From contig PQAM01000010.1 in NCBI GenBank assembly GCA_003104975.1, positions 1-64,000 on the forward strand: 64,000 nt of DNA, written 5' to 3'. Both the position numbers and the translations under genes were made by a program. This document shows positions 1-64,000 of the stretch, piece after piece. Source of the DNA: Candidatus Methylomirabilota bacterium (lineage in GTDB: Bacteria > Methylomirabilota > Methylomirabilia > Methylomirabilales > Methylomirabilaceae). The notes below the pieces were generated by a model. It was given only the letters and a program-made list of their open reading frames with translations. It was not told the origin of the DNA and searched no databases. Position 1 is the stretch's first letter; each line of letters begins with the position of its first letter.

Positions 1-171
1 CCAGGAAACCGGGGGAAGGTCAGGGGTCCCTTCTCCCCTGGACGCCTGTCGCCGCGTGACTGTGGGGGTGTTGGCAGCACAGCAGCAGCGCCGGCAGCCT
101 TGTTATCGAGACCGGCTTGGAGCATCAGTCGGCGACCATTAGCCGCGATCCCAAAAGCGATGTGGGTAGCG

Positions 172-1234
172 GACCCGGGAAGACGATCCGCCGGACTGCG
201 GACGCCACCCCACCCTCGATTGAGCACATGGGTGTAGATCATGGTCGTGCTCACATCAGTGTGGCCCAGCAGCTCCTGCACCGTGCGGATGTCGTACCCA
301 TCCTCGAGCAGGTGAGTCGCGAAAGAGTGGCGGAATGTATGACAGGACGCCGGCTTAGACACGCTCGCCCGCCTGGTTGCCTCCCTCACGGCCTTTTGCA
401 GCACCGACTCATGCAAGTGATGCCGGCGTCGCTGCCCGGTCTCGACGTGCACATAATACCTCGTGGCCGGGAAAACCCATTGCCAGGCCAGTTCGCGGCC
501 TGTGTTCGGATATTTTCGGCCGAGCGCCGCTGGAAGTTCCGCCCAGCCGGCACCCCGCTCTAGATCCCGCTGGTGTTGCAACCGAACAATCTCTAGGTGA
601 CGGGCGAGGTCCGCTTTGGCGGTATGGGGAGCAGCGTGACGCGGTCCTTGTCGCCTTTGCCCTCGCGCACGATGATCTGGTTCGCGGCGAAATCTACGTC
701 CTTGATTCGGAGCCTGCAGCACTCGATCACCCGGAGGCCAGCCCCGTACAGGAGGGGGGCCATCAGGTGGGGTGCTCCATGCAGATGGGCGAAGATCGCC
801 TGGACCTCATCACGGCTCAAGACGACGGGCAAGTGCAGTGGTCGTTTCGCAGGGATGATGTTGTCGAGCCATGGCAATGGGTGCTGCAGGACCTCCCGGT
901 AGAGAAACAGGAGGGCGCTCATCGCCTGATTCTGTGTTGAGGCGCTCACCTGGCAGTCCACGGCGAGGGAGGACAGGAACCGGGTTACCTCCTGTTCGCC
1001 CATCTCGACCGGATGGCGCTTCCCGTGGAAGAAGATGTACCGCTTGATCCACCCGATGTAGGCATCCTCTGTCCGGCAACTGTAATGGCGAGTGCGAATG
1101 GCCTGGCGAACCTGGTCAAGGAGCTTCGGCTTGGCTGGAGGCCGTGGCGAAGGGGTGAGCACGGCAGGTGTCCACTTGCCAGCCCTCTGAGGAGAGCGGT
1201 GTTGGATGACCCCTGTTTCAGTGGAAATCCCCAT
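172..1234 (-). pseudogene. Integron-type tyrosine recombinase, broken by a frameshift
   Basis: The gene is a site-specific tyrosine recombinase of the IntI type. The first fragment (1234 to about 593) has the N-terminal SAM-like core-binding domain and the first catalytic Arg ([13 protein letters not shown]). It goes out of frame near 615-628 and stops. The next frame continues the same protein to about 172: [11 protein letters not shown], the IntI-type patch [20 protein letters not shown], then [18 protein letters not shown] and the catalytic Tyr of MIYTHV. One lost base after the LLP codons would restore the frame. The start at 1234 has a strong GGAGG site. The second frame stays open to the left edge, so the true end is unclear. 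It could be a decayed gene or an assembly error. Confidence 0.85.
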
Positions 1235-1264
1235 GCAGTCCTCCTTTCCGAGAGGAAGGCCTAG

Positions 1265-1450
1265 TTATGATGCATACTCCAAACCTGAGAGGCGGTCAAG
1301 TCTTTTTGGTGGCGACACAGGAACTGGAACTGGCTTTTCGAGGGAGAGGACAGAGGCTTCCAGTTTGACGACCGTATCGGCCGCGGCGATCAGGGCATCC
1401 AGCAGCCCGTCTCGATCAGATAACCGCACAACAGGCGCGGTTAGGTCCAT
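1265..1450 (-). CDS. Small hypothetical protein, 61 aa
   Basis: This short open frame lies just upstream of the broken integrase and on the same strand. The ATG follows a purine-rich GGGGGAGGC stretch that could serve as ribosome-binding site. The protein is acidic at the N-terminus with a predicted helix (LLDALIAAADTVVKLEAS) and a Pro/Val-rich end. I do not recognise a family. An AT-rich stretch at 1495-1552 upstream could hold its promoter. It may not be a real gene. Confidence 0.3.
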   Translation of the reverse strand: MDLTAPVVRLSDRDGLLDALIAAADTVVKLEASVLSLEKPVPVPVSPPKRLDRLSGLEYAS

Positions 1451-1552
1451 CGCATCCCCTGCCTCCCCCTTTTCACCACCTTTTCGTCCTCGGATATAAG
1501 ATTATACATATGACTAAGACCGTCAAGAAAAAAATTCGAAGCAACACAATCT

Positions 1553-2005
1553 CTATATTCCTACGCTCCCGACCGCATCATCGAGTGTTTCGGCTACGTG
1601 GATGCGGGGGAAGGGGTTTGTGGGTGCGGTCGCGGGGCGTACCCGGCGCGGTGGGCAGACGCGCGAGCGCGGCGGGTTCATGCCGGGGTTAGCCCGCGCC
1701 CCGTGATTGCACGCCCCCACATGGGCCTGCTGCAGTCGACGAGATTTGGTAACGGTCTTGCGCCTGGCAGACTTAGCCGGTATCAGTGCAATCAGAGAGC
1801 GCAGGGCAGCATTTACGGTGTCAGCGTTCGGGAAATACTGACGCACATCTGGCTCCAGCATCACCGCGCCATCTGCCAGCGTGAAGTAACGAATACTCAC
1901 CGTTCCATCGGCTTTATAAACCTTGACCGTATGCCCTTGCCGGTAGGCGCGATAATACTTGCCGCGCACACCTTTCTTGCCCCTAACGTCGTATTCGGGA
2001 AGCAT
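1553..2005 (-). CDS. Small conserved protein next to an XRE regulator
   Basis: The start at 2005 is chosen because GAGGAGG precedes that ATG; a longer frame to 2077 has no such site. The first ~80 residues (MLPEYDVRGKKGVRGKYYRAY..., VMLEPDVRQYFPNADTVNAAL) resemble a common small family that recurs beside toxin-antitoxin genes in many bacteria. The function is unknown to me. The last ~65 residues are Arg/Pro-rich and look like read-through rather than a domain, so a 3' lesion may have removed the original stop. It lies 75 bp downstream of the XRE gene on the same strand and may be co-transcribed with it. Confidence 0.6.
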   Translation of the reverse strand: MLPEYDVRGKKGVRGKYYRAYRQGHTVKVYKADGTVSIRYFTLADGAVMLEPDVRQYFPNADTVNAALRSLIALIPAKSARRKTVTKSRRLQQAHVGACNHGARANPGMNPPRSRVCPPRRVRPATAPTNPFPRIHVAETLDDAVGSVGI

Positions 2006-2080
2006 ATCGGCCTCCTCGACTCTTAGGGGTTCAGTGTTCGCCGTCGGCTGCATGCGGCGAGTGAGATTTCGCGCCAACCG

Positions 2081-2353
2081 TCACGCGACTTCTAGGAGCG
2101 CACGCGGGTTCTTCGCCGCTACCATCAGCAGGGTTCGGGCCGCACCAGACGGGGCCCGGCGGTCCTGCTCCCAATCCTGCAGGGTCCGCACGGAGACGCC
2201 GAGTAGCTGGGCAAACCGTGCCTGGGACAGGCCCGTCTTCTCGCGAACGCCTGTAATGCTCGGAATCGTGATAACGCGCCCGTAGTCGCCCTGCTTGATT
2301 TCCCGCAGGCCCTCGAGAATCTCGCGGCCAATGTTACGCGTATCCTTAGTCAT
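2081..2353 (-). CDS. XRE/HigA-type helix-turn-helix antitoxin
   Basis: This 90-aa DNA-binding protein has a helix-turn-helix at about residues 41-65 (TGLSQARFAQLLGVSVRTLQ), followed by DWEQDRRAPSGAARTLL, the usual ending of HigA/NadS-like regulators. These normally neutralise a RelE/HigB-type toxin and repress their own operon. No HigB-like toxin is adjacent: hicA lies upstream and an unknown small protein downstream, so the partner is either the latter or missing. A clear GGAAGGAG site precedes the ATG. Confidence 0.8.
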   Translation of the reverse strand: MTKDTRNIGREILEGLREIKQGDYGRVITIPSITGVREKTGLSQARFAQLLGVSVRTLQDWEQDRRAPSGAARTLLMVAAKNPRALLEVA

Positions 2354-2376
2354 CTTCGATCTCCTTCCGAGCAGGG

Positions 2377-2565
2377 TTAGACAGGCTCGGAAACCTGGAG
2401 GTCACGGCAGATCTTTCGAGCGAGAAACTCGTTGATTTCGCGGTGCCTGGGGATTACCGATGTCTTTTGCGCTACCCGATTCACATACACGGTATGGTTA
2501 CTGCCCTCGCGCAGGAATTCGCACCCGTGTGCCTCTAAGTGCCGGATCAGGTCGCGGCGCTTCAT
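2377..2565 (-). CDS. hicA: HicA toxin (mRNA interferase)
   Basis: HicA toxins are small dsRBD-fold RNases that cleave mRNA until bound by HicB. This 62-aa protein has the full family pattern: MKRRDLIRHLEAHGC at the N-terminus, the catalytic His in REGSNHTVY, and the VIPRHREINEFLARKI end. Its ATG overlaps the stop of the upstream hicB by four bases, so the pair is translationally coupled. The antitoxin comes first in this operon. Confidence 0.9.
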   Translation of the reverse strand: MKRRDLIRHLEAHGCEFLREGSNHTVYVNRVAQKTSVIPRHREINEFLARKICRDLQVSEPV

Positions 2566-2786
2566 GCCTCAGATATGGGCAGCGGTTCGCGAATTACGTC
2601 CTTCCCCTTCAACGACTCCTCAGCCAGTGTGCGGTTGGCCTCCAGGACAAGAGTGATAGCCTCCTGCAGATTGGCGCGTGTCTCCCCTAAGGTCGCGCCT
2701 TGGGTGTTCGCCCCGGGCAACTCCTCAACGAAGCCGATATATCCTTCCGGTACTTTCTGAAACACCGCGGTCAGTGTGATAGTCAT
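2562..2786 (-). CDS. hicB: HicB antitoxin
   Basis: HicB binds HicA through a degraded RNase-H-like domain. The start at 2786 is set by GGAGGA just upstream; the longer frame to 2843 begins in the previous gene remnant. The 74-aa protein reads MTITLTAVFQKVPEGYIGFV then EELPGANTQGATLGETRANLQEAI, the typical HicB core. A C-terminal DNA-binding domain is absent, as in the short HicB class. It forms an operon with hicA, overlapping by four bases. Confidence 0.88.
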   Translation of the reverse strand: MTITLTAVFQKVPEGYIGFVEELPGANTQGATLGETRANLQEAITLVLEANRTLAEESLKGKDVIREPLPISEA

Positions 2787-2843
2787 TTCGACTCCTCCGA
2801 GTTTCCTTAGCACCCTCTCCCAGCCACGCCAGGAATCCAACAT

Positions 2844-2930
2844 TCAATATCTACTCAACTGGGAGCGTTCTTCCCGCTTGAAGTGGCAGCCGTGTCTGCG
2901 AAGGTGCTGCAACAGCGCGCTTCGCTTCAC
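2844..2930 (-). pseudogene. Truncated hicA remnant
   Basis: A GTG start overlaps the stop of the upstream hicB-like gene (GTGA), as in intact hicBA pairs. The 28 residues VKRSALLQHLRRHGCHFKRE are the HicA N-terminus. The frame then runs into a stop before the catalytic His region. The gene is therefore a stump of a second HicA toxin, leaving its antitoxin unpaired. Confidence 0.7.
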
Positions 2931-3142
2931 GTCACGATCACCGTCTCACGCTCAGCATTCGGCGGCACCCCTCGCAGCCCATTCTCCCGGCGGTCCTGCA
3001 AGATGAGTGCAATGGCATCCGCAAGACTTTGACGGGCCTCTTCCTTCGTTTTCCCGAGCCCGTTTGCTCCAGGAATCTCCGGACAGTAGGCGATCCACCA
3101 CTCTCCGTCTCGCTCGAAAACTGCTGTGAATTCGTTCCTCAT
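2927..3142 (-). CDS. HicB-like antitoxin, orphaned
   Basis: This 71-aa HicB-family protein (MRNEFTAVFERDGEWWIAYC, PEIPGANGLGKTKEEARQSL, DAIALIL) has the short RNase-H-like fold without a DNA-binding tail. GGAGGT lies upstream of the ATG. Its toxin partner immediately downstream is only a stump, so it may persist as a solitary antitoxin that guards against related HicA toxins. About 270 bp upstream to 3414 holds no gene that I can support. Confidence 0.82.
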   Translation of the reverse strand: MRNEFTAVFERDGEWWIAYCPEIPGANGLGKTKEEARQSLADAIALILQDRRENGLRGVPPNAERETVIVT

Positions 3143-3414
3143 AACAGCGCACCTCCGTCCTGCTCTCCTTCCCGCTCTGGGAGTGCCGGGTTGATTCTAC
3201 CTCCCAAGTGGTATTTGCCCAAATATAAATAGGAAGTGAACCACTGAGGCTGTGGTGGTGGGATAAAGCTCTTCGGGCGCCGCAACTGGGAGACCAGATC
3301 GGCCTCAGCGAAGCCGATCGAAGTATTCTCGCGGCGAGACAATCGGAATCCCGCGAAACGTCTTGAGGGGCTGAAGGTGTTTCTAGTGATTTCGCACATG
3401 CATGACCGCATGTT

Positions 3415-3849
3415 TTATGGCGCGATGAGACGGTTTGCGCCTTCGGGCCACACTCGTTTGAAGTCGTCGGTATTGAATGTTAACACGTGATCAACCTGTG
3501 ATTTTGTCGCCACCTTCGCGATGATGGCATCATAAATTACCCCTCCGGATAGTCCAAGATCAGCCATCCGCTTGACGACGGAGCTGTACTCCGAAGGTGA
3601 AAGGGAAACCACCTTTGCCGTGGCCTCAACATTACTGCGAATCAGACGCCCGGCGATCCCAGGTGTAATCTTCGGGCGTATAGGCAACGTGGTCAACACT
3701 GCATACAATTCAGCCAAAGTGTGACCCGCGATCAACATGTCGAACTCTTTTGCTCTTGCCTGTTTGAGCCATCGGAAAGCAGAGGCGTGCAGAGGGTGCG
3801 GTTCTACGATTGCGGCTGTGAGGACGGAGGTATCAAAAAGGATTTTCAT
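3415..3849 (-). CDS. vapC: PIN-domain toxin (VapC family)
   Basis: VapC toxins are Mg-dependent RNases that cut tRNA or rRNA. This 144-aa protein has the PIN acidic residues: Asp6 in MKILFDTSVLTAAIV, Glu in HTLAELYAVL, Asp in GGVIYDAIIAKVA and the TFNTDDFKRV end. Its start overlaps the stop of the upstream AbrB-like antitoxin by four bases, which is usual in these operons. The protein appears intact. Confidence 0.9.
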   Translation of the reverse strand: MKILFDTSVLTAAIVEPHPLHASAFRWLKQARAKEFDMLIAGHTLAELYAVLTTLPIRPKITPGIAGRLIRSNVEATAKVVSLSPSEYSSVVKRMADLGLSGGVIYDAIIAKVATKSQVDHVLTFNTDDFKRVWPEGANRLIAP

Positions 3850-4109
3850 GATTTCCGTGGTGAAGACACCGTCCTGAGGCGTTCTTCGCGATGAGCCTTC
3901 ACGCGCTCCATCAGATTGCCCGTTGCTGTGCCTGTATAGACCAATACGCCATCCTTCACCTTGATTGGGGGTTCTTCACGCAACGGCTTCAAAACAACCT
4001 CATCGTCCGATTGCTCCACCTTTAACAGTTCCCCTGGTTTAAGGCCAAGACTATCGCGGATTTCTTTTGGGATCACCACCCGGCCGAATCGATCCAAGAG
4101 CGTGTTCAT
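3846..4109 (-). CDS. AbrB/MazE-type antitoxin
   Basis: This 87-aa swapped-hairpin DNA-binding antitoxin has the SpoVT-AbrB core at residues 1-45 (LLDRFGRVVIPKEIRDSLGL, KPGELLKVEQ). The C-terminal tail should wrap around the VapC toxin. The start at 4109 follows AGAGGAGG; the in-frame upstream ATG at 4169 would lie inside the operator. A perfect-looking inverted repeat sits over the promoter directly upstream, in line with autorepression by the toxin-antitoxin complex. Confidence 0.88.
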   Translation of the reverse strand: MNTLLDRFGRVVIPKEIRDSLGLKPGELLKVEQSDDEVVLKPLREEPPIKVKDGVLVYTGTATGNLMERVKAHREERLRTVSSPRKS

Positions 4110-4130
4110 AACACAATCCTCCTCTTTAAT

Positions 4131-4168
4131 TGGCATTATACATTGCCACATGGCAATTAACAATGCCA
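4131..4168 (-). promoter_or_regulatory. Promoter overlapped by a palindromic operator of the AbrB/VapC operon
   Basis: Two nearly identical 18-bp half sites face each other around a central CA: TGGCATTATACATTGCCA and, on the other strand, TGGCATTGTTAATTGCCA. Each half is itself a small palindrome (TGGCA/TGCCA). On the minus strand the repeat contains TATAAT (4135-4140) and TTGTTA (4158-4163) with 17-bp spacing. A bound antitoxin would therefore cover both promoter boxes. Its binding by the adjacent antitoxin is inferred. Confidence 0.7.
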
Positions 4169-4224
4169 TGCAGTCATCGTCGGGGCCGGCAAGGCGGGAA
4201 TAGGGGGCAAGATAGAGGGAAGGG

Positions 4225-4899
4225 TCAGACGGTCTTGTCCGGCCAGGGGCAGAGGTGGCGGACGTGGCAGCGGGGGCAGTCGGGGCGCTTGGCGGTACAG
4301 GCGCCGCGGCCGTGGAAGACCAGCAGGTGGGTCAGGCGGGTCCACTGCGCTTTGGGGATGATCCGGCAGAGCTGCTGCTCGATCTCATCCGGCTTGTCGC
4401 TGTGTGCCAGGCCCAGGCGGTTGGCTACACGTATGACGTGAGTGTCTACCGCGATCCCGGCGGTGATGCCCAGGGCGTTGCTCAGGACGATGTTGGCGGT
4501 TTTGCGCCAGACGCCGGGGAGCGTAATCAGCTCCTGCATCGTCCGCGGTACCTGCCCGCCAAACTCCTCCAGGATCTTCCTGCAGCAGCCGATGATGCTT
4601 TTGGCCTTGTTCCGATAGAAACCTGTAGACCGAATCGCCTCTTCCAGATCGATCGGATCGGCCTCGGCGAACGCTTTGGGGGTCGCATATCGCTTAAACA
4701 GGCCCTTGGTGACTTGGTTGACCCGCTCGTCGGTGCATTGGGCCGCCAGGATCGTCGCGATCAGCAGCTCGAACGGGTTCTTGAAATCGAGCGTCACACA
4801 GGCGTCCGGGTAGGTCTCCTCCAGGATGGCCAGGATCTTTTTGGCGGCAGCGGGAGTAGCGGTATGGAGATCGCCCTTCACCGGTCTCAACGTGGCCAT
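4225..4899 (-). CDS. nth: Endonuclease III (DNA glycosylase/AP lyase)
   Basis: The enzyme excises oxidised pyrimidines and nicks abasic DNA. This 224-aa protein is of normal length. The helix-hairpin-helix LPGVWRKTANIV carries the catalytic Lys133, and Asp152 lies in VDTHVIRV. The 4Fe-4S cluster ligands Cys201, 208, 211 and 217 have the canonical x6-x2-x5 spacing. The third HhH Gly is Trp here (GVW instead of GVG). It overlaps the end of pyrD by 13 bases and is the last gene of the pyrimidine operon, which is an unusual place for it. Confidence 0.95.
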   Translation of the reverse strand: MATLRPVKGDLHTATPAAAKKILAILEETYPDACVTLDFKNPFELLIATILAAQCTDERVNQVTKGLFKRYATPKAFAEADPIDLEEAIRSTGFYRNKAKSIIGCCRKILEEFGGQVPRTMQELITLPGVWRKTANIVLSNALGITAGIAVDTHVIRVANRLGLAHSDKPDEIEQQLCRIIPKAQWTRLTHLLVFHGRGACTAKRPDCPRCHVRHLCPWPDKTV

Positions 4900-5858
4900 T
4901 CAGTCGCCTCTCGCGTAGTGCCCGTCAGATCCAACGACCCGACAAGATCGGTGACGCGCGCGAGCTTATGGTCGATCAAATACGCGCTGATCCCGTCAAT
5001 GACCCGTTCAGCACTGCTCGGCGACGTGAAGTTGGCCGTCCCGACCGCGACGGCCGTCGCGCCGGCGATCAGGAACTCCAGCGCGTCCTCAGCCGTCATG
5101 ATCCCGCCCATCCCGATCAGCGGGAGCTTGACCGCCTGGGCTACCTCCCAGACCATTCGGATCGCGACGGGTCGGATGGCCGGTCCGGAGAGGCCGCCGG
5201 TGACGTTGCCAAGTTTCGGGCGCCGGGTTCGCACGTCGACGGCCATACCGATCAGCGTATTGATGAGAGAGAGGGCGTCGGCCCCGGCATCCGCCAGCGC
5301 CCTGGCGATCTCCGCCACGTCGGTGACATTCGGGGAGAGCTTGGGGATGAGCGGGAGCGCCGTCGCCCGCCGGACCTTCGATATCAGCGTGTGGGCCAAT
5401 GCCGCATTACAGCCGAAGATCAGGCCATCGGCCACGTTGGGACAGGAGATATTCAGCTCTAATCCGCTGATCCCTTCACGATCACTCAGCCGTTTAGCCA
5501 GTTCAACATAGTCTTCGATCGACTCACCGGCGATATTGACAATCACCGGCGGACCCAATCGGCGCAGGTAGGGGAGTTTCTCTTTGATGAACGCCTCTAC
5601 CCCGACATTCTGCAGGCCGATCGCGTTCAACATCCCGGCGGGGGTCTCGACGATTCTCGTCGGTGGATTCCCGGCGCGCGGTGAACGGGTGATGGTTTTC
5701 ACAGCGATGGCGCCCAGGCGACCGAGGTCCAGGAACGGCTCGAACTCCTGAGCATAGCCGAAGGTCCCGGACGCCGTCATCACCGGGTTCTGCATGGGGA
5801 TGCCTGCGACGGTGACGCGCAGATCGGGCCGTTTGGTGCGACCGGCGACAGACTTCAC
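4887..5858 (-). CDS. pyrD: Dihydroorotate dehydrogenase, catalytic subunit (class 1B)
   Basis: It oxidises dihydroorotate to orotate with FMN. It needs PyrK to pass electrons to NAD, and pyrK lies three genes upstream in the same operon. Family motifs are visible: NPVMTASGTFGYAQEF, AVKTITRSPRAGNP, LELNISCPNV (with the Cys-type catalytic base of the class 1 enzymes), PLIPKLSPNVTD and IGMGGIMTAEDALEFLIAGA. The start is taken as GTG 5858, six bases after the pabC stop; an ATG at 5900 would overlap pabC. About 323 aa, slightly longer than the usual ~305. Confidence 0.94.
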   Translation of the reverse strand: MKSVAGRTKRPDLRVTVAGIPMQNPVMTASGTFGYAQEFEPFLDLGRLGAIAVKTITRSPRAGNPPTRIVETPAGMLNAIGLQNVGVEAFIKEKLPYLRRLGPPVIVNIAGESIEDYVELAKRLSDREGISGLELNISCPNVADGLIFGCNAALAHTLISKVRRATALPLIPKLSPNVTDVAEIARALADAGADALSLINTLIGMAVDVRTRRPKLGNVTGGLSGPAIRPVAIRMVWEVAQAVKLPLIGMGGIMTAEDALEFLIAGATAVAVGTANFTSPSSAERVIDGISAYLIDHKLARVTDLVGSLDLTGTTREATEWPR

Positions 5859-5863
5859 GTATT

Positions 5864-6772
5864 CTACTCTTGTATAGGCGCACGCAGTGCGCCCCTGCAT
5901 TTGCCTCGTACCCGTTCCTCTTCGACGGCCGTCCGGTATCGCTGCTGGAGCTGTTGCGTGACCGGACCTGGGCGGCCGGTTCCGATTGTGCGACCGTCGA
6001 CCGCGATAACCGGCGTGATCTCCTTGAGGGAACCGGTGAGGAACACCTCGTCTGCCGACAGGAGCGTATCAAGGGGAAGTGGGGTTTCATGAACCGTCAG
6101 GCCCTCCCGCTTTGCCAGCTCAATCACCACCTCCCTGGTAATCCCTGGTAGAAGCCCTGAACTCTCAGAAGGGGTCGTCAGTACGCCGTGTGAGATCGAA
6201 AAGACGTTGCTTGTGGCGCCCTCAATGATACAGTTATCAGTGCCCACAAACAACGCCTCCAGCGCGCCCTCGCGTTGCGCCTGCGCCGTCGCGAGTATAT
6301 TATAGAGATAATCCAGCGACTTGATCTGGAGCGGGTTAAACGGATCTCCCCAGTGAACCGTTATGACGCCGACCCCCACCTGCTGACGTTGGGCGATTCC
6401 GGCATCCACCGGCTTGGCGACCAGCAGCAGCGTGGGTGACGGGGGCGCGTCGGGAGGCAGCAGAGGGCCCAGCACGTCCGGACCTCTCGTCACCGTCAAC
6501 CGCAACGACGCATCCGTGTCCTGAAGGTGATTGCGCCGGAGCAGCGCATCCATCACCGGCCGCCACTTGCCCGCGTCGCCCGTAAACGGGATCCCGATCT
6601 GGTCGGCGCCTTTCTTGAGGCGTCCCAGGTGTCGATCCAGCGCAAAGACCCATCCGGCATATGTCCGGATGGTCTCGAAGAGGCCGTCGCCATAGATGAA
6701 CCCGCGGTCAAAGGCCGACACCTTTGCCCGCTCGGCCTGTATGTAGCGTCCGTTCAGATAGACGACAGCCAT
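5864..6772 (-). CDS. pabC: Aminodeoxychorismate lyase (PLP fold-type IV)
   Basis: It converts 4-amino-4-deoxychorismate to p-aminobenzoate and pyruvate for folate synthesis. This 302-aa fold-type IV PLP enzyme shows DRGFIYGDGLFETIR near residue 22, the PLP lysine in LQIKSLDYLYNILA, and the cofactor loop EGATSNVFSI. IlvE is similar, but the immediately upstream pabB argues for PabC. It lies nine bases after pabB. The C-terminal ~25 residues are Arg-rich and beyond the usual family end. Confidence 0.85.
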   Translation of the reverse strand: MAVVYLNGRYIQAERAKVSAFDRGFIYGDGLFETIRTYAGWVFALDRHLGRLKKGADQIGIPFTGDAGKWRPVMDALLRRNHLQDTDASLRLTVTRGPDVLGPLLPPDAPPSPTLLLVAKPVDAGIAQRQQVGVGVITVHWGDPFNPLQIKSLDYLYNILATAQAQREGALEALFVGTDNCIIEGATSNVFSISHGVLTTPSESSGLLPGITREVVIELAKREGLTVHETPLPLDTLLSADEVFLTGSLKEITPVIAVDGRTIGTGRPGPVTQQLQQRYRTAVEEERVRGKCRGALRAPIQE

Positions 6773-6781
6773 TCGCCTTCT

Positions 6782-8248
6782 CTACCTCCCGAAACCGGCG
6801 CCGATCCCAAGCGTCCGAAAGAAGGTTTCGGCCTTGAGCAGCGTCTCGTCGTACTCTTTGGCCGGCGAGGAATCGGCGACGATCCCTCCGCCGGTCTGAA
6901 AGTAGATCTGTCCGCCCGTGACGACGGCCGTTCGAATGGCGATGTTCAGTTCCATCCCGCCGGAAAACCCGATAAACCCGATTGCGCCGGTATAGAGGCC
7001 GCGGGGGGTCGGCTCCACCTCGTCGATGATTTCCATCGCACGGATCTTGGGGGCGCCGGTGATCGACCCGCCTGGGAAGGTGGCGCGCAGGCAGTCGATC
7101 GGGTCTGTCCCATCCTCCAGGGTCCCCGCGACGATCGAGACCATGTGATGAAGGGTATGGTAGGTCTCGATCGTCTCGAATCGCTCGACATGCACAGAGC
7201 CGACCCGGCAGATCCGCCCCAGATCGTTTCGTTCCAGGTCCACGATCATGACATGCTCGGCACGCTCTTTCGGATCGTAACGAAGGCTCCCGATGATCCG
7301 CGCATCGTCCTCCACGGTCATCCCTCGCGGGCGCGTCCCCTTGATCGGGCAGGTCGAGATGCGGTTCCCCTCAACCAGCAGGAACCGTTCCGGGGAGTTG
7401 GACAGGACCTGGAACGGGCCACAGTGAAGATAGGCCCCGAATGGCGCCGGGAAACGTTTCTGAAGACGCCGGTACAGGGCCCAGGGATCGCCGCCAAACT
7501 GTGTGACGAAGCGCTGCGAGATGTTGGCCTGATAGATATCGCCGGCTGCGATATAGTCCAGGACCCTGTCCAATGCCTGACAGTACTGCGCCTTCGACAT
7601 ATTGCTGTCGAGCGGGGCCGCGATGGGCGACAACTCGGGCGACCTGCCACCGCCTGTCAGCCGCGCATGCGCGATCAGGTCGCGACCCTCGTGCAGCCGC
7701 TCCAGGGCCCGTTGCTCGCGCGCGACGCCCGGCGGCAGCGGCAGGCCGGTGGAGGTGATCAGCATCTCGCGCTTCGCCGGTTCGAACCAGAAGAGCCGGT
7801 CGTAAAAATGGATCACGCAGTCGGGTAGCCTCAGGTCGTCCACCGCGCGCGCCGGCAGCCGTTCGAGGTGGTGTCGGAGGTCGTAGCCGAAGTAGCCGAT
7901 GGCGCCGGCCGTTGGAACGTCTTCGACGGGCGCCAGGTTGCTATATTGCCTGAGGGTCGCCTGAAGATGTTGAAACGGATCGCCTGTGACCCGGTGGCAT
8001 TCGCCACGACGTGAAATGGTGATCTCGTTGCCCTTTGCCGAAAAGGTGAGGAATGGATCGTAGCCGAAACAGGCGGCCTGCCAGTGATTCACAGCCCAGG
8101 GATCGGCGTCCAGAAGGCTGAAGCCCGGCTGCGCAGCGACCAGACTCCAGAGATCCGCAAAGGGCGGCGGATTGGGGACCTCCTCTATGAGAACATGCGG
8201 ATCGGTCTGCGAGGTCCCGCGTAGAGCGGCCGGAAACGATAGGATCAT
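6782..8248 (-). CDS. pabB: Aminodeoxychorismate synthase component I
   Basis: It aminates chorismate to 4-amino-4-deoxychorismate. The chorismate-binding domain fills the C-terminal half: CPIKGTRPRG, the metal-binding HVMIVDLERNDLGRIC, TFPGGSITGAPKIRAMEII, and the final GGGIVADSSPAKEYDETLLK. A start at 8248 (MILSFPAALRG) is preferred because the longer frame begins inside heptanucleotide repeats; GGAGG lies about ten bases upstream. PIKGT is the PabB signature (anthranilate synthases have PIAGT). No pabA glutaminase is adjacent; a shared TrpG/PabA may serve. Confidence 0.93.
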   Translation of the reverse strand: MILSFPAALRGTSQTDPHVLIEEVPNPPPFADLWSLVAAQPGFSLLDADPWAVNHWQAACFGYDPFLTFSAKGNEITISRRGECHRVTGDPFQHLQATLRQYSNLAPVEDVPTAGAIGYFGYDLRHHLERLPARAVDDLRLPDCVIHFYDRLFWFEPAKREMLITSTGLPLPPGVAREQRALERLHEGRDLIAHARLTGGGRSPELSPIAAPLDSNMSKAQYCQALDRVLDYIAAGDIYQANISQRFVTQFGGDPWALYRRLQKRFPAPFGAYLHCGPFQVLSNSPERFLLVEGNRISTCPIKGTRPRGMTVEDDARIIGSLRYDPKERAEHVMIVDLERNDLGRICRVGSVHVERFETIETYHTLHHMVSIVAGTLEDGTDPIDCLRATFPGGSITGAPKIRAMEIIDEVEPTPRGLYTGAIGFIGFSGGMELNIAIRTAVVTGGQIYFQTGGGIVADSSPAKEYDETLLKAETFFRTLGIGAGFGR

Positions 8249-9132
8249 CCCTTGCGGCCCTCCAACTTCCCAACCCCCAACCCCCAACCCCCAACCCCCG
8301 TCTTATGTTCATCCCAGAGGATCTTATGGCCGTCAAAGACCGGCCCATCTTTGCAGACCAGACGATAAGCGCGCTCCTGTTTATGTGCCGTTACCGGCAC
8401 AACACAGCCCATACAGGCTCCGAACCCACAGGCCATATTCGCCTCCATAGAGGCGTGATAGGGCAGGTCGTACTGTTCGGCAATCGGCGCCAGTGCTGCC
8501 AGCATGGGGTAGGGACCGCAGGCATAGAGGCGGGTGTTGGGTGTTGGGTGTTGGGTGTAGAGGTAGTGCTTGAGCAGGTCGGTGACCAAACCTTCATGGC
8601 CGGCACTGCCGTCTTCGGTGGCCACGTGGACGGCGGCGCCGGCCCGTCGAAGGTCTGAGACGCACAGCAGATCGACCTTGGATCGCCCGCCGAGCAGGAC
8701 CGTCACCGCGATCCGACGGTCAGCCATCCGTCCGGCGAGAGCATCGACAAGGGCAGCGATCGGTGGGACCCCAACGCCGCCGGCAACCAGGATAACGTGC
8801 GCTACTTTTCGCGGAACCTCAAAGCCATTTCCAAGCGGACCGGTTGCCCGGAGCGACCTACCCGGTCGCATCGCAGCGAGACGTGCGGTGCCTCGGCCAC
8901 AGACTTTGTAAAGGATTTCCACCTCGGCAAACCCCTCTCCACGTCTCGCGCGGCGGATGCTCATGGCCCGAGGCAGCAACGGATCGAGTCCGTCGGTCCA
9001 TCCGAGCATCAGAAACTGTCCGGGGAGAAATCGTGCCAGGCGTACAGGACCGGCCAAGCGCATCGAAAAGTATTCCGGCGCGATCTGTTTGTTGGCCACG
9101 ATCTCAACGTGGAACTCGGACGACACCACCAT
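8245..9132 (-). CDS. pyrK: Dihydroorotate dehydrogenase electron-transfer subunit
   Basis: This FAD and 2Fe-2S protein carries electrons from PyrD to NAD. The FAD domain has PRAMSIRR and LPGQFLML, and the NAD domain begins HVILVAGGVGVPPIAAL. The cluster cysteines are MACGFGACMGCVVPV followed by VCKDGPVF. Two stretches are made of heptanucleotide repeats: an insert near residues 192-201 (YTQHPTPNTR) and the C-terminal tail GVGGWGLGVGKLEG, which overlaps the start of pabB by four bases. The insert sits just before the conserved YACGPYPM strand. Confidence 0.94.
   Translation of the reverse strand: MVVSSEFHVEIVANKQIAPEYFSMRLAGPVRLARFLPGQFLMLGWTDGLDPLLPRAMSIRRARRGEGFAEVEILYKVCGRGTARLAAMRPGRSLRATGPLGNGFEVPRKVAHVILVAGGVGVPPIAALVDALAGRMADRRIAVTVLLGGRSKVDLLCVSDLRRAGAAVHVATEDGSAGHEGLVTDLLKHYLYTQHPTPNTRLYACGPYPMLAALAPIAEQYDLPYHASMEANMACGFGACMGCVVPVTAHKQERAYRLVCKDGPVFDGHKILWDEHKTGVGGWGLGVGKLEGRKG
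8268..8299. repeat. Heptanucleotide tandem repeat (CCCCCAA units)
   Basis: About four copies of the heptamer CCCCCAA lie at the junction of pyrK and pabB. On the minus strand they read GGGGGTT and encode the Gly-rich tail of PyrK. They belong to the family of heptamer tracts described at 8530, 9134, 13657, 15561, 43668 and 57061. Confidence 0.9.
8530..8559. repeat. Heptanucleotide tandem repeat (GGGTGTT units) inside pyrK
   Basis: Four copies of GGGTGTT (plus strand) lie within the pyrK coding region and encode residues TQHPTPNT on the minus strand. The reading frame is kept across the tract and the conserved PyrK motifs resume directly after it. Confidence 0.9.
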
Positions 9133-9133
9133 T

Positions 9134-9151
9134 CCCTATACCCTGCACCCT

Positions 9152-9168
<17 letters not shown>
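9134..9168. repeat. Five degenerate heptamers of the form CCCTNNA/CCCTGGA
   Basis: The tract reads CCCTATA, CCCTGCA, CCCTCTA, CCCTCCA, CCCTGGA: five heptamers in perfect register with a fixed CCCT and varied last bases. It spans the carB stop codon and the short carB-pyrK gap. The strict seven-base spacing with changing content is the hallmark of this repeat family. Confidence 0.9.
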
Positions 9169-12427
<3,259 letters not shown>

Positions 12428-13087
12428 CTATTCCACCTTCACGCCGTAGGCGAGGCCATCGCCTACCGGTAGAATCTGAGCAAGTAATTGGGGGTGATGA
12501 ACGAAGTAGTCGTTGAAGTCGCGCAGCGCCTCTGTTGACTGCCGATACTGCTCGTCAACCGACTGTCCGCTTGCAACCTGCCCTCGCCAGAGGACATTGT
12601 CGCACACGACAACACCGCCGATCCGCATCAGCGGCAGGGCCAAATCCAGGTAGTCCCGGTACTCTGCCTTCACCGCATCAAGATAGACGAGGTCGAACAG
12701 CCCGGGAAGCGTCGGGATCACTTTCAGGGCCGGACCCAGGTGAAACTCCACCTGCTTCCCCAGCCTGGCCCGCTTGACATATTCCCGAGCCTTTTCAATC
12801 ATCCCGGCCTTCGTATCGATCGTGACAACCTTGCCGTGAGGCGACATGGCCCGCGCCATGAAGATATCGGCATACCCGATGGCGGTCCCAACCTCCAGGA
12901 CCCGCTCTGCGCGGATCGCACGGATCGTGATCTCCAGAAACGTCGCCACCTCAGGATCGGCGATGGGGATGCCATGTGCATCCGCCACGCGTTCCATCTC
13001 CTGCAGCAGCAGGTCCCTCTCGGGGAGCAGCCGTTCCAGGTATTCCTCTTGCGCCTGGTAGATGATCAGCCCGCTCTGCGCCTTCAT
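12428..13087 (-). CDS. O-methyltransferase (class I, catechol/caffeoyl-CoA type)
   Basis: This 219-aa SAM-dependent methyltransferase has motif I VLEVGTAIGYADIFMA, the acidic loop VVTIDTKAGMIEKAREY, the metal-binding FDLVYLDAVKAEYRDYL and VVCDNVLWRGQV. These match the bacterial caffeoyl-CoA/catechol O-methyltransferase family (YrrM-like). The substrate cannot be read from the sequence. It sits between carA and carB with one-base overlaps, so it is made together with carbamoyl-phosphate synthase; a direct pyrimidine role is not established. Confidence 0.88.
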   Translation of the reverse strand: MKAQSGLIIYQAQEEYLERLLPERDLLLQEMERVADAHGIPIADPEVATFLEITIRAIRAERVLEVGTAIGYADIFMARAMSPHGKVVTIDTKAGMIEKAREYVKRARLGKQVEFHLGPALKVIPTLPGLFDLVYLDAVKAEYRDYLDLALPLMRIGGVVVCDNVLWRGQVASGQSVDEQYRQSTEALRDFNDYFVHHPQLLAQILPVGDGLAYGVKVE

Positions 13088-14262
13088 CAGCGTGCACCTG
13101 CCTGCGCCATCAACCCTACAAAACGCTCAAACAGATAGCTCGCGTCGTGGGGACCGGGGGAGGCCTCCGGGTGATATTGCACCGAAAAGATCGGCAGGCG
13201 GCGATGACGCATCCCCTCCACGGTGTGGTCGTTGAGGTTGATATGGGTCAACTCGACCTCCGGGTCCGGGATTGACGCAATATCGACGGCAAAGCCGTGG
13301 TTCTGGGTGGTGATCTCCACCTTCCCCGTCGTCAGATCCTTGACCGGTTGGTTCCCGCCGTGATGGCCGAACTTCAGCTTATAGGTCCGTCCTCCGAGGG
13401 CAAGACCCAGGATCTGATGGCCAAGACAGATACCGAAGATCGGCTTTGTGCCGATGAGCTTCCTAACGTTGTCGATCAGATACGGCACACCCTCGGGGTC
13501 GCCGGGACCATTGCTCAGGAAGATCCCATCCGGTTTGAGCCCGAGGATCATAGATGTCGGGGTATCCGGCGGGACCACTGAGACGTCGCACCCGGCCTCG
13601 ATCAGCTTTCGCAGGATATTCAACTTGATTCCGCAATCGTAGGCCACCACCTTGTAGCGTGATGCGTAAGGCGTGAGGCGTGAGGGGAAGAGCTTGAGCT
13701 GATTGACTGACTCGCCACTCTCTTTGTCGCTCTTGCTCAACTGCCATGGCCCCTCGTGCCAGGTGTACGGCGACGTACAGGCGACCTCCTTCACCAGGTC
13801 GCGCCCGATCAGGCCAGGCGAGCCTTTCGCTTTGGCAATCAGGCGCTCGGGATCAAGGTCTTGCGTTGAGATGACCCCCTCCATCGCCCCATGGTCCCGG
13901 AGATGCCTGGTCAAGGCGCGGGTGTCGATCCCCTGAATACCGACGATCCCCTGTTCGGTGAGATAGCTGTCGAGGGTTTGAGCGCTGCGCCAATTGCTCG
14001 GGTAGGGACTGGCCTCCTTCACAATGAACCCCTCGACCGCCAGGGCGCGCGACTCAACATCTTCAGGATTGATCCCGTAGTTGCCGATCAGCGGATAGGT
14101 CATCACGACCATCTGGCCCTTGTAGGAGGGATCAGTCAGGACCTCCTGGTAGCCGGTCATACTGGTATTGAAGACCACCTCGCCGACGGCCTCCCCCTCT
14201 GCGCCGAACGCGCGCCCTTCAAAGATGGTGCCGTCAGCCAGTGCCAGCAATGCCCTCTTCAT
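13087..14262 (-). CDS. carA: Carbamoyl-phosphate synthase small subunit (glutaminase)
   Basis: CarA hydrolyses glutamine and channels ammonia to CarB. The N-terminal half begins [20 protein letters not shown]; the class I glutaminase half has the nucleophile in [16 protein letters not shown] and the His/Glu of [13 protein letters not shown]. Start at ATG 14262; a TTG seven codons earlier is possible. The linker between the domains ([10 protein letters not shown], just before [12 protein letters not shown]) is encoded by four heptamers (13657-13684), an insert that most CarA proteins lack as far as I know. Confidence 0.96.
13657..13684. repeat. Four heptamers (GCGTGAG type) inside carA
   Basis: Plus-strand register is GCGTGAT, GCGTAAG, GCGTGAG, GCGTGAG. 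The tract codes for the CarA inter-domain linker on the minus strand. Its position in a flexible linker, with the frame preserved, parallels the tracts in pyrK, pyrC and the radical SAM gene. Confidence 0.85.
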
Positions 14263-14283
14263 CCCTATACCCCGTTCCGGCAA

Positions 14284-14325
14284 CCTCTAGCCTCTAACAT
14301 CGAACCTTGCACGTTGAACGTTGCC
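14284..14325. repeat. Decayed heptamer tract between carA and pyrC
   Basis: Six consecutive seven-base units can be read: CCTCTAG, CCTCTAA, CATCGAA, CCTTGCA, CGTTGAA, CGTTGCC. The first two and the pair of CGTTG units are clear; the rest is degenerate. It fills the 75-bp gap between pyrC and carA. Confidence 0.55.
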
Positions 14326-14337
14326 CTCGCACTTCTA

Positions 14338-15699
14338 TCATGCCTCCCACACCACCTTGCCTCCGACCAACGTCGCGACCGTTGCACCGGTCAGCCGCCG
14401 TCCGGCAAAGGGCGTATTCCGGCTCTTGGAGGCAAAGGTGGTAGGGTCGACGATCCATTCACGATGCAGATCAAAGATCGTCAGATCGGCATCGGCGCCC
14501 TCGGCGATCCGCTCTTTCGAAAGCTTCAGGATCCGCGCCGGCTCGCTGGTGAGCTTGGCGATCGCCTGCGGCAGGCTCAATATGCCCGGCGCCACCAGCG
14601 TCGTCAGTATCACGGCAAGCGCGGTTTCCAGGCCGATCACGCCATTGGGGGCCAGGTCAAACTCGCGCTCCTTTTCCTGGACCGTATGCGGGGCGTGATC
14701 GGTGGCAATGACGTCGATGGTGCCGTCCTGCAGCCCTTCTATAAGCGCCTGTCGGTCGGCCTCGGACCGAAGCGGTGGATTCATCTTTGCGTTCGCGTCA
14801 AAGTCGCGGACGGCATCCTCCGTGAGCGTCAGATGATGCGGGGTGACCTCGCAGCTTACCCGGACCCCGCGGGCCTTAGCCTCGCGAATCAGGCGGACCG
14901 ATTCGGCCGCGCTGACGTGGGCGATGTGGAGCCGCGCCCCGGTCGACTCGGCCAGCAACAGGTCGCGCGCGACCAACACGGCCTCCGACACGGACGGGAT
15001 GCCTCGAAGCCCCAGTTCGGTCGAGACCAGCCCTTCATGAACGACCCCTTTACCGCTCAGATGCAGATCCTCGCTGTGCTGAATCGTCGGCAGATCGAAC
15101 ATCGTCGCGTATTCCATGGCCCGCCGCATCAGTTCGGCGTTCATGACCGGACGGCCATCGTCGGAGATGGCCACGCAGCCGGCCTCGAACAGCTCTCCGA
15201 TCTCTGCCAACTCCTCCCCTTTCAACCCTTTCGTGATGGCGCCGACGGGATAGACCTGAACCGCCCCCTCGCGCTTGGCCGTATCCAGGATAAACTTGGC
15301 GACTGAGCGCGTATCGTTGACAGGATCGGTGTTCGGCATACAGCAAACCGCCGTAAAGCCTCCCCTCGCGGCTGCCATCGTTCCACTCGCGATGGTCTCC
15401 TTGTCCTCACGTCCCGGCTGGCGCAGATGGACATGCATGTCGATCAGGCCGGGACAGATCACCAGCCCCGTCGCATCCATCACCCGATCAACGCCAAGGG
15501 CGGACTCCGCATTTCTTGACGCTTTCGCCTCTTTGCCCGTACGGGGTTCCTTGGTATCAGCGCCTCCCGCCTCCCGCCTCCCGCCTCCCGTATTTTTGTC
15601 GATCCGGACAATCTTTCCGTCCTCAATGAACAGATCGAGGAGATCGTCCAATCCGGCTGCCGGATCGATGACTCGCCCACCTCTGATCAGAATCCGCAT
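14338..15699 (-). CDS. pyrC: Dihydroorotase (class I)
   Basis: It closes carbamoyl aspartate to dihydroorotate. This 453-aa amidohydrolase has the metal site in GLIDMHVHLRQPG, then GGFTAVCCMPNTDPVND, HSEDLHLSGKG, LHIAHVSAAES, and the Asp of DVIATDHAPHTVQEK. Compared with typical ~425-aa enzymes there is an insert near residues 36-68, between the first beta strands and the metal site. Part of it (NTGGGRREAGGADT) is encoded by CGCCTCC heptamers. A REP-like palindrome separates it from pyrB. Confidence 0.95.
   Translation of the reverse strand: MRILIRGGRVIDPAAGLDDLLDLFIEDGKIVRIDKNTGGGRREAGGADTKEPRTGKEAKASRNAESALGVDRVMDATGLVICPGLIDMHVHLRQPGREDKETIASGTMAAARGGFTAVCCMPNTDPVNDTRSVAKFILDTAKREGAVQVYPVGAITKGLKGEELAEIGELFEAGCVAISDDGRPVMNAELMRRAMEYATMFDLPTIQHSEDLHLSGKGVVHEGLVSTELGLRGIPSVSEAVLVARDLLLAESTGARLHIAHVSAAESVRLIREAKARGVRVSCEVTPHHLTLTEDAVRDFDANAKMNPPLRSEADRQALIEGLQDGTIDVIATDHAPHTVQEKEREFDLAPNGVIGLETALAVILTTLVAPGILSLPQAIAKLTSEPARILKLSKERIAEGADADLTIFDLHREWIVDPTTFASKSRNTPFAGRRLTGATVATLVGGKVVWEA
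15561..15590. repeat. Four CGCCTCC heptamers inside pyrC
   Basis: Four exact copies of CGCCTCC lie in the pyrC coding region. Because 7 is not a multiple of 3, successive copies are read in three frames, giving GGGRREAGG. The insert lies in an N-terminal loop ahead of the catalytic barrel. Confidence 0.92.
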
Positions 15700-15753
15700 G
15701 ACCGCTTCATCCCTCGAACTAATGCTTCATTGCGAAAGTTCGCGCACATAAGC

Positions 15754-15822
15754 CGTCATGCCCGCGAAAGCGGGTATCCAGTCAAATCAATGGATTCCCA
15801 TTTAAAGACTGCGGGAATGACG
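15754..15822. repeat. REP-like palindromic element
   Basis: The element begins CGTCATGCCCGCGAAAGCGG and ends with GCGGGAATGACG, giving inverted ends with an inner CCCGC/GCGGG hairpin. It lies in the pyrB-pyrC gap. Related copies are at 28914-28980 and 49908-49995. Elements with CGTCATTCCCGCGAAAGCGG are widespread in bacteria as dispersed, non-coding palindromes. Confidence 0.85.
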
Positions 15823-15839
15823 TCCGGGTATTAATCCAA

Positions 15840-16772
15840 TCAAGCACTAGTCTGCCCGCCGCCGGCGCACAGGTAGAGGAGGGCCATCCGCACCGCCAGG
15901 CCGTTTTCCACCTGATTGAGGATCAACGAATAGGGTCCATCGGCGACGTCGGGCGCGATCTCAATGCCCCGATTGATCGGGCCGGGGTGCATAATCAGGA
16001 CGTCGGGTTTGGCGGCCTTCAGCCGTTCCGCGGTCAGGCCGAACAGGCGCGAATACTCCCGCAGCGAGGGGAACAGTCCGGCCTGTTGACGTTCGGTCTG
16101 CAGCCTGAGCATCATGATGACATCGACCTCGGCGACCGCTCGTTCCAGGTTGGTAAAGACCTCAACGCCCAATCGTTCGATGAAACGGGGCAGCATCGTC
16201 CGGGGTCCTGCGACTCGCACCTCCATTCCCATCCGTTGCATTCCCTGGATGTTGCTTCTGGCAACCCGGCTGTGGGCAATGTCGCCGACAATAGCCACCT
16301 TCATCCCCTCCAGCCGCCCGATCTTCTCCCTGATCGTAAAGAGATCGAGGAGGGCCTGGCTGGGGTGCTGGTGGGCGCCATCGCCGGCATTGATGATCGA
16401 TGCGGCCAACCGCGTGGCCAAGAATACTGCCGCGCCCGGAGCCGGATGACGGATGACGACGATATCCGGGTACATCGCCTGCAACGTGAGGCCCGTGTCC
16501 TTCAGGCTCTCGCCCTTGGTCACCGAACTGGCCGAGGTGGAGATATTGATGACGTCGGCGCTAAGCCACTTGCCGGCAATCTCAAAGGACGTACGGGTCC
16601 GCGTGCTGGGCTCGTAAAACAGATTAATGACGGTCTTGCCGCGCAGGGTCGGCACCTTTTTGATATCGCGCCGGGCCACCTCTTTCATCGACTCGGCGGT
16701 ATCCAGGATCAGCCGGATCTCGTCCGACGTCAGCTCCTGCATGCCCAACAGATCTTTGCGTGCGAGGCCCAT
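15840..16772 (-). CDS. pyrB: Aspartate carbamoyltransferase catalytic subunit
   Basis: It joins carbamoyl phosphate and aspartate to carbamoyl aspartate. The 310-aa protein has the carbamoyl-phosphate loop [41 protein letters not shown], and the aspartate-site [11 protein letters not shown] and [11 protein letters not shown]. No regulatory pyrI is adjacent. It lies 11 bp downstream of pyrR and is the first biosynthetic gene of the operon. Confidence 0.97.
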
Positions 16773-16783
16773 CGTGTCTTTCC

Positions 16784-17377
<594 letters not shown>

Positions 17378-17427
17378 TTATTCGAGACACGCTGATTAGA
17401 ATGAACTGCGAACTTTCCACTTCAACT

Positions 17428-17460
17428 CCTTTTCGAACCTCTCTGAGTTCGATTAAAAGG
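17428..17460 (-). promoter_or_regulatory. PyrR-binding loop in the pyr leader RNA
   Basis: The minus-strand RNA folds as CCUUUU-(AAU bulge)-CGAAC-UCAGAGAG-GUUCG-AAAAGG. The loop and 3' side carry CAGAGAGGUU, the known consensus core of PyrR binding loops, and the purine-rich internal bulge is also typical. It starts at about the predicted transcription start and precedes the attenuator by ~50 nt. Confidence 0.88.
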
Positions 17461-17467
17461 CTAATTT

Positions 17468-17495
17468 AGTGTAACGGAATACCCGCGACTGTCAA
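17468..17495 (-). promoter_or_regulatory. Sigma70-type promoter of the pyr operon
   Basis: On the minus strand TTGACA (17490-17495) is followed after 16 bp by TACACT (17468-17473). Predicted transcription begins near 17461, right at the PyrR-binding hairpin, giving a ~130-nt leader. The spacing and the location support it as the operon promoter. Confidence 0.75.
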
Positions 17496-17504
17496 GTTCA
17501 ATCT

Positions 17505-17954
17505 TTAGGAGTCAGACTTCAGAGCCTTTTGACTGTAATCCCACGTCACGACCTTTTTGGGGATGACCTTCATCAGGAGCGGGTCAGGACCGCTCACCAG
17601 ATACGTGTAGCCCGGGTGCTCGGCGGTACCGAAGTAGCGCTGCGCCATCGCATCACGGAACTGCTGGAGCCTCTGCGGATCGTTGACGAACTCCACCGTT
17701 CCCTGAATCATCACCCCTTTGTAGTCCTCAAAACGATCGCCACCATCGACCACGAGGGCGACCTTCTGGTTGGCCTGCAGGTTCCGGCCCTTTTTGGATC
17801 GCGGCGAGGTCTCGAGATAGAGTTCACCGTCCAGCAGGATGTGCCACACGGGCACAACATGCGGCTGGCCGTGTCGATCCACCGTCGCCAGTCGGCAGAC
17901 CTTCTGCTGCCCCAAGAATACCTTCATAGCCTGTTGACTCATGTGTGCTCCCAT
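17505..17954 (-). CDS. PPOX-class flavin/F420-type oxidoreductase family protein
   Basis: This 149-aa split-barrel protein belongs to the pyridoxamine-5'-phosphate oxidase-like family. The pattern CRLATVDRHGQPHVVPVWHI, LYLETSPRSKKGRNLQANQKVALVVDGG is typical of TIGR03618/Rv1155-type members that bind FMN, F420 or haem. The substrate is unknown. Start at 17954 (MGAHMSQQAM) after a strong GGAGGGAGGA; the longer frame would overlap the upstream gene. It lies between the pyr promoter and a small unknown gene, with the same orientation. Confidence 0.85.
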   Translation of the reverse strand: MGAHMSQQAMKVFLGQQKVCRLATVDRHGQPHVVPVWHILLDGELYLETSPRSKKGRNLQANQKVALVVDGGDRFEDYKGVMIQGTVEFVNDPQRLQQFRDAMAQRYFGTAEHPGYTYLVSGPDPLLMKVIPKKVVTWDYSQKALKSDS

Positions 17955-17971
17955 ATCCGTCCTCCTCCCTC

Positions 17972-18256
17972 CTATGCCGCAGGCGGCGCGGTCCGTCGCG
18001 CGTCGATCAACTCGCGAACAGCCGGGATCAGATAGATTGCGGAAAGATCGAAACGTGACAGGCAATCGGCCAGGACCTGTATTCGATCGCCCGGAGTAAG
18101 GTGATGATCGATGATCACCACTAGCCGGCCCCGCAACGTACAGGTCCCGCTTCTCACGACGAATTCCTGCTGGTCCAGGTTCTCGTAGAGGACCTTCACG
18201 CCAAGCTGGTCAGCCAACTGTTCAAGTTGTTGCAGAACCGTAGCGTCCACCATCAC
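17972..18256 (-). CDS. Conserved small protein of unknown function, 94 aa
   Basis: I do not recognise a family with certainty. The protein shows an N-terminal helix (TVLQQLEQLADQLGVKVLYENL), a strand pair (EFVVRSGTCTLRGRLVVIID), then HHLTPGDRIQVLADCLSRFDLSAIYLIPAVRELIDAR. That reads as a compact alpha/beta fold rather than noise. It lies 17 bp upstream of the PPOX gene and is probably co-transcribed with it. The 170 bp upstream holds nothing I can name. Confidence 0.65.
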   Translation of the reverse strand: MMVDATVLQQLEQLADQLGVKVLYENLDQQEFVVRSGTCTLRGRLVVIIDHHLTPGDRIQVLADCLSRFDLSAIYLIPAVRELIDARRTAPPAA

Positions 18257-18428
18257 GCGTCCCGATACCGCATGACTCCGAGCGTTAGGGTCACCCTACC
18301 GAAGAAGCGCACGGATGTCAAGGCGATGAGCGGGACCCGGAGTAGAGCTGTCATGCATGGGTAATACCCCTCCTGTGGTGGAAGAGTTGTCGCAGCCGCA
18401 ATCGTTCACTCACTACGGTGCTGCACCA

Positions 18429-19919
18429 TTACGATTCCCCGCACTGCCGATAGAGCCGCCACCCCATGACTGCGGCAGCGCCAATCAGGCTGGTCATCCC
18501 GAGCAGGCAGAGGCCGAACGGGACGCCCGCGTAGTAGGCGTAGGCAAACCATAGGTCCAGGGTCTCGGGAAGTTTCGCAAGGTCCGCATCCGAGAGAGGA
18601 ATGCGCTCGCTGCCGGCCTTAATAGTGAATGCCGGTTTTTCGCCTCTCAGAAATCGACCCCAGTTTCGTACCGCTATTTTCATGTGCCTCCAGGCTGGTG
18701 AGTAGTTGGGGACAAAGTGAGCCTTGTACATAAACAGCGGGTCCGAGGGAACACTCTGATACGGATACTCTCCGATCACCCGGTAGTAGGTCCCGTAGTA
18801 GATTGAGACGCCACCGAACTGTACCAACAGACCCACCAGCGAGAGCGCGAGAACTCCCCGCCTGATCTGACGGGACGCACCTTCCAGCATAGTTCCGAAC
18901 GGTAGAACCAGACAGGGGAGCACCACCGTCAAGTAGCGGGGTCCCCAGCTCCCTTCGCCGGCCCATGTGTGGTATGTGGAAGAGATCATGAGATTTGCGC
19001 TGAAGAGCCCAAGCAAGAGCAACATCTCTCGCCTGTGACTCTTTCCGAATGGTCTCATCGCGACACACCCCAACACGGCGATGGGCGCGTAGAGGAATAG
19101 ACTTTTGCCGGCACTGAACAAGAGCCCATACAGCCCCACCAACAGGGGGGTTGAAAAGACCGCGACTCCCCCGTACCCAGTCCGCACGATGGAGCCAAAC
19201 CGCATATAGTTGTATCCTAGCGCGAGGGCAAGGAATAGCATCACCGGGAGGGCGAAGCTGGAGAGGTCGCGCGCTCGGCGGTTCCTACCTGAGGCAGCAA
19301 GCAGGTATGCGATCACTATCGGAAGGTTGATGAGGAACACCCACTTTGTCAGGATTCCTATCCCGCAAAAGCCTCCGGCGTACAACGCCGCCATCGTGTC
19401 AGGGGCGCGACTGTATTTGATGAGGCAGTAGAGGGTGCCGACGAGACAAAGGGTCTCCAGGGGTTGAGTGAGGAACGACTTGGTGGCGTATACGATGAAG
19501 AACGTCGTAAATGCGAAACACACGGTAAGCAGCAGGGACACGCGATCCGAGTAGCCAAGCTGCCTCCCCGTCAAGAAGAGGAGCAAACAGACGAGCGCGC
19601 TCACGACCACATTCGTCAGGGAAACGCTTCCTTTCAGAACGAGGCTCTGAAAGGACTCCGGGGCGAAGACGGAGACCAGTCTGCCCAAAAGGTATGACGG
19701 GATGGCAGCCAGCGAGAGTCCAAGCCCAAATCGCGAAACGGATTGCTCTTCATGCCCGGTCGGGATATTTTCTCCACTGATGGTAATCTCGCCGCGCTCC
19801 ACAAGCGCCTGGGTGACTTTGAAGACATAGAGCCCGTCGGTGGAAGCGATGATCCCGCTGGAGACCGAGAGAAATGCCGTGAGGAAGAAGACCGTCAGCC
19901 ACAGGGCAGATACACGCAT
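18429..19919 (-). CDS. Polytopic GT-C glycosyltransferase (ArnT/PMT-like)
   Basis: This membrane protein of ~496 aa has about ten or more hydrophobic segments. It resembles GT-C enzymes that move a sugar from a polyprenyl-phosphate carrier onto lipid or protein on the outer face of the inner membrane. Residues near the N-terminus (IIASTDGLYVFKVTQALVERG) form the first periplasmic loop, which in this fold carries an acidic catalytic residue. Start 19919 follows AAGGAG. It is the last of four genes (epimerase, ArnA-like, GT2, this), which together fit lipid-linked sugar transfer. Confidence 0.75.
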   Translation of the reverse strand: MRVSALWLTVFFLTAFLSVSSGIIASTDGLYVFKVTQALVERGEITISGENIPTGHEEQSVSRFGLGLSLAAIPSYLLGRLVSVFAPESFQSLVLKGSVSLTNVVVSALVCLLLFLTGRQLGYSDRVSLLLTVCFAFTTFFIVYATKSFLTQPLETLCLVGTLYCLIKYSRAPDTMAALYAGGFCGIGILTKWVFLINLPIVIAYLLAASGRNRRARDLSSFALPVMLFLALALGYNYMRFGSIVRTGYGGVAVFSTPLLVGLYGLLFSAGKSLFLYAPIAVLGCVAMRPFGKSHRREMLLLLGLFSANLMISSTYHTWAGEGSWGPRYLTVVLPCLVLPFGTMLEGASRQIRRGVLALSLVGLLVQFGGVSIYYGTYYRVIGEYPYQSVPSDPLFMYKAHFVPNYSPAWRHMKIAVRNWGRFLRGEKPAFTIKAGSERIPLSDADLAKLPETLDLWFAYAYYAGVPFGLCLLGMTSLIGAAAVMGWRLYRQCGES

Positions 19920-19960
19920 CTCACTCCTTCCGAGCCGCATGACAAGCCAGCCGCGTGCGG

Positions 19961-20701
19961 CTATTTGACCAGCCGGTGATAGTCGCCCCGCAGGTAACGA
20001 CCCATGAGCGTGAGGACGTCGATTCCGTAAGGGATCGGTTTGAGGTGCGACTTCTCACCGGCATAACGCGTGGGGACGGGCACGTCGACGACCCGCAGTC
20101 TGAGGATCTTGGCTACGACAATCATCTCCTGGTCAAACACGAAGCCGCGGCCGGTGAAGTGCTGGAAGGGGATAGCTGCCAAGGCCTCGCGCCGATACAG
20201 CATGTACCCACTATGATATTCGGCAAGATGCAAACCAAAGACGCGGTTTTCCAGCCATGTTAGCGCCTTGTTTGCGACAAACTTGTACAGCGGCATGCCG
20301 CCCTGCAGGGCCCCTCCGCCTTTCAGGCGAGACCCCTGAACGATGTCGGCTTCGCTCCTCTCCAGCGGCGCAAGCAGCTCGGGAATGGACTCAGGAGCGT
20401 ACTGGCCGTCGGCATGAAGCCACACGATAAAGCCCGCCCCGAGTTCCAGGGATTTGGTAAGCCCGGTTTTGGCGGCTTCCCCGTAGCCCCGGTTTGTCGG
20501 GTGCTCGATCAGTGTGAGGTTCTGGAGGCGCTCGTGGAGCCGACGGGCCACGTCGGACGTGCCGTCGGTGCTGCCATCATTGACGACAACGTAGTGAGCG
20601 GTTCGCCCGATGATCTCCTTTGGGATCCGATCAAAGACGCTCTCGAGGGTGAGGGCTGCGTTGTACGCGGGAATGGCGATGACAAGGGCGGGGTTAGGCA
20701 T
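19961..20701 (-). CDS. Family 2 glycosyltransferase (dolichyl/undecaprenyl-phosphate sugar synthase type)
   Basis: This 246-aa GT-A fold enzyme has VIAIPAYNAALTLESVFDRI, VVNDGSTDGTSDVA, FIVWLHADGQYAPESIPELL (the DxD-type HADGQ) and QGSRLKGGG. It resembles DPM1/ArnC-like enzymes that load a sugar onto a polyprenyl phosphate. No C-terminal membrane segments follow, unlike ArnC. Start at 20701 (MPNPALVIAI) is set by the family N-terminus; a longer frame overlaps the upstream epimerase. It likely feeds the adjacent GT-C enzyme. Confidence 0.85.
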   Translation of the reverse strand: MPNPALVIAIPAYNAALTLESVFDRIPKEIIGRTAHYVVVNDGSTDGTSDVARRLHERLQNLTLIEHPTNRGYGEAAKTGLTKSLELGAGFIVWLHADGQYAPESIPELLAPLERSEADIVQGSRLKGGGALQGGMPLYKFVANKALTWLENRVFGLHLAEYHSGYMLYRREALAAIPFQHFTGRGFVFDQEMIVVAKILRLRVVDVPVPTRYAGEKSHLKPIPYGIDVLTLMGRYLRGDYHRLVK

Positions 20702-20730
20702 GAGGTCGCGGGTTGTCGCTATCCCTGGCT

Positions 20731-21807
20731 TCAGGCGATAGTTGCACCGGGGGCGTAATTGGCATATCCCGCTATGCTCAACTCGATGGTCCGATCGAGA
20801 TCGTACCTGGGCTGCCAACCCAGGAGCGTCTGTGCCTTGGTGATGTCCGGGATGCGACGGTCGGAATCCTCGTATCCCTCACCGTAGAATTCAGTGCTGT
20901 CTACGTCCAGTATCTCGGGAAGCCTCTCGCCAGGCTTGATAAACTTCGCAGCGTAGATGTCACGCATTCGGTAGGCGAGATCTCGGATGGAGATCTCATT
21001 AGCCGGGGAGCCGACATTAAAGATCTGGCGATCGCATACGCCTCCAGGATTCTCAAGAATCCGTGTGATGCAGTCGATGGCATCGTCGATATACGTGTAG
21101 CATCGTTTGTGATGACCCCCATTGACGAGTTTCATTGGAGAGCTCTCCAGTAGGGCGGACATGAAGTTCGAGAATACCCGTGGGTTCCCTTCCTGTTCAA
21201 ACGTGAGAAAGTCGATCTTGGGCCCGATGAAGTTAAAGGGGCGGACTACCGTCCAGTTGAGGCCGTACGACATTCCGTAGGCGTGAAGAACACGTTCCAG
21301 GAGTTGCTTGGCACAACTATAAATCCACCGGTGCTTCCCGACCGGACCGAGAATGAAATTGGTGGTGTCCTCAGTGAAGAGCGCATGTCGGAGGTTCGCG
21401 GGATCCTGGAGCTCATCCGCGCACACGCTCGCCACCGTCTTGCCGTACACCTCGCATGAAGAAAACTGGACCAGGTGCTTTTTCTTTGCCATACACAGTT
21501 GGGCAATACGCAGGTTCTCGAGAAAATTCAGCTCGAAGACCTCCAGGGGCTTCTGCACATAGAGGCTGGGGTTGGCGTGGGCGATGAGGTCGACCACAAT
21601 GTCTGTCCCGTCGATCATCTCACTGATCGTGTCGCGCTCGTGGCGGACATCGCCCCGCCTGAAGGTGAATCGTGGGAGCTCCAACACCTCCTCTAGCTTC
21701 TTATCGGTGAGGTCGAAGCCCGCTACCTCGTGCTCCGTCGTGCGGAGCAGTCGGTGAGCCAGATGTGATCCAATAAACCCTCCAACTCCAAGAACCAGAA
21801 CGCGCAT
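20731..21807 (-). CDS. NAD-dependent epimerase/decarboxylase, ArnA C-terminal-like
   Basis: This 358-aa short-chain dehydrogenase of the extended type has the NAD loop VLVLGVGGFIGSHLA, catalytic YSCAK, and SSCEVYGK. It resembles the UDP-glucuronate decarboxylase half of ArnA and related sugar-nucleotide enzymes (VVRPFNFIGPKIDF, RCYTYIDDAIDCI). The formyltransferase half of ArnA is absent. The exact sugar nucleotide is not determined. It overlaps nothing and ends 30 bp before GT2. Confidence 0.8.
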   Translation of the reverse strand: MRVLVLGVGGFIGSHLAHRLLRTTEHEVAGFDLTDKKLEEVLELPRFTFRRGDVRHERDTISEMIDGTDIVVDLIAHANPSLYVQKPLEVFELNFLENLRIAQLCMAKKKHLVQFSSCEVYGKTVASVCADELQDPANLRHALFTEDTTNFILGPVGKHRWIYSCAKQLLERVLHAYGMSYGLNWTVVRPFNFIGPKIDFLTFEQEGNPRVFSNFMSALLESSPMKLVNGGHHKRCYTYIDDAIDCITRILENPGGVCDRQIFNVGSPANEISIRDLAYRMRDIYAAKFIKPGERLPEILDVDSTEFYGEGYEDSDRRIPDITKAQTLLGWQPRYDLDRTIELSIAGYANYAPGATIA

Positions 21808-21899
21808 CGTATGAGACCTCTGTGTTCTAGAGGAAGCCTGCCCTGTCTTCCGACGCTTGGAACGGCGTGTGCGCAGTTAGAGCCGTGGTCCCCACATTC

Positions 21900-22814
21900 T
21901 CATCCTTTGTGAACGGTCTCCGGATAGTACTTCGAAAGCCCATCGCAAAAATAGATCGGATCAAAGCCAAGATCGCGTCGGGCAGGATCAATATTGCAGT
22001 TCACGGGGGCTTTCTGCGCCAGGACTTGGTCCATAAAGACGATCGGGTGCGTAGAGCCGGCCTGAACCAACCGGGCGATCAGCGCGCACACACCAAGTGG
22101 TACATGGATCTTCACTGCCTTGATGCCAAGACGGTCCATCAAATAGTCCACGATCTGGTCGTACGTCAACGCCTCCGGCCCACCTATATCGTAGGTCTTG
22201 CCGATCGTCTCGGGGACATCGATAGCCTTGAACATGGCCGCCACGAGGTCGCCTACGAAGATGGGGTAGATGACATAGGAACCGTCTCCGATGATCGGCA
22301 CGACGCGCCATTTCTGCATGATGTCCCCGATCGTTCGGAGCCGCACTTCGCCGGGTCCATAGAGCAGGGCCGGTCGAAAGACGGTGAGGTCCAGATCGGC
22401 CTGCTGGAGTATCTCCTCCGCTTTCTTCTTGGTTGTGCCATAATAACCTGGGTAGTTGCGCGCGGCCTTGATCGAACTCACAAAGAGGAAACGCCTGGTT
22501 CCATGCTCCGCGCAGGCGCGGATGATGTTGCGAACCCCCCCGAGGGTGATCCGCTCGTGAGCCGTCTGAAGCATGTGTTCGTGGGCCGTGACTAGGTGAA
22601 GCACAGCCCGAGCGCCCTTGACCGCTTCGGTCACCTCCTCATAGTTTGTGATATCACCGCGGTAGATTTCCCCTCCCATTGCTTCAATTACCTTCAGCCG
22701 CTCGGAGCTGAAATCAAAGGCGCGAAACCGAACGTTTCCTACTGCGGCAAAGCGACACATGTGCGTTCCGACAAATCCGCCAGCACCGGTAATTAATATG
22801 TGAGTGTCCGTCAT
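21900..22814 (-). CDS. NAD(P)-dependent sugar epimerase-like protein
   Basis: This 304-aa Rossmann protein has ILITGAGGFVGTHMCRFA, AVLHLVTAHEHML, FLFVSSIKAARNYPGYYGTTKKKAEE and FRPALLYGPGEV. The active-site tyrosine is in YYGTTK. It is close to the NDUFA9/NmrA-like branch of extended short-chain dehydrogenases. It is the first gene of the glycosylation cluster. Its substrate is unknown. Confidence 0.75.
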   Translation of the reverse strand: MTDTHILITGAGGFVGTHMCRFAAVGNVRFRAFDFSSERLKVIEAMGGEIYRGDITNYEEVTEAVKGARAVLHLVTAHEHMLQTAHERITLGGVRNIIRACAEHGTRRFLFVSSIKAARNYPGYYGTTKKKAEEILQQADLDLTVFRPALLYGPGEVRLRTIGDIMQKWRVVPIIGDGSYVIYPIFVGDLVAAMFKAIDVPETIGKTYDIGGPEALTYDQIVDYLMDRLGIKAVKIHVPLGVCALIARLVQAGSTHPIVFMDQVLAQKAPVNCNIDPARRDLGFDPIYFCDGLSKYYPETVHKG

Positions 22815-23045
22815 TATCGAGTCATCCTTCTCTGTTGGGATCGTGAGGGCCTGCGTCCACTCTCAACAGAGATCGCCAGTCTCAGAGAAGTCAGTCAGTC
22901 CTTCGAGGTGGGTGGGAGATAGGTTCCACTCGTAACGGCGGCATTCTAAGGGGTTGGAGAATCAGAAGTCAATGGAATTTGTAGCAGGTAGTGTACCATT
23001 CCGTTGATACAAAAGTCTGGATGCTACCCGGAACCCCAAAGAGCA

Positions 23046-23087
23046 ATAAAAAACACTGAGGGACCGGCCGGGCGGCCAGTCCCTCAG
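23046..23087 (-). terminator. Intrinsic terminator after the small secreted protein
   Basis: On the minus strand CTGAGGGAC-(14 nt, itself GC-palindromic)-GTCCCTCAG is followed by TGTTTTTT. The stem is 9 bp and extends inside through GGCC/GGCC pairs. It lies 40 bp beyond the stop of the small secreted protein gene at 23130. Confidence 0.88.
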
Positions 23088-23129
23088 CGGTCGGAGGGAG
23101 GGGGAGGGGGCAGGAGGAGCAGAATGGGT

Positions 23130-23387
23130 TTATCGCCAGTGGCTGGGGATCCAAGCGCCCCAATGGTTGTAATGTCCGGGAATCCAGACAGGCCGATAAT
23201 GGGCCGGCGCGGGTCGTACATATCGAATCGGGGCCGGTACGACAACGGGAGCGCGGGCAATGACGACCGGGCCGGGGATACCAACATTGACGGCGACCCT
23301 GACCCATGCCAGAGCCGGCTGCGTAATAGCCACCAATCCACCCGTGATGAGCGCGACGACCGCCAGTTTCGATAGAGCCTGCTTCAT
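23130..23387 (-). CDS. Small secreted protein with a Val/Pro-rich, YxPGHY/W tail
   Basis: This 85-aa protein has a Sec signal peptide (MKQALSKLAVVALITGG, cleavage near QPALA-W). The mature part is rich in Val, Pro, Ala and aromatic residues and ends with PVWIPGHYNHWGAWIPSHWR. That is similar to small envelope proteins with YxWxxGHW-type repeats. Function unknown; an envelope location is likely. AGGAGG lies upstream of the ATG and an intrinsic terminator follows, so it is a single-gene unit. Confidence 0.8.
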   Translation of the reverse strand: MKQALSKLAVVALITGGLVAITQPALAWVRVAVNVGIPGPVVIARAPVVVPAPIRYVRPAPAHYRPVWIPGHYNHWGAWIPSHWR

Positions 23388-23503
23388 GATCGTTCCCTCC
23401 TGTTGGGGTTATTGTGACTGTTTGCCTCATTAGACAGCCGACCGTGGAGAGGGTTTAAGGACCGATTTACCTTGCCTCACTATACGAACTCTGCTACCAA
23501 TAG

Positions 23504-25609
<2,106 letters not shown>

Positions 25610-25637
25610 CTGTTGAGACAGTACAGCGAGATGGTGT

Positions 25638-26696
25638 GTGACGTTACAAAACCGTAGGATAGGACTGATGATTGCGTTGCTGGCCTTGACTGGCGCGGCG
25701 GCTATTGCCGGATGGGGGTTGGTGCGCGACAAGGGGGGCGGCAACAGCCTGGTGGCGAACGGGACCATCGAGGCGACCGAGGTCGAGGTGAGCTCGAAGC
25801 TTCCGGGCCGCCTCGCCCAGCTTTTGGTTGACGAGGGCGATCAGGTCCGGACAGGTCAGGTCATTGCGCGTCTCGACACCGCAGAGTTTGAGGCGGAGGC
25901 GGCACAGGCGCGGGCGGCGCTGGCCAGGGCCGAGGCGCAGCTCAAAGAGCTGTTGGCCGGCTCGCGTACGCAGGAGATCGAGGAGGCGCGCGCCAATCTG
26001 CAGCAGGCGGAGGATAATCTGAGGCTCGCGCGGGACGACTGGGAGCGATTCGACAACCTGTTGAAGGAGGGTGCGATCTCGGTGCAGGAGCGCGACCGCG
26101 CCACCAATCGGATGGAGGTAGCCATGAGCCAGGTCAAGGCCGCCCGTGAGCGGTACGACCTGGTCCGGGTCGGGCCTCGACCGGAGGTGATCGAGGCGGC
26201 CCGTCACGAACGCGATCGCGCCAGGGCAGCGCTCGCAATGGCCGAGGTCCGACTGCGCGATGCCGCAATGTCGGCGCCCCTCTCCGCGATTGTGCTGACC
26301 AAGCGTGCCGAACAGGGGGAGGTCGTCAATCCCGGTTTTCCCATCGTGATCCTCATCGATCCGGATGATCTCTGGTTGCGCGTCTACATTCCGGAGTCGG
26401 AGATCGGATTGGTCAAGATCGGCCAGGAGGCGGCGATCACGGTCGATTCGTTCCCGAGCCGGCGTTTTGGGGGGAAGGTCGTCGAGATCAGCTCCAAGGC
26501 CGAATTTACCCCTCGTACGGTCCAGACCAAGAAGGAGCGTGTGAACCTGGTGTTCGGGGTCAAGATCCGCCTGGACAATCACGAGCGGCTGCTCAAGCCG
26601 GGGATGCCGGCCGATACCGAGATCAGGACGGATGGCGGAGGGGCGCAGCCGAGCAGTCGTCGCCCATCCGCTCACGGGGGTCCTCTCAATGGCTGA
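25638..26696 (+). CDS. HlyD-family membrane fusion protein (periplasmic adaptor)
   Basis: It is the periplasmic adaptor for the ABC exporter that follows. One N-terminal membrane segment (LMIALLALTGAAAIAGWGLV) is followed by a biotinyl-lipoyl half (LAQLLVDEGDQVRTGQVIARL), a long coiled coil rich in Ala/Glu/Arg (residues ~80-190), the second lipoyl half (MSAPLSAIVLTKRAEQGEVV) and a beta-barrel. It resembles YbhG/YhiI. GTG at 25638 or ATG at 25668 could start it. Its end overlaps the ATPase start. Confidence 0.88.
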   Translation: MTLQNRRIGLMIALLALTGAAAIAGWGLVRDKGGGNSLVANGTIEATEVEVSSKLPGRLAQLLVDEGDQVRTGQVIARLDTAEFEAEAAQARAALARAEAQLKELLAGSRTQEIEEARANLQQAEDNLRLARDDWERFDNLLKEGAISVQERDRATNRMEVAMSQVKAARERYDLVRVGPRPEVIEAARHERDRARAALAMAEVRLRDAAMSAPLSAIVLTKRAEQGEVVNPGFPIVILIDPDDLWLRVYIPESEIGLVKIGQEAAITVDSFPSRRFGGKVVEISSKAEFTPRTVQTKKERVNLVFGVKIRLDNHERLLKPGMPADTEIRTDGGGAQPSSRRPSAHGGPLNG

Positions 26697-27681
26697 ACTT
26701 GACCCTGACGTCTACACTGTCATCACCCGAGGGCTGACCAGGCGATTCGGATCGATCGTCGCCGTAGATCATGTGGACCTGCAGATCAAGCGCGGCGAGA
26801 TCTATGGGTTTCTGGGTCCCAACGGGGCCGGCAAGTCCACGACCATCCGGATGCTCTGTGGGCTGTTGGATCCGACCGAGGGGTCCGGGTATGTGCTCGG
26901 CTATGATATTACGCGAGAGCCGGAGCGGATCAAGGAGCGGATCGGTTATATGTCCCAACGGTTCAGCCTGTATGAGGACCTGACCGTCCGGGAAAACCTC
27001 GACTTTTACGCCAGCCTCTACTCGGTCCCCAACGGGATCAAGCGGGCCAGGATCGAGCGGATGGTCCAGATGGCGGACCTGACCGGACGCGAGGGGGCGC
27101 TGGCGGCCCATTTATCTGGCGGCTGGAAGCAACGTCTGGCCTTGGGGTGCAGTATCATCCATAAGCCGGAGCTGCTCTTTCTGGACGAGCCGACCGCCGG
27201 GGTCGATCCGGTCTCCCGCCGAAACTTCTGGGACCTGATCTACCGACTCTCTGAGGAGGGGATCACCATCGTGGCCACCACCCACTACATGGACGAGGCG
27301 GAGCACTGCGACAGTCTGGGGTTTATCTATCAGGGCCGGATGACGGCCCAGGGGACCCGTGACGAGATTAAGGCGAATGCCCTGAAAGGCCAGGTCTTCG
27401 AGATCGAATGCCGGCCGATGCGGGAGGCGACGCTCTTCCTCGAAACGCTGCCCGGTGTGGCGGAGGTCGTTCGATTCGGCAACACCATCCACGTCGTGAC
27501 CGAGGACAAAAGCCTGGTGCCCGCCGATGTCGAGGCTCGCCTGAACGGCGAAGGGCTGAAGGTCAACCGGGTGGAGGCGACGATCCCCTCCATTGAGGAT
27601 ATCTTTGTCTCGTTCGTCGGCCTGGCCGACCGCCGCTCGCTTCGGGCACAACTGAGGCGAATGCGGGAAGGGGGGATATGA
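26689..27681 (+). CDS. ABC-2 exporter ATPase subunit
   Basis: This 330-aa ATPase has Walker A GFLGPNGAGKSTTIRML, Q-loop YMSQRFSLYEDLTVRENL, signature LSGGWKQRLALGCSI, Walker B LLFLDEPTAGVDP and the H-loop VATTHYMDEAE. It matches YbhF/CcmA-type ATPases of ABC-2 exporters. The C-terminal ~80 residues form an accessory domain of the kind seen in this family. The ATG at 26689 overlaps the hlyD stop; an earlier in-frame ATG at 26632 is less likely. Confidence 0.92.
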   Translation: MAELDPDVYTVITRGLTRRFGSIVAVDHVDLQIKRGEIYGFLGPNGAGKSTTIRMLCGLLDPTEGSGYVLGYDITREPERIKERIGYMSQRFSLYEDLTVRENLDFYASLYSVPNGIKRARIERMVQMADLTGREGALAAHLSGGWKQRLALGCSIIHKPELLFLDEPTAGVDPVSRRNFWDLIYRLSEEGITIVATTHYMDEAEHCDSLGFIYQGRMTAQGTRDEIKANALKGQVFEIECRPMREATLFLETLPGVAEVVRFGNTIHVVTEDKSLVPADVEARLNGEGLKVNRVEATIPSIEDIFVSFVGLADRRSLRAQLRRMREGGI

Positions 27682-28808
27682 GATCGCGCCTGCTCGGCCT
27701 CATCCGTAAAGAGTTCATCCAGATGTGGCGCGACCGCTTCACGCTGGGGATGATGCTGTTCATGCCGATGATGGTTCTCGGCATCATCGGGTGGGCCATC
27801 AACACCGACGTCAAGCATATGGTGACCGCGGTGCTCGACCAGTCCCGGACGCCGGAGAGTCGGGAACTCCTTGACGCCTTTACCAACTCTCAATATTTCA
27901 ACCTCGACTATCGTGTGGACAGTTATGACGCGATGACCCGACTGATCGATGGCGGACGCGCGAAGGTGGGGATCGTCCTGCCGCCGGACTACGCCCGTGC
28001 CCTCAAGCAGCAGCGCGTCGCCCAGATCCAGGTGATCGTCGACGCCTCGGACCCGCTGGTGGCGACCTCGGCCATCAATGCGGCCAACGCCATCGGCCAG
28101 GTCGGCTCGCTCAGGATCGCATCGGAGACGCTGCAACGGAGTACCGGCCGGATCCCACCGCCCGCCCCCCTGAATGTCCGGGTCCGGGCCTGGTACAACC
28201 CCGACCTTGTCAGCGCCATCTTTATCATTCCCGGTCTGTTGAGCTTCATCCTGATGCAGACCACCATCACCATCGTCGCGATGGTCGTCGTGCGCGAGCG
28301 GGAGCGCGGCACGCTCGAGGCGCTGATCGTGAGCCCGCTGCGCCGCTGGGAGCTGATGATCGGCAAGATTGTTCCGAATGTTGTTATCGGCTACGCGCAG
28401 ATGACCTTCGCCCTGGTGTTCGGCGTCTGGTTCTTTGAAATCCCGATACGCGGCAGCCTCATCCTCCTCTACTTTCTGTCGCTCTTTTTTATTATGGGGA
28501 CCCTGGGTCTCGGTATCCTCCTCTCCACCATTGCCAAAAGCCAACAGCAAGCGATGCAGATGGCGTATTTCATCTTTGTCCCATCGGTCTATCTCTCCGG
28601 CGTCCTCTTTCCGATTGAGGGGATGCCGCCTCTCGCCAAAAGTATTGCCTATGTGATTCCTCTCACCTATTACGTCGAGATTGTCCGGGGGATCATGCTG
28701 AAGGGGATCGGGATCTCCTATCTCTGGACCCATCTGTTGATCCTGACCGCCATCGGGGTTGTGCTGATCACTACAAGTATTCTTCGATTCCACAAGAAAC
28801 TGGCCTGA
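27678..28808 (+). CDS. ABC-2 type transporter permease
   Basis: This 376-aa permease belongs to the YbhS/YbhR-type ABC-2 family. One membrane helix near the N-terminus (FTLGMMLFMPMMVLGIIGWA), a periplasmic domain of ~130 residues, and five C-terminal helices are visible (for example SAIFIIPGLLSFILMQTTIT). The coupling segment VVRERERGTLEALIVSPLRRWE is diagnostic. It overlaps the ATPase by four bases. Only one permease is present, so it likely works as a homodimer. The export substrate is unknown. Confidence 0.9.
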   Translation: MRSRLLGLIRKEFIQMWRDRFTLGMMLFMPMMVLGIIGWAINTDVKHMVTAVLDQSRTPESRELLDAFTNSQYFNLDYRVDSYDAMTRLIDGGRAKVGIVLPPDYARALKQQRVAQIQVIVDASDPLVATSAINAANAIGQVGSLRIASETLQRSTGRIPPPAPLNVRVRAWYNPDLVSAIFIIPGLLSFILMQTTITIVAMVVVRERERGTLEALIVSPLRRWELMIGKIVPNVVIGYAQMTFALVFGVWFFEIPIRGSLILLYFLSLFFIMGTLGLGILLSTIAKSQQQAMQMAYFIFVPSVYLSGVLFPIEGMPPLAKSIAYVIPLTYYVEIVRGIMLKGIGISYLWTHLLILTAIGVVLITTSILRFHKKLA

Positions 28809-28913
28809 GTACAGGGCCTCTTTTCAACACGCAGCACTGCCTGTTCACGTGGTAGAATGAAATCGTACATGCTGGTGTAATGTCGCTTACGCTCCTGACA
28901 TCATTTCCGAAGC

Positions 28914-28980
28914 CGTCATTCCCGCGAAAGCGGGAATCCAGCACAGACAGACTGGATTCCGGGTCAAGCCCGGAATGACG
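28914..28980. repeat. REP-like palindromic element, second copy
   Basis: It starts CGTCATTCCCGCGAAAGCGG and ends CCCGGAATGACG, with an inner repeat ATCCAG/CTGGAT. It is closely related to the copy at 15754. It sits in the 250-bp gap between the ABC permease and the TPR gene; I see no gene in the rest of that gap. Confidence 0.85.
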
Positions 28981-29064
28981 ATCACTGTGAAGGGACTTAT
29001 GGGATACTACACCACCGTAAGGCTGGCCGTCTCAGCGCCGACAAGGTAGAAAGCGGTGAAAACC

Positions 29065-29550
29065 ATGCCTGATCCGGGACGACTTGAGTTGGCGGAATTC
29101 TACTTTAAAGAGGGATACCGATTGCAGGCGGACGGTGATCTGGAGGGTGCCATCGCGGCCTACAGACGATCGATCGAACTCTACCCGACGGCCGAGGCGC
29201 ATACCTTCCTGGGGTGGGCCTACAGCCTGCGCGGAGAGATCGACGAGGCCATTCGGGAGTGCAAGGTTGCCATCCGGATCGATCCGGAGTTCGGGAATCC
29301 GTACAACGATATCGGTGTCTATCTGATTGAGAAGGGGGACTATGATGAAGCGATGGTATGGCTGGAAAAGGCCATAGCGGCCAGGCGGTACGAGCCGCGC
29401 CACTACCCCTATATGAATATGGGTCGGGTGTTGATACGGAAAGGGAGATACGAAGAGGCGATCAGAGAGCTCAAGAAGGCGCTGGACATCGAGCCGAATT
29501 ATACGGCGGCCCGCGTCGAACTGCACAAGGTGCTCGGCCTGTTGAATTGA
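29065..29550 (+). CDS. TPR-repeat protein
   Basis: This 161-aa protein is made almost wholly of tetratricopeptide repeats. At least four units can be read (AEFYFKEGYRLQADGDLEGAI, AHTFLGWAYSLRGEIDEAI, NPYNDIGVYLIEKGDYDEAM, PYMNMGRVLIRKGRYEEAI). No signal peptide is seen, so a cytoplasmic protein-protein adaptor is likely. GTG at 29056 is an alternative start. Its partner is not evident from the neighbours. Confidence 0.88.
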   Translation: MPDPGRLELAEFYFKEGYRLQADGDLEGAIAAYRRSIELYPTAEAHTFLGWAYSLRGEIDEAIRECKVAIRIDPEFGNPYNDIGVYLIEKGDYDEAMVWLEKAIAARRYEPRHYPYMNMGRVLIRKGRYEEAIRELKKALDIEPNYTAARVELHKVLGLLN

Positions 29551-29580
29551 CCGGCCGACCTGCTTTCAGGCTTGTAGGAT

Positions 29581-30849
29581 ATGGCATCGCAATGGTCAGG
29601 TCTGCTGATGTTGCTGGCGCTTGCCGGTGTGACGATGTCGATTGACAGGCAGGCGCGTGGGGATAATGCGCCGCCCGCAGAGTCGCGCGCGTCGTTGGCG
29701 GAGAAGGCCCGACACTATTTTACGACTGATGAGTTGGCGAGGGGACGAGCCTACGCGCGCGGGCGATATCTGTTGTACGGCGTGCGAATGATAGTAACCC
29801 TCGGCCTCTTCGGGCTCCTGACCCTGACTCCGCTGTCCGCAAAGATCGGCGATCTCAGCGTCTCGATGACTGGCGGACGCGTCTGGCTGACGGTCGGATT
29901 GTACGGCCTCATGGTGGCCGCGTTGTATCATGTGGTGACCTTTCCCGTCAGCCTCTACGGCGGCTTCGTTCGCGAGCACCTGTTCGGTCTCTCCCGCCAG
30001 ACGCTTGCGGCGTGGTCAGGGGATTATCTTAAGGCGATGCTGGTCAACACGGTGATCCTACTCCCGCTGCTGATCGTACTCTATGCGTTCATCCGGCGGG
30101 ATCCCGTGCGCTGGTATCTGCCGGTGTGGATTGTTGTCGTACTTGTCATGACCGTGCTGGCCGAGCTGTCGCCGATCCTCTTCGATCCGCTTTTCCATAC
30201 GTTCCGACCGGTGCAGGATCAGCAATTGGTGAACCGACTCCGTATACTGAGCGATCGGGCGGGTCTGACGGTCGGGCCGATCCTGGAGATCGATGCCGGC
30301 CGCAAGACGACGAAGACCAATGCGTACTTTACAGGGTTTGGACGAGCGAGACGGATCGTGCTGTACGACACGTTGCTTGCGGCCTCGACCCCGGAGGAGG
30401 TGGAGTTAATTGTCGCACACGAGCTGGGCCACTGGAGGCGGCACCACATCTGGAAGGGGATGGCGCTGAGCGCTGTCTCGGCGCTGGGGACCCTCTGGCT
30501 GATCGCCCGCCTTCTTCGTATGGCGGCCGACTCGGGACGCTTCGGCTTCATTCATCCGGCCGATCCCCGTTCGCTACCGTTCGTACTGTTGCTCCTGCTC
30601 GTCCTTGCCATCCTGACGACGCCGATCCGGATGGCGATTTCACGCGCCTTCGAGCGCGAGGCCGATCGCGAATCGCTCCGTCTCACCGCGAACCCCAGGG
30701 CCTTCATCGACTCGGAGGTCGTGCTGGCCAGATCGAATCTCTCGGACGTCGACCCGCCGCGCGCTGTGGTCTGGCTCTTGTATACCCATCCCCCGATCCT
30801 TGAGCGGATTGCCATGGCAGAGGCATATCTCGCGCAACAGCGACAGTGA
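29581..30849 (+). CDS. M48 family zinc metalloprotease (Ste24/CAAX protease type)
   Basis: This 422-aa membrane protease has several hydrophobic segments before and after the catalytic site VELIVAHELGHWRRHH (HExxH near residue 280). The third ligand Glu lies in FEREADRESL. It resembles Ste24-type CAAX proteases, although bacteria lack prenylated substrates, and its bacterial role is usually membrane protein quality control. It starts 30 bp after the TPR gene and ends 14 bp before the peptidase gene. Confidence 0.9.
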   Translation: MASQWSGLLMLLALAGVTMSIDRQARGDNAPPAESRASLAEKARHYFTTDELARGRAYARGRYLLYGVRMIVTLGLFGLLTLTPLSAKIGDLSVSMTGGRVWLTVGLYGLMVAALYHVVTFPVSLYGGFVREHLFGLSRQTLAAWSGDYLKAMLVNTVILLPLLIVLYAFIRRDPVRWYLPVWIVVVLVMTVLAELSPILFDPLFHTFRPVQDQQLVNRLRILSDRAGLTVGPILEIDAGRKTTKTNAYFTGFGRARRIVLYDTLLAASTPEEVELIVAHELGHWRRHHIWKGMALSAVSALGTLWLIARLLRMAADSGRFGFIHPADPRSLPFVLLLLLVLAILTTPIRMAISRAFEREADRESLRLTANPRAFIDSEVVLARSNLSDVDPPRAVVWLLYTHPPILERIAMAEAYLAQQRQ

Positions 30850-30862
30850 GGAGGTCGCAGTG

Positions 30863-31753
30863 ATGGTCGTCAGATCGTTCGGTCCTGTGATCTTGGTACA
30901 TGGTGGAGCGGGGACGATCACCCCCGACCTGCTCGAGGTTCGGCAGGCAGGCATCCGCGCGGCCGCGGTCAGCGGGTGGCAGGTCCTTACAGCCGGTGGC
31001 TCCGCAGTGGAGGCTGTCGAACAAGCTGTCAAGACGTTGGAGGACGATCCGGCCTTCAACGCCGGCCGAGGCGCCTGTCTGAATCGGGATGGCGAGATCG
31101 AGCTTGATGCCTCGATTATGGACGGTCGAAGCCTGGCGGCTGGGGCCGTCGGCGCCGTGAAACGAATCGCCAACCCGGTGACGCTGGCGAGGGCCGTGAT
31201 GGAGGCGGGGGGACCGATCCTCCTGGTGGGTGAAGGGGCTCGGCAGTTCGCGGCTGTGGCCGGAATTCAGGAGTGCGGGGTCGACACGCTGGTCACCGAT
31301 CGGCAGCGCGCCCGATGGACCGCGCTGCGAGAGGAGACCGCCGCAGGGGTCGGCACGGTCGGCGCTGTCGCCCTCGACCGATCGGGACACGTGGCGGCCG
31401 CCACCTCAACGGGCGGCCTGCCGCTCAAGGCGCCCGGCCGCGTGGGCGACTCGGCATTGATCGGCTGCGGGACGTATGCGGACGATCGGCTTGGCGCGGT
31501 CAGTTGCACGGGTAACGGGGAGGCGATTATGAAGCTTGCGCTCGCCAAGACGGTTCTCGAGTTTCTGCGAAACGGCGAAGATCCGATGGCGGCCGCCAGA
31601 CTTGCCGTCGGCGAATTGACCGCCAGGACCAGCGCTGAGGTCGGCGTCATTCTGTTGGATCGATTCGGTCGCATCGGTGTAGCGCGGAATACCGCGCAGA
31701 TGGCCAGCGCTTGCATCCGGAACAATAATACCGATCCTGAACTCTTTGATTAA
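30863..31753 (+). CDS. Isoaspartyl peptidase/plant-type L-asparaginase
   Basis: This is an Ntn-hydrolase that self-cleaves and removes isoaspartyl residues or hydrolyses asparagine. It has VILVHGGAGTI at the N-terminus, FNAGRGACLNRDGEIELDAS, and the cleavage site GVGTVGAVALDRSGHVAAATSTGG, where the Thr of GTVG becomes the nucleophile. At 296 aa it has normal length. The start at 30863 follows GAGGAGG; a longer frame would overlap the M48 gene by ~50 bases. Confidence 0.92.
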   Translation: MVVRSFGPVILVHGGAGTITPDLLEVRQAGIRAAAVSGWQVLTAGGSAVEAVEQAVKTLEDDPAFNAGRGACLNRDGEIELDASIMDGRSLAAGAVGAVKRIANPVTLARAVMEAGGPILLVGEGARQFAAVAGIQECGVDTLVTDRQRARWTALREETAAGVGTVGAVALDRSGHVAAATSTGGLPLKAPGRVGDSALIGCGTYADDRLGAVSCTGNGEAIMKLALAKTVLEFLRNGEDPMAAARLAVGELTARTSAEVGVILLDRFGRIGVARNTAQMASACIRNNNTDPELFD

Positions 31754-31780
31754 GCTATACGAACAACCGAGGCGGAGAGC

Positions 31781-32887
31781 ATGGTCTTGAAGAACGATGA
31801 CGGGATACATGCTCGACGGGATGGAGACGGTCCCAAGATCTCCGTCGTATTCTTTTATGGTTTCCTGCTCCTACTCCTTTATCTGACCTACTTGATCGTC
31901 GTGCCTTTCGCATCTCCGATTTTGTGGGCCACCGTTCTGGTCATCATCTTTCAGCCGGTCTATCGTAATCTCCTGGGGCGGGTCGGCGGCAAGCCCGGAC
32001 TGACGGCGCTGTTACTGACAGTCATGGTGATTGCGGCTGTGATGATCCCGGCTGTACTGTGCGGATGGGTACTGACCCAGGAAGCCGTCAGTGTCTATCA
32101 GACGGTAGAACGGATCTACCAGCAGGAGGGGCTGGCGGGAATTGCGTCCCATCCGGCGGTCACCGCCGCCAGGGCGGTATGGGATCGCGTCAACTCGCCT
32201 TTCAAAAGTCTCGGTCTCGACTTGAACGCACTGCTGCTTGGCGGTTTGAGTGCGTTCAGTGGCTTTATCGTCGATCACCTGAAAGGGATCGCCGTCAATA
32301 TCTTAAGCTTCACCATCAATTTCGCTCTGACCGTGTTTACTCTGTTCTTTCTGCTTCGGGACGGCGAGGCAATCGTTCGCAACCTCCAGGGACTGTTACC
32401 GTTGGAGCGCAAGCATGCGGAGGCGCTGTTTTCACGCCTCTACGATGCGGTATCGGCCGTCGTGCGCGGAACCATCCTCACTGCGCTGGCGCAAGGCATC
32501 CTTGGGGGCATCGGGTACTGGGTGGTGGGGGTCCCGTACCCGGTTTTTCTGGGACTGGCGACCGCCCTATTCTCGTTGCTCCCGATTGGCGGTTCGGGGT
32601 TGATCTGGGTCCCAGCTGTGCTCTATCTGTTCCTGGAGGAGGGCTGGATTCGCGGTCTGCTGTTGCTCGGCTGGTCGGTGGCCATCGTCAGTACCGTCGA
32701 TAATCTGTTGAAGCCCGCCCTTATCTCCGGCGAGACGAATCTGTCGACGCTTGTATTGTTTTTTGGTATGCTTGGCGGTCTTCAGGTATTCGGTATTCTC
32801 GGATTCATCCTTGGACCGGCCCTGCTCGTGACGCTTTCGATCTTTCTCGAAATCTACAAAGAGCTGTCACCGCCTCCGGCCGATTGA
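31781..32887 (+). CDS. AI-2E family transporter (PerM/YhhT-like)
   Basis: This 368-aa integral membrane protein has about eight helices in the pattern of UPF0118/AI-2E permeases: two N-terminal pairs, a soluble amphipathic segment (residues ~100-165), and the conserved GILGGIGYWVVGVPYPVFLGLATALFSLLPIGGSGLIW. A Na/H antiporter role is known for some homologues, and autoinducer-2 export was proposed for others; the sequence does not decide. Start at 31781 has GCGGAGAG upstream. Confidence 0.88.
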   Translation: MVLKNDDGIHARRDGDGPKISVVFFYGFLLLLLYLTYLIVVPFASPILWATVLVIIFQPVYRNLLGRVGGKPGLTALLLTVMVIAAVMIPAVLCGWVLTQEAVSVYQTVERIYQQEGLAGIASHPAVTAARAVWDRVNSPFKSLGLDLNALLLGGLSAFSGFIVDHLKGIAVNILSFTINFALTVFTLFFLLRDGEAIVRNLQGLLPLERKHAEALFSRLYDAVSAVVRGTILTALAQGILGGIGYWVVGVPYPVFLGLATALFSLLPIGGSGLIWVPAVLYLFLEEGWIRGLLLLGWSVAIVSTVDNLLKPALISGETNLSTLVLFFGMLGGLQVFGILGFILGPALLVTLSIFLEIYKELSPPPAD

Positions 32888-32935
32888 CTCAGCAGCAGTG
32901 GCGCAATGCCTGGTACACGGACCTTTCCGAGAGAT

Positions 32936-33217
32936 TTAGAATTCCGATTGGTCGCGACGCACCGCACGGGCCGCCTGGCGGCGAAGCCTGCGCGCGGCCT
33001 CTCGGACCTTTCGACGCCGCTTCTCTCCCGGCTTTTCGTAATGCGCCCGTCGTTTCAGTTCTTTCAGGATGCCATCGCGCAAAACAAGCTTTTTGAAGAG
33101 CCGGATGGCCGACTCGACCCCGCGGCCGTCTACTTTGACCTCAAGGGGGCGATGCCGGGCCCCTTTATCGGGCCTCGAACCCCCGCCTGTGTCCTCAGTT
33201 CCATCGTCAAGAGCCAT
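32936..33217 (-). CDS. rpsU: Ribosomal protein bS21
   Basis: bS21 is a small-subunit protein near the anti-Shine-Dalgarno region. The core is unmistakable: LEVKVDGRGVESAIRLFKKL followed by LRDGILKELKRRAHYEKPGEKRRRKVREAARRLRR. At 93 aa it is longer than the usual ~60-70: a ~24-residue polar N-terminal extension precedes the core. The ATG at 33217 has AGAGGG just upstream, so the extension is likely real. The gene faces the AI-2E gene and is preceded by a leader with its own terminator. Confidence 0.93.
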   Translation of the reverse strand: MALDDGTEDTGGGSRPDKGARHRPLEVKVDGRGVESAIRLFKKLVLRDGILKELKRRAHYEKPGEKRRRKVREAARRLRRQAARAVRRDQSEF

Positions 33218-33273
33218 TATCCCTCTTCATCACAGCGCTATATTCCGCTGATATGATCAGGGTCTTAGAAACG

Positions 33274-33302
33274 GAAAAACCGCGAGCCCCTGGTCCTCGC
33301 GG
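33274..33302 (-). terminator. Leader terminator/attenuator upstream of rpsU
   Basis: On the minus strand CCGCGAG-(9 nt)-CTCGCGG-TTTTT forms a 7-bp GC stem with a T run. It lies between a strong promoter (33350-33378) and the rpsU start (33217). Transcripts should therefore stop here unless readthrough occurs, or a ~70-nt RNA is released. Confidence 0.78.
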
Positions 33303-33349
33303 TACTGTAAGTAAAACGTCAACGAAGCCCTCAGACCACTAAACAACTT

Positions 33350-33378
33350 ATTATGGATATCCACGATACTATTGTCAA
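33350..33378 (-). promoter_or_regulatory. Sigma70-type promoter for the rpsU leader
   Basis: On the minus strand TTGACA (33373-33378) is followed by exactly 17 bp and CATAAT (33350-33355). The start of transcription would be near 33343, giving a 126-nt leader before rpsU. The region around is AT-rich compared with its surroundings. Confidence 0.75.
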
Positions 33379-33522
33379 GGATAATCGGCCCGAGGACAAT
33401 CGTCTACGGTGGAGTCGCCAACCTTAATGAGTCCTTGCGCCCACTACGATCCCGATGTATAAAAGGGGTCGACGTAATACGGACGATTGACGAAATTGCC
33501 GATGTTGGAGAACGGACAGCGT

Positions 33523-34362
33523 ATGAATACACGCCTGATCCGAATCGGGCACAGCCCCGATCCGGACGATGCATTTATGTTTTACGCCTTGGCCAAGGAG
33601 CGACTCCAGACGGGTCGATTTCGCTTTCAGCACATCCTCGAAGCCATCGACACACTGAACGGTTGGGCGATTGAGGGTAAACTGGAGGTCACGGCGCTCT
33701 CAGTCCACGCCTACACCTATGTGGCCGACCGCTACATTCTGTTGCCCCATGGCGCCAGTATTGGACGGAACTACGGGCCGATCGTTGTGGCAAAGCGCCG
33801 GTTCGATCCGGCCGATCTTCGCGGTAAGCGTATTGCCATCCCCGGTAAATTTACGACGGCATTTCTCGTGCTGCGGCTTTATCTGGATGAGTTCCAGGCC
33901 GTTGAGGTCCCATTTGATCAGGTATTCGACGCCATTGACAGCGACAAGGCGGATGCTGCGCTTGTCATCCACGAGGGGCAACTGACCTTCGAGACTCACG
34001 GCCTGACTAAGCTGGTTGACCTCGGAGGCTGGTGGCACGACCGGACCGGTCTCCCGCTGCCGCTGGGCGCCAACGCCATCCGGAAGGATCTTGGCGAACC
34101 ATGTTGTCTGGAGGTGTCCGGCTATCTTCGGGCCAGTATCGACTACGGCTTGGCCCACCGACAGGAGGCCTTGCAATACGCCATGCAGTTCGGACGCGGT
34201 CTGGACGCGAGACTGGCCGACCGATTCGTCGGCATGTATGTCAATGAGGACACCCGCGCCTGGAATGAGGAATGCCGACGCGGCCTCGAACATCTCTTGA
34301 ATCTGGCATGGGAGCAGGGGGTGATTGCCAGGCGAATCCACCCCGAGTTCCTGCCGGATTAG
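33523..34362 (+). CDS. mqnD: 1,4-dihydroxy-6-naphthoate synthase (futalosine menaquinone pathway)
   Basis: MqnD turns cyclic de-hypoxanthine futalosine into dihydroxynaphthoate. The 279-aa periplasmic-binding-protein-like fold opens with RIGHSPDPDDAFMFYALA, the MqnD signature, followed by VTALSVHAYTYVADRYILLP, GPIVVAKRRF and DAALVIHEGQLTFE. The start at 33523 is just before this signature; a frame opening 36 bases earlier is possible. Other pathway genes are not in the window. The organism probably uses menaquinone made by futalosine. Confidence 0.9.
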   Translation: MNTRLIRIGHSPDPDDAFMFYALAKERLQTGRFRFQHILEAIDTLNGWAIEGKLEVTALSVHAYTYVADRYILLPHGASIGRNYGPIVVAKRRFDPADLRGKRIAIPGKFTTAFLVLRLYLDEFQAVEVPFDQVFDAIDSDKADAALVIHEGQLTFETHGLTKLVDLGGWWHDRTGLPLPLGANAIRKDLGEPCCLEVSGYLRASIDYGLAHRQEALQYAMQFGRGLDARLADRFVGMYVNEDTRAWNEECRRGLEHLLNLAWEQGVIARRIHPEFLPD

Positions 34363-34764
34363 ACGTTACGACACCCCCTCTCGTCGTTTTTCAATCAATC
34401 CGATCGACCCGCACTAACTTCCGATAGCTGTCGACAACTCTTTCCGTTCTTCCCACATCACATTCCACGCTGGAATCATCAAATCGATGGGTACGATCTA
34501 TCACATTAGATCTAGCACTATTTTTGCATATGATAACATTGCTATATAAATATTATAGGGTGAAATAATGGCGCATTCTATCCACATCAATAGACCATTT
34601 ACATTATGTTGGCATCTCCGCGTGGTCACATTACGACATCTCGCAACCAAAAACGTCACTCACTCGATCAACGCTGGACCATTCCGTTCCGCATTCGGAC
34701 AAATCTCGGCCAGCCATCCCCACCCTCCGCTCGGAGGGTGGGCTACACAGAAGGAGGATGCACC
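34363..34764. other. 402-bp intergenic region with AT-rich core and a leader hairpin
   Basis: No convincing gene lies here. The stretch 34490-34570 is much more AT-rich than the genome and probably holds the promoter of the rSAM-hydrolase gene. At 34719-34742 an 11-bp GC-rich stem (CCCACCCTCCG, loop CT, CGGAGGGTGGG) ends about ten bases before the AAGGAGG of that gene. It could act as an RNA stabiliser or a translational control element. Confidence 0.5.
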
Positions 34765-37269
34765 ATGAGCAGCGCAAACGGTCATATCGCGCACGATGAT
34801 CGAGTCACAGAGATACGAATCTACATTGAAAAGCAGCGAAAGAGACGACAGAGCAACAGGGTTCTGCACGCCCATCCCTCCCCGCTCTTTTGGCTGGAGC
34901 GGGATGTGCCGATAAAGGAGGTCATGGTCGAGCGAAGGTTGGCCAATGCGGCTATACCGAAGCGGCTCAACCTGTATATCGGTACGCCCTACTGCCTGCC
35001 TACGAACCCCGAGCGGTGCGGTTACTGCCTGTTTCCCAGCGAGGTGTATCAGGGGCAGGAGCAACTGGAGCGCTATTTGAAGTATCTCGAGTGGGAGGGA
35101 CGACGATACCAGCATTTCTTCGAAGACGAGCAACCCGCTACCATCTACTTTGGAGGCGGGACCTCGAACCTCTACAGGCCGGACGACTACTATAGACTGA
35201 TGGAGATTGTGCGGGCCGTGTTTCCCGCGATGGCTCCGGACATCGAGGTGACGCTGGAGGGGATTCCCCAACTGTTCACCAGAGAGAAGCTGGCCGCTAT
35301 GAAGGCCGCGGGAATCAACCGGATCAGCATGGGCGTCCAGCAACTCGACGACGAGATGATCAAGCTGAGCGGACGGAAGCAGAAGGCGAAGCACGCCTTC
35401 CAGACACTTGAGTGGTGTGAGGAATTGGGGCTCCGGAGCAGCGTCGATCTGATCTTCGGGTGGCCGAGACAGACCATGGCGTTGATGCTGAAGGATCTCG
35501 ACGCGATCGTGCGGTCCGGGGTGCAACACATTACACACTACGAACTGAATGTGGCCGGCCGGACCGATTTTGCGCGCCATCGACGGGACGAACTCCCGTC
35601 TACCGAACAGAACCTTGAGTTCTATCACGCATCCAAGCAGTTCCTTGAGAGCCATGGTTACCGACAGGTGACCGCCTACGACTGGGAGAAGTCGACTGAC
35701 GACCAGCCCGGCGACCTTCGGTTTGAAGAACATATGCGTCAATTCTTCGCCTATGACGACACGCACGGGCTCATCGGGTACGACATGTGGGGCTGGGGGT
35801 TTGCCGGCGTCTCATACTTTCTTGGGACCCCCGAGATGCCGGGTTGGACCTATATGAATTCTCTGAAGGTGGGAGACTACTTTGGGAAACTCGACGAGAG
35901 TCGATTTCCGGTTGAGCGAGGGTTTCGTTATACCAACAAGGATCTCCGGCTTGCCTGGCTGTTTCAGTCGCTTCAGGGGATGAGCGCGGACCTGCGCCTG
36001 TACAAAAAAATTTTTGGTCTGAATTTGCTTGAAGAGTATGCCGATATCTGGCAGGTGCTCGCCGAGAAACAATGGGTTGAGATCGATGACGAGAAGGTCA
36101 CGCTGGTAAGCGATGGGGTATTCTACACTCCGTTGATCCAGGGTCTCCTGGCGCACGAGCGGACAGAGGAGATGCGAAAGGACAAAAGCCAGACGCCCAC
36201 CGTTCAGGAAGAGGCGTTGTCGTCGGCTCAGTCGCAACCTGCAACTCCAGCCGCCAAGTCCGAACGGCTGACCGCAACACCTATTTCCAGCACGGAACTG
36301 CAGCGTATGTCCGAACGCCTCGATACGGATGATCGGTTTATGACACTGCGGCGACGCGAATCGGTTGAACAGTTATGGTATCGGGAGCTGACCAGCGACC
36401 GCGTCGAACTCTCGCTGTTGAGGATATACGGCGAGGTCTGGCACGAAACCCCTGTCCTGCTTACCCACGGGACCTTTTCAAACGCCCAGACCTGCACCAA
36501 ACTGGCCACCTATCTTGCCGAAAGTGGCTTTGACTGCTGGATTCTGGAACTCAGGGGTCACGGTCGGAGCGAGATCGGACCGGCTCGCCCGAACTTCGAG
36601 CGATTCAGCGAGTTTGACGTCCCGGCGGCGCTCCGTGCCGTACGAGAGCGAACGCAGGACAAGCCGCTGTTCTGGGTCGGACACAGCGGGGGCGGCCTTG
36701 TCCCGCTGATGTACCTGGCGCGACACCCCGAAGCCTGCGTACAAATTAAGGGGATCGTGACGCTGGCCAGCCAGGCAACCGATGCGGGCGTTACCTGGTC
36801 GGGTTGGGCGAAGATCGCCCTCAGTGCGGCGGCCAATAACCTGATCGGGTATGCGCCGGGGCCGTTATTGAAACTGGGTCCGGAGAACGAATTTCGTGAT
36901 GTGATGAACCAGTGGTTTCGTTGGAATTGGAAGGGTCGATGGACCGGAACCGATGGATTCGACTATCTCGAGGGGCTCAGCAGGATAGGGGTGCCCGTGC
37001 TCTGTCTCGCGGGGGGAGGCGATCGGTTTATCGCTCCCTATCAAGGCTGTCGTCGGCTCTACAATGCGTTAGGGGGCCGGGATAAGCAGATGATGTTGTG
37101 TGCCAAGTCCGAGGGGTATGGCGAGGATTACAGTCATGCGCGGATCATCGCGAGCCGTCGGGCTCAGCAGGAGATCTGGCCCATCATCTCAGAATGGCTG
37201 GTCAAGCGGGCGAATCAGCGTAGTGCGGCAGACATCGAACGGGGTATGCATCGCGTCTGTGTCGGCTAG
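34765..37269 (+). CDS. Radical SAM (HemN-like) fused to an alpha/beta hydrolase
   Basis: This 834-aa protein joins two enzymes. Residues ~65-450 form a radical SAM domain of the HemN/HemW type: Cys77, Cys85 and Cys88 give a C-x7-C-x2-C pattern (instead of CxxxCxxC), then IYFGGGTSNLY, ISMGVQQLDDEMI and SVDLIFGWPRQT. A winged-helix-like stretch and a Pro/Ala/Ser linker (~465-520) follow. Residues ~555-830 are an alpha/beta hydrolase: LLTHGTFSNAQTC, LRGHGRSEIGP, nucleophile GHSGGG (Ser near 641), Asp in AGGGDRFIAP and a late His (DYSHARI). Start 34765 follows AAGGAGG. The substrates are unknown. Confidence 0.85.
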   Translation: MSSANGHIAHDDRVTEIRIYIEKQRKRRQSNRVLHAHPSPLFWLERDVPIKEVMVERRLANAAIPKRLNLYIGTPYCLPTNPERCGYCLFPSEVYQGQEQLERYLKYLEWEGRRYQHFFEDEQPATIYFGGGTSNLYRPDDYYRLMEIVRAVFPAMAPDIEVTLEGIPQLFTREKLAAMKAAGINRISMGVQQLDDEMIKLSGRKQKAKHAFQTLEWCEELGLRSSVDLIFGWPRQTMALMLKDLDAIVRSGVQHITHYELNVAGRTDFARHRRDELPSTEQNLEFYHASKQFLESHGYRQVTAYDWEKSTDDQPGDLRFEEHMRQFFAYDDTHGLIGYDMWGWGFAGVSYFLGTPEMPGWTYMNSLKVGDYFGKLDESRFPVERGFRYTNKDLRLAWLFQSLQGMSADLRLYKKIFGLNLLEEYADIWQVLAEKQWVEIDDEKVTLVSDGVFYTPLIQGLLAHERTEEMRKDKSQTPTVQEEALSSAQSQPATPAAKSERLTATPISSTELQRMSERLDTDDRFMTLRRRESVEQLWYRELTSDRVELSLLRIYGEVWHETPVLLTHGTFSNAQTCTKLATYLAESGFDCWILELRGHGRSEIGPARPNFERFSEFDVPAALRAVRERTQDKPLFWVGHSGGGLVPLMYLARHPEACVQIKGIVTLASQATDAGVTWSGWAKIALSAAANNLIGYAPGPLLKLGPENEFRDVMNQWFRWNWKGRWTGTDGFDYLEGLSRIGVPVLCLAGGGDRFIAPYQGCRRLYNALGGRDKQMMLCAKSEGYGEDYSHARIIASRRAQQEIWPIISEWLVKRANQRSAADIERGMHRVCVG

Positions 37270-39821
37270 ATCTTGTCGCGGAGGTCCAACCCCTCCGCGA
37301 CAAGCGCCATGACCTCGGCCACCTGGAACGGCTTGTTTAAGACCAGATCGACGCCGGCCTCTTTCAGCTTCGTCCGATCAAGCGTCAGCGCCCATCCGGT
37401 AATAAGGGCGACGGGGGTGCGGGGGGCCGTCCGTTTGATCGCCGACGCCACCTCCCAACCTGTACACTCCGGCATGCCCAGATCGGTCAGGACAAGATCG
37501 AAGCTGGCCTGTTGGAATAGACGAAGCCCCTCCCGGCCGCCACCGGCTTGAACGACGGTATGACCAACCGTACGGAGGAGTTCGGAGAGCAGTTCACGGA
37601 CCATCTCATCATCATCGATGACCAGGATATGTCCCGGTGTGGCAACCGACGCCTGTTTTGACTGGGAGGGTGCTGCCGATTCGGAGGTTATAGGCAGCCT
37701 GATCGAGACGGTGGTCCCCTGCGCGAGTTGACTCTGCACGGTGACCTCGCCGCGGTGTCCTTTGATAATCCCGTACGACACGTTCAGGCCGAGCCCGGTC
37801 CCCTTTATCCCCTTCGTCGTGAAAAAGGGGTCAAAGATTCTGCTTTTCACCTCCTCACTCATCCCGATTCCGGTATCGGATACGCTGGCACAGACCCACC
37901 CGTCGACCTCTTCAGTCTTCACGGTGAGTACGCCGCCGTTCGGCATGGCCTCCACGGCGTTGATGATCAGATTGGTGAGGACCTCGCGGAGTTCGGAGAT
38001 GTTTCCCATAATGGGAGCGATACGACCGTAGCTGGTCGCCACCTCGATCGTCTTGCCGTCAAGATTAGCCTCGTCTTTCCACTTGGCCTCGGTGATGGCC
38101 AGGACATCCTTGACCACCTGATTGAGATCGACCGGAAAGAACTCCTCCTCCGGTTGCTGCCGTGTGAAGCGCTGCAGGCGGCGGACCATGTTGGCGCCAT
38201 CGAGCGCCGCCTTCTCGATCGTCTCGAGCCCTCGTTGCGCCTCCACATCCCTGGCGACCCGACGCAGGATCTGCGCTCGCCCCAGGATGGCGCCCAGCAC
38301 ATTGTTGAAGTTGTGGGCGACCCCGGACGCCAGTTCACCCAGGCCCCGAAGCCGTTCGGTCCGAAGAAGCTGCTGTTCCAGCCGCTTCCGCTCGGTCAGA
38401 TCCCGCGCAATCCCGTGCCAGCCGGTCACCCGACCCGCGGCATCTCGAGTGGTGAGCATCCCGATCTCGAACGGAACCGAGACGGCATCCGCTCTTTTTA
38501 CCATATCGAGCTCGTAGAAGTTGAACGGGTCCGTCCCCTCGGCCGCCTTGGCAAAGATCTCCAGGACGTGGTGGCGGCTGGCTGGTGTGAGGATATCGAT
38601 GAAGTCGCGATCCGTCAGTTCATTCGGTGCGTAGCCGAGTATCGCCTCTATCCCGGGGTTGACGTAGGTAAATCGACCGTCGGCGTCCAGCGCGTAAATG
38701 ATGTCGCGGACGTGTTCGGCCAGCAATCGATATTTCTCCTCCGACGCCTTGGCCGCCTGAGCATACGTGTGAACCTCTTCAAACAGTTTGGCGTTCTCAA
38801 TGGCGACAGCCGTCTGACGGGCAATGGCATCGACCAGCCGTACCTCTTCCTGGGCGAAGTGGTGCTCCTTCGTCCACCAGATGGTGAAGAGGCCGCCGAC
38901 GACCGTATGTTTCGCCAGCATCGGGACAAACAGCGCCGATTTACAGGTAAAGGCGCGAAACACCGGGTGGTCGACCCGGCTGTCCCTGGCAGTATCGCTG
39001 GTGTAGACCGCCGCCTTTGCACTGAGCGCCTCTTCCACAAACTGAAATCCTTTGACCGGGATCGGTGTCCATTTCAGGCGATCGAGGAGCGCTGTCGGCA
39101 GGTGATACCCGGCAAACGGCAGGAGCTGTCCGCCGTCGCTGTTCAACAGATAGGCGCCGGCCGTGTCCGCCGAGAGGACGCGGGCGACCGCCCGCGCAAT
39201 ACGTCGGACAGCCTCTTGCAGGTCGAGGGTGGAATTGACGGAACGGCTCACCTCGAGCAGAGTCTGGGTCTCTTTGAGCCTGGCCCGGGTCTCGCCCATC
39301 AGAACCGCATTCTCCAAGACGGCGCTCAGTTGGCCGGCGACGGTCTGGAGGAACAGTCGTTCGACGGGTGAAAAGGGCGCCGAGCCTGCCTTAGCCAGGC
39401 TCAACACCCCGATCGGGCGGTCTTGCGCAAAGAGGGGTACGCATGCGTGACCGCCGATCGACGGCTCGAACAGGGTCAGATGCGGGCAGTGATCGATAAC
39501 CGTATACGTGGGGGGCGGGCCGTCGCCGGTCAGAAAGCGACGACAGGCACAGTCGGCGCAGGCAATAGCGGCGGGCGCCGGGATCTCCTTATCGATGTGT
39601 CTGACGATCGCCAGGTAGACCGAGTCCTGAGGCACCGCGGTGACGGATGACCAGTGTAGAGCGCCCGCCAGCCCTCGGGTCAGGCAGATCCAGCCAAGGA
39701 CCGCGCCGTCGATGGCCCGCAAGGTCTCCTCCAGCACGGTTCCAAGCAGTCGGTCCGGGGTGGAGGACCGCGCCGTCGAACTGTTCATCACAGCGGCGAG
39801 ACCTTTGAAGAGCCGTTCCAT
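37266..39821 (-). CDS. Hybrid sensor histidine kinase/response regulator (GAF-GAF-PAS-HK-REC)
   Basis: The 851-aa protein has no clear membrane segment, so it is likely a cytoplasmic sensor. Domains: GAF (~20-180, with several Cys: CADCACRRF), GAF (~190-350), PAS (~365-490), HisKA with phosphoacceptor SGVAHNFNNVLGAIL, HATPase_c with NLIINAVEAMPNGG and GTGLGLNVSYGIIKGH, and a C-terminal REC (ILVIDDDEMVRELLSELL, phospho-Asp in DLVLTDLGMP, Lys in LNKPF). There is no output domain, so a partner regulator is expected elsewhere. Its stop overlaps that of the facing rSAM gene by four bases. Confidence 0.93.
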   Translation of the reverse strand: MERLFKGLAAVMNSSTARSSTPDRLLGTVLEETLRAIDGAVLGWICLTRGLAGALHWSSVTAVPQDSVYLAIVRHIDKEIPAPAAIACADCACRRFLTGDGPPPTYTVIDHCPHLTLFEPSIGGHACVPLFAQDRPIGVLSLAKAGSAPFSPVERLFLQTVAGQLSAVLENAVLMGETRARLKETQTLLEVSRSVNSTLDLQEAVRRIARAVARVLSADTAGAYLLNSDGGQLLPFAGYHLPTALLDRLKWTPIPVKGFQFVEEALSAKAAVYTSDTARDSRVDHPVFRAFTCKSALFVPMLAKHTVVGGLFTIWWTKEHHFAQEEVRLVDAIARQTAVAIENAKLFEEVHTYAQAAKASEEKYRLLAEHVRDIIYALDADGRFTYVNPGIEAILGYAPNELTDRDFIDILTPASRHHVLEIFAKAAEGTDPFNFYELDMVKRADAVSVPFEIGMLTTRDAAGRVTGWHGIARDLTERKRLEQQLLRTERLRGLGELASGVAHNFNNVLGAILGRAQILRRVARDVEAQRGLETIEKAALDGANMVRRLQRFTRQQPEEEFFPVDLNQVVKDVLAITEAKWKDEANLDGKTIEVATSYGRIAPIMGNISELREVLTNLIINAVEAMPNGGVLTVKTEEVDGWVCASVSDTGIGMSEEVKSRIFDPFFTTKGIKGTGLGLNVSYGIIKGHRGEVTVQSQLAQGTTVSIRLPITSESAAPSQSKQASVATPGHILVIDDDEMVRELLSELLRTVGHTVVQAGGGREGLRLFQQASFDLVLTDLGMPECTGWEVASAIKRTAPRTPVALITGWALTLDRTKLKEAGVDLVLNKPFQVAEVMALVAEGLDLRDKI
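37272..37304. other. Perfect 13-bp inverted repeat at convergent gene ends
   Basis: CTTGTCGCGGAGG and CCTCCGCGACAAG face each other across a 7-base loop. It lies inside the last codons of the kinase gene, four to ten bases beyond the end of the facing rSAM-hydrolase gene. It could block transcription from both sides, although neither side has a T run. Confidence 0.75.
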
Positions 39822-40016
39822 CAGACGTTCACCGGATCAGACAAGTTGCTGCACATTAAACGTGATCAAATCATTGATGTTATGATCAGATAGCGATACT
39901 AAATAAACAGTAATACTAATCATAATATGCTATAATTAACCCGTATAGATGTAATACAGCTACTCTAGCATGAAACCGCTAGGCTTGCAATAGGTCACAA
40001 GAGTCCCCCCACTCTT

Positions 40017-41228
40017 TCAGGCGCGAGGAGTTACAGGCCTCAACAGCAACAGGAGCAGGGGGGCCGACAGACCCGCCAGGGCGGCGCCGACGGTAAACGC
40101 CGGCCCGGCGCCGAAGGTCTGGTAGAGATAACCCATGAGCAGGCTGCTGGGCAGGGCCGCGATCCCGATGCAGGCGTGAAAGAGGCCGAAGGCGGAGGCC
40201 CGACGCTCCGGAGGAACCAAGTCGGCGATCAGCGCCCGCTCGCCCCCTTCGGTCAACCCGAAATACAGACCATAGAAGCCCAAGAGCACCCAGATCTGCC
40301 ACGGCTGATCGGCGACGCCGAATCCCAGGTAGGCGAGGGCGTAGACCAGCCATCCGGCGATGATCGCGCCGCGCGGCCCTCGAAGGTCCGAGAGTATCCC
40401 GCCCGGCAGTCCCGTCGCCGCCTTCACCAGACTGAAGAACATCCAGAGCAGCGGAAGGTGGATGGCTGCGACGCCAACCTCCTGGGCCCGCAGCAATAGA
40501 AAGGCGTCACTGGAGTTGCCGAGCGTGAACAGCGTCACGACCAGCAGGAAGCGCGTGAGTTGTCCATCCGGGCGACCGGTCCTCGGCATAGCTTTGGGCG
40601 CCGTTGCTGAGGCAGCCTGAGCCTCACTCACCCGGAGCATCAGGATCAGCACCGACAGGATGCCGGGGATTGCGGCGAGCAGGAAGAGTATCCGGAGCCG
40701 ATCGTCCAGGAGTAGGAGCAGCCCATAGGCCAGGGCTGGGCCGCCGACCGCCCCCAGATGGTCCATCGAGCGGTGAAAGCCATAGGCCCTGCCCCGGATG
40801 GCCACATCGGTGGAGGCGGCGATCAGGGCGTCCCGTGGCGGAGTTCGCAACCCTTTGCCTAGACGGTCCGTGAACCGCACCATCAGGACGTGCCAAGGCG
40901 CCAACGCCAATGCGACAAGCGGACGCGCCACCGAGGACAGCGCGTAGCCGACGACGACTAGTCCCTTACGCCGCCCCAAGCGGTCGGATAACCAGCCGGA
41001 ACCCAGCTTGGTCAGGCTGGCCGCGCTCTCAGCGATCCCCTCCACCAGTCCGACAAAGGTCTGACCGGCCCCGAGCACGCTGGTGAGAAACAGCGGCAGC
41101 AGCGGATAGATCATCTCGGAGCTGACGTCGGTCAGCAGACTGACCAGCCCGAGCGCAACGACATTCCGGGTGAGGCCGAACGGACCAGTCCCCCGACTAT
41201 CTGAGCCGGTAGGTTTCGATGCGCTCAT
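40017..41228 (-). CDS. MFS transporter
   Basis: This 403-aa protein has the twelve-helix MFS pattern. The loop 2-3 motif GSGWLSDRLGRRKGLVVVGY and its second-half echo ILSDLRGPRGAIIAGW are visible. VSLLTDVSSEMIYPLLPLFLTSVLGA is typical of a bacterial subgroup of unknown substrate. It overlaps the end of ppa by 32 bases, so the pair may be co-transcribed, or the true start may lie inside. The 195-bp gap to the kinase is AT-rich and contains paired TGATCA sites (39863 and 39883). Confidence 0.87.
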   Translation of the reverse strand: MSASKPTGSDSRGTGPFGLTRNVVALGLVSLLTDVSSEMIYPLLPLFLTSVLGAGQTFVGLVEGIAESAASLTKLGSGWLSDRLGRRKGLVVVGYALSSVARPLVALALAPWHVLMVRFTDRLGKGLRTPPRDALIAASTDVAIRGRAYGFHRSMDHLGAVGGPALAYGLLLLLDDRLRILFLLAAIPGILSVLILMLRVSEAQAASATAPKAMPRTGRPDGQLTRFLLVVTLFTLGNSSDAFLLLRAQEVGVAAIHLPLLWMFFSLVKAATGLPGGILSDLRGPRGAIIAGWLVYALAYLGFGVADQPWQIWVLLGFYGLYFGLTEGGERALIADLVPPERRASAFGLFHACIGIAALPSSLLMGYLYQTFGAGPAFTVGAALAGLSAPLLLLLLRPVTPRA

Positions 41229-41703
41229 GGGCTGCGCCTCGACCCAGCCAACCGGATGTCAGGCTCGTTCGCCCTTCCAGGTTTTTATAGACATTGAAGA
41301 AGTGTTCGATCTCCTTCAGGACATGCGGTTCTACGCCGGCGAGGTCCTCGATCCGTTGATAGCGCGGATCGCCATGGGCCACGGCGAGGATCTTTTCGTC
41401 GATCCCCTTGTCGTCGATCATGTCCAGCATTCCGACGGGGCGGGCCTCCACCAGACATCCGGGAAAGGTCGGCCGCGAGATCAGGATCAGGATATCAAGC
41501 GGATCGCCGTCGCGACCAAGCGTGCCGGGGATGAACCCGTAGTCGGCCGGATAGTGGACCGGCGAGTACAGGACGCGATCCAGCTTGAAGACACCCAGAT
41601 CGACGTCGTACTCGTACTTGTTGCTCGATCCCGAGGGGATCTCCACAACCGTATTCACGATGACCGGCGCGCCCTCGCCGATCGGCAACCCCTTGTAGTT
41701 CAT
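41197..41703 (-). CDS. ppa: Inorganic pyrophosphatase (family I)
   Basis: It hydrolyses pyrophosphate to phosphate, pulling biosynthetic reactions forward. The 168-aa protein has NTVVEIPSGSSNKYEYD, VHYPADYGFIPGTLGRDGDPLDILIL (the metal-binding acidic residues DGDPLD) and GMLDMIDDKGIDEKILAV. The start at 41703 (MNYKGLPIG) follows GGGAGGA. It is divergent from the radical SAM gene, sharing a ~150-bp promoter region. Confidence 0.95.
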   Translation of the reverse strand: MNYKGLPIGEGAPVIVNTVVEIPSGSSNKYEYDVDLGVFKLDRVLYSPVHYPADYGFIPGTLGRDGDPLDILILISRPTFPGCLVEARPVGMLDMIDDKGIDEKILAVAHGDPRYQRIEDLAGVEPHVLKEIEHFFNVYKNLEGRTSLTSGWLGRGAAHERIETYRLR

Positions 41704-41859
41704 CCTTGATCCTCCCGTCAATGCGGCTCATTATTGCACGTGACAGCATGTTGCGAAAGCGATTTCACGGTGATCACGTCCGAAGATTGCCTTTCAGACC
41801 GCCTTCGTGTATGATTTTGTGCGATACGGCGTGAATGCACGAGACAAAGGAGAGTGCTG

Positions 41860-44433
41860 GTGCGTAGCTTCCGACAGGCGATGGTGGATGAGATTCTGCC
41901 CAAGGTCAGTAAACCGTCCCGCTATATCGGAATGGAGTGGAACGCCGTCACGAAAGACCCCGCCACGGCATCCGTCAGGATCGCGCTCGCCTTCCCCGAT
42001 ACCTACGAAATCGGGATGTCCCATCTGGGCCTGAAGATCCTGTACCAGATCCTCAACCGGCGGCCGGAGTTCATGGCCGAACGGGTCTATGCCCCCTGGA
42101 CCGATGCGGAGGCGCTCCTGCGGCAGCATCGGATCCCGCTGTGCAGCCTCGAGTCCGGCTATAGCCTGGCCGACTTTGATCTGATCGGCTTTACACTCCA
42201 GTACGAACTGTCGTACACCAACATCCTGAACATGCTGGACCTGGCCGGTATCCCGTTGACGAGTGCCGAGCGGCGAGAGGGCGATCCGTTCGTCATCGGG
42301 GGCGGCTCGGTCGGCTTCAATCCCGAGCCGATCGCCGAGTTTTTCGACCTGTTCGTCCTGGGCGACGGCGAGGAGGTGGTTCTTGAGATCTGCGAGGCGG
42401 CGGCTGCGTGGAAGGGGTCGGGCGGGCGGCGTGAGGCGCTCCTGGAGGCATGGGCGCGAATCCCGGGCTGCTATGTCCCGGCGCTCCACCAGGGTGAGAC
42501 GATCCGGAAGCGGACGGCGATCCATCTCGATGGGATCGACTACGGCGCCTTCCCGGTCCCCTTCATGGAGATCGTCCACGACCGCGTAAGCATCGAGGTG
42601 ATGCGGGGCTGTACGCAGGGGTGCCGGTTCTGTCAGGCAGGGTATCTGTATCGGCCGCTGCGGGAACGGTCGGCCGAGGAGATCCGGGCGCTGGCCGCGC
42701 AGGCGGTCCGGCAGACCGGCTACGAGGAGGTATCGCTCGCCTCATTGAGCATCGCCGATCTGACAGTCCTTCCGGACGTGGTGCCGTCGCTGATGGATCA
42801 GCTTACGCCGGAGAAGATCTCGCTGTCGCTCCCCTCCCTGCGGGTGGAAACCCTCAACCGATTCCCACAGGTGGCCGAGGAGATCAGTCGGGTCCGCAAG
42901 ACCGGTTTTACCATTGCGCCGGAGGCCGGCAGCCGTCGGCTGCGGAAGGTCATCAATAAGGAGGGGTTCGACGAGGAGCAGATCTTTACGGCGGTGCGGA
43001 ACGCCGCGAAATCAGGCTGGGAATCGGTCAAGTTCTATTTCATGATCGGGCTCCCCACCGAAACGCAAGAGGATCTGGACGAGCTGGTGCGCATCACGCG
43101 GGAATCGGCGCGGATCGCGCGGGCCGAGTCTGCGCGAGGGTTTGGCCTGACCGTCAGCACCTCGCCATTTGTGCCGAAGCCCCATACCCCCTTTCAGTGG
43201 TTTGCCCAGGACCCGATGGAGCTGCTTCAGGAAAAGCAGGAGTTCCTGAAGCGGAAATTACGGGAGGTGCGGGTCTCGTACAAGTGGCACAACGTCCGAT
43301 CCTCGTTTCTGGAGGCGGTCTTTTCGCTGGGCGACCGGTCGCTCGGTCCGGCCATCCGGCGCGGTTATGAGCTGGGCTGCCGCCTTGACGGCTGGACCGA
43401 GCATCTCAAGTTCGACCGGTGGATGCAGGCATTTGACGAGACCGGAATCGATCCGAAGGCGATTGCCAATCGGCCGCGCAACCCGGATGAGCCGCTACCG
43501 TGGGATCACATCGACACCGGCGTCACCAAGGCGTTTCTGCAGCGCGAGTACAAGAAGGCGTTGGAGGCCCGCACAACGGTCGATTGCCACACCTCGACCT
43601 GTACCGCCTGCGGCGAGATCTGTATGCCCAACTGGCCCGCCTGGGCGGAGCAGGTGGGAATGGACATCGGCAGGCGGCAGGCGGCAGGCGGAAGGTGTGG
43701 GGCTAACCCCCAGCCCCCAACCCCCAACCCCCAGCCCATCCAGCGCCTCCGGTTCGTCTTTCAGAAGGTCGGGATGCTGCGGTTTCTGTCGCACCTGGAG
43801 GTGATGCGGGCGCTGAGTCGAGCGTTGCGGCGGGCCGGGATCGCCGTAGCCTACTCGCAGGGATTCAACCCTCAGCCGAAGCTGTCGCTCGCGCTGGCGC
43901 TGCCGGTGGGGGTCGAGGGGCTGGCGGAGTTGGGGGATCTCGAGTTGCGCACAACGATGGCCCCGGAGGAGTTGTCGACGCGGGTCAATCGCTGTCTTGT
44001 GGACGGCCTGCAACTGGTGCGCGCCTGGGAGGTGCCGTTAACGGCGCCGTCGCTCACAACGTCGGTGCGGGAGGGCGCCTATCGTGTGTCGCTGCCACTC
44101 GACGGCATGAGCACAGAGATCGCTGAGCAGTTGAGCGCCCAGGCGCTCTGTGATGCGTGGCTGGATCGGCCCAGCATCGTGGTGAGTGTCGAGCGGAAGG
44201 AGGGGCGAAGGGAGGTCGATGCCCGGCCGCAGATCCTGGGGTTGACGGTGCTCCCCGAAGAGGATGGGGCGCTCTGTTGGGCGCTTCGTCTGCAAACGGG
44301 CCAGGGCGTCGGCGTGCGGCCACAGGCGATCATGACCAGCCTGCTGCGGGAGGCGCCGAACGGGATGTGTGAGGGATGGGAGACGCGGTTACGCGTGGCG
44401 CGGACCGCCCTGATTCTGGATGACAACCGATGA
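41860..44433 (+). CDS. TIGR03960-type radical SAM protein fused to a DUF2344 domain
   Basis: This ~857-aa protein joins a B12-binding-like N-terminal region, a radical SAM core with MRGCTQGCRFCQAGYLYRPLRE (CxxxCxxC), and a C-terminal DUF2344 domain (RLRFVFQKVGMLRFLSHLEV). Such fusions are common next to rng in diverse bacteria, and its reaction is not established. The linker between the two domains (~residues 605-628, RRQAAGGRCGANPQPPTPNP) is encoded by two heptamer tracts. GTG 41860 fits the AAAGGAG spacing best; GTG 41854 and ATG 41881 are alternatives. It overlaps rng by four bases. Confidence 0.88.
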   Translation: MRSFRQAMVDEILPKVSKPSRYIGMEWNAVTKDPATASVRIALAFPDTYEIGMSHLGLKILYQILNRRPEFMAERVYAPWTDAEALLRQHRIPLCSLESGYSLADFDLIGFTLQYELSYTNILNMLDLAGIPLTSAERREGDPFVIGGGSVGFNPEPIAEFFDLFVLGDGEEVVLEICEAAAAWKGSGGRREALLEAWARIPGCYVPALHQGETIRKRTAIHLDGIDYGAFPVPFMEIVHDRVSIEVMRGCTQGCRFCQAGYLYRPLRERSAEEIRALAAQAVRQTGYEEVSLASLSIADLTVLPDVVPSLMDQLTPEKISLSLPSLRVETLNRFPQVAEEISRVRKTGFTIAPEAGSRRLRKVINKEGFDEEQIFTAVRNAAKSGWESVKFYFMIGLPTETQEDLDELVRITRESARIARAESARGFGLTVSTSPFVPKPHTPFQWFAQDPMELLQEKQEFLKRKLREVRVSYKWHNVRSSFLEAVFSLGDRSLGPAIRRGYELGCRLDGWTEHLKFDRWMQAFDETGIDPKAIANRPRNPDEPLPWDHIDTGVTKAFLQREYKKALEARTTVDCHTSTCTACGEICMPNWPAWAEQVGMDIGRRQAAGGRCGANPQPPTPNPQPIQRLRFVFQKVGMLRFLSHLEVMRALSRALRRAGIAVAYSQGFNPQPKLSLALALPVGVEGLAELGDLELRTTMAPEELSTRVNRCLVDGLQLVRAWEVPLTAPSLTTSVREGAYRVSLPLDGMSTEIAEQLSAQALCDAWLDRPSIVVSVERKEGRREVDARPQILGLTVLPEEDGALCWALRLQTGQGVGVRPQAIMTSLLREAPNGMCEGWETRLRVARTALILDDNR
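43668..43738. repeat. Two heptamer tracts (GCAGGCG and CCCCCAA) inside the radical SAM gene
   Basis: Three copies of GCAGGCG (from about 43668) are followed after a short gap by about four copies of CCCCCAA/CCCCCAG (to 43738). They encode the linker between the radical SAM and DUF2344 domains. The G-rich-then-C-rich order makes a potential hairpin, as in the riboswitch loops at 55040 and 57061. Confidence 0.9.
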
Positions 44434-45962
44434 AACGTGAGATTATTGTCAACTCGTCTATCGTAGAAACCCGGGTAGCGGTCCTGGAGGACGGTGTCCT
44501 GGTCGAACTGCTGATCGACGACTCAAAGAATAAGAGCATCGCCGGCAATATCTATAAAGGGCGTGTGCTGAAGATCCTGCCTGGGATGCAGGCGGCCTTT
44601 GTCGATCTGGGTCTGGCCAAGGACGCCTTTCTGTATGTCCGGGACATCTTTGAGGACGTGGAGGAGTATGAGCAGTTGCTGACCATGGGAGAGGAGGGGG
44701 AGCCGGCGGAGGCTGCTGCCGAGGAGCCGAGGCCGACCTTCACCCGAGGCCGCCGTCAGCAGGCCAGCATCGAGGAGCTGCTGAAGGAGGGGCAGGAGAT
44801 CGTCGCGCAGGTGGCCAGAGAGCCGCTTGGGACCAAGGGTGCGCGGATTACGTCGCACATCACCCTGCCCGGCCGCTACCTGGTCTACATGCCGACCGAA
44901 CAGCACGTCGGGGTCTCGCGGAAGATTGAAAATGAGGCGGAACGCTCCCGACTGAAGGCCATCATTGAAGAGATCAACCCCGAACGCGAGGGAGTCATTG
45001 TCAGAACGGCCGGGGTCGGGAAGGGGAAGGCGGAGATCGAGGCCGATCTCGAGTTTCTTCGATCGTTATGGAAAAAGATCAAGAGCCGGGCCGAGACCCT
45101 CGCTGCCCCGGCGTTGGTGCAGAAGGATCTGGACCTGATCTTCCGGATCTTCCGCGACCTCTTTACAAAAGAGGTCGTTCGCCTGGTGGTGGATAGTCCG
45201 ACCGAATACGACCGGTGCCTGGAGTATGCCGAGTCGCTCCACCCGGACCTGAAGTCCCACCTGTTCCTGTACACAGAGGACGAGCCGATCTTCAAATCGT
45301 TCGGTATCGAGCGAGAGGTCGAGAAGGCGCTGCGCCACAAGGTCTGGCTCAAATCCGGGGGCTACATCGTCCTGGAGGAGACCGAGGCGCTGGTCTCCAT
45401 CGATGTCAATACCGGCAAATATGTCGGCAAGCACGATTTTGAGGAGACGGTCCTCAAGACCAACCTGGAGGCGGCAAGAGAGATCGCGCGGCAGGTGCGC
45501 CTGCGGGACCTGGGCGGGATCATCATCATCGACTTCATCGACATGGCCCGGCAGGAGAGTCGGGATCGGGTACTGCAGGAGCTGAAGGAGGTACTGAAGC
45601 CGGACCGTTCTCCCACTAATGTCTCGCTGTTGTCGGAACTGGGGCTGGTCGAGATGACGCGGAAGCGGGTCCGCCAGGGATTGAACAAGGCATTAAGCGC
45701 CTCCTGTCCTGTCTGCGGCGGTCTCGGCTATATCCGTTCAACGCCATCCATCGCCCATCAGGTCCTGCGGGAGGTGGAGTGGCGGCTCTCCCGCAAGCGG
45801 ATCCCCCTGATCCGGGTACGGGCCCATCCCGACCTGATCGGCTGGTTCCAGGCGGAGGACGGCGAGGTGATCGAGGCGCTGCAGCAGACCTATGCCGGAG
45901 AGATCGTCCTGGTGCCGGAAGAAACGTTGACGCCAGGGAAATACCAGTTGCTGGAGGGGTAG
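44430..45962 (+). CDS. rng: Ribonuclease E/G
   Basis: It is an endonuclease for mRNA decay and rRNA processing. The 510-aa length suits RNase G or the catalytic core of RNase E. An S1 domain (YKGRVLKILPGMQAAFVDLG) has an acidic insertion, then come the DNase I-like site SIDVNTGKYVG and IIIDFIDMARQESRD, and the zinc-link CPVCGGLG. The long RNase E C-terminal scaffold is absent. It is translationally coupled to the radical SAM gene (ATGA). Confidence 0.94.
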   Translation: MKREIIVNSSIVETRVAVLEDGVLVELLIDDSKNKSIAGNIYKGRVLKILPGMQAAFVDLGLAKDAFLYVRDIFEDVEEYEQLLTMGEEGEPAEAAAEEPRPTFTRGRRQQASIEELLKEGQEIVAQVAREPLGTKGARITSHITLPGRYLVYMPTEQHVGVSRKIENEAERSRLKAIIEEINPEREGVIVRTAGVGKGKAEIEADLEFLRSLWKKIKSRAETLAAPALVQKDLDLIFRIFRDLFTKEVVRLVVDSPTEYDRCLEYAESLHPDLKSHLFLYTEDEPIFKSFGIEREVEKALRHKVWLKSGGYIVLEETEALVSIDVNTGKYVGKHDFEETVLKTNLEAAREIARQVRLRDLGGIIIIDFIDMARQESRDRVLQELKEVLKPDRSPTNVSLLSELGLVEMTRKRVRQGLNKALSASCPVCGGLGYIRSTPSIAHQVLREVEWRLSRKRIPLIRVRAHPDLIGWFQAEDGEVIEALQQTYAGEIVLVPEETLTPGKYQLLEG

Positions 45963-45967
45963 GGCGC

Positions 45968-46663
45968 ATGAGGCGCCTGATCCTCTCTAACAGCCGCCTC
46001 GGATTATATCGCGAATGCCCCCGCTGTTTCTGGCTGGAGCTGAACGCCGGGATCAAGCGCCCAGATACGATCTTTCCCAGTCTTCCCGGCGGGCTGGACC
46101 TCCTGTTCAAACGCTACTTCGACCGGTTCAGGGAGCGCGGCGAGCTGCCGCCTGAAGTCACAGGGAGGCTCCCTGGGAGATTACTTCCGGATTCACGAAC
46201 CATCGATCAATGGCGCGACTGGCGACGCGGGATCCGCGCTGCGACGGCCTGGACGGATGTTGAGGTGATGGGCGCATTGGATGAGTGCCTGGTCGATGTG
46301 GCCGGCCTCTACTATCCGCTGGACTACAAGACCCGTGGGTATGCCCCGAAGGCCGATAGCCATACCTTCTATCAGGACCAGATGAACCTCTACACGCTCC
46401 TGTTGGAAGACAATGGCCATCAGACCAAACGGCTTGCATATCTGATCTACTATCATCCGGTCGAGGTCAAAGCGCACGGTCTCATTCAGTTTCAGGTCGA
46501 CGTCCAGGAGGTACCGACCGATCCCGCCGCCGCCGAGGCGCTTGTGAAAGACGCCGTCGCGACGCTTCGCGGCCCCGCACCGGCCGCCTCATCGACATGC
46601 GGCTTCTGTCATTGGACTAATGCCGTCCGGGAGTGGGAGTCAACCCCGCGGTTAAACCTGTGA
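45968..46663 (+). CDS. PD-(D/E)XK nuclease-fold protein with Cas4/RecB-like cysteines
   Basis: This 231-aa protein begins SNSRLGLYRECPRCFWLEL, the N-terminal pattern of RecB/Cas4-type nucleases. The nuclease core is visible: ALDECLVDVAGLYYPLDYKT (D...DYK), then FYQDQMNLYTLLLE (the QxxxY motif). Cys pairs CPRC near the start and CGFC near the end could bind an Fe-S cluster, as in Cas4 and AddB. No cas or helicase genes are near. The start at 45968 follows GGAGGG. The specific function is unknown. Confidence 0.82.
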   Translation: MRRLILSNSRLGLYRECPRCFWLELNAGIKRPDTIFPSLPGGLDLLFKRYFDRFRERGELPPEVTGRLPGRLLPDSRTIDQWRDWRRGIRAATAWTDVEVMGALDECLVDVAGLYYPLDYKTRGYAPKADSHTFYQDQMNLYTLLLEDNGHQTKRLAYLIYYHPVEVKAHGLIQFQVDVQEVPTDPAAAEALVKDAVATLRGPAPAASSTCGFCHWTNAVREWESTPRLNL

Positions 46664-46664
46664 A

Positions 46665-46693
46665 TTGACATCATGCCGGCATGCTGACATACT
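46665..46693 (+). promoter_or_regulatory. Promoter with embedded palindromic operator for the second VapBC pair
   Basis: TTGACA (46665-46670) and CATACT (46688-46693) are separated by 17 bp. The spacer contains the perfect palindrome CATGCCGGCATG (46672-46683). Binding of the ribbon-helix-helix antitoxin here would exclude RNA polymerase. The antitoxin start is ~30 bp downstream. Confidence 0.72.
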
Positions 46694-46724
46694 GTTGTTG
46701 GATTGATCCTTGCGGAGGAGCGTG

Positions 46725-46988
46725 ATGAAGCGGACCCAAATTCAACTCGACGAGCGGACCTATGAGGCCCTACGAAGACGGGCCTTTGAAAAAGGGTGTT
46801 CCATGTCCTCTCTCGCCCGTGAGTTGATGGCCCGATCGCTCGGAACGAGCACAACCACACAGCAGCCTACCATTAAAGACTTCACCTTCATCGGCGCGGG
46901 GCGCTCCCGTCAAGGCCGATTGTCGCCGGTTTCGGAACGTCACGACGAGGCGCTGGCTGAGGCCCTGAAGGAAGAGCATCGTCGATGA
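46725..46988 (+). CDS. Ribbon-helix-helix antitoxin (VapB/CopG type)
   Basis: This 87-aa protein opens KRTQIQLDERTYEALRRRAF, EKGCSMSSLARELMARSL, the ribbon-helix-helix DNA-binding motif. The C-terminal half, which should bind the toxin, ends with RHDEALAEALKEEHRR. The start at 46725 follows GGAGGAG. It overlaps the toxin gene by four bases. A palindromic promoter-operator lies directly upstream. Confidence 0.88.
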   Translation: MKRTQIQLDERTYEALRRRAFEKGCSMSSLARELMARSLGTSTTTQQPTIKDFTFIGAGRSRQGRLSPVSERHDEALAEALKEEHRR

Positions 46989-47401
46989 TCTTTCTGGATA
47001 CGTCGGCGATCTACGCCATGGCCGACCAGGCGGACCCTCAACATGAGCGCGCTAAGGAACGGTTCGAAGCACTCCTCGACATGGGCGAGAGGATTCTCAC
47101 GCACAACTACGTACTGGTCGAGACCATGGCCCTGATCCAGAGTCGGCTCGGCATGACGGCGGCCCTGAAGCTGGCCCACGACTGTCGTGTCTTTGATATC
47201 GATTGGATAGACGAGGCGACTCATGGGGAGGCTGTTCGTTGCTTAACCGAATCTGCTAAGCGGCGCGTAAGTCTGGTAGATCAGGTCAGCTTTTTGGTGA
47301 TGCGGCGGCGAGGCGTCCGGACGGCGCTGGCCTTTGACCAAGACTTTGAGCGAGAAGGCTTTCAGGTATTCCCCGGAGGGAAATATACGGAGAGAGGGTG
47401 A
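46985..47401 (+). CDS. vapC: PIN-domain toxin (VapC family), second pair
   Basis: This 138-aa predicted Mg-dependent RNase toxin has Asp5 in MIFLDTSAIYAMAD, Glu in NYVLVETMALI, Asp in RVSLVDQVSFLVMRRRG and FDQDFEREGF at the end, the full PIN quartet. It is not close in sequence to the VapC at 3415. Its stop overlaps the start of the DsrE-like gene by one base, so that gene can be co-transcribed. Confidence 0.9.
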   Translation: MIFLDTSAIYAMADQADPQHERAKERFEALLDMGERILTHNYVLVETMALIQSRLGMTAALKLAHDCRVFDIDWIDEATHGEAVRCLTESAKRRVSLVDQVSFLVMRRRGVRTALAFDQDFEREGFQVFPGGKYTERG

Positions 47402-47766
47402 TGGTGAGATTACTGATTACGGCAACCCATGGGTACGATAACTCCACGCGGGCGGCGATGCCGTTTTTTGTGGCGAAGGGGGCGAAGGAGTCGGGGATCG
47501 ATGTCGGCATCGTCCTGGCGCTCGATGCCACGGTGCTGATCAAGCCGGAACTGCGACAGCACGTCAAGCCCTACGGACTTCCGCCCCTTGACGAGCTGTT
47601 CCAATTTGCCGTCGACCATCAGGTCCCGATCTATCTCTGAGGGGGGTGAGCCCAGACCCGTGGGGTCTTGGATGCAGACCTCAAGCATGTACCGGGTATC
47701 GTGAAGATCGACATCAAGCGATACGCCCAACTACTGGTAGAATACGATCGATCGGTCACGTATTAG
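47401..47766 (+). CDS. DsrE/YchN-family protein with two in-frame UGA codons (candidate selenoprotein)
   Basis: The frame from ATG 47401 to TAG 47764 encodes 121 residues, the normal DsrE length, but is interrupted by TGA at 47638 (residue 80) and 47647 (residue 83). The flanking residues continue the family without a shift: VPIYL-U-GG-U-AQTRGV aligns with VPVKLCKTCTDGRGI of E. coli YchN. The end [18 protein letters not shown] fits the last helix and strand. Both UGAs replace the redox/sulfur-relay Cys of CxxC. A hairpin lies just downstream. DsrE proteins bind or transfer sulfur. If UGA is not recoded, the gene is a pseudogene or makes a 79-aa stub. The quinone reductase follows 11 bp later. 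Confidence 0.8.
47652..47671 (+). promoter_or_regulatory. Candidate bacterial SECIS hairpin in the DsrE-like gene
   Basis: CC-AGACCC-GTG-GGGTCT-(bulged T)-GG forms an 8-bp stem with a G-first three-base loop and a bulged U. The loop begins 19 nt after the first UGA and 10 nt after the second. Bacterial SECIS hairpins follow UGA by roughly 15-37 nt to the apical loop, so it fits the first UGA. For the second it is closer than usual. Confidence 0.5.
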
Positions 47767-47777
47767 GAGACACCACA

Positions 47778-48746
47778 ATGCGCGCGATTCGTATACATGA
47801 ATTCGGCGGTCCTGACGTCCTTCGCTACGAGGAGGTCCCGCTTCCCGAACCGGGTGCCGGCGAGGCGCGGGTCAGGATCGAGGCCATCGGGATCAACTAT
47901 ATCGACGTCTATCAGCGGAAGGGCCAATACCCCGACTCGCTGCCGGTCATCCCCGGTCGGGAGGCGGCCGGCGTGGTCGATGCCGTCGGCCCCGGCGTGT
48001 CCGATCTTGCGCCGGGGACCCGCGTGGTCTATGCGATGCACGTGGGCTCCTACGCGGAGTATGCAGTGGTCCCGGCCCGGCGGTTGGTGCCGATCCCGGA
48101 TGCCATGGATACGCGACTGGCGGCGGCCATGATGCTGCAGGGACTCACCGCCCACTATCTGGCCCACAGCACCTATCCGCTGAAGCCGGGAGACACCGCG
48201 CTGGTTCATGCGGCGGCGGGCGGCGTCGGCCTGCTTTTGGTCCAGATAGCCAAGCGGCGTGGCGCCCGGGTCATCGGGACCGTCTCGACGGAGGAGAAGG
48301 CGCGTCTGGCTATGGAGGCCGGGGCAGACGACATTATCCTTTACACGCAGGCCGACTTCGAAGCGGAGACCAGGCGCCTGACCGACGGTGAGGGCGTCCA
48401 GGTGGTCTACGACTCGGTGGGGCAGAGTACCTTCGATAAGAGCCTGAACTGTCTGAGACCGCGCGGCTACATGGTTCTTTACGGGCAGTCCAGCGGACCG
48501 GTCCCGCCGTTTAACCCCCAGGTACTGAGCGCCAAAGGTTCCCTCTTTCTCACCCGCCCCAACCTGATGCACTATGCCCTCGATCGCGCAGAGCTGCTGC
48601 AGCGGGCTGAGGATCTGTTCGGATGGATCCTTGCCGGCGTCCTGATCGTCCGGATCGACGCGTTCTTCCCGCTGGCTGAGGCCCCGCTTGCCCATCGCCG
48701 CCTTGAAGGGCGCGAGACCATAGGGAAACTGTTGCTGATCCCGTGA
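47778..48746 (+). CDS. NADPH:quinone oxidoreductase (zinc-free MDR family)
   Basis: This 322-aa enzyme has the QOR pattern: [52 protein letters not shown], then the NADPH loop [26 protein letters not shown] and [11 protein letters not shown]. Zinc ligands of alcohol dehydrogenases are absent. It reduces quinones with NADPH. GGAGA precedes the ATG at 47778. Its end overlaps the next gene by one base. Confidence 0.93.
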
Positions 48747-49864
48747 TGCGCGCGGTTCGGTTTCTTTCGTCCACACTCCTGTTGCTGATGGGGCTGACAT
48801 CGTGTGCGGGTGCAGACAACGCACAGGGGCTGCCGCTCCATCAGATCACGCTACCGCCCGGGTTTGAGATCGACGTTTACGCGAGCCCGGTTCCCAACGC
48901 CCGATCAATGACCCTGAGTCCGAACGGAACGCTGTTTGTCGGGACGCGTACGGCAGGGAATGTCTATGCCGTCGTCGACCGCGACAAAGACGGGCAGGCT
49001 GATGAAGTCGTTACGATCGCGCAAGGGCTGAATATGCCGAATGGCGTCGCCTTTCGAGATGGCGCGCTGTACGTGGCCGAGGTCGACCGGGTCCTGCGAT
49101 ACGACGATATCGAGGCCCATCTGAACGACCCTTCTGCGCCGGCGGTCGTGCATGACGGCTTCCCTAAAGATCGTCATCACGGCTGGAAGTTTATCGCATT
49201 CGGGCCGGACGACCGGCTGTACGTCCCGGTCGGCGCGCCATGTAACGTGTGCGAGCGCGACGATGCGCGCTACGCATCGATCATGCGCATGAGACCGGAC
49301 GGGACCGGGCTGGAGATCTTTGCGCGGGGCGTCCGCAACACGGTCGGCTTCGATTGGCATCCAAAGACGCGCGAGCTGTGGTTTACGGACAACGGACGGG
49401 ACTGGATGGGCGATGACCTGCCGCCGGATGAGCTGAACCGCGCGCCGCGGCCGGGCCTGCATTTCGGTTTTCCTTATTGCTACGGGCGGGTTGTTCCCGA
49501 TCCAGGATTCGGGAAGGAGCGGAGGTGTGAAGAGTTTACCCCGCCCATACTCGATCTGGGGCCCCATGTGGCGGCGCTCGGTATACGCTTTTATACGGGG
49601 ACGATGTTTCCGGATGCGTTTCGGGATCAGATATTTATCGCGGAACACGGGTCGTGGAATCGCAGTCGGCGGATCGGCTATCGTGTGATGCTGGCGCGGG
49701 TGACGACCCGACACGTACCGGAATATACGGTGTTTGCCGAGGGGTGGTTGCAGGGCAGCCATGCCTGGGGACGCCCCGTCGACCTACTGGTCATGCCGGA
49801 TGGGGCCATGCTGGTATCGGACGACGAGGCGGACGTCATCTATCGGATCAGCTATAGAAAATAG
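48746..49864 (+). CDS. PQQ-type sugar dehydrogenase-like beta-propeller lipoprotein
   Basis: This 372-aa protein starts with a lipoprotein signal (LLLLMGLTSCAGA, LTSC lipobox). The mature part is a six-bladed propeller of the soluble glucose/L-sorbosone dehydrogenase class: LPPGFEIDVYASPVPNARSM, HHGWKFIAFGPDDRLYVPVGAPCNVC, FARGVRNTVGFDWHPKTRELWFTDNGRDWMGDDLPPDELN, and IAEHGSWNRS. PQQ binding is typical of the family, but the real substrate is unknown. It overlaps the quinone reductase by one base. Confidence 0.88.
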   Translation: MRAVRFLSSTLLLLMGLTSCAGADNAQGLPLHQITLPPGFEIDVYASPVPNARSMTLSPNGTLFVGTRTAGNVYAVVDRDKDGQADEVVTIAQGLNMPNGVAFRDGALYVAEVDRVLRYDDIEAHLNDPSAPAVVHDGFPKDRHHGWKFIAFGPDDRLYVPVGAPCNVCERDDARYASIMRMRPDGTGLEIFARGVRNTVGFDWHPKTRELWFTDNGRDWMGDDLPPDELNRAPRPGLHFGFPYCYGRVVPDPGFGKERRCEEFTPPILDLGPHVAALGIRFYTGTMFPDAFRDQIFIAEHGSWNRSRRIGYRVMLARVTTRHVPEYTVFAEGWLQGSHAWGRPVDLLVMPDGAMLVSDDEADVIYRISYRK

Positions 49865-49907
49865 GTGTCCAGTGTTCTGTTCCTGGAATTTGTTGTATAT
49901 TTCTCGA

Positions 49908-49995
49908 CGTCGTTCCAGCCAAGCCCGCATAGCGGGCGGAGCCGGAATCCAGGAAATAGTCTGGGGCCTGGATTCCTGCTTCCGCAGGAATGACG
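49908..49995. repeat. REP-like palindromic element, third copy
   Basis: It begins CGTCGTTCCAGCC, contains CCCGCATAGCGGGC and GGAATCCAG/CTGGATTCC, and ends AGGAATGACG. It is a diverged version of the elements at 15754 and 28914, now with two inner hairpins. It occupies most of the start of the gap before mlaA. Confidence 0.8.
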
Positions 49996-50193
49996 AGACC
50001 GAGGGCGCCGATGCCTTTATCGAATCTCTGGTTCACGATACCAGGGCAGGAATTATACATTTTGCGCGACAAGAAGAAAAATTCGTGGTAAAGATGTTAG
50101 GCTCTTTTGGGGGCCCGGGCAGATAGTGTCATGATGAAGGGTATCGATAAGCGATCGTCAACATCGGCTGTGATCAAAGAAAGGAGAGAGAGG

Positions 50194-50967
50194 GTGGGAC
50201 ACAGGGCCGGGAGATCATTGTCGTGGGTAGGGGCTATGACCGTTGCAATGGCATGTGCAGGCTTGGTTGTTGCGTCGGACGTCATGGCCGCCGATCCGTC
50301 ATCGAGCGATGGAGGGACTGTTCAGCAGGTGGAAGGGGCGGTGTCGTTAGAGAAAGAGCAGGTGATCGAGGAGTACGACCCGTGGGAGCCGTACAACGAG
50401 AAGATGTTCAGCTTCAATCACGATGTGGTCGATCAATATGTCCTCAAACCTGTGGGGACGGTGTGGGATTATCTGCCTGACCCTGTGCAGGAAAGTCTCG
50501 GTAACGCCTTCGACAACGTCGCGATGCCTCGCCGCGTCGTCAATAATCTGCTGCAGGCGAAATTTAAGGGGGCCGGCACCGAGCTGACCCGATTCGGTAT
50601 CAATACAACGGTTGGCGTCGTCGGACTTTTTGATGTGGCGAAGAAGTGGGGATTTGAAAAGCAGGATGCGGATACCGGTCAGACGCTGGGTAAATGGGGG
50701 GTGGGTCCCGGTCCGTATTTCGTCCTCCCCTTCTTGCCCCCGCTGACGGTTCGTGACGCCTTCGGCCTGGTGGCGGACGTGGCGATGGATCCGATTAATT
50801 ACTTCGTCCCGTTGGCCGCATCGTTCGGGAGAAGGGGTGGAGAAACTGTCAATACTCGGTCGCAGAACCTGGAATTATACGAGAGTGTTGAAGAATCGAC
50901 GGTCGACCTGTACAGTGCGGTGCGAAATGCGTACCTTCAGCGGAGGCAAAACGCGATCGAGCAATAA
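50194..50967 (+). CDS. mlaA: MlaA (VacJ)-family outer-membrane lipid asymmetry protein
   Basis: MlaA removes phospholipids from the outer leaflet of the outer membrane for return via MlaC. The protein shows YDPWEPYNEKMFSFNHDVVDQYVLKPVG, AMPRRVVNNLLQ, TELTRFGINTTVGVVGLFDVA and FVLPFLPPLTVRDAFG, the canonical MlaA pattern. GTG 50194 is chosen since AAAGGAGAG lies upstream and the N-terminus then forms a signal peptide ending VMA-AD. No lipobox Cys is present, unlike E. coli MlaA. No other mla gene is near. Confidence 0.9.
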   Translation: MGHRAGRSLSWVGAMTVAMACAGLVVASDVMAADPSSSDGGTVQQVEGAVSLEKEQVIEEYDPWEPYNEKMFSFNHDVVDQYVLKPVGTVWDYLPDPVQESLGNAFDNVAMPRRVVNNLLQAKFKGAGTELTRFGINTTVGVVGLFDVAKKWGFEKQDADTGQTLGKWGVGPGPYFVLPFLPPLTVRDAFGLVADVAMDPINYFVPLAASFGRRGGETVNTRSQNLELYESVEESTVDLYSAVRNAYLQRRQNAIEQ

Positions 50968-51527
50968 TCGTAACTGCCGCGCCCCTATTCTTGTTCTGTA
51001 ATGTGAAGCGGTGGTTCATGCGACGCCTCTTCCGACGGATGTGCTGTGAATTAAGTAGCGTGCTGAACTGTTCTCAGGAAAAAGGGCCGTTACCGATTCA
51101 GTACGTTCCGGATCAAGCCTCGTAGGACCCGGCCGGGGTAGCCGTGTCCGGAGATTCGGGTACGACCTCACGAGGTGTCTGCCGTCTTCTTCCCCACACC
51201 GGACTGGACGGTGACCTGATGACTCTCCGTCCGTTTGATGCTGTATATCCCTGCCCTTAATGATCCATACCGGCGCGTCACCGCTCTACGTTTGTCTCTC
51301 CGGACAGTACGAAAAATTTACTCACCCAAATGCAATTCCAACCATTCCGGATTGAGCCGCTTTCACCGCAACATGGTCAACTATGCGTCGTACCAACACC
51401 TTTCGAGGCGTCATACCACAGTTGAGCATGGCACGATAGTTGCCAGTGTACAGATATATTCACTGCGGTTCGAATCCGCCTTTTACCGAGTCCACATGAT
51501 TTCCTCGACCGATCAAGTTCAAAGGTC
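50968..51527. other. 560-bp intergenic region with a possible structured RNA
   Basis: No supported gene. Segment 51118-51175 is closed by CCTCGT and ACGAGG and contains inner GC-rich pairing segments, which could be an RNA structure or leader. A T-arm-like string (GCGGTTCGAATCCGC near 51466) lacks the rest of a tRNA. The segment just before 51528 gives AAAGG as ribosome-binding site of the PBP gene. The region is less GC-rich toward its end. Confidence 0.4.
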
Positions 51528-53549
51528 ATGGACGAACAGGCACCTTCTGTTGATCGGACACCAATGCATCCGAAGATCCCCCGGTTACTGCTCGTACTCG
51601 CGGGTGGTGCGGTCATTTGGGTGGTTTGGCATCTGGCGGCGGGCCGAGTATCCGGTCCTACGTTGCTGATTTACGCCGACGGCGCTCAACGGCCGATGGC
51701 CACCTTTAACGGGTCGGCATACGAACTGCGCGACGAGCGTCCCTTGAGCGCCTATCCTCCCCTCCTGATCGATGCGGTATTGCTCATGGAAGATCGGCGA
51801 TTCTACGAGCATCATGGCGTCGACCTGCGGGCCGTTATACGGGCCGCATGGGCCAATGTGAGGCGTGGCACCATTGTACAAGGCGGAAGCACGCTGACTC
51901 AACAACTGGCCCGCCTGCAATATCTGAATCATGAGCGCACACTCTGGCGGAAGATCAAGGAGGCCGTCCTGGCCCTCGGTCTGGAAATCACCCTGTCGAA
52001 GCAGGAGATCCTGGAGCGATATCTCAATGAGGTCTATCTTGGCCAGTACGGGGGCTACGAGATACATGGGATGGCGGCCGCCTCACGCTACTATCTGAGC
52101 AAAGAACCGAGTACACTTCGTCCGGCCGAGTTGTCGCTGCTGGTCGGTCTGATCCGGTCGCCCAATACGGTTTCGCCTCTCGTCTCGCCACGACGCGCCG
52201 CCGAGCGTCGCGACCTGGTCCTCCGACGGCTGTGGGAGGAGCGGCGATTACGCGACACAGACTATCGCCGTGCTCTGCGGGAACCGGTACGGGTGGGGCG
52301 GGATTCGACGGTAGAGACGTCATTTTTTTTGGATTTTATCCGGAAAGAGCTGGGGGCTAAACTTCCTGGCGTCTCGGGCGGCAGGATGCTGAAGGTCTAC
52401 ACCACCCTTAACATGGCAACCCAACGGGCGGCTCATCAGGCGGTTGTGCGGGGGCTGGTAAAGCTGGACAAGGGGCGACGCACGGGACCGGAGCACCCGG
52501 TCGAGGGCGCGCTGGTTGCCCTGGATGTACAACATGGCGCCATCAAGGCGATGGTTGGCGGGAGGAACTATCAACGCAGCCAGTTTAACCGCGCCGTTCA
52601 GGCACGCCGACAGCCCGGCTCGCTGTTTAAGCCCTTCATCTATCTGGCGGCCTTTGAAACAGGACGCGGGGATGGTCGCGAGACGCTGACCCCTGCAACG
52701 CTCGTTCCCGATCGACCTCTGACGCACGTTATCGGGAATGAGCGATGGGCGCCGAAGAATTTCAATGATCGGTATCACGATTCGGTGCGGCTGCGTGAGG
52801 CGCTTGAGCAGTCCCTCAACAGCGCCACTGTGACACTCGGGGAGCGGATCGGGCTGGATCGTGTGGTGGAGCAGGCCAAGGTATCCGGCATCGAAAGTCC
52901 GCTTCAGCCGACCCCGGCCACACTATTGGGGGCCTCCGAGGTCACCGTTCTGGAAATTACCGCAGCGTATGGTACGCTCGCCAGGGGTGGGGAGTGGCGC
53001 AGACCCTACGCCATTAACAAGGTGGAGGATGGGTACGGGCAGGTGGTGTTCGAAGAGAAGCGCGAGGTACGGCGAGCGGCTTCACCCCAGGCCGCCTTCC
53101 TGGTGACGTCGATTCTTCGTGGCACAGTTGAACGGGGCACCGCTGCCTCGGCTCGCCGTCTGGGACTCACCAGGGAGGCGGCCGGTAAGACCGGGACCAG
53201 CAATGGGATGCGCGATGCCTGGTTTGTCGGTTATACGCCCGATCTGATTGCCGGCGTATGGGTCGGCATCGATTCCGGAGCACCCCTCCGGCGAACGGGA
53301 GCTCAGGCTGCGCTGCCGATCTGGACACAGTTTATAGAGCAGGCATCGGCTCGCTATCCTCCACGAAGTTTTCAGTCCCCGCCAGGGATTGTCACAACCA
53401 AGATCGATCCCGTCTCCGGTCTCCGCCTGACACCGGATTGCGAGGGCGGGGTAGAGGAGGTATTCATTCAGGGGACCGAACCCACAGCAAACTGTCCGGA
53501 GGGCGAGTTTGCGCTCCTCCAGTGGTTCCGTCGTCTCTTTTCCCGCTGA
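51528..53549 (+). CDS. Class A penicillin-binding protein (bifunctional, PBP1-type)
   Basis: It polymerises and crosslinks peptidoglycan. The 673-aa protein has one N-terminal membrane helix (LLLVLAGGAVIWVVWHLAAG), a GT51 transglycosylase with EDRRFYEHHGVD, GGSTLTQQLARL and ERYLNEVYLGQYGGYEI, and a transpeptidase with the active Ser in RQPGSLFKPFIY, SLNSATV and KTGTSNG. The order and length match PBP1B-like enzymes. The last 50 residues contain two Cys (TPDCEG, TANCPEG). Start at 51528; ATG 51564 is possible. Confidence 0.95.
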   Translation: MDEQAPSVDRTPMHPKIPRLLLVLAGGAVIWVVWHLAAGRVSGPTLLIYADGAQRPMATFNGSAYELRDERPLSAYPPLLIDAVLLMEDRRFYEHHGVDLRAVIRAAWANVRRGTIVQGGSTLTQQLARLQYLNHERTLWRKIKEAVLALGLEITLSKQEILERYLNEVYLGQYGGYEIHGMAAASRYYLSKEPSTLRPAELSLLVGLIRSPNTVSPLVSPRRAAERRDLVLRRLWEERRLRDTDYRRALREPVRVGRDSTVETSFFLDFIRKELGAKLPGVSGGRMLKVYTTLNMATQRAAHQAVVRGLVKLDKGRRTGPEHPVEGALVALDVQHGAIKAMVGGRNYQRSQFNRAVQARRQPGSLFKPFIYLAAFETGRGDGRETLTPATLVPDRPLTHVIGNERWAPKNFNDRYHDSVRLREALEQSLNSATVTLGERIGLDRVVEQAKVSGIESPLQPTPATLLGASEVTVLEITAAYGTLARGGEWRRPYAINKVEDGYGQVVFEEKREVRRAASPQAAFLVTSILRGTVERGTAASARRLGLTREAAGKTGTSNGMRDAWFVGYTPDLIAGVWVGIDSGAPLRRTGAQAALPIWTQFIEQASARYPPRSFQSPPGIVTTKIDPVSGLRLTPDCEGGVEEVFIQGTEPTANCPEGEFALLQWFRRLFSR

Positions 53550-53781
53550 TCCTTCAGAAACGGGGCTACCCCAATTGGGATAGCCTACCCCCTAAATCGG
53601 GTGGACAAGGAGGTGCGACAGTTGGCGATATCGTTCATTTCTGGCTGAGGTGGCGTGTAACATATCGGAAATATTCTGAAGGATCATTTGTTGCCATGGC
53701 CGTGAGATTTGGTATCCCCTATGCATGGAATTCGGGCGTAGTCACAATCGAGCTTGTGATCCCAGTAATGGGAAGGAGGCA

Positions 53782-54192
53782 ATGAAAGCGATGATGAAGA
53801 AACTGGGTATTGTTATGATGGCAGGCCTCTTTACCGTCTCCGTGGCCGGTCTCAGTTTTGCCGACGAGAAGGCGGCACCGTCGCCCGCGGTGATCGGGAC
53901 GCCCGCCCTGCCTGATGTGCGCAAGGAAGTAAAAGAGGAGATGAAGAGCATCAAGGGCAAGGCGAAGCAGATGAAGGAGCAGGCGACGACGGCTGTGACA
54001 CCCCCCATCGTGGGGCCGGTTCCGACTGAAACGCCCGCCCTGCCTGATGTGCGCAAGGAAGTAAAAGAGGAGATGAAGAGCATCAAGGGCAAGGCGAAGC
54101 AGATGAAGGAGCAGGCGACGACGGCTGTGACACCCCCCATCGTGGGGCCGGTTCCGACCCCTATACCTCCAGCTTCTGGAGAGAAGAAGTAA
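53782..54192 (+). CDS. Small secreted Lys/Pro-rich protein with an internal 44-residue duplication
   Basis: This 136-aa protein has a signal peptide (MKKLGIVMMAGLFTVSVAGL, cleavage near SFA-DE). The mature part is two identical 44-residue units: TPALPDVRKEVKEEMKSIKG followed by KAKQMKEQATTAVTPPIVGP. Each unit has a charged amphipathic helix and a Pro-rich hinge. I do not know the function. Start follows GGAAGGAGG. It is the first of three tandem paralogues sharing nearly the same signal peptide. Confidence 0.85.
   Translation: MKAMMKKLGIVMMAGLFTVSVAGLSFADEKAAPSPAVIGTPALPDVRKEVKEEMKSIKGKAKQMKEQATTAVTPPIVGPVPTETPALPDVRKEVKEEMKSIKGKAKQMKEQATTAVTPPIVGPVPTPIPPASGEKK
53899..54158 (+). repeat. Perfect 132-bp tandem duplication inside the small secreted protein gene
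   Basis: Bases 53899-54026 and 54031-54158 are identical, with period 132 bp (44 codons). Identity at synonymous positions as well shows the duplication is recent, or is kept identical by recombination. It could expand or contract by slippage. Confidence 0.92.
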
Positions 54193-54246
54193 TCGCTCGT
54201 CTTCGGACGATCTGACGTCGAAACCAGGAAGGAGGTGATGTGAACA

Positions 54247-54486
54247 ATGATGAAGAAACTGGGTATTGTTGTGATGGCAGGCCTCTTTACCGTCTCCGTG
54301 GCCGGTCTGAGCTTTGCCGATGAGAAGGGGTATAGTGCGGCACCTGCACCAGCCGCTGCCAACCCCTGTGCCGGCAAGGAGATGAAGAAGGACGAGAAGA
54401 AGAAGCGGGCGGCCAAGAAGGCGGACAAGAAGGCCGCCGAGACCCCGGCTGCCCCGGCGGCAGCCCCCGCAACAGAGAAGAAGTAA
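54247..54486 (+). CDS. Small secreted Ala/Lys-rich protein, second paralogue
   Basis: This 79-aa protein has MMKKLGIVVMAGLFTVSVAG and SFADEK as signal peptide. The mature part is Ala/Pro, then Lys-rich (EMKKDEKKKRAAKKADKKAA), then Ala/Pro again. A single Cys lies in NPCAGK. AAGGAGGTGAT lies upstream. The body differs from the first paralogue, so only the signal region is shared. A stem TCGTC-TTCG-GACGA lies in the gap before it. Confidence 0.8.
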   Translation: MMKKLGIVVMAGLFTVSVAGLSFADEKGYSAAPAPAAANPCAGKEMKKDEKKKRAAKKADKKAAETPAAPAAAPATEKK

Positions 54487-54541
54487 TCACTCGTCTTTGG
54501 ACGAGAGAATGTGACAGTCTGGAAGGAGGTGATTTGACGCG

Positions 54542-54790
54542 ATGATGAAGAAACTGGGTATCGTAGTGATGGCAGGCCTCTTCACGTTCTCCGTGGCCGG
54601 TCTCAGCTTTGCCGACGAGAAGCCGCATGCCGCGGCGCCTGCGGCGGCTGCCAAGGAAGAGATGCAGGAAAAGGCTGCTCCCGCCAAGAAGGCAGGAAAG
54701 AAGAAGGCGGCGAAGAAGGAAGAGGCTCCAGCCCCCGCTCCAGCGGCGGCTCCAGCCCCTGCGCCTGCGGCGGCTCCTGCGAAGAAGTAA
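54542..54790 (+). CDS. Small secreted Ala/Pro/Lys-rich protein, third paralogue
   Basis: This 82-aa protein has the same signal peptide (MMKKLGIVVMAGLFTFSVAG). The mature part has a Lys/Ala segment (AKKAGKKKAAKKEEA) and a tail of PAPAPAAAPAP repeats. A strong GGAAGGAGGTGAT site precedes it. A CTCGTC-TTTG-GACGAG hairpin lies in the gap, as between the first two. An intrinsic terminator follows 20 bp after the stop, so the three genes form one unit. Function unknown; binding to an anionic surface is a guess from the charge. Confidence 0.8.
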   Translation: MMKKLGIVVMAGLFTFSVAGLSFADEKPHAAAPAAAAKEEMQEKAAPAKKAGKKKAAKKEEAPAPAPAAAPAPAPAAAPAKK

Positions 54791-54810
54791 GATATTACTG
54801 CGTGCCAGAA

Positions 54811-54840
54811 GGCACCCCGCGCATAGCGGGGTGCCTTTTA
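54811..54840 (+). terminator. Intrinsic terminator after the three small secreted protein genes
   Basis: GGCACCCCGC-GCATA-GCGGGGTGCC forms a perfect 10-bp stem followed by TTTTATTTTCTT. It closes the small-protein operon and insulates the downstream cobalamin riboswitch. Confidence 0.93.
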
Positions 54841-54894
54841 TTTTCTTGACATCGAGGTAGTGTGTAGGATTAGATAAGGCCCGTCTGCTGAAAT

Positions 54895-55150
54895 CGGATG
54901 GGATCTGGGTCCGCCGAACGGCGGAAAACAGGGAAAACGGTGAAGCCCTCAACTTGGTCGGTGTAGGGCCAGGCCGTTGCTGCCCCGCAACTGTAAGCGG
55001 TGTTGAAATCTGCTGAACGCCACTGGTGAAAAAACAGGGTGGAGGGTGTAGCCATAAAACAGCTTTAACCCCCCTACACCCTGCTTTTCACTGGGAAGGC
55101 GCAGAGAGTAAGCTAAGCCGCGAGTCAGGAGACCTGCCCAGCCCTGAGGT
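54895..55150 (+). promoter_or_regulatory. Cobalamin riboswitch upstream of cobQ
   Basis: Conserved elements appear in order: ACAGGGAAAACGGTGAAGCC, CTGCCCCGCAACTGTAAGCGG, GCCACTGG, CACTGGGAAGGCG and the B12 box GAGTCAGGAGACCTGCC. The loop between GCCACTGG and CACTGGGAAGG is enlarged and holds AGGGTGGAGGGTGTAG facing CCCCTACACCCTGC, an added hairpin made of heptamer-like units. A terminator hairpin follows at 55234, so control is probably transcriptional. Confidence 0.95.
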
Positions 55151-55233
55151 GCTGATCACCTTCCGAGGGGAAGGGCGGCCTTGTCGCGTATCGGTTTGAT
55201 TGCGGCGCAGGTATAGCGCTCGGTGTGGGTATA

Positions 55234-55272
55234 ACAACCCCAATCCTCTTCGGAGGATTGGGGTTGTTTGTT
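55234..55272 (+). terminator. Terminator hairpin of the cobQ riboswitch (expression platform)
   Basis: ACAACCCCAATCCTC-TTCG-GAGGATTGGGGTTGT forms a perfect 15-bp stem with a UUCG tetraloop, followed by TTGTTGTGG. The T-rich tail is short and interrupted. Its place, between the B12 aptamer and cobQ, fits the switched terminator. Confidence 0.82.
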
Positions 55273-55289
55273 GTGGAGGAGAGGTCTAC

Positions 55290-55334
55290 ATGCGATCAGC
55301 CTTCCATCCATTCGCGCTCAGCAGCCATGGGTAG
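55290..55334 (+). CDS. Possible 14-codon leader ORF overlapping the cobQ start
   Basis: ATG at 55290 has a strong GGAGGAG eight bases upstream, whereas the cobQ ATG (55327) has none. The frame MRSAFHPFALSSHG stops at 55332, five bases past the cobQ start. Ribosomes ending here could restart on cobQ. Alternatively a frameshift error hides a longer CobQ N-terminus. Confidence 0.35.
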   Translation: MRSAFHPFALSSHG

Positions 55335-56898
55335 ACGTGCTCAGGCGATTGCAGTGTTGGGAACCGGGTCTGACGTCGGCAAGAGTGTTATCGTCGCCGG
55401 CCTCTGCCGTCTGCTGCATCGAGCAGGGGTTCGAGTGGCTCCCTTCAAAGCCCAGAACATGTCCTTGAACTCCTTCGTCACCGTCGAGGGAGGGGAGATG
55501 GGGCGGGCGCAGGTCCTGCAGGCCTATGCCTGTGGCCTGGTTCCGCATGTGGACATGAACCCGATCCTCCTCAAGCCCGAGGCGGACGATCGCTCGCAGG
55601 TCATCCTGTATGGGAAGGTCCTGGGCAGCCATGACGCCGGAGGCTACTTTACCCGCACCAGGGAGTTGTTCCGCTTCGTGAGGGCGAGCTATGAGCGCCT
55701 GGCCAGCCAGTACGAAGTCATCGTGGTCGAGGGGGCGGGGAGTGCCGCCGAGATGAACCTCCGCGACCGGGATCTGGTCAACTGGCCGGTGGCCGAACTG
55801 GCAGACGCGGGGGTCGTGCTGGTGGCTGACATCGACCGGGGTGGGGTCTTCGCCCAGGTGATCGGCACCCTGGATCTACTCTCCGCCGACGAGCGTGAGC
55901 GGCTGGTGGGGGTGATCGTGAACAAGTTCCGAGGTGACACTCGCCTGTTCGCGGACGGGGTTGCCTTTCTGGAAGCCCGCACGGATCTCCCAGTCCTGGG
56001 AGTCCTCCCCTTCCTGCGCGATCTGGAGCTGGATCAGGAGGATAGCGTTGAAGTGGAGCGGTACAGGCACACACGCTTTACCTCCCAAGGCGTGAACGTA
56101 GCGGTGACGCTGCTGCCACGGATGAGCAACTTCACCGATTTCAATGCCCTCGCCGCCGAGGGCGACGTGGCCTTGCGCTACGCGGCTTCACCTCGGGATA
56201 TCCAAGGGGCAGACGTTGTGGTGCTTCCCGGGAGTAAGAACACGATCGCCGACTTGGAGCACCTGCGCCGTGCCGGTTTTGACGAGGCCCTGATGGCGCA
56301 TGTGGATCGTGGAGGGGAGCTGGTGGGGATCTGCGGCGGCTATCAGATGCTCGGCCGTGTGATCGCTGACCCGCATGGTGTGGAGGCAGGTGGGCGGATG
56401 CAGGGTCTGGGGTTACTGGACGTAATCACTGAACTGCGGCCGCACAAGCGGACAGTGCAGATCGAGGCGCTTGCACTTCACGTAGAAGCGTTGCCGGACA
56501 GCATAGTTTCGGGGTACGAGATCCACATGGGTGTGACCCGCCGCGAGACCGCCATGCCCTGCTTCCGTATTCTGCGCCGCATTGGGCAGGCGGGTCCGGG
56601 AGGAGATCCCGCTTGGCAGGAGGAGCAAGAGGCTCTGGATGGCGCGATCCGTCAGGACCGACTCGTGTGGGGAACCTATATCCACGGCCTCTTCGACCGA
56701 CCGGGCTTTCGCCGCCTGTGGCTCAACCGGCTTCGTGAGCGAAAGGGCCTGCCGCAGCTTGACACTGTGGTGTCAGAGGCCGTCGCGGCACGGCTGGCCT
56801 CCGCGCTCGATTGCTGGGCCGACCACATGGCGCAGCACGTAGATGTGGGTCGGATCTTCGCTGCGGTGGGGGTGGGCAAGGCGCTTGAAAGGGGGTGA
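55327..56898 (+). CDS. cobQ: Cobyric acid synthase
   Basis: CobQ amidates four side chains of adenosylcobyrinic diamide with glutamine and ATP. The 523-aa protein has the P-loop-like AIAVLGTGSDVGKSVIVAGL, FKAQNMSLNSFVTVEGGEMGRAQ, VEGAGSAAEMNLRDRDLVN, and the glutaminase-like domain with ELVGICGGYQMLGR (nucleophile Cys) and a final His in WGTYIHGLFD. It is controlled by the upstream cobalamin riboswitch. No other cob gene is in the window. Confidence 0.95.
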   Translation: MGRRAQAIAVLGTGSDVGKSVIVAGLCRLLHRAGVRVAPFKAQNMSLNSFVTVEGGEMGRAQVLQAYACGLVPHVDMNPILLKPEADDRSQVILYGKVLGSHDAGGYFTRTRELFRFVRASYERLASQYEVIVVEGAGSAAEMNLRDRDLVNWPVAELADAGVVLVADIDRGGVFAQVIGTLDLLSADERERLVGVIVNKFRGDTRLFADGVAFLEARTDLPVLGVLPFLRDLELDQEDSVEVERYRHTRFTSQGVNVAVTLLPRMSNFTDFNALAAEGDVALRYAASPRDIQGADVVVLPGSKNTIADLEHLRRAGFDEALMAHVDRGGELVGICGGYQMLGRVIADPHGVEAGGRMQGLGLLDVITELRPHKRTVQIEALALHVEALPDSIVSGYEIHMGVTRRETAMPCFRILRRIGQAGPGGDPAWQEEQEALDGAIRQDRLVWGTYIHGLFDRPGFRRLWLNRLRERKGLPQLDTVVSEAVAARLASALDCWADHMAQHVDVGRIFAAVGVGKALERG

Positions 56899-57060
56899 GA
56901 GGAGACCGCACGATCAGAGATCTATTCGGAGTGAATTGAGCGCCCCTGGATGTAAGGGAAGCTGGTGGGTCATACCGCATAGCGCGGTTGGACAAAGCCA
57001 GCACGGTCCCGCCACTGTAAGTGGGGAGTCGCTCTGCACAATGCCACTGGCGTAAAAGCA

Positions 57061-57095
57061 GGGATTAGGGATTAGGGGTTAGGGTTTAGGGAACA
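57061..57095 (+). repeat. Five GGGNNNN heptamers in the riboswitch peripheral arm
   Basis: The RNA-sense strand reads GGGATTA, GGGATTA, GGGGTTA, GGGTTTA, GGGAACA and then GG. The spacing of GGG runs (four-base loops) meets the G-quadruplex pattern. The tract lies on the 5' side of the enlarged loop of the btuB riboswitch. Confidence 0.93.
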
Positions 57096-57115
57096 GGAAG
57101 AGGATATAAGCTTTT

Positions 57116-57143
57116 CCCGGCCCCCAACCCCCATCGCCCATCC
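57116..57143 (+). repeat. Four CCCNNNN heptamers facing the G-rich arm
   Basis: The units are CCCGGCC, CCCAACC, CCCATCG and CCCATCC, followed by CCTGC. They lie on the 3' side of the same riboswitch loop and can pair with the G-rich heptamers. GCAGGG at 57057 and CCCTGC at 57142 close the arm. Confidence 0.85.
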
Positions 57144-57246
57144 CCTGCTTTTCACTGGGAAGGCGCAGGGCCGGCAACGATCCACGAGTCAGGAGACCTA
57201 TCCAGGGGAAAACGAGAACGTACCACCTTCGCGGATAAGGGGACGA

Positions 57247-59280
57247 ATGATGATACGTTGGAGCGGTGTAGTCACGGCATGGCTGTGTGTGGCGATCTTG
57301 TGGTTCTGTGGACAGGGGAGTGCGTCGGGACAGATGCTCGGATTGGTTTCTGAAGAGGCGGTAGAGCTGGGGCCGGTGGTGGTGACGGCGACCAAGACCG
57401 AAGTCCCCGTGAAACAGGTGGCGGCGTCGGTTACCGTGATTACAAAGGAGGAGATCGAAGCGCGTCAGGTGACCCAGGTGTCGGATCTGCTCCGGGATGT
57501 TCCGGGCTTGAGCGTCAGGCAGCAAAGCAGCCGCGGCAGCATCGTGAGTATTTTTCCAAGAGGCGGCAACTCCAATTTCAATCTGGTGTTGATTGATGGG
57601 GTGAAGGTCAACGATGCTGGCGGCGCCTACGACTTTGGTGACTTCAGCACCGATAACATCGAGCGCATCGAAATTGTCCGAGGTCCCCACAGCGGGCTCT
57701 ACGGCTCCGATGCTATGGGGTCGGTGATCCAGATCTTTACCAAGCGAGGCAAAGGGACGCCACGGGTCGAGGCCTCGTTTGGGGGCGGGAATCTGAAGAC
57801 GTTTGAAGAGAAACTGAATCTCAGCGGGGGGGCGGGGCAGCTGGACTACTCGTTAGGGGTGGGACGAAGCGATACTGATGGGCACCTCCGCCTCAATAAT
57901 CACTTTGGCGTCACAACGGTAACCAGCCGTGTCGGTTTTACGCTTGAGAAAACGTTGGATCTGGGTCTTACCGTCCGATACACAGACAGCGATCTCAATT
58001 TTCCCACCCAGACCGGTGGCGATCGGTTCGGCGTGCTTGATCCAAACCAATCCAGCCACCAGCAACGGCTGGTTGTCAGCGGCAAAGCCGGCCACTCGCT
58101 GACACCATGGTGGCAGCAGACGCTGCAACTCGGCTGGTACCGGCGCAACTTTGCGTTCGATGATCAGTTCGATCCAGTGGATCCCCGCACTGGGGAACTC
58201 GTCGATTTCTCTGCCTTCCACAGCAAGAGCGAAGAGCGTCGGTTCTCCCTCGATTACTCCTGGAATCTGACTGCTCCCACCGTGCTGGATGTCTCCAGCC
58301 TCCTGACCGTCGGCTTTGCCTTCGAGCGCGAGGAGTTCGATCAGCGGGCCGCCGCTACCGAGACCGATTTTCCTTTTGCAAGCGCGAACGAGGCCACGCG
58401 GGACAATAAAGCCGGCTATCTCCAGGGCCAGCTCGACTGGAGGAAGCAGCTTTTCCTGACGGCGGGATTCCGGGTTGACGGCAACAGCACCTTCGGGACT
58501 GAGGTGACGCCAAGAGTTTCGGTAGCGTGGATTATGCCGTATGTGGGGACCAAGCTGAGGGGTGGGTACGGAGAGGGGATCAAGGAGCCGAGTTTCATTG
58601 AGAATTTCGGCGACGGGAGTCAGTTTGTCGTCGGCAATCCCGACTTGCAACCGGAGCGCTCCAGGAGCTGGGAGGTCGGGCTGGACCAGCCGCTGCTTCA
58701 GGGTCTGGCCGATGTCTCAGTGACGTACTTTCACAACCGTTTCAGCGACCTGATCGCCTTCATTTTCAGCCCCACGCCCGGCTGTGCGGCCAGCTTCTGT
58801 AACGTCCAGAAAGCGAAGGCGGAAGGGGTCGAGTTGGCTGCGACCATCCGCCCAGGGTACGGCCTGACTATCGGCGGCGCCTACACCTTCCTGGATACGA
58901 AAGTACTCGACGATGGCGGCATCGACTCCGTCGCGCTGCGGGAGGGTAAGCGGCTGCTCCGCCGACCCAGGCACGCCGGGAATCTTTCCATTGACTACGT
59001 ATGGGATCGCCTGCATACGAGCCTGACGACCACGTTTGTCGGTGACCGGCCGGATATCTTCACCGATCCGGCTACCTTTGTCACCAGGCGGGTGACCGCA
59101 GAGGGCTACACGACTGTGGACCTGGCAGGCTCGTATCTCCTGTTGAAGGACGCCCGCCATCTGCGGGAGCTCACACTGTTCGGAAGAATCCAGAATCTCT
59201 TCAATCGGAATTACCAGCAGGTCGCCGGCTTTTCGGCGCCGGGCATCACCTGGTTGTTCGGCCTGAAGGGCAGCCTATGA
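57247..59280 (+). CDS. btuB: TonB-dependent outer-membrane receptor for cobalamin (BtuB-like)
   Basis: It imports corrinoids across the outer membrane using TonB energy. The 677-aa protein has a signal peptide (to about GSASG-Q), a TonB box region (ELGPVVVTATKTE), the plug domain (VSDLLRDVPGLSVRQ, VLIDGVKVND, IERIEIVRGPHSGLYGSDAMG) and a 22-strand-type barrel ending in NYQQVAGFSAPGITWLFGLKG. The B12 riboswitch upstream and btuFCD downstream support the substrate. Its TGA overlaps the btuF ATG. Confidence 0.93.
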   Translation: MMIRWSGVVTAWLCVAILWFCGQGSASGQMLGLVSEEAVELGPVVVTATKTEVPVKQVAASVTVITKEEIEARQVTQVSDLLRDVPGLSVRQQSSRGSIVSIFPRGGNSNFNLVLIDGVKVNDAGGAYDFGDFSTDNIERIEIVRGPHSGLYGSDAMGSVIQIFTKRGKGTPRVEASFGGGNLKTFEEKLNLSGGAGQLDYSLGVGRSDTDGHLRLNNHFGVTTVTSRVGFTLEKTLDLGLTVRYTDSDLNFPTQTGGDRFGVLDPNQSSHQQRLVVSGKAGHSLTPWWQQTLQLGWYRRNFAFDDQFDPVDPRTGELVDFSAFHSKSEERRFSLDYSWNLTAPTVLDVSSLLTVGFAFEREEFDQRAAATETDFPFASANEATRDNKAGYLQGQLDWRKQLFLTAGFRVDGNSTFGTEVTPRVSVAWIMPYVGTKLRGGYGEGIKEPSFIENFGDGSQFVVGNPDLQPERSRSWEVGLDQPLLQGLADVSVTYFHNRFSDLIAFIFSPTPGCAASFCNVQKAKAEGVELAATIRPGYGLTIGGAYTFLDTKVLDDGGIDSVALREGKRLLRRPRHAGNLSIDYVWDRLHTSLTTTFVGDRPDIFTDPATFVTRRVTAEGYTTVDLAGSYLLLKDARHLRELTLFGRIQNLFNRNYQQVAGFSAPGITWLFGLKGSL

Positions 59281-60170
59281 CGTGCCGGGCGATTCTGCTG
59301 GGCTGGATTGCACTGTTGCTGTGGGGAGTTGCCGACGCATCTCCCCTCACGATTGTCGATGACGCAGGGCGGTCCGTGACATTGAGCGGGCCGCCCAAGC
59401 GGATCATGACGCTCACGCCGGGCCATACCGAGATCCTGTTCGCCTTGGGTGCCGGGGACCGCATCGTCGCCGTCGATCAATGGAGCGACTTTCCAGCCGC
59501 GGCGAAGGTCAAACCACAGATTGCTCCCTTCACCCCCAACCTGGAGCAGGTCCTGCGTCTCCATCCCGACCTGATTCTCTCAACTCATGGGGGCGCCGAC
59601 CTGCTGCTGCCCCTCGAGCGGCACGGGATCAGGGTGATGATCTTTGCACCGCGAACACTCGAACACCTTTACCGAAATATCCTTCTGATCGGACGGATCG
59701 CGGACGCTGAGGCGCGAGCCGAGAGCTTGGTCGGCGCCATGCGGCAGCGGGTAGCCGCGGTGGTGGCGAAGGTGCGAGACGCCCCCAGGCCCACACTCTT
59801 CATCGAGGTTGATGGCACCGATCCGGACCGTCCCTTCACAGCCGGTCCCGGATCATTTATCGATGTCCTTGTGCGACTTGCAGGCGGGGTCAACGTTGCT
59901 GCGCATTCGCGGACGGCGTGGCCACAGTTCAGTCTTGAAGAGCTTGTCAAGGCGGATCCCGACCTGATCATCCTGGCTGACCCTCTTGCGCCTGTAAACC
60001 CCGACGCGCCGGGACTGGCGGCTCGACGCCCGGGATGGGGACGCTTGCGGGCAGTACGTCTTGGAGCGGTCGCTGCGATCGATGCGAACCTGATCAGTCG
60101 GCCAGGGCCAAGGATTGTTGAGGGTCTCGAGCGGTTGGCCGGGCTGGTTCACTCGGACCGGTTTCGATGA
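59277..60170 (+). CDS. btuF: Periplasmic cobalamin-binding protein
   Basis: This 297-aa protein has a signal peptide (LLGWIALLLWGVADASPL) and the BtuF/FhuD class III fold: RSVTLSGPPKRIMTLTPGHTEILFALGAGDRIVAVDQWSDFPAAA, then a long helix and a second lobe (TLFIEVDGTDPDRPFTAGPGSFIDVLVRLAGGVN). The conserved surface acidic residues that dock to BtuC lie in these lobes. It overlaps both neighbours by four bases. Confidence 0.92.
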   Translation: MTCRAILLGWIALLLWGVADASPLTIVDDAGRSVTLSGPPKRIMTLTPGHTEILFALGAGDRIVAVDQWSDFPAAAKVKPQIAPFTPNLEQVLRLHPDLILSTHGGADLLLPLERHGIRVMIFAPRTLEHLYRNILLIGRIADAEARAESLVGAMRQRVAAVVAKVRDAPRPTLFIEVDGTDPDRPFTAGPGSFIDVLVRLAGGVNVAAHSRTAWPQFSLEELVKADPDLIILADPLAPVNPDAPGLAARRPGWGRLRAVRLGAVAAIDANLISRPGPRIVEGLERLAGLVHSDRFR

Positions 60171-61219
60171 AACAGCACTCGCGCCCCGCGCCCCGCATCT
60201 ATGTTGCCTTGTCGGTCTTGCTCCTGTTGGCGCTGCTTATCGGTGTGATGCAGGGCGCGGTTGCCTTATCGCCGGTCACCATTCTCCGCATCCTGCTTCG
60301 ATCGATCGGCATTTCGCTTGGCCCGGTCACTTGGGAGGGCGCGGACGAGACAATCCTGTTGGAGCTTCGGCTGCCAAGGGTCCTGGGTGGGGCATTGGTG
60401 GGTGCGGCGTTGGCGACCGCCGGTGTACTGTTCCAGGGATTACTCCGCAACCCGCTCGCCGATCCGTATATCATCGGCACATCGGCCGGCGCAGGCTTCG
60501 CCGCGACAGTGGCCATGCTTATCCTGCCTCCGGCCTCCATCCTCGGCTTCGGATCGGTTGCGCTTTCAGCCTTTGCGGGCGGCCTGCTGGCGGTGCTGCT
60601 GGTCTACCGGCTTGCGCGGGTAGATGGACGCGTTTCGCCGGTCACCCTGCTGCTCGCCGGAGTCGTTGTCAACACCGTCCTTGGCTATCTGGGTTCGTTG
60701 AGCATCGTGCTCTTCGAGGGAAGCGAGTTTCGACTCCGTCACGTCTTTACCTGGCTCATGGGTGGGATCGCCGTTCACGATCTGCGACAACTGTTGGCGG
60801 TGGGGCCGATCATTGTCGCAGCGATTATTGTAGCGTACGGATTTGCGGCGTCGCTCAATGCTCTGACGATAGGAGAGGAAGGGGCGCAGGCCCTGGGGGT
60901 CGATCTGGACCGAGAGGTCGGCCGAATCATCGCCCTTGGCGCGTTGCTGACAGGTGCTGCGGTCAGCGTCGGCGGCCTGATCGGATTCCTTGGGCTGGCT
61001 GTTCCGCACATTCTGCGCCTGCTGGTCGGATCCGATCACCGACGGCTCTTACCGACTTCGGCCTTGGCCGGTGCGACCCTTTTGGTATTGGCGGATACGG
61101 CGGCGCGCTCCATTGCGGCCCCGGCCGAACTCCCTGTGGGAATCTTTACGGCTCTGCTCGGCGGTCCCCTTTTTCTTGTCCTGCTCCGGCGGGACGGAAG
61201 GGAGTCAGGGTGGCGATGA
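60167..61219 (+). CDS. btuC: Cobalamin ABC transporter permease
   Basis: This 350-aa FecCD-family permease has about ten membrane helices. It has LRLPRVLGGALVGAALATAGVLFQGLLRNPLADPYIIGTSAGAG, TWLMGGIAVHD, and the coupling region NALTIGEEGAQALGVDLDR followed by GLIGFLGLAVPHILRLLVGSDHRRLLP. These are family hallmarks. It overlaps btuF and btuD by four bases each. Confidence 0.95.
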   Translation: MKQHSRPAPRIYVALSVLLLLALLIGVMQGAVALSPVTILRILLRSIGISLGPVTWEGADETILLELRLPRVLGGALVGAALATAGVLFQGLLRNPLADPYIIGTSAGAGFAATVAMLILPPASILGFGSVALSAFAGGLLAVLLVYRLARVDGRVSPVTLLLAGVVVNTVLGYLGSLSIVLFEGSEFRLRHVFTWLMGGIAVHDLRQLLAVGPIIVAAIIVAYGFAASLNALTIGEEGAQALGVDLDREVGRIIALGALLTGAAVSVGGLIGFLGLAVPHILRLLVGSDHRRLLPTSALAGATLLVLADTAARSIAAPAELPVGIFTALLGGPLFLVLLRRDGRESGWR

Positions 61220-62052
61220 GACCGGAGATCCGGCTCGACGGCGTTCGTTTCACCTACTCGAGCGGATCCGGGCTCACCCGGATCGATCTGAGTGCGGAAC
61301 GTGGCGAACGGATCGCGATTCTGGGTCCGAACGGCGCCGGTAAAACGACGCTCCTGAAGGTGATGCTGGGTCTGTTGCACCCACAGGAGGGCACGGTCTC
61401 TTTTGAGGGTCAGGACCTGAGCCGGATGAGCCGGGCAGAGCTGGCGCGGGCGATGGCCATGGTTCCCCAGGAGCTGCTGCTGCCTTACGCCCTTACGGTC
61501 AGGGAGGTCGTCCTGCTTGGGCGTACACCGTATCTGCATCGCTACCGCGGTCCCGCGCGCGAAGACCTGGATGCGGTCCGGTCGGCCATAGCCGCCGTCG
61601 ACCTCGTCTCTACTGCCGAACGGCCGTACAACGAGCTATCCGGTGGAGAACGGCAACGGGCGATCCTGGCAATGGCCATGGCTCAGCAACCGCGTCTGCT
61701 GCTGCTTGATGAACCGACCCGTTCCCTTGACCTGCATCACCAGATCCGAATCCTCTCGTTGATCCGGGATTTGAGTCTCCGTGGAGGGCCGACGGTCATC
61801 GCGTCCATGCATGACCTGAATCTGGCATCGCTCTACTTCAGTCGGCTGGTTCTTCTGTCATCCGGTCATATTGTGGCGGATGGCCCCCCGGAAAAGGTCA
61901 TCCGTCCGGATACGATTCGAGAGGTTTTTGATGTACCGGTGCTGGTACGGCGGCATCCCGAAGTCGATAGACCCTGGGTGACCCTTCAGTCGGACCTCCG
62001 CGATACGAGTGCTGCTCGTGGAGACGCCTCGACAGAGGCGATCAACCCTTGA
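61216..62052 (+). CDS. btuD: Cobalamin ABC transporter ATPase
   Basis: This 278-aa ATPase has Walker A AILGPNGAGKTTLLKVMLGL, Q-loop MVPQELLLPYALTVREVV, signature NELSGGERQRAILAMAMAQ, Walker B LLLLDEPTRSLDL and the H-loop VIASMHDLNLA. It powers the BtuCDF importer. The start at 61216 overlaps btuC; an upstream open frame in phase with it is only a shadow of btuC. Confidence 0.94.
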   Translation: MRPEIRLDGVRFTYSSGSGLTRIDLSAERGERIAILGPNGAGKTTLLKVMLGLLHPQEGTVSFEGQDLSRMSRAELARAMAMVPQELLLPYALTVREVVLLGRTPYLHRYRGPAREDLDAVRSAIAAVDLVSTAERPYNELSGGERQRAILAMAMAQQPRLLLLDEPTRSLDLHHQIRILSLIRDLSLRGGPTVIASMHDLNLASLYFSRLVLLSSGHIVADGPPEKVIRPDTIREVFDVPVLVRRHPEVDRPWVTLQSDLRDTSAARGDASTEAINP

Positions 62053-62122
62053 CAAATACGACGGCTGCAGACTATTGTAACGGCCAGTGTTGAGAGTCAG
62101 GATTCACGATAGCGGGTTGCGA

Positions 62123-63055
62123 ATGTTCACGGCGACGCATCCGCAGATCCGCAACTTTCTTGTCTTTTCGCTGCTGGCGCATCTGCTGTTGCTTGGCCTG
62201 TTCAGCATATTGCGGCAGTCCGTCCAGCTTCCCGCCGATCGACCGCTTCAGGTCCGGATTGTCGACCAGTCGGTTCGAACGTCGCCGTCGCCCTCGACTG
62301 ATCGCAGAACGCTCGGGAAGGTCACCGCGCGCGCACACCGGCGTGCGAAAAAGGCCGGCCTACCAAGAACGCCCAGAAGTTCACGTATCCCGCATCTTGC
62401 ATCGGCGTCCCCTCGTCGAGCGGTCGCGACCCCACCTGCCGCATCGACTGCGGCAGCGGGACCGGGTACCGCGTCTGCCCATCGCGCTGCCCTCACGCCG
62501 TGGACGCCGCCCCCGTTGCGGACGCTGCAAGGGTCGGCCGTCCCTACCGGGCCGAAGACCGTCCAGGTAGAGCCGCTTGAGGGTGAGGGTACCGGAGGAT
62601 CCGGCCGCTCGTCGAATCTCAGGGGCCAACTGGCCACACTCTGGAAAAGCCTCGATGTCGGTCAATATCCTGGTCAGGGGGCCGATACGGGCGAGGAGGG
62701 CGATACCGGCTCAAACGGGGGACCGACGGTCTCGTTGGACAGCCAGGATTCTCGGTTTGCCTCCTATCTGCTTGGGGTGAAACGGCGAATTGAAAGTGTG
62801 TGGAGCTATCCTCGGGAGGCGCGAGGCCTCACCGGGAACCTGATCGTGACCTTCGGGATTACCCGCGATGGACGCTTGGGTGATCTGCGGCTTACCCAGA
62901 CGTCCGGTATCGCCCCGCTGGACAATGAGGCGATTCGAGCGATTCGAGAGGCCAACCCCTTTATGCCCTTTCCTGAGCAGATGCGCTTCGAGCGACTCAA
63001 TATCCGAGCAGCATTCTACTACCATGTCAGTCGGACCACCCTCAGAAATCAATAG
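62123..63055 (+). CDS. tonB: TonB-like energy transducer
   Basis: This ~310-aa protein has one N-terminal membrane helix (IRNFLVFSLLAHLLLLGLFS), a long Pro/Ala/Thr/Arg-rich periplasmic spacer (residues ~50-180) and a TonB C-terminal domain: YLLGVKRRIESVWSYPREARG, GNLIVTFGITRDGRLGDLRL, LDNEAIRAIREANPFMPFP. It probably serves BtuB, as it ends the riboswitch-controlled btu operon. No ExbB/ExbD is adjacent. ATG 62123 is preferred; GTG/ATG codons at 62087 are possible. Confidence 0.88.
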   Translation: MFTATHPQIRNFLVFSLLAHLLLLGLFSILRQSVQLPADRPLQVRIVDQSVRTSPSPSTDRRTLGKVTARAHRRAKKAGLPRTPRSSRIPHLASASPRRAVATPPAASTAAAGPGTASAHRAALTPWTPPPLRTLQGSAVPTGPKTVQVEPLEGEGTGGSGRSSNLRGQLATLWKSLDVGQYPGQGADTGEEGDTGSNGGPTVSLDSQDSRFASYLLGVKRRIESVWSYPREARGLTGNLIVTFGITRDGRLGDLRLTQTSGIAPLDNEAIRAIREANPFMPFPEQMRFERLNIRAAFYYHVSRTTLRNQ

Positions 63056-63124
63056 TACGTACGCCTATCGCAGCATGACCGATCTACCCGCGGTGGCGTA
63101 GTATCCGACCCTCTGGAGCGGGCA

Positions 63125-64000
63125 ATGGAAGGTTTTGACGGCTCACCGGCTCCATGGTATAAAAAAGACATGGCAAGCTGGCTCGATCCGGAAGAGGAAG
63201 TGCTCTTTTTCCTTGAGCGGGAGATGGCAGGTGTGTTTGCCATCAGCGAGGGACGCCTGTTTGACGGAACCGTCCGTTTCCAGGGAAAACTACTGATCGA
63301 CCCCGGCCAGGCGGTGGCCGAGTTGACGCAGCGACTGGCGCCCCACGGCTATTATCCCCTGCTCCGAAGCGAGGAGGACCTGACAATCCTCCGAACGAGG
63401 CCCGTGACGCGTCTGTTTCGAACGGGTCCGTGGGTCAACGTCGTCCTGCTGTTGACGACCCTTGTCACGACGGTGTTTGTAGGGGCGGTCAATCGCGGCG
63501 TCGATCCCTTTACGGATCCGTGGTCGCTGATGCGGGGACTGCCTTTTGCGATCAGCCTGCTGTTGATCCTTGGCGTACATGAACTGGGACACTACTTCAC
63601 CGCTCGACGCTACGGGATTACCGTCACACTTCCCTATTTTATCCCCGCTCCGGTCGGACTCGGGACCTTCGGGGCCTTCATCAAGATGAAGTCGCCGGTG
63701 ACCGATCGTCGGGCCCTTTTTGACGTCGGGATTGCGGGACCGCTGGCAGGGCTGTGTGTGGCGCTGCCGGCCATCGTTGTGGGACTGCACTGGTCTGAGC
63801 TGATTACGACCGATTCGACGGGACATGTCGGCATTGCGCTGGGGTCGCCGCTTCTGTTTTCGCTTCTCCAGTGGTTGACGCTGGGGCCGATACCGGAAGG
63901 AGGCGACGTCCTGTTGCACCCGGTGGCGTTTGCCGGCTGGATCGGCCTGTTCGTGACGGCGCTGAATCTGCTTCCTATCGGTCAATTGGATGGCGGCCAT
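63125..64000 (+). CDS. M50-family intramembrane zinc metalloprotease, cut by the window edge
   Basis: The frame is open to the right edge (292 residues visible). The N-terminal ~100 residues are cytosolic (EEEVLFFLEREMAGVFAISEG). Membrane helices carry the zinc site GVHELGHYFTARRYGI (H152, E153, H156) and, at the last codons, NLLPIGQLDGGH, the third-ligand motif. It belongs to the site-2 protease group of the plant EGY/cyanobacterial type with PVGLGTFGAFIKMKSP. ATG 63125 has GGAGCGGG upstream. Confidence 0.93.
   Translation, partial: MEGFDGSPAPWYKKDMASWLDPEEEVLFFLEREMAGVFAISEGRLFDGTVRFQGKLLIDPGQAVAELTQRLAPHGYYPLLRSEEDLTILRTRPVTRLFRTGPWVNVVLLLTTLVTTVFVGAVNRGVDPFTDPWSLMRGLPFAISLLLILGVHELGHYFTARRYGITVTLPYFIPAPVGLGTFGAFIKMKSPVTDRRALFDVGIAGPLAGLCVALPAIVVGLHWSELITTDSTGHVGIALGSPLLFSLLQWLTLGPIPEGGDVLLHPVAFAGWIGLFVTALNLLPIGQLDGGH

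Follow-up and report, generated by a model that had tools for sequence, protein, structure and literature searches.

The end loop of helix P11 in a predicted cobalamin riboswitch of a Candidatus Methylomirabilota bacterium probably holds one copy of an inverted heptamer repeat that is dispersed through the genome, and that copy forms a long hairpin which the predicted switch tolerates. The dispersed element would be laid out as an outer end (AAAGACAGGGTNTAGGG...), a short centre, and an arm of CCC heptads. Once transcribed, the copy in the P11 end loop would fold into a long imperfect hairpin extending P11 away from the B12-binding core, and the riboswitch would tolerate the element because the hairpin merely lengthens P11 in that direction. 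The arm is probably a structurally neutral passenger, in which a G-quadruplex (G4) may be at most a brief folding intermediate during transcription, replaced as the C arm emerges. Our comparisons show the element family, its position in the loop, the retention in relatives of a heptad hairpin though not of G-tracts, and a predicted fold that is unchanged outside the arm.

The window (the whole stretch of 64,000 nucleotides that was analyzed) contains two cobalamin riboswitches, RS1 and RS2, each followed by a gene for B12 synthesis or uptake:

54890 to 55155, + strand: cobalamin riboswitch RS1 (RF00174, 103.1 bits)
55225 to 56898, + strand: cobQ, cobyric acid synthase, downstream of RS1
56931 to 57219, + strand: cobalamin riboswitch RS2 (RF00174, 77.7 bits, E 2e-17, model positions 1-189)
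57247 to 59280, + strand: gene for a BtuB-like TonB-dependent receptor, downstream of RS2

RS1 lies ~2 kb upstream of RS2, and both exceeded the RF00174 gathering score of 31.5 bits over the full model (1-189) in the covariance model search. The CobQ product surpassed the cut-offs of both NCBIfam NF001989 (620 bits) and TIGR00313 (509 bits). The receptor scored 285 bits against TIGR01779, which is under the cut-off of 599.7, and it matched E. coli BtuB structures at E about 1e-40. Its gene is followed by BtuF-, BtuC- and TonB-like genes, so that both riboswitches are linked to B12 uptake or synthesis. Judged by covariance score and gene linkage, RS2 is a good predicted cobalamin riboswitch, and the sequence-only reading, which had put it before a btuB-like gene, was correct on this point. 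Both RNAs resemble the known RF00174 class with a P7-P11 peripheral arm (E. coli btuB, the S. thermophilum AdoCbl riboswitch) in their full-model match, in their conserved J10/11 and J11/10 flanks, and in having btuB-like and cobQ genes 3' of them. Unlike the usual member, RS2 has a P11 loop with ~100 nt of heptamer arrays instead of a few nucleotides. The arms of the two riboswitches were delimited as follows:

55019 to 55099, + strand: P11 arm of RS1, a short inverted heptamer element, CAGGGTGGAGGGTGTAG ... CTACACCCTG (arm comparison)
57043 to 57163, + strand: P10/P11 segment of RS2, GCCACTGG ... CACTGGGAAGG, 121 nt long (arm comparison)
57061 to 57091, + strand: G arm of RS2, five GGG tracts with a 7-nt period (sequence; Tandem Repeats Finder, period 7)
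57116 to 57145, + strand: C arm of RS2, four CCC tracts of 7-nt period (57116-57139) and a fifth, out-of-register C run (sequence; Tandem Repeats Finder)

The P10/P11 segment of RS2, in which GCCACTGG starts at 57043, compares with ~30 nt in most relatives outside the genus. Its GGG tracts start at 57061, 57068, 57075, 57082 and 57089 and its CCC tracts at 57116, 57123, 57130 and 57137, with about 25 nt between the two arms. Tandem Repeats Finder reported period 7 at 57060-57092 (4.7 copies) and 57121-57145 (3.6 copies). The heptamer arm is thereby confirmed: five GGG units and four CCC units do face each other in exact 7-nt register, as was first noted from the sequence. The likeness to plant telomere repeats that was also proposed is a loose one, the units of the G arm being AGGGATT, AGGGATT, AGGGGTT, AGGGTTT and AGGGAAC. 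The P11 arm of RS1 has fewer than four G3 tracts. We assign the RS2 heptamer arm to the end loop of P11 by position relative to the S. thermophilum AdoCbl riboswitch sequence (GUGCCACUGGCCCGAAGGCCGGGAAGGC, PMC4436661), and the name therefore reflects alignment rather than a solved structure. By the same comparison, the flanks of the arm are the conserved J10/11 and J11/10 segments. Contacts of P10-P11 with J6/3 have been reported (PMC5359240).

Arrays of this type are abundant throughout the genome (3.0 Mb in 19 contigs), which contains 262 matches to four successive G3N4 units. The period-8 control (G3N5, four units) gave 24 matches; it was chosen because the G3N4 pattern is symmetric and its reversal would be useless as a control. 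A 464-kb sample of the genome held 52 such arrays (one of them a poly-C artefact), compared to none in first-order Markov sequence. When high-scoring clusters in this sample were counted by lag from 3 to 15, there were 34 at lag 7, 10 at lag 14 (a multiple of 7), and one or two at each of the others. The RS2 array is thus not a product of chance, since the Markov sequence held no arrays and lag 7 is the sole strong period. Seven-nucleotide G-rich tandem units are both overrepresented and dispersed in this genome, and in the 464-kb sample they take the forms GGGTNTA, GGGATTA, GGGGTTA or GGGGGTT. The GGGNNNN unit is not special to the riboswitch but is the commonest type of heptamer repeat in the genome. 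The sequence-only reading had passed over many further 7-bp arrays in the window and the second cobalamin riboswitch with its shorter, similar arm.

The arrays tend to occur as convergent, mainly intergenic inverted pairs. Their context was scored in sampled stretches, some of which were picked for holding arrays, with genes from a simple codon model whose ends are approximate. The G arm came first in all 15 close array pairs in these stretches. Eleven of the 15 were intergenic, though ~81% of the sample is coding, and all 11 lay between co-directional genes, given the approximate gene ends. RS2 is the eleventh of these pairs; the other 10 occupy short gaps, ≤22 nt from both neighbor genes. 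The outer ends of the dispersed elements have a common flank, AA..(C/T)AGGG, and a flank of this type is present in the RS2 arm too (AAAAGCAGGG ... CCCCTGCTTTT). With the array pairs and the outer flank both shared beyond the riboswitch, the RS2 arm is best regarded as a single member of a family of inverted heptamer arrays scattered over the genome. One further element (L002, 1495-1580) is a chimera, with GGGATTA heptads opposite AACTCNN heptads, and it suggests a gradation between the G-rich and GAGTT families.

Repeats of this class are known from other bacteria. Rehm et al. (2015) described the G-rich heptamer repeats GGGAATC and GGGGA(C/T)T in Xanthomonas and Nostoc, including 70-75 convergent heptamer pairs in Xanthomonas, for which they proposed competition between a stem-loop and a G4 and demonstrated DNA G4s in vitro (PMC4692102). 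Those repeats resemble the ones described here in their 7-nt G-rich units, their mostly intergenic position between co-directional genes, their convergent plus/minus pairs able to form stem-loops, and their G4 potential (PMC4692102). They differ in that they come from another phylum and have the unit GGGAATC or GGGGA(C/T)T, unlike the units of this genome; here, moreover, one pair lies within a riboswitch aptamer arm, and in relatives the same loop has G-free heptads. By its units, the present family appears to be a parallel case of the type of Rehm et al. and not the same sequence family. The elements also resemble REP/REPIN elements with RAYT transposases in being short hairpins dispersed between genes (PMC3116915, PMC2817692), but their arms are built of 7-nt tandem units. 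A profile search of the genome with PF01797 (Y1/RAYT transposase) gave no match, and an origin from a REP/RAYT system was rejected on that ground. The repeat class and the hairpin/G4 competition are already known from Xanthomonas (PMC4692102), and what is less ordinary is the recurrence of such repeats in a P11 loop. Our literature search returned nothing relevant on a riboswitch carrying a dispersed repeat, nor on Methylomirabilis repeats together with a riboswitch.

To follow the loop in relatives, we searched the taxonomic order for cobalamin riboswitches, which gave 56 matches in 30 genomes. Extended, heptad-built P11 arms of at least 90 nt were found in 14 riboswitches. Within the genus these are RS2 of the genome studied here, RS1 of G001 and G007, both riboswitches of G006, G008 and G013, RS2 of G009 and G010, and that of G014; outside it they are those of G015, from another family, and G032, from a third. 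The best lag was 7 in all 14, yet only three (RS2, G007 RS1 and G010 RS2) contained four G3 tracts. The others, such as those of G006, are built of G-run-free AGTGTTN or GAGTTTN heptads; GAGTTNN was considered as a heptad common to every relative and rejected, as the pattern is not general. A further long arm, in G034, is made of octads, in line with a period-8 excess in that genome. Most remaining arms in the order are short hairpins of 24-43 nt (e.g., 24 nt in G010 RS1 and 34 nt in RS2 of G001, G004 and G005) or decayed arms of 49-81 nt (G012, G005, G004 and our own RS1). In G009 RS1 (G009:C22:87134-87298, L226) the whole P10-P11 arm is missing, which amounts to a natural arm deletion. Several of the short arms in the genus consist of CCTGAGCTTGNCGAAGG, a palindrome dispersed in up to 13 copies per genome, or of a sequence close to it. 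These comparisons show that relatives keep a long heptad hairpin in the P11 loop and mostly do not keep the G-tracts.

We also considered growth in place, in which 7-nt slippage would have lengthened both arms of an originally short, G-rich P11 stem and no dispersed element would have inserted. Units are more alike within an arm (identity 0.60) than across arms (0.49), arms of intermediate length exist, and this genome plainly undergoes 7-nt slippage. The identity across arms itself exceeds that of unrelated arms (0.37), and the three values fit slippage within arms atop a common ancestry of both arms. Growth in place does not account for the outer flank that the arm has in common with elements elsewhere, nor for the unrelated palindrome held by the same loop. 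It is also at odds with G013, in which RS1 and RS2 have a common 117-bp perfect match spanning the whole arm while the riboswitch flanks have diverged; the arm was therefore copied from one riboswitch to the other. The common outer flanks and the copying of an entire arm point to insertion or conversion, and we regard growth in place alone as unlikely, if a serious contender.

The sequence-only reading had proposed an RNA G4 in the G tract, in competition with the hairpin, as a means of tuning the riboswitch by potassium, helicase activity or transcription speed. Part of its basis is sound. The tract at 57061-57091 matches G3N4G3N4G3N4G3, with four G3 tracts separated by short loops, and is G4-capable; the G arm is also transcribed before the C arm. 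For similar heptamers, G4s stable in K+ have been obtained with DNA oligonucleotides (PMC4692102). In G4-aware folds of the growing arm, the G4 was the favored state between roughly nt 42 and nt 87 of 121 and was displaced once the second C tract was out, so that a short-lived nascent G4 is possible in this model.

The finished arm was predicted to favor the hairpin. Its predicted energy was −48.4 kcal/mol as a hairpin and −37.1 kcal/mol with the G4 held, ~11 kcal/mol worse, although the G4 parameters of ViennaRNA are rough and such energies rank the states rather than measure them. The corresponding penalties were 29 kcal/mol in G007 and 23 kcal/mol in G010, which makes RS2 the most permissive of the three G4-capable arms in these predictions. 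RS2 also ranked lowest in hairpin character among the extended arms tested (z −2.1, compared to −2.5 for RS1 and −3.0 to −6.3 for orthologous arms); this is because the 4-nt spacers of its two arms mismatch (identity 0.20). In the sequence-only reading, the competing folds lay between CACTGG and CACTGGGAAGG, which must come together for B12 binding. The basal P11 stem of RS2 nevertheless remained paired in the fold with the G4 held, so that these segments could still approach each other, and a G4 would not by itself be expected to part the conserved J10/11 and J11/10 flanks. The whole leader folded at −131.5 kcal/mol with the arm and at −85.5 kcal/mol with a GAAA loop in its place, and the structure elsewhere was identical. 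Given that 11 of the 14 extended arms and our own RS1 are without the necessary tracts, and that G-heptads occur genome-wide, the interpretation as a conserved or functional quadruplex switch is mostly not supported, and we consider it very improbable.

Pure passenger status does not explain why the loop is occupied repeatedly, as random insertion should seldom hit it. If ~150 elements (an upper guess) landed randomly in the ~560 kb of non-coding DNA, ~0.01 would be expected in two 20-nt loops; the genome has two occupied P11 loops, possibly from one event. Of the 12 genus genomes in which a riboswitch was detected, 9 have a long arm. The tree of the genus was built on CarB, since most members lack CobQ or have no clear ortholog of it; it is poorly resolved at the position of our genome, so independent gains inside the genus could not be counted. 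Different dispersed repeats occupy this loop in at least four lineages, since G015, G032 and G034 were occupied independently of the genus. None of the nine TPP riboswitches of the genus was lengthened (104-113 nt), and a general colonization of riboswitch hairpins by repeats was rejected for that reason.

One reading of this recurrence is that a long P11 is itself selected, for RNA stability, slower transcription or as a protein handle, so that any repeat forming a long hairpin suffices. Such selection would agree with the spread of long arms within and beyond the genus, with the normal length of the TPP riboswitches, and with pairing that persists although the sequence has turned over almost completely (z down to −6.3). 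It agrees poorly with the close relatives that have a short arm or none (G010 RS1, G009 RS1, and RS2 of G001, G004 and G005), and the arms have no conserved sequence for a protein; we think it improbable. Tentatively, and with somewhat less than even confidence, we hypothesize that the P11 loop is a recurrent, perhaps preferred, site at which a genome's dispersed hairpin repeats land or grow, in at least four lineages with different families of short tandem repeats and one dispersed palindrome, pairing being kept amid sequence turnover and copying between riboswitches. The recurrence may come from tolerance, from repeats favoring hairpins that are already there, or from selection for a long P11.

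If the dispersed-element reading holds, a regulatory RNA can take up the repetitive DNA of its genome without visible damage, at a loop that accepts anything folding back on itself. The orthologous riboswitches provide natural arm swaps (G-heptads, G-free heptads, octads, palindromes and no arm), a set that would be useful for the contribution of the P7-P11 arm to B12 sensing and for the behavior of G4-capable versus G-free arms. The case also carries a warning: where a G4 motif is seen in a bacterial leader, it can be incidental to a repeat found throughout the genome.

Other repeats in the window lie in or beside coding sequence. Heptad arrays at 8269-8299 and 8532-8555 are translated within a PyrK-like protein (8245-9132, − strand) as a loop, TQHPTPNT, and a C-terminal GVGGWGLGVG; the PyrK-like protein of relatives has other apparently repeat-derived loop peptides (PPFSKGGxGGI, FKVQSSKFQ). 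The short gap between carB and the pyrK-like gene (9134-9164) is a C-heptad array that extends into the end of carB. At 43660-43740, facing heptad arrays of unlike units (CGGCAGG, AACCCCC) lie in the apparent coding sequence of one gene. A 132-bp exact tandem duplication (53899-54158) was observed within a small ORF with a signal-peptide-like start (53725-54192, + strand).
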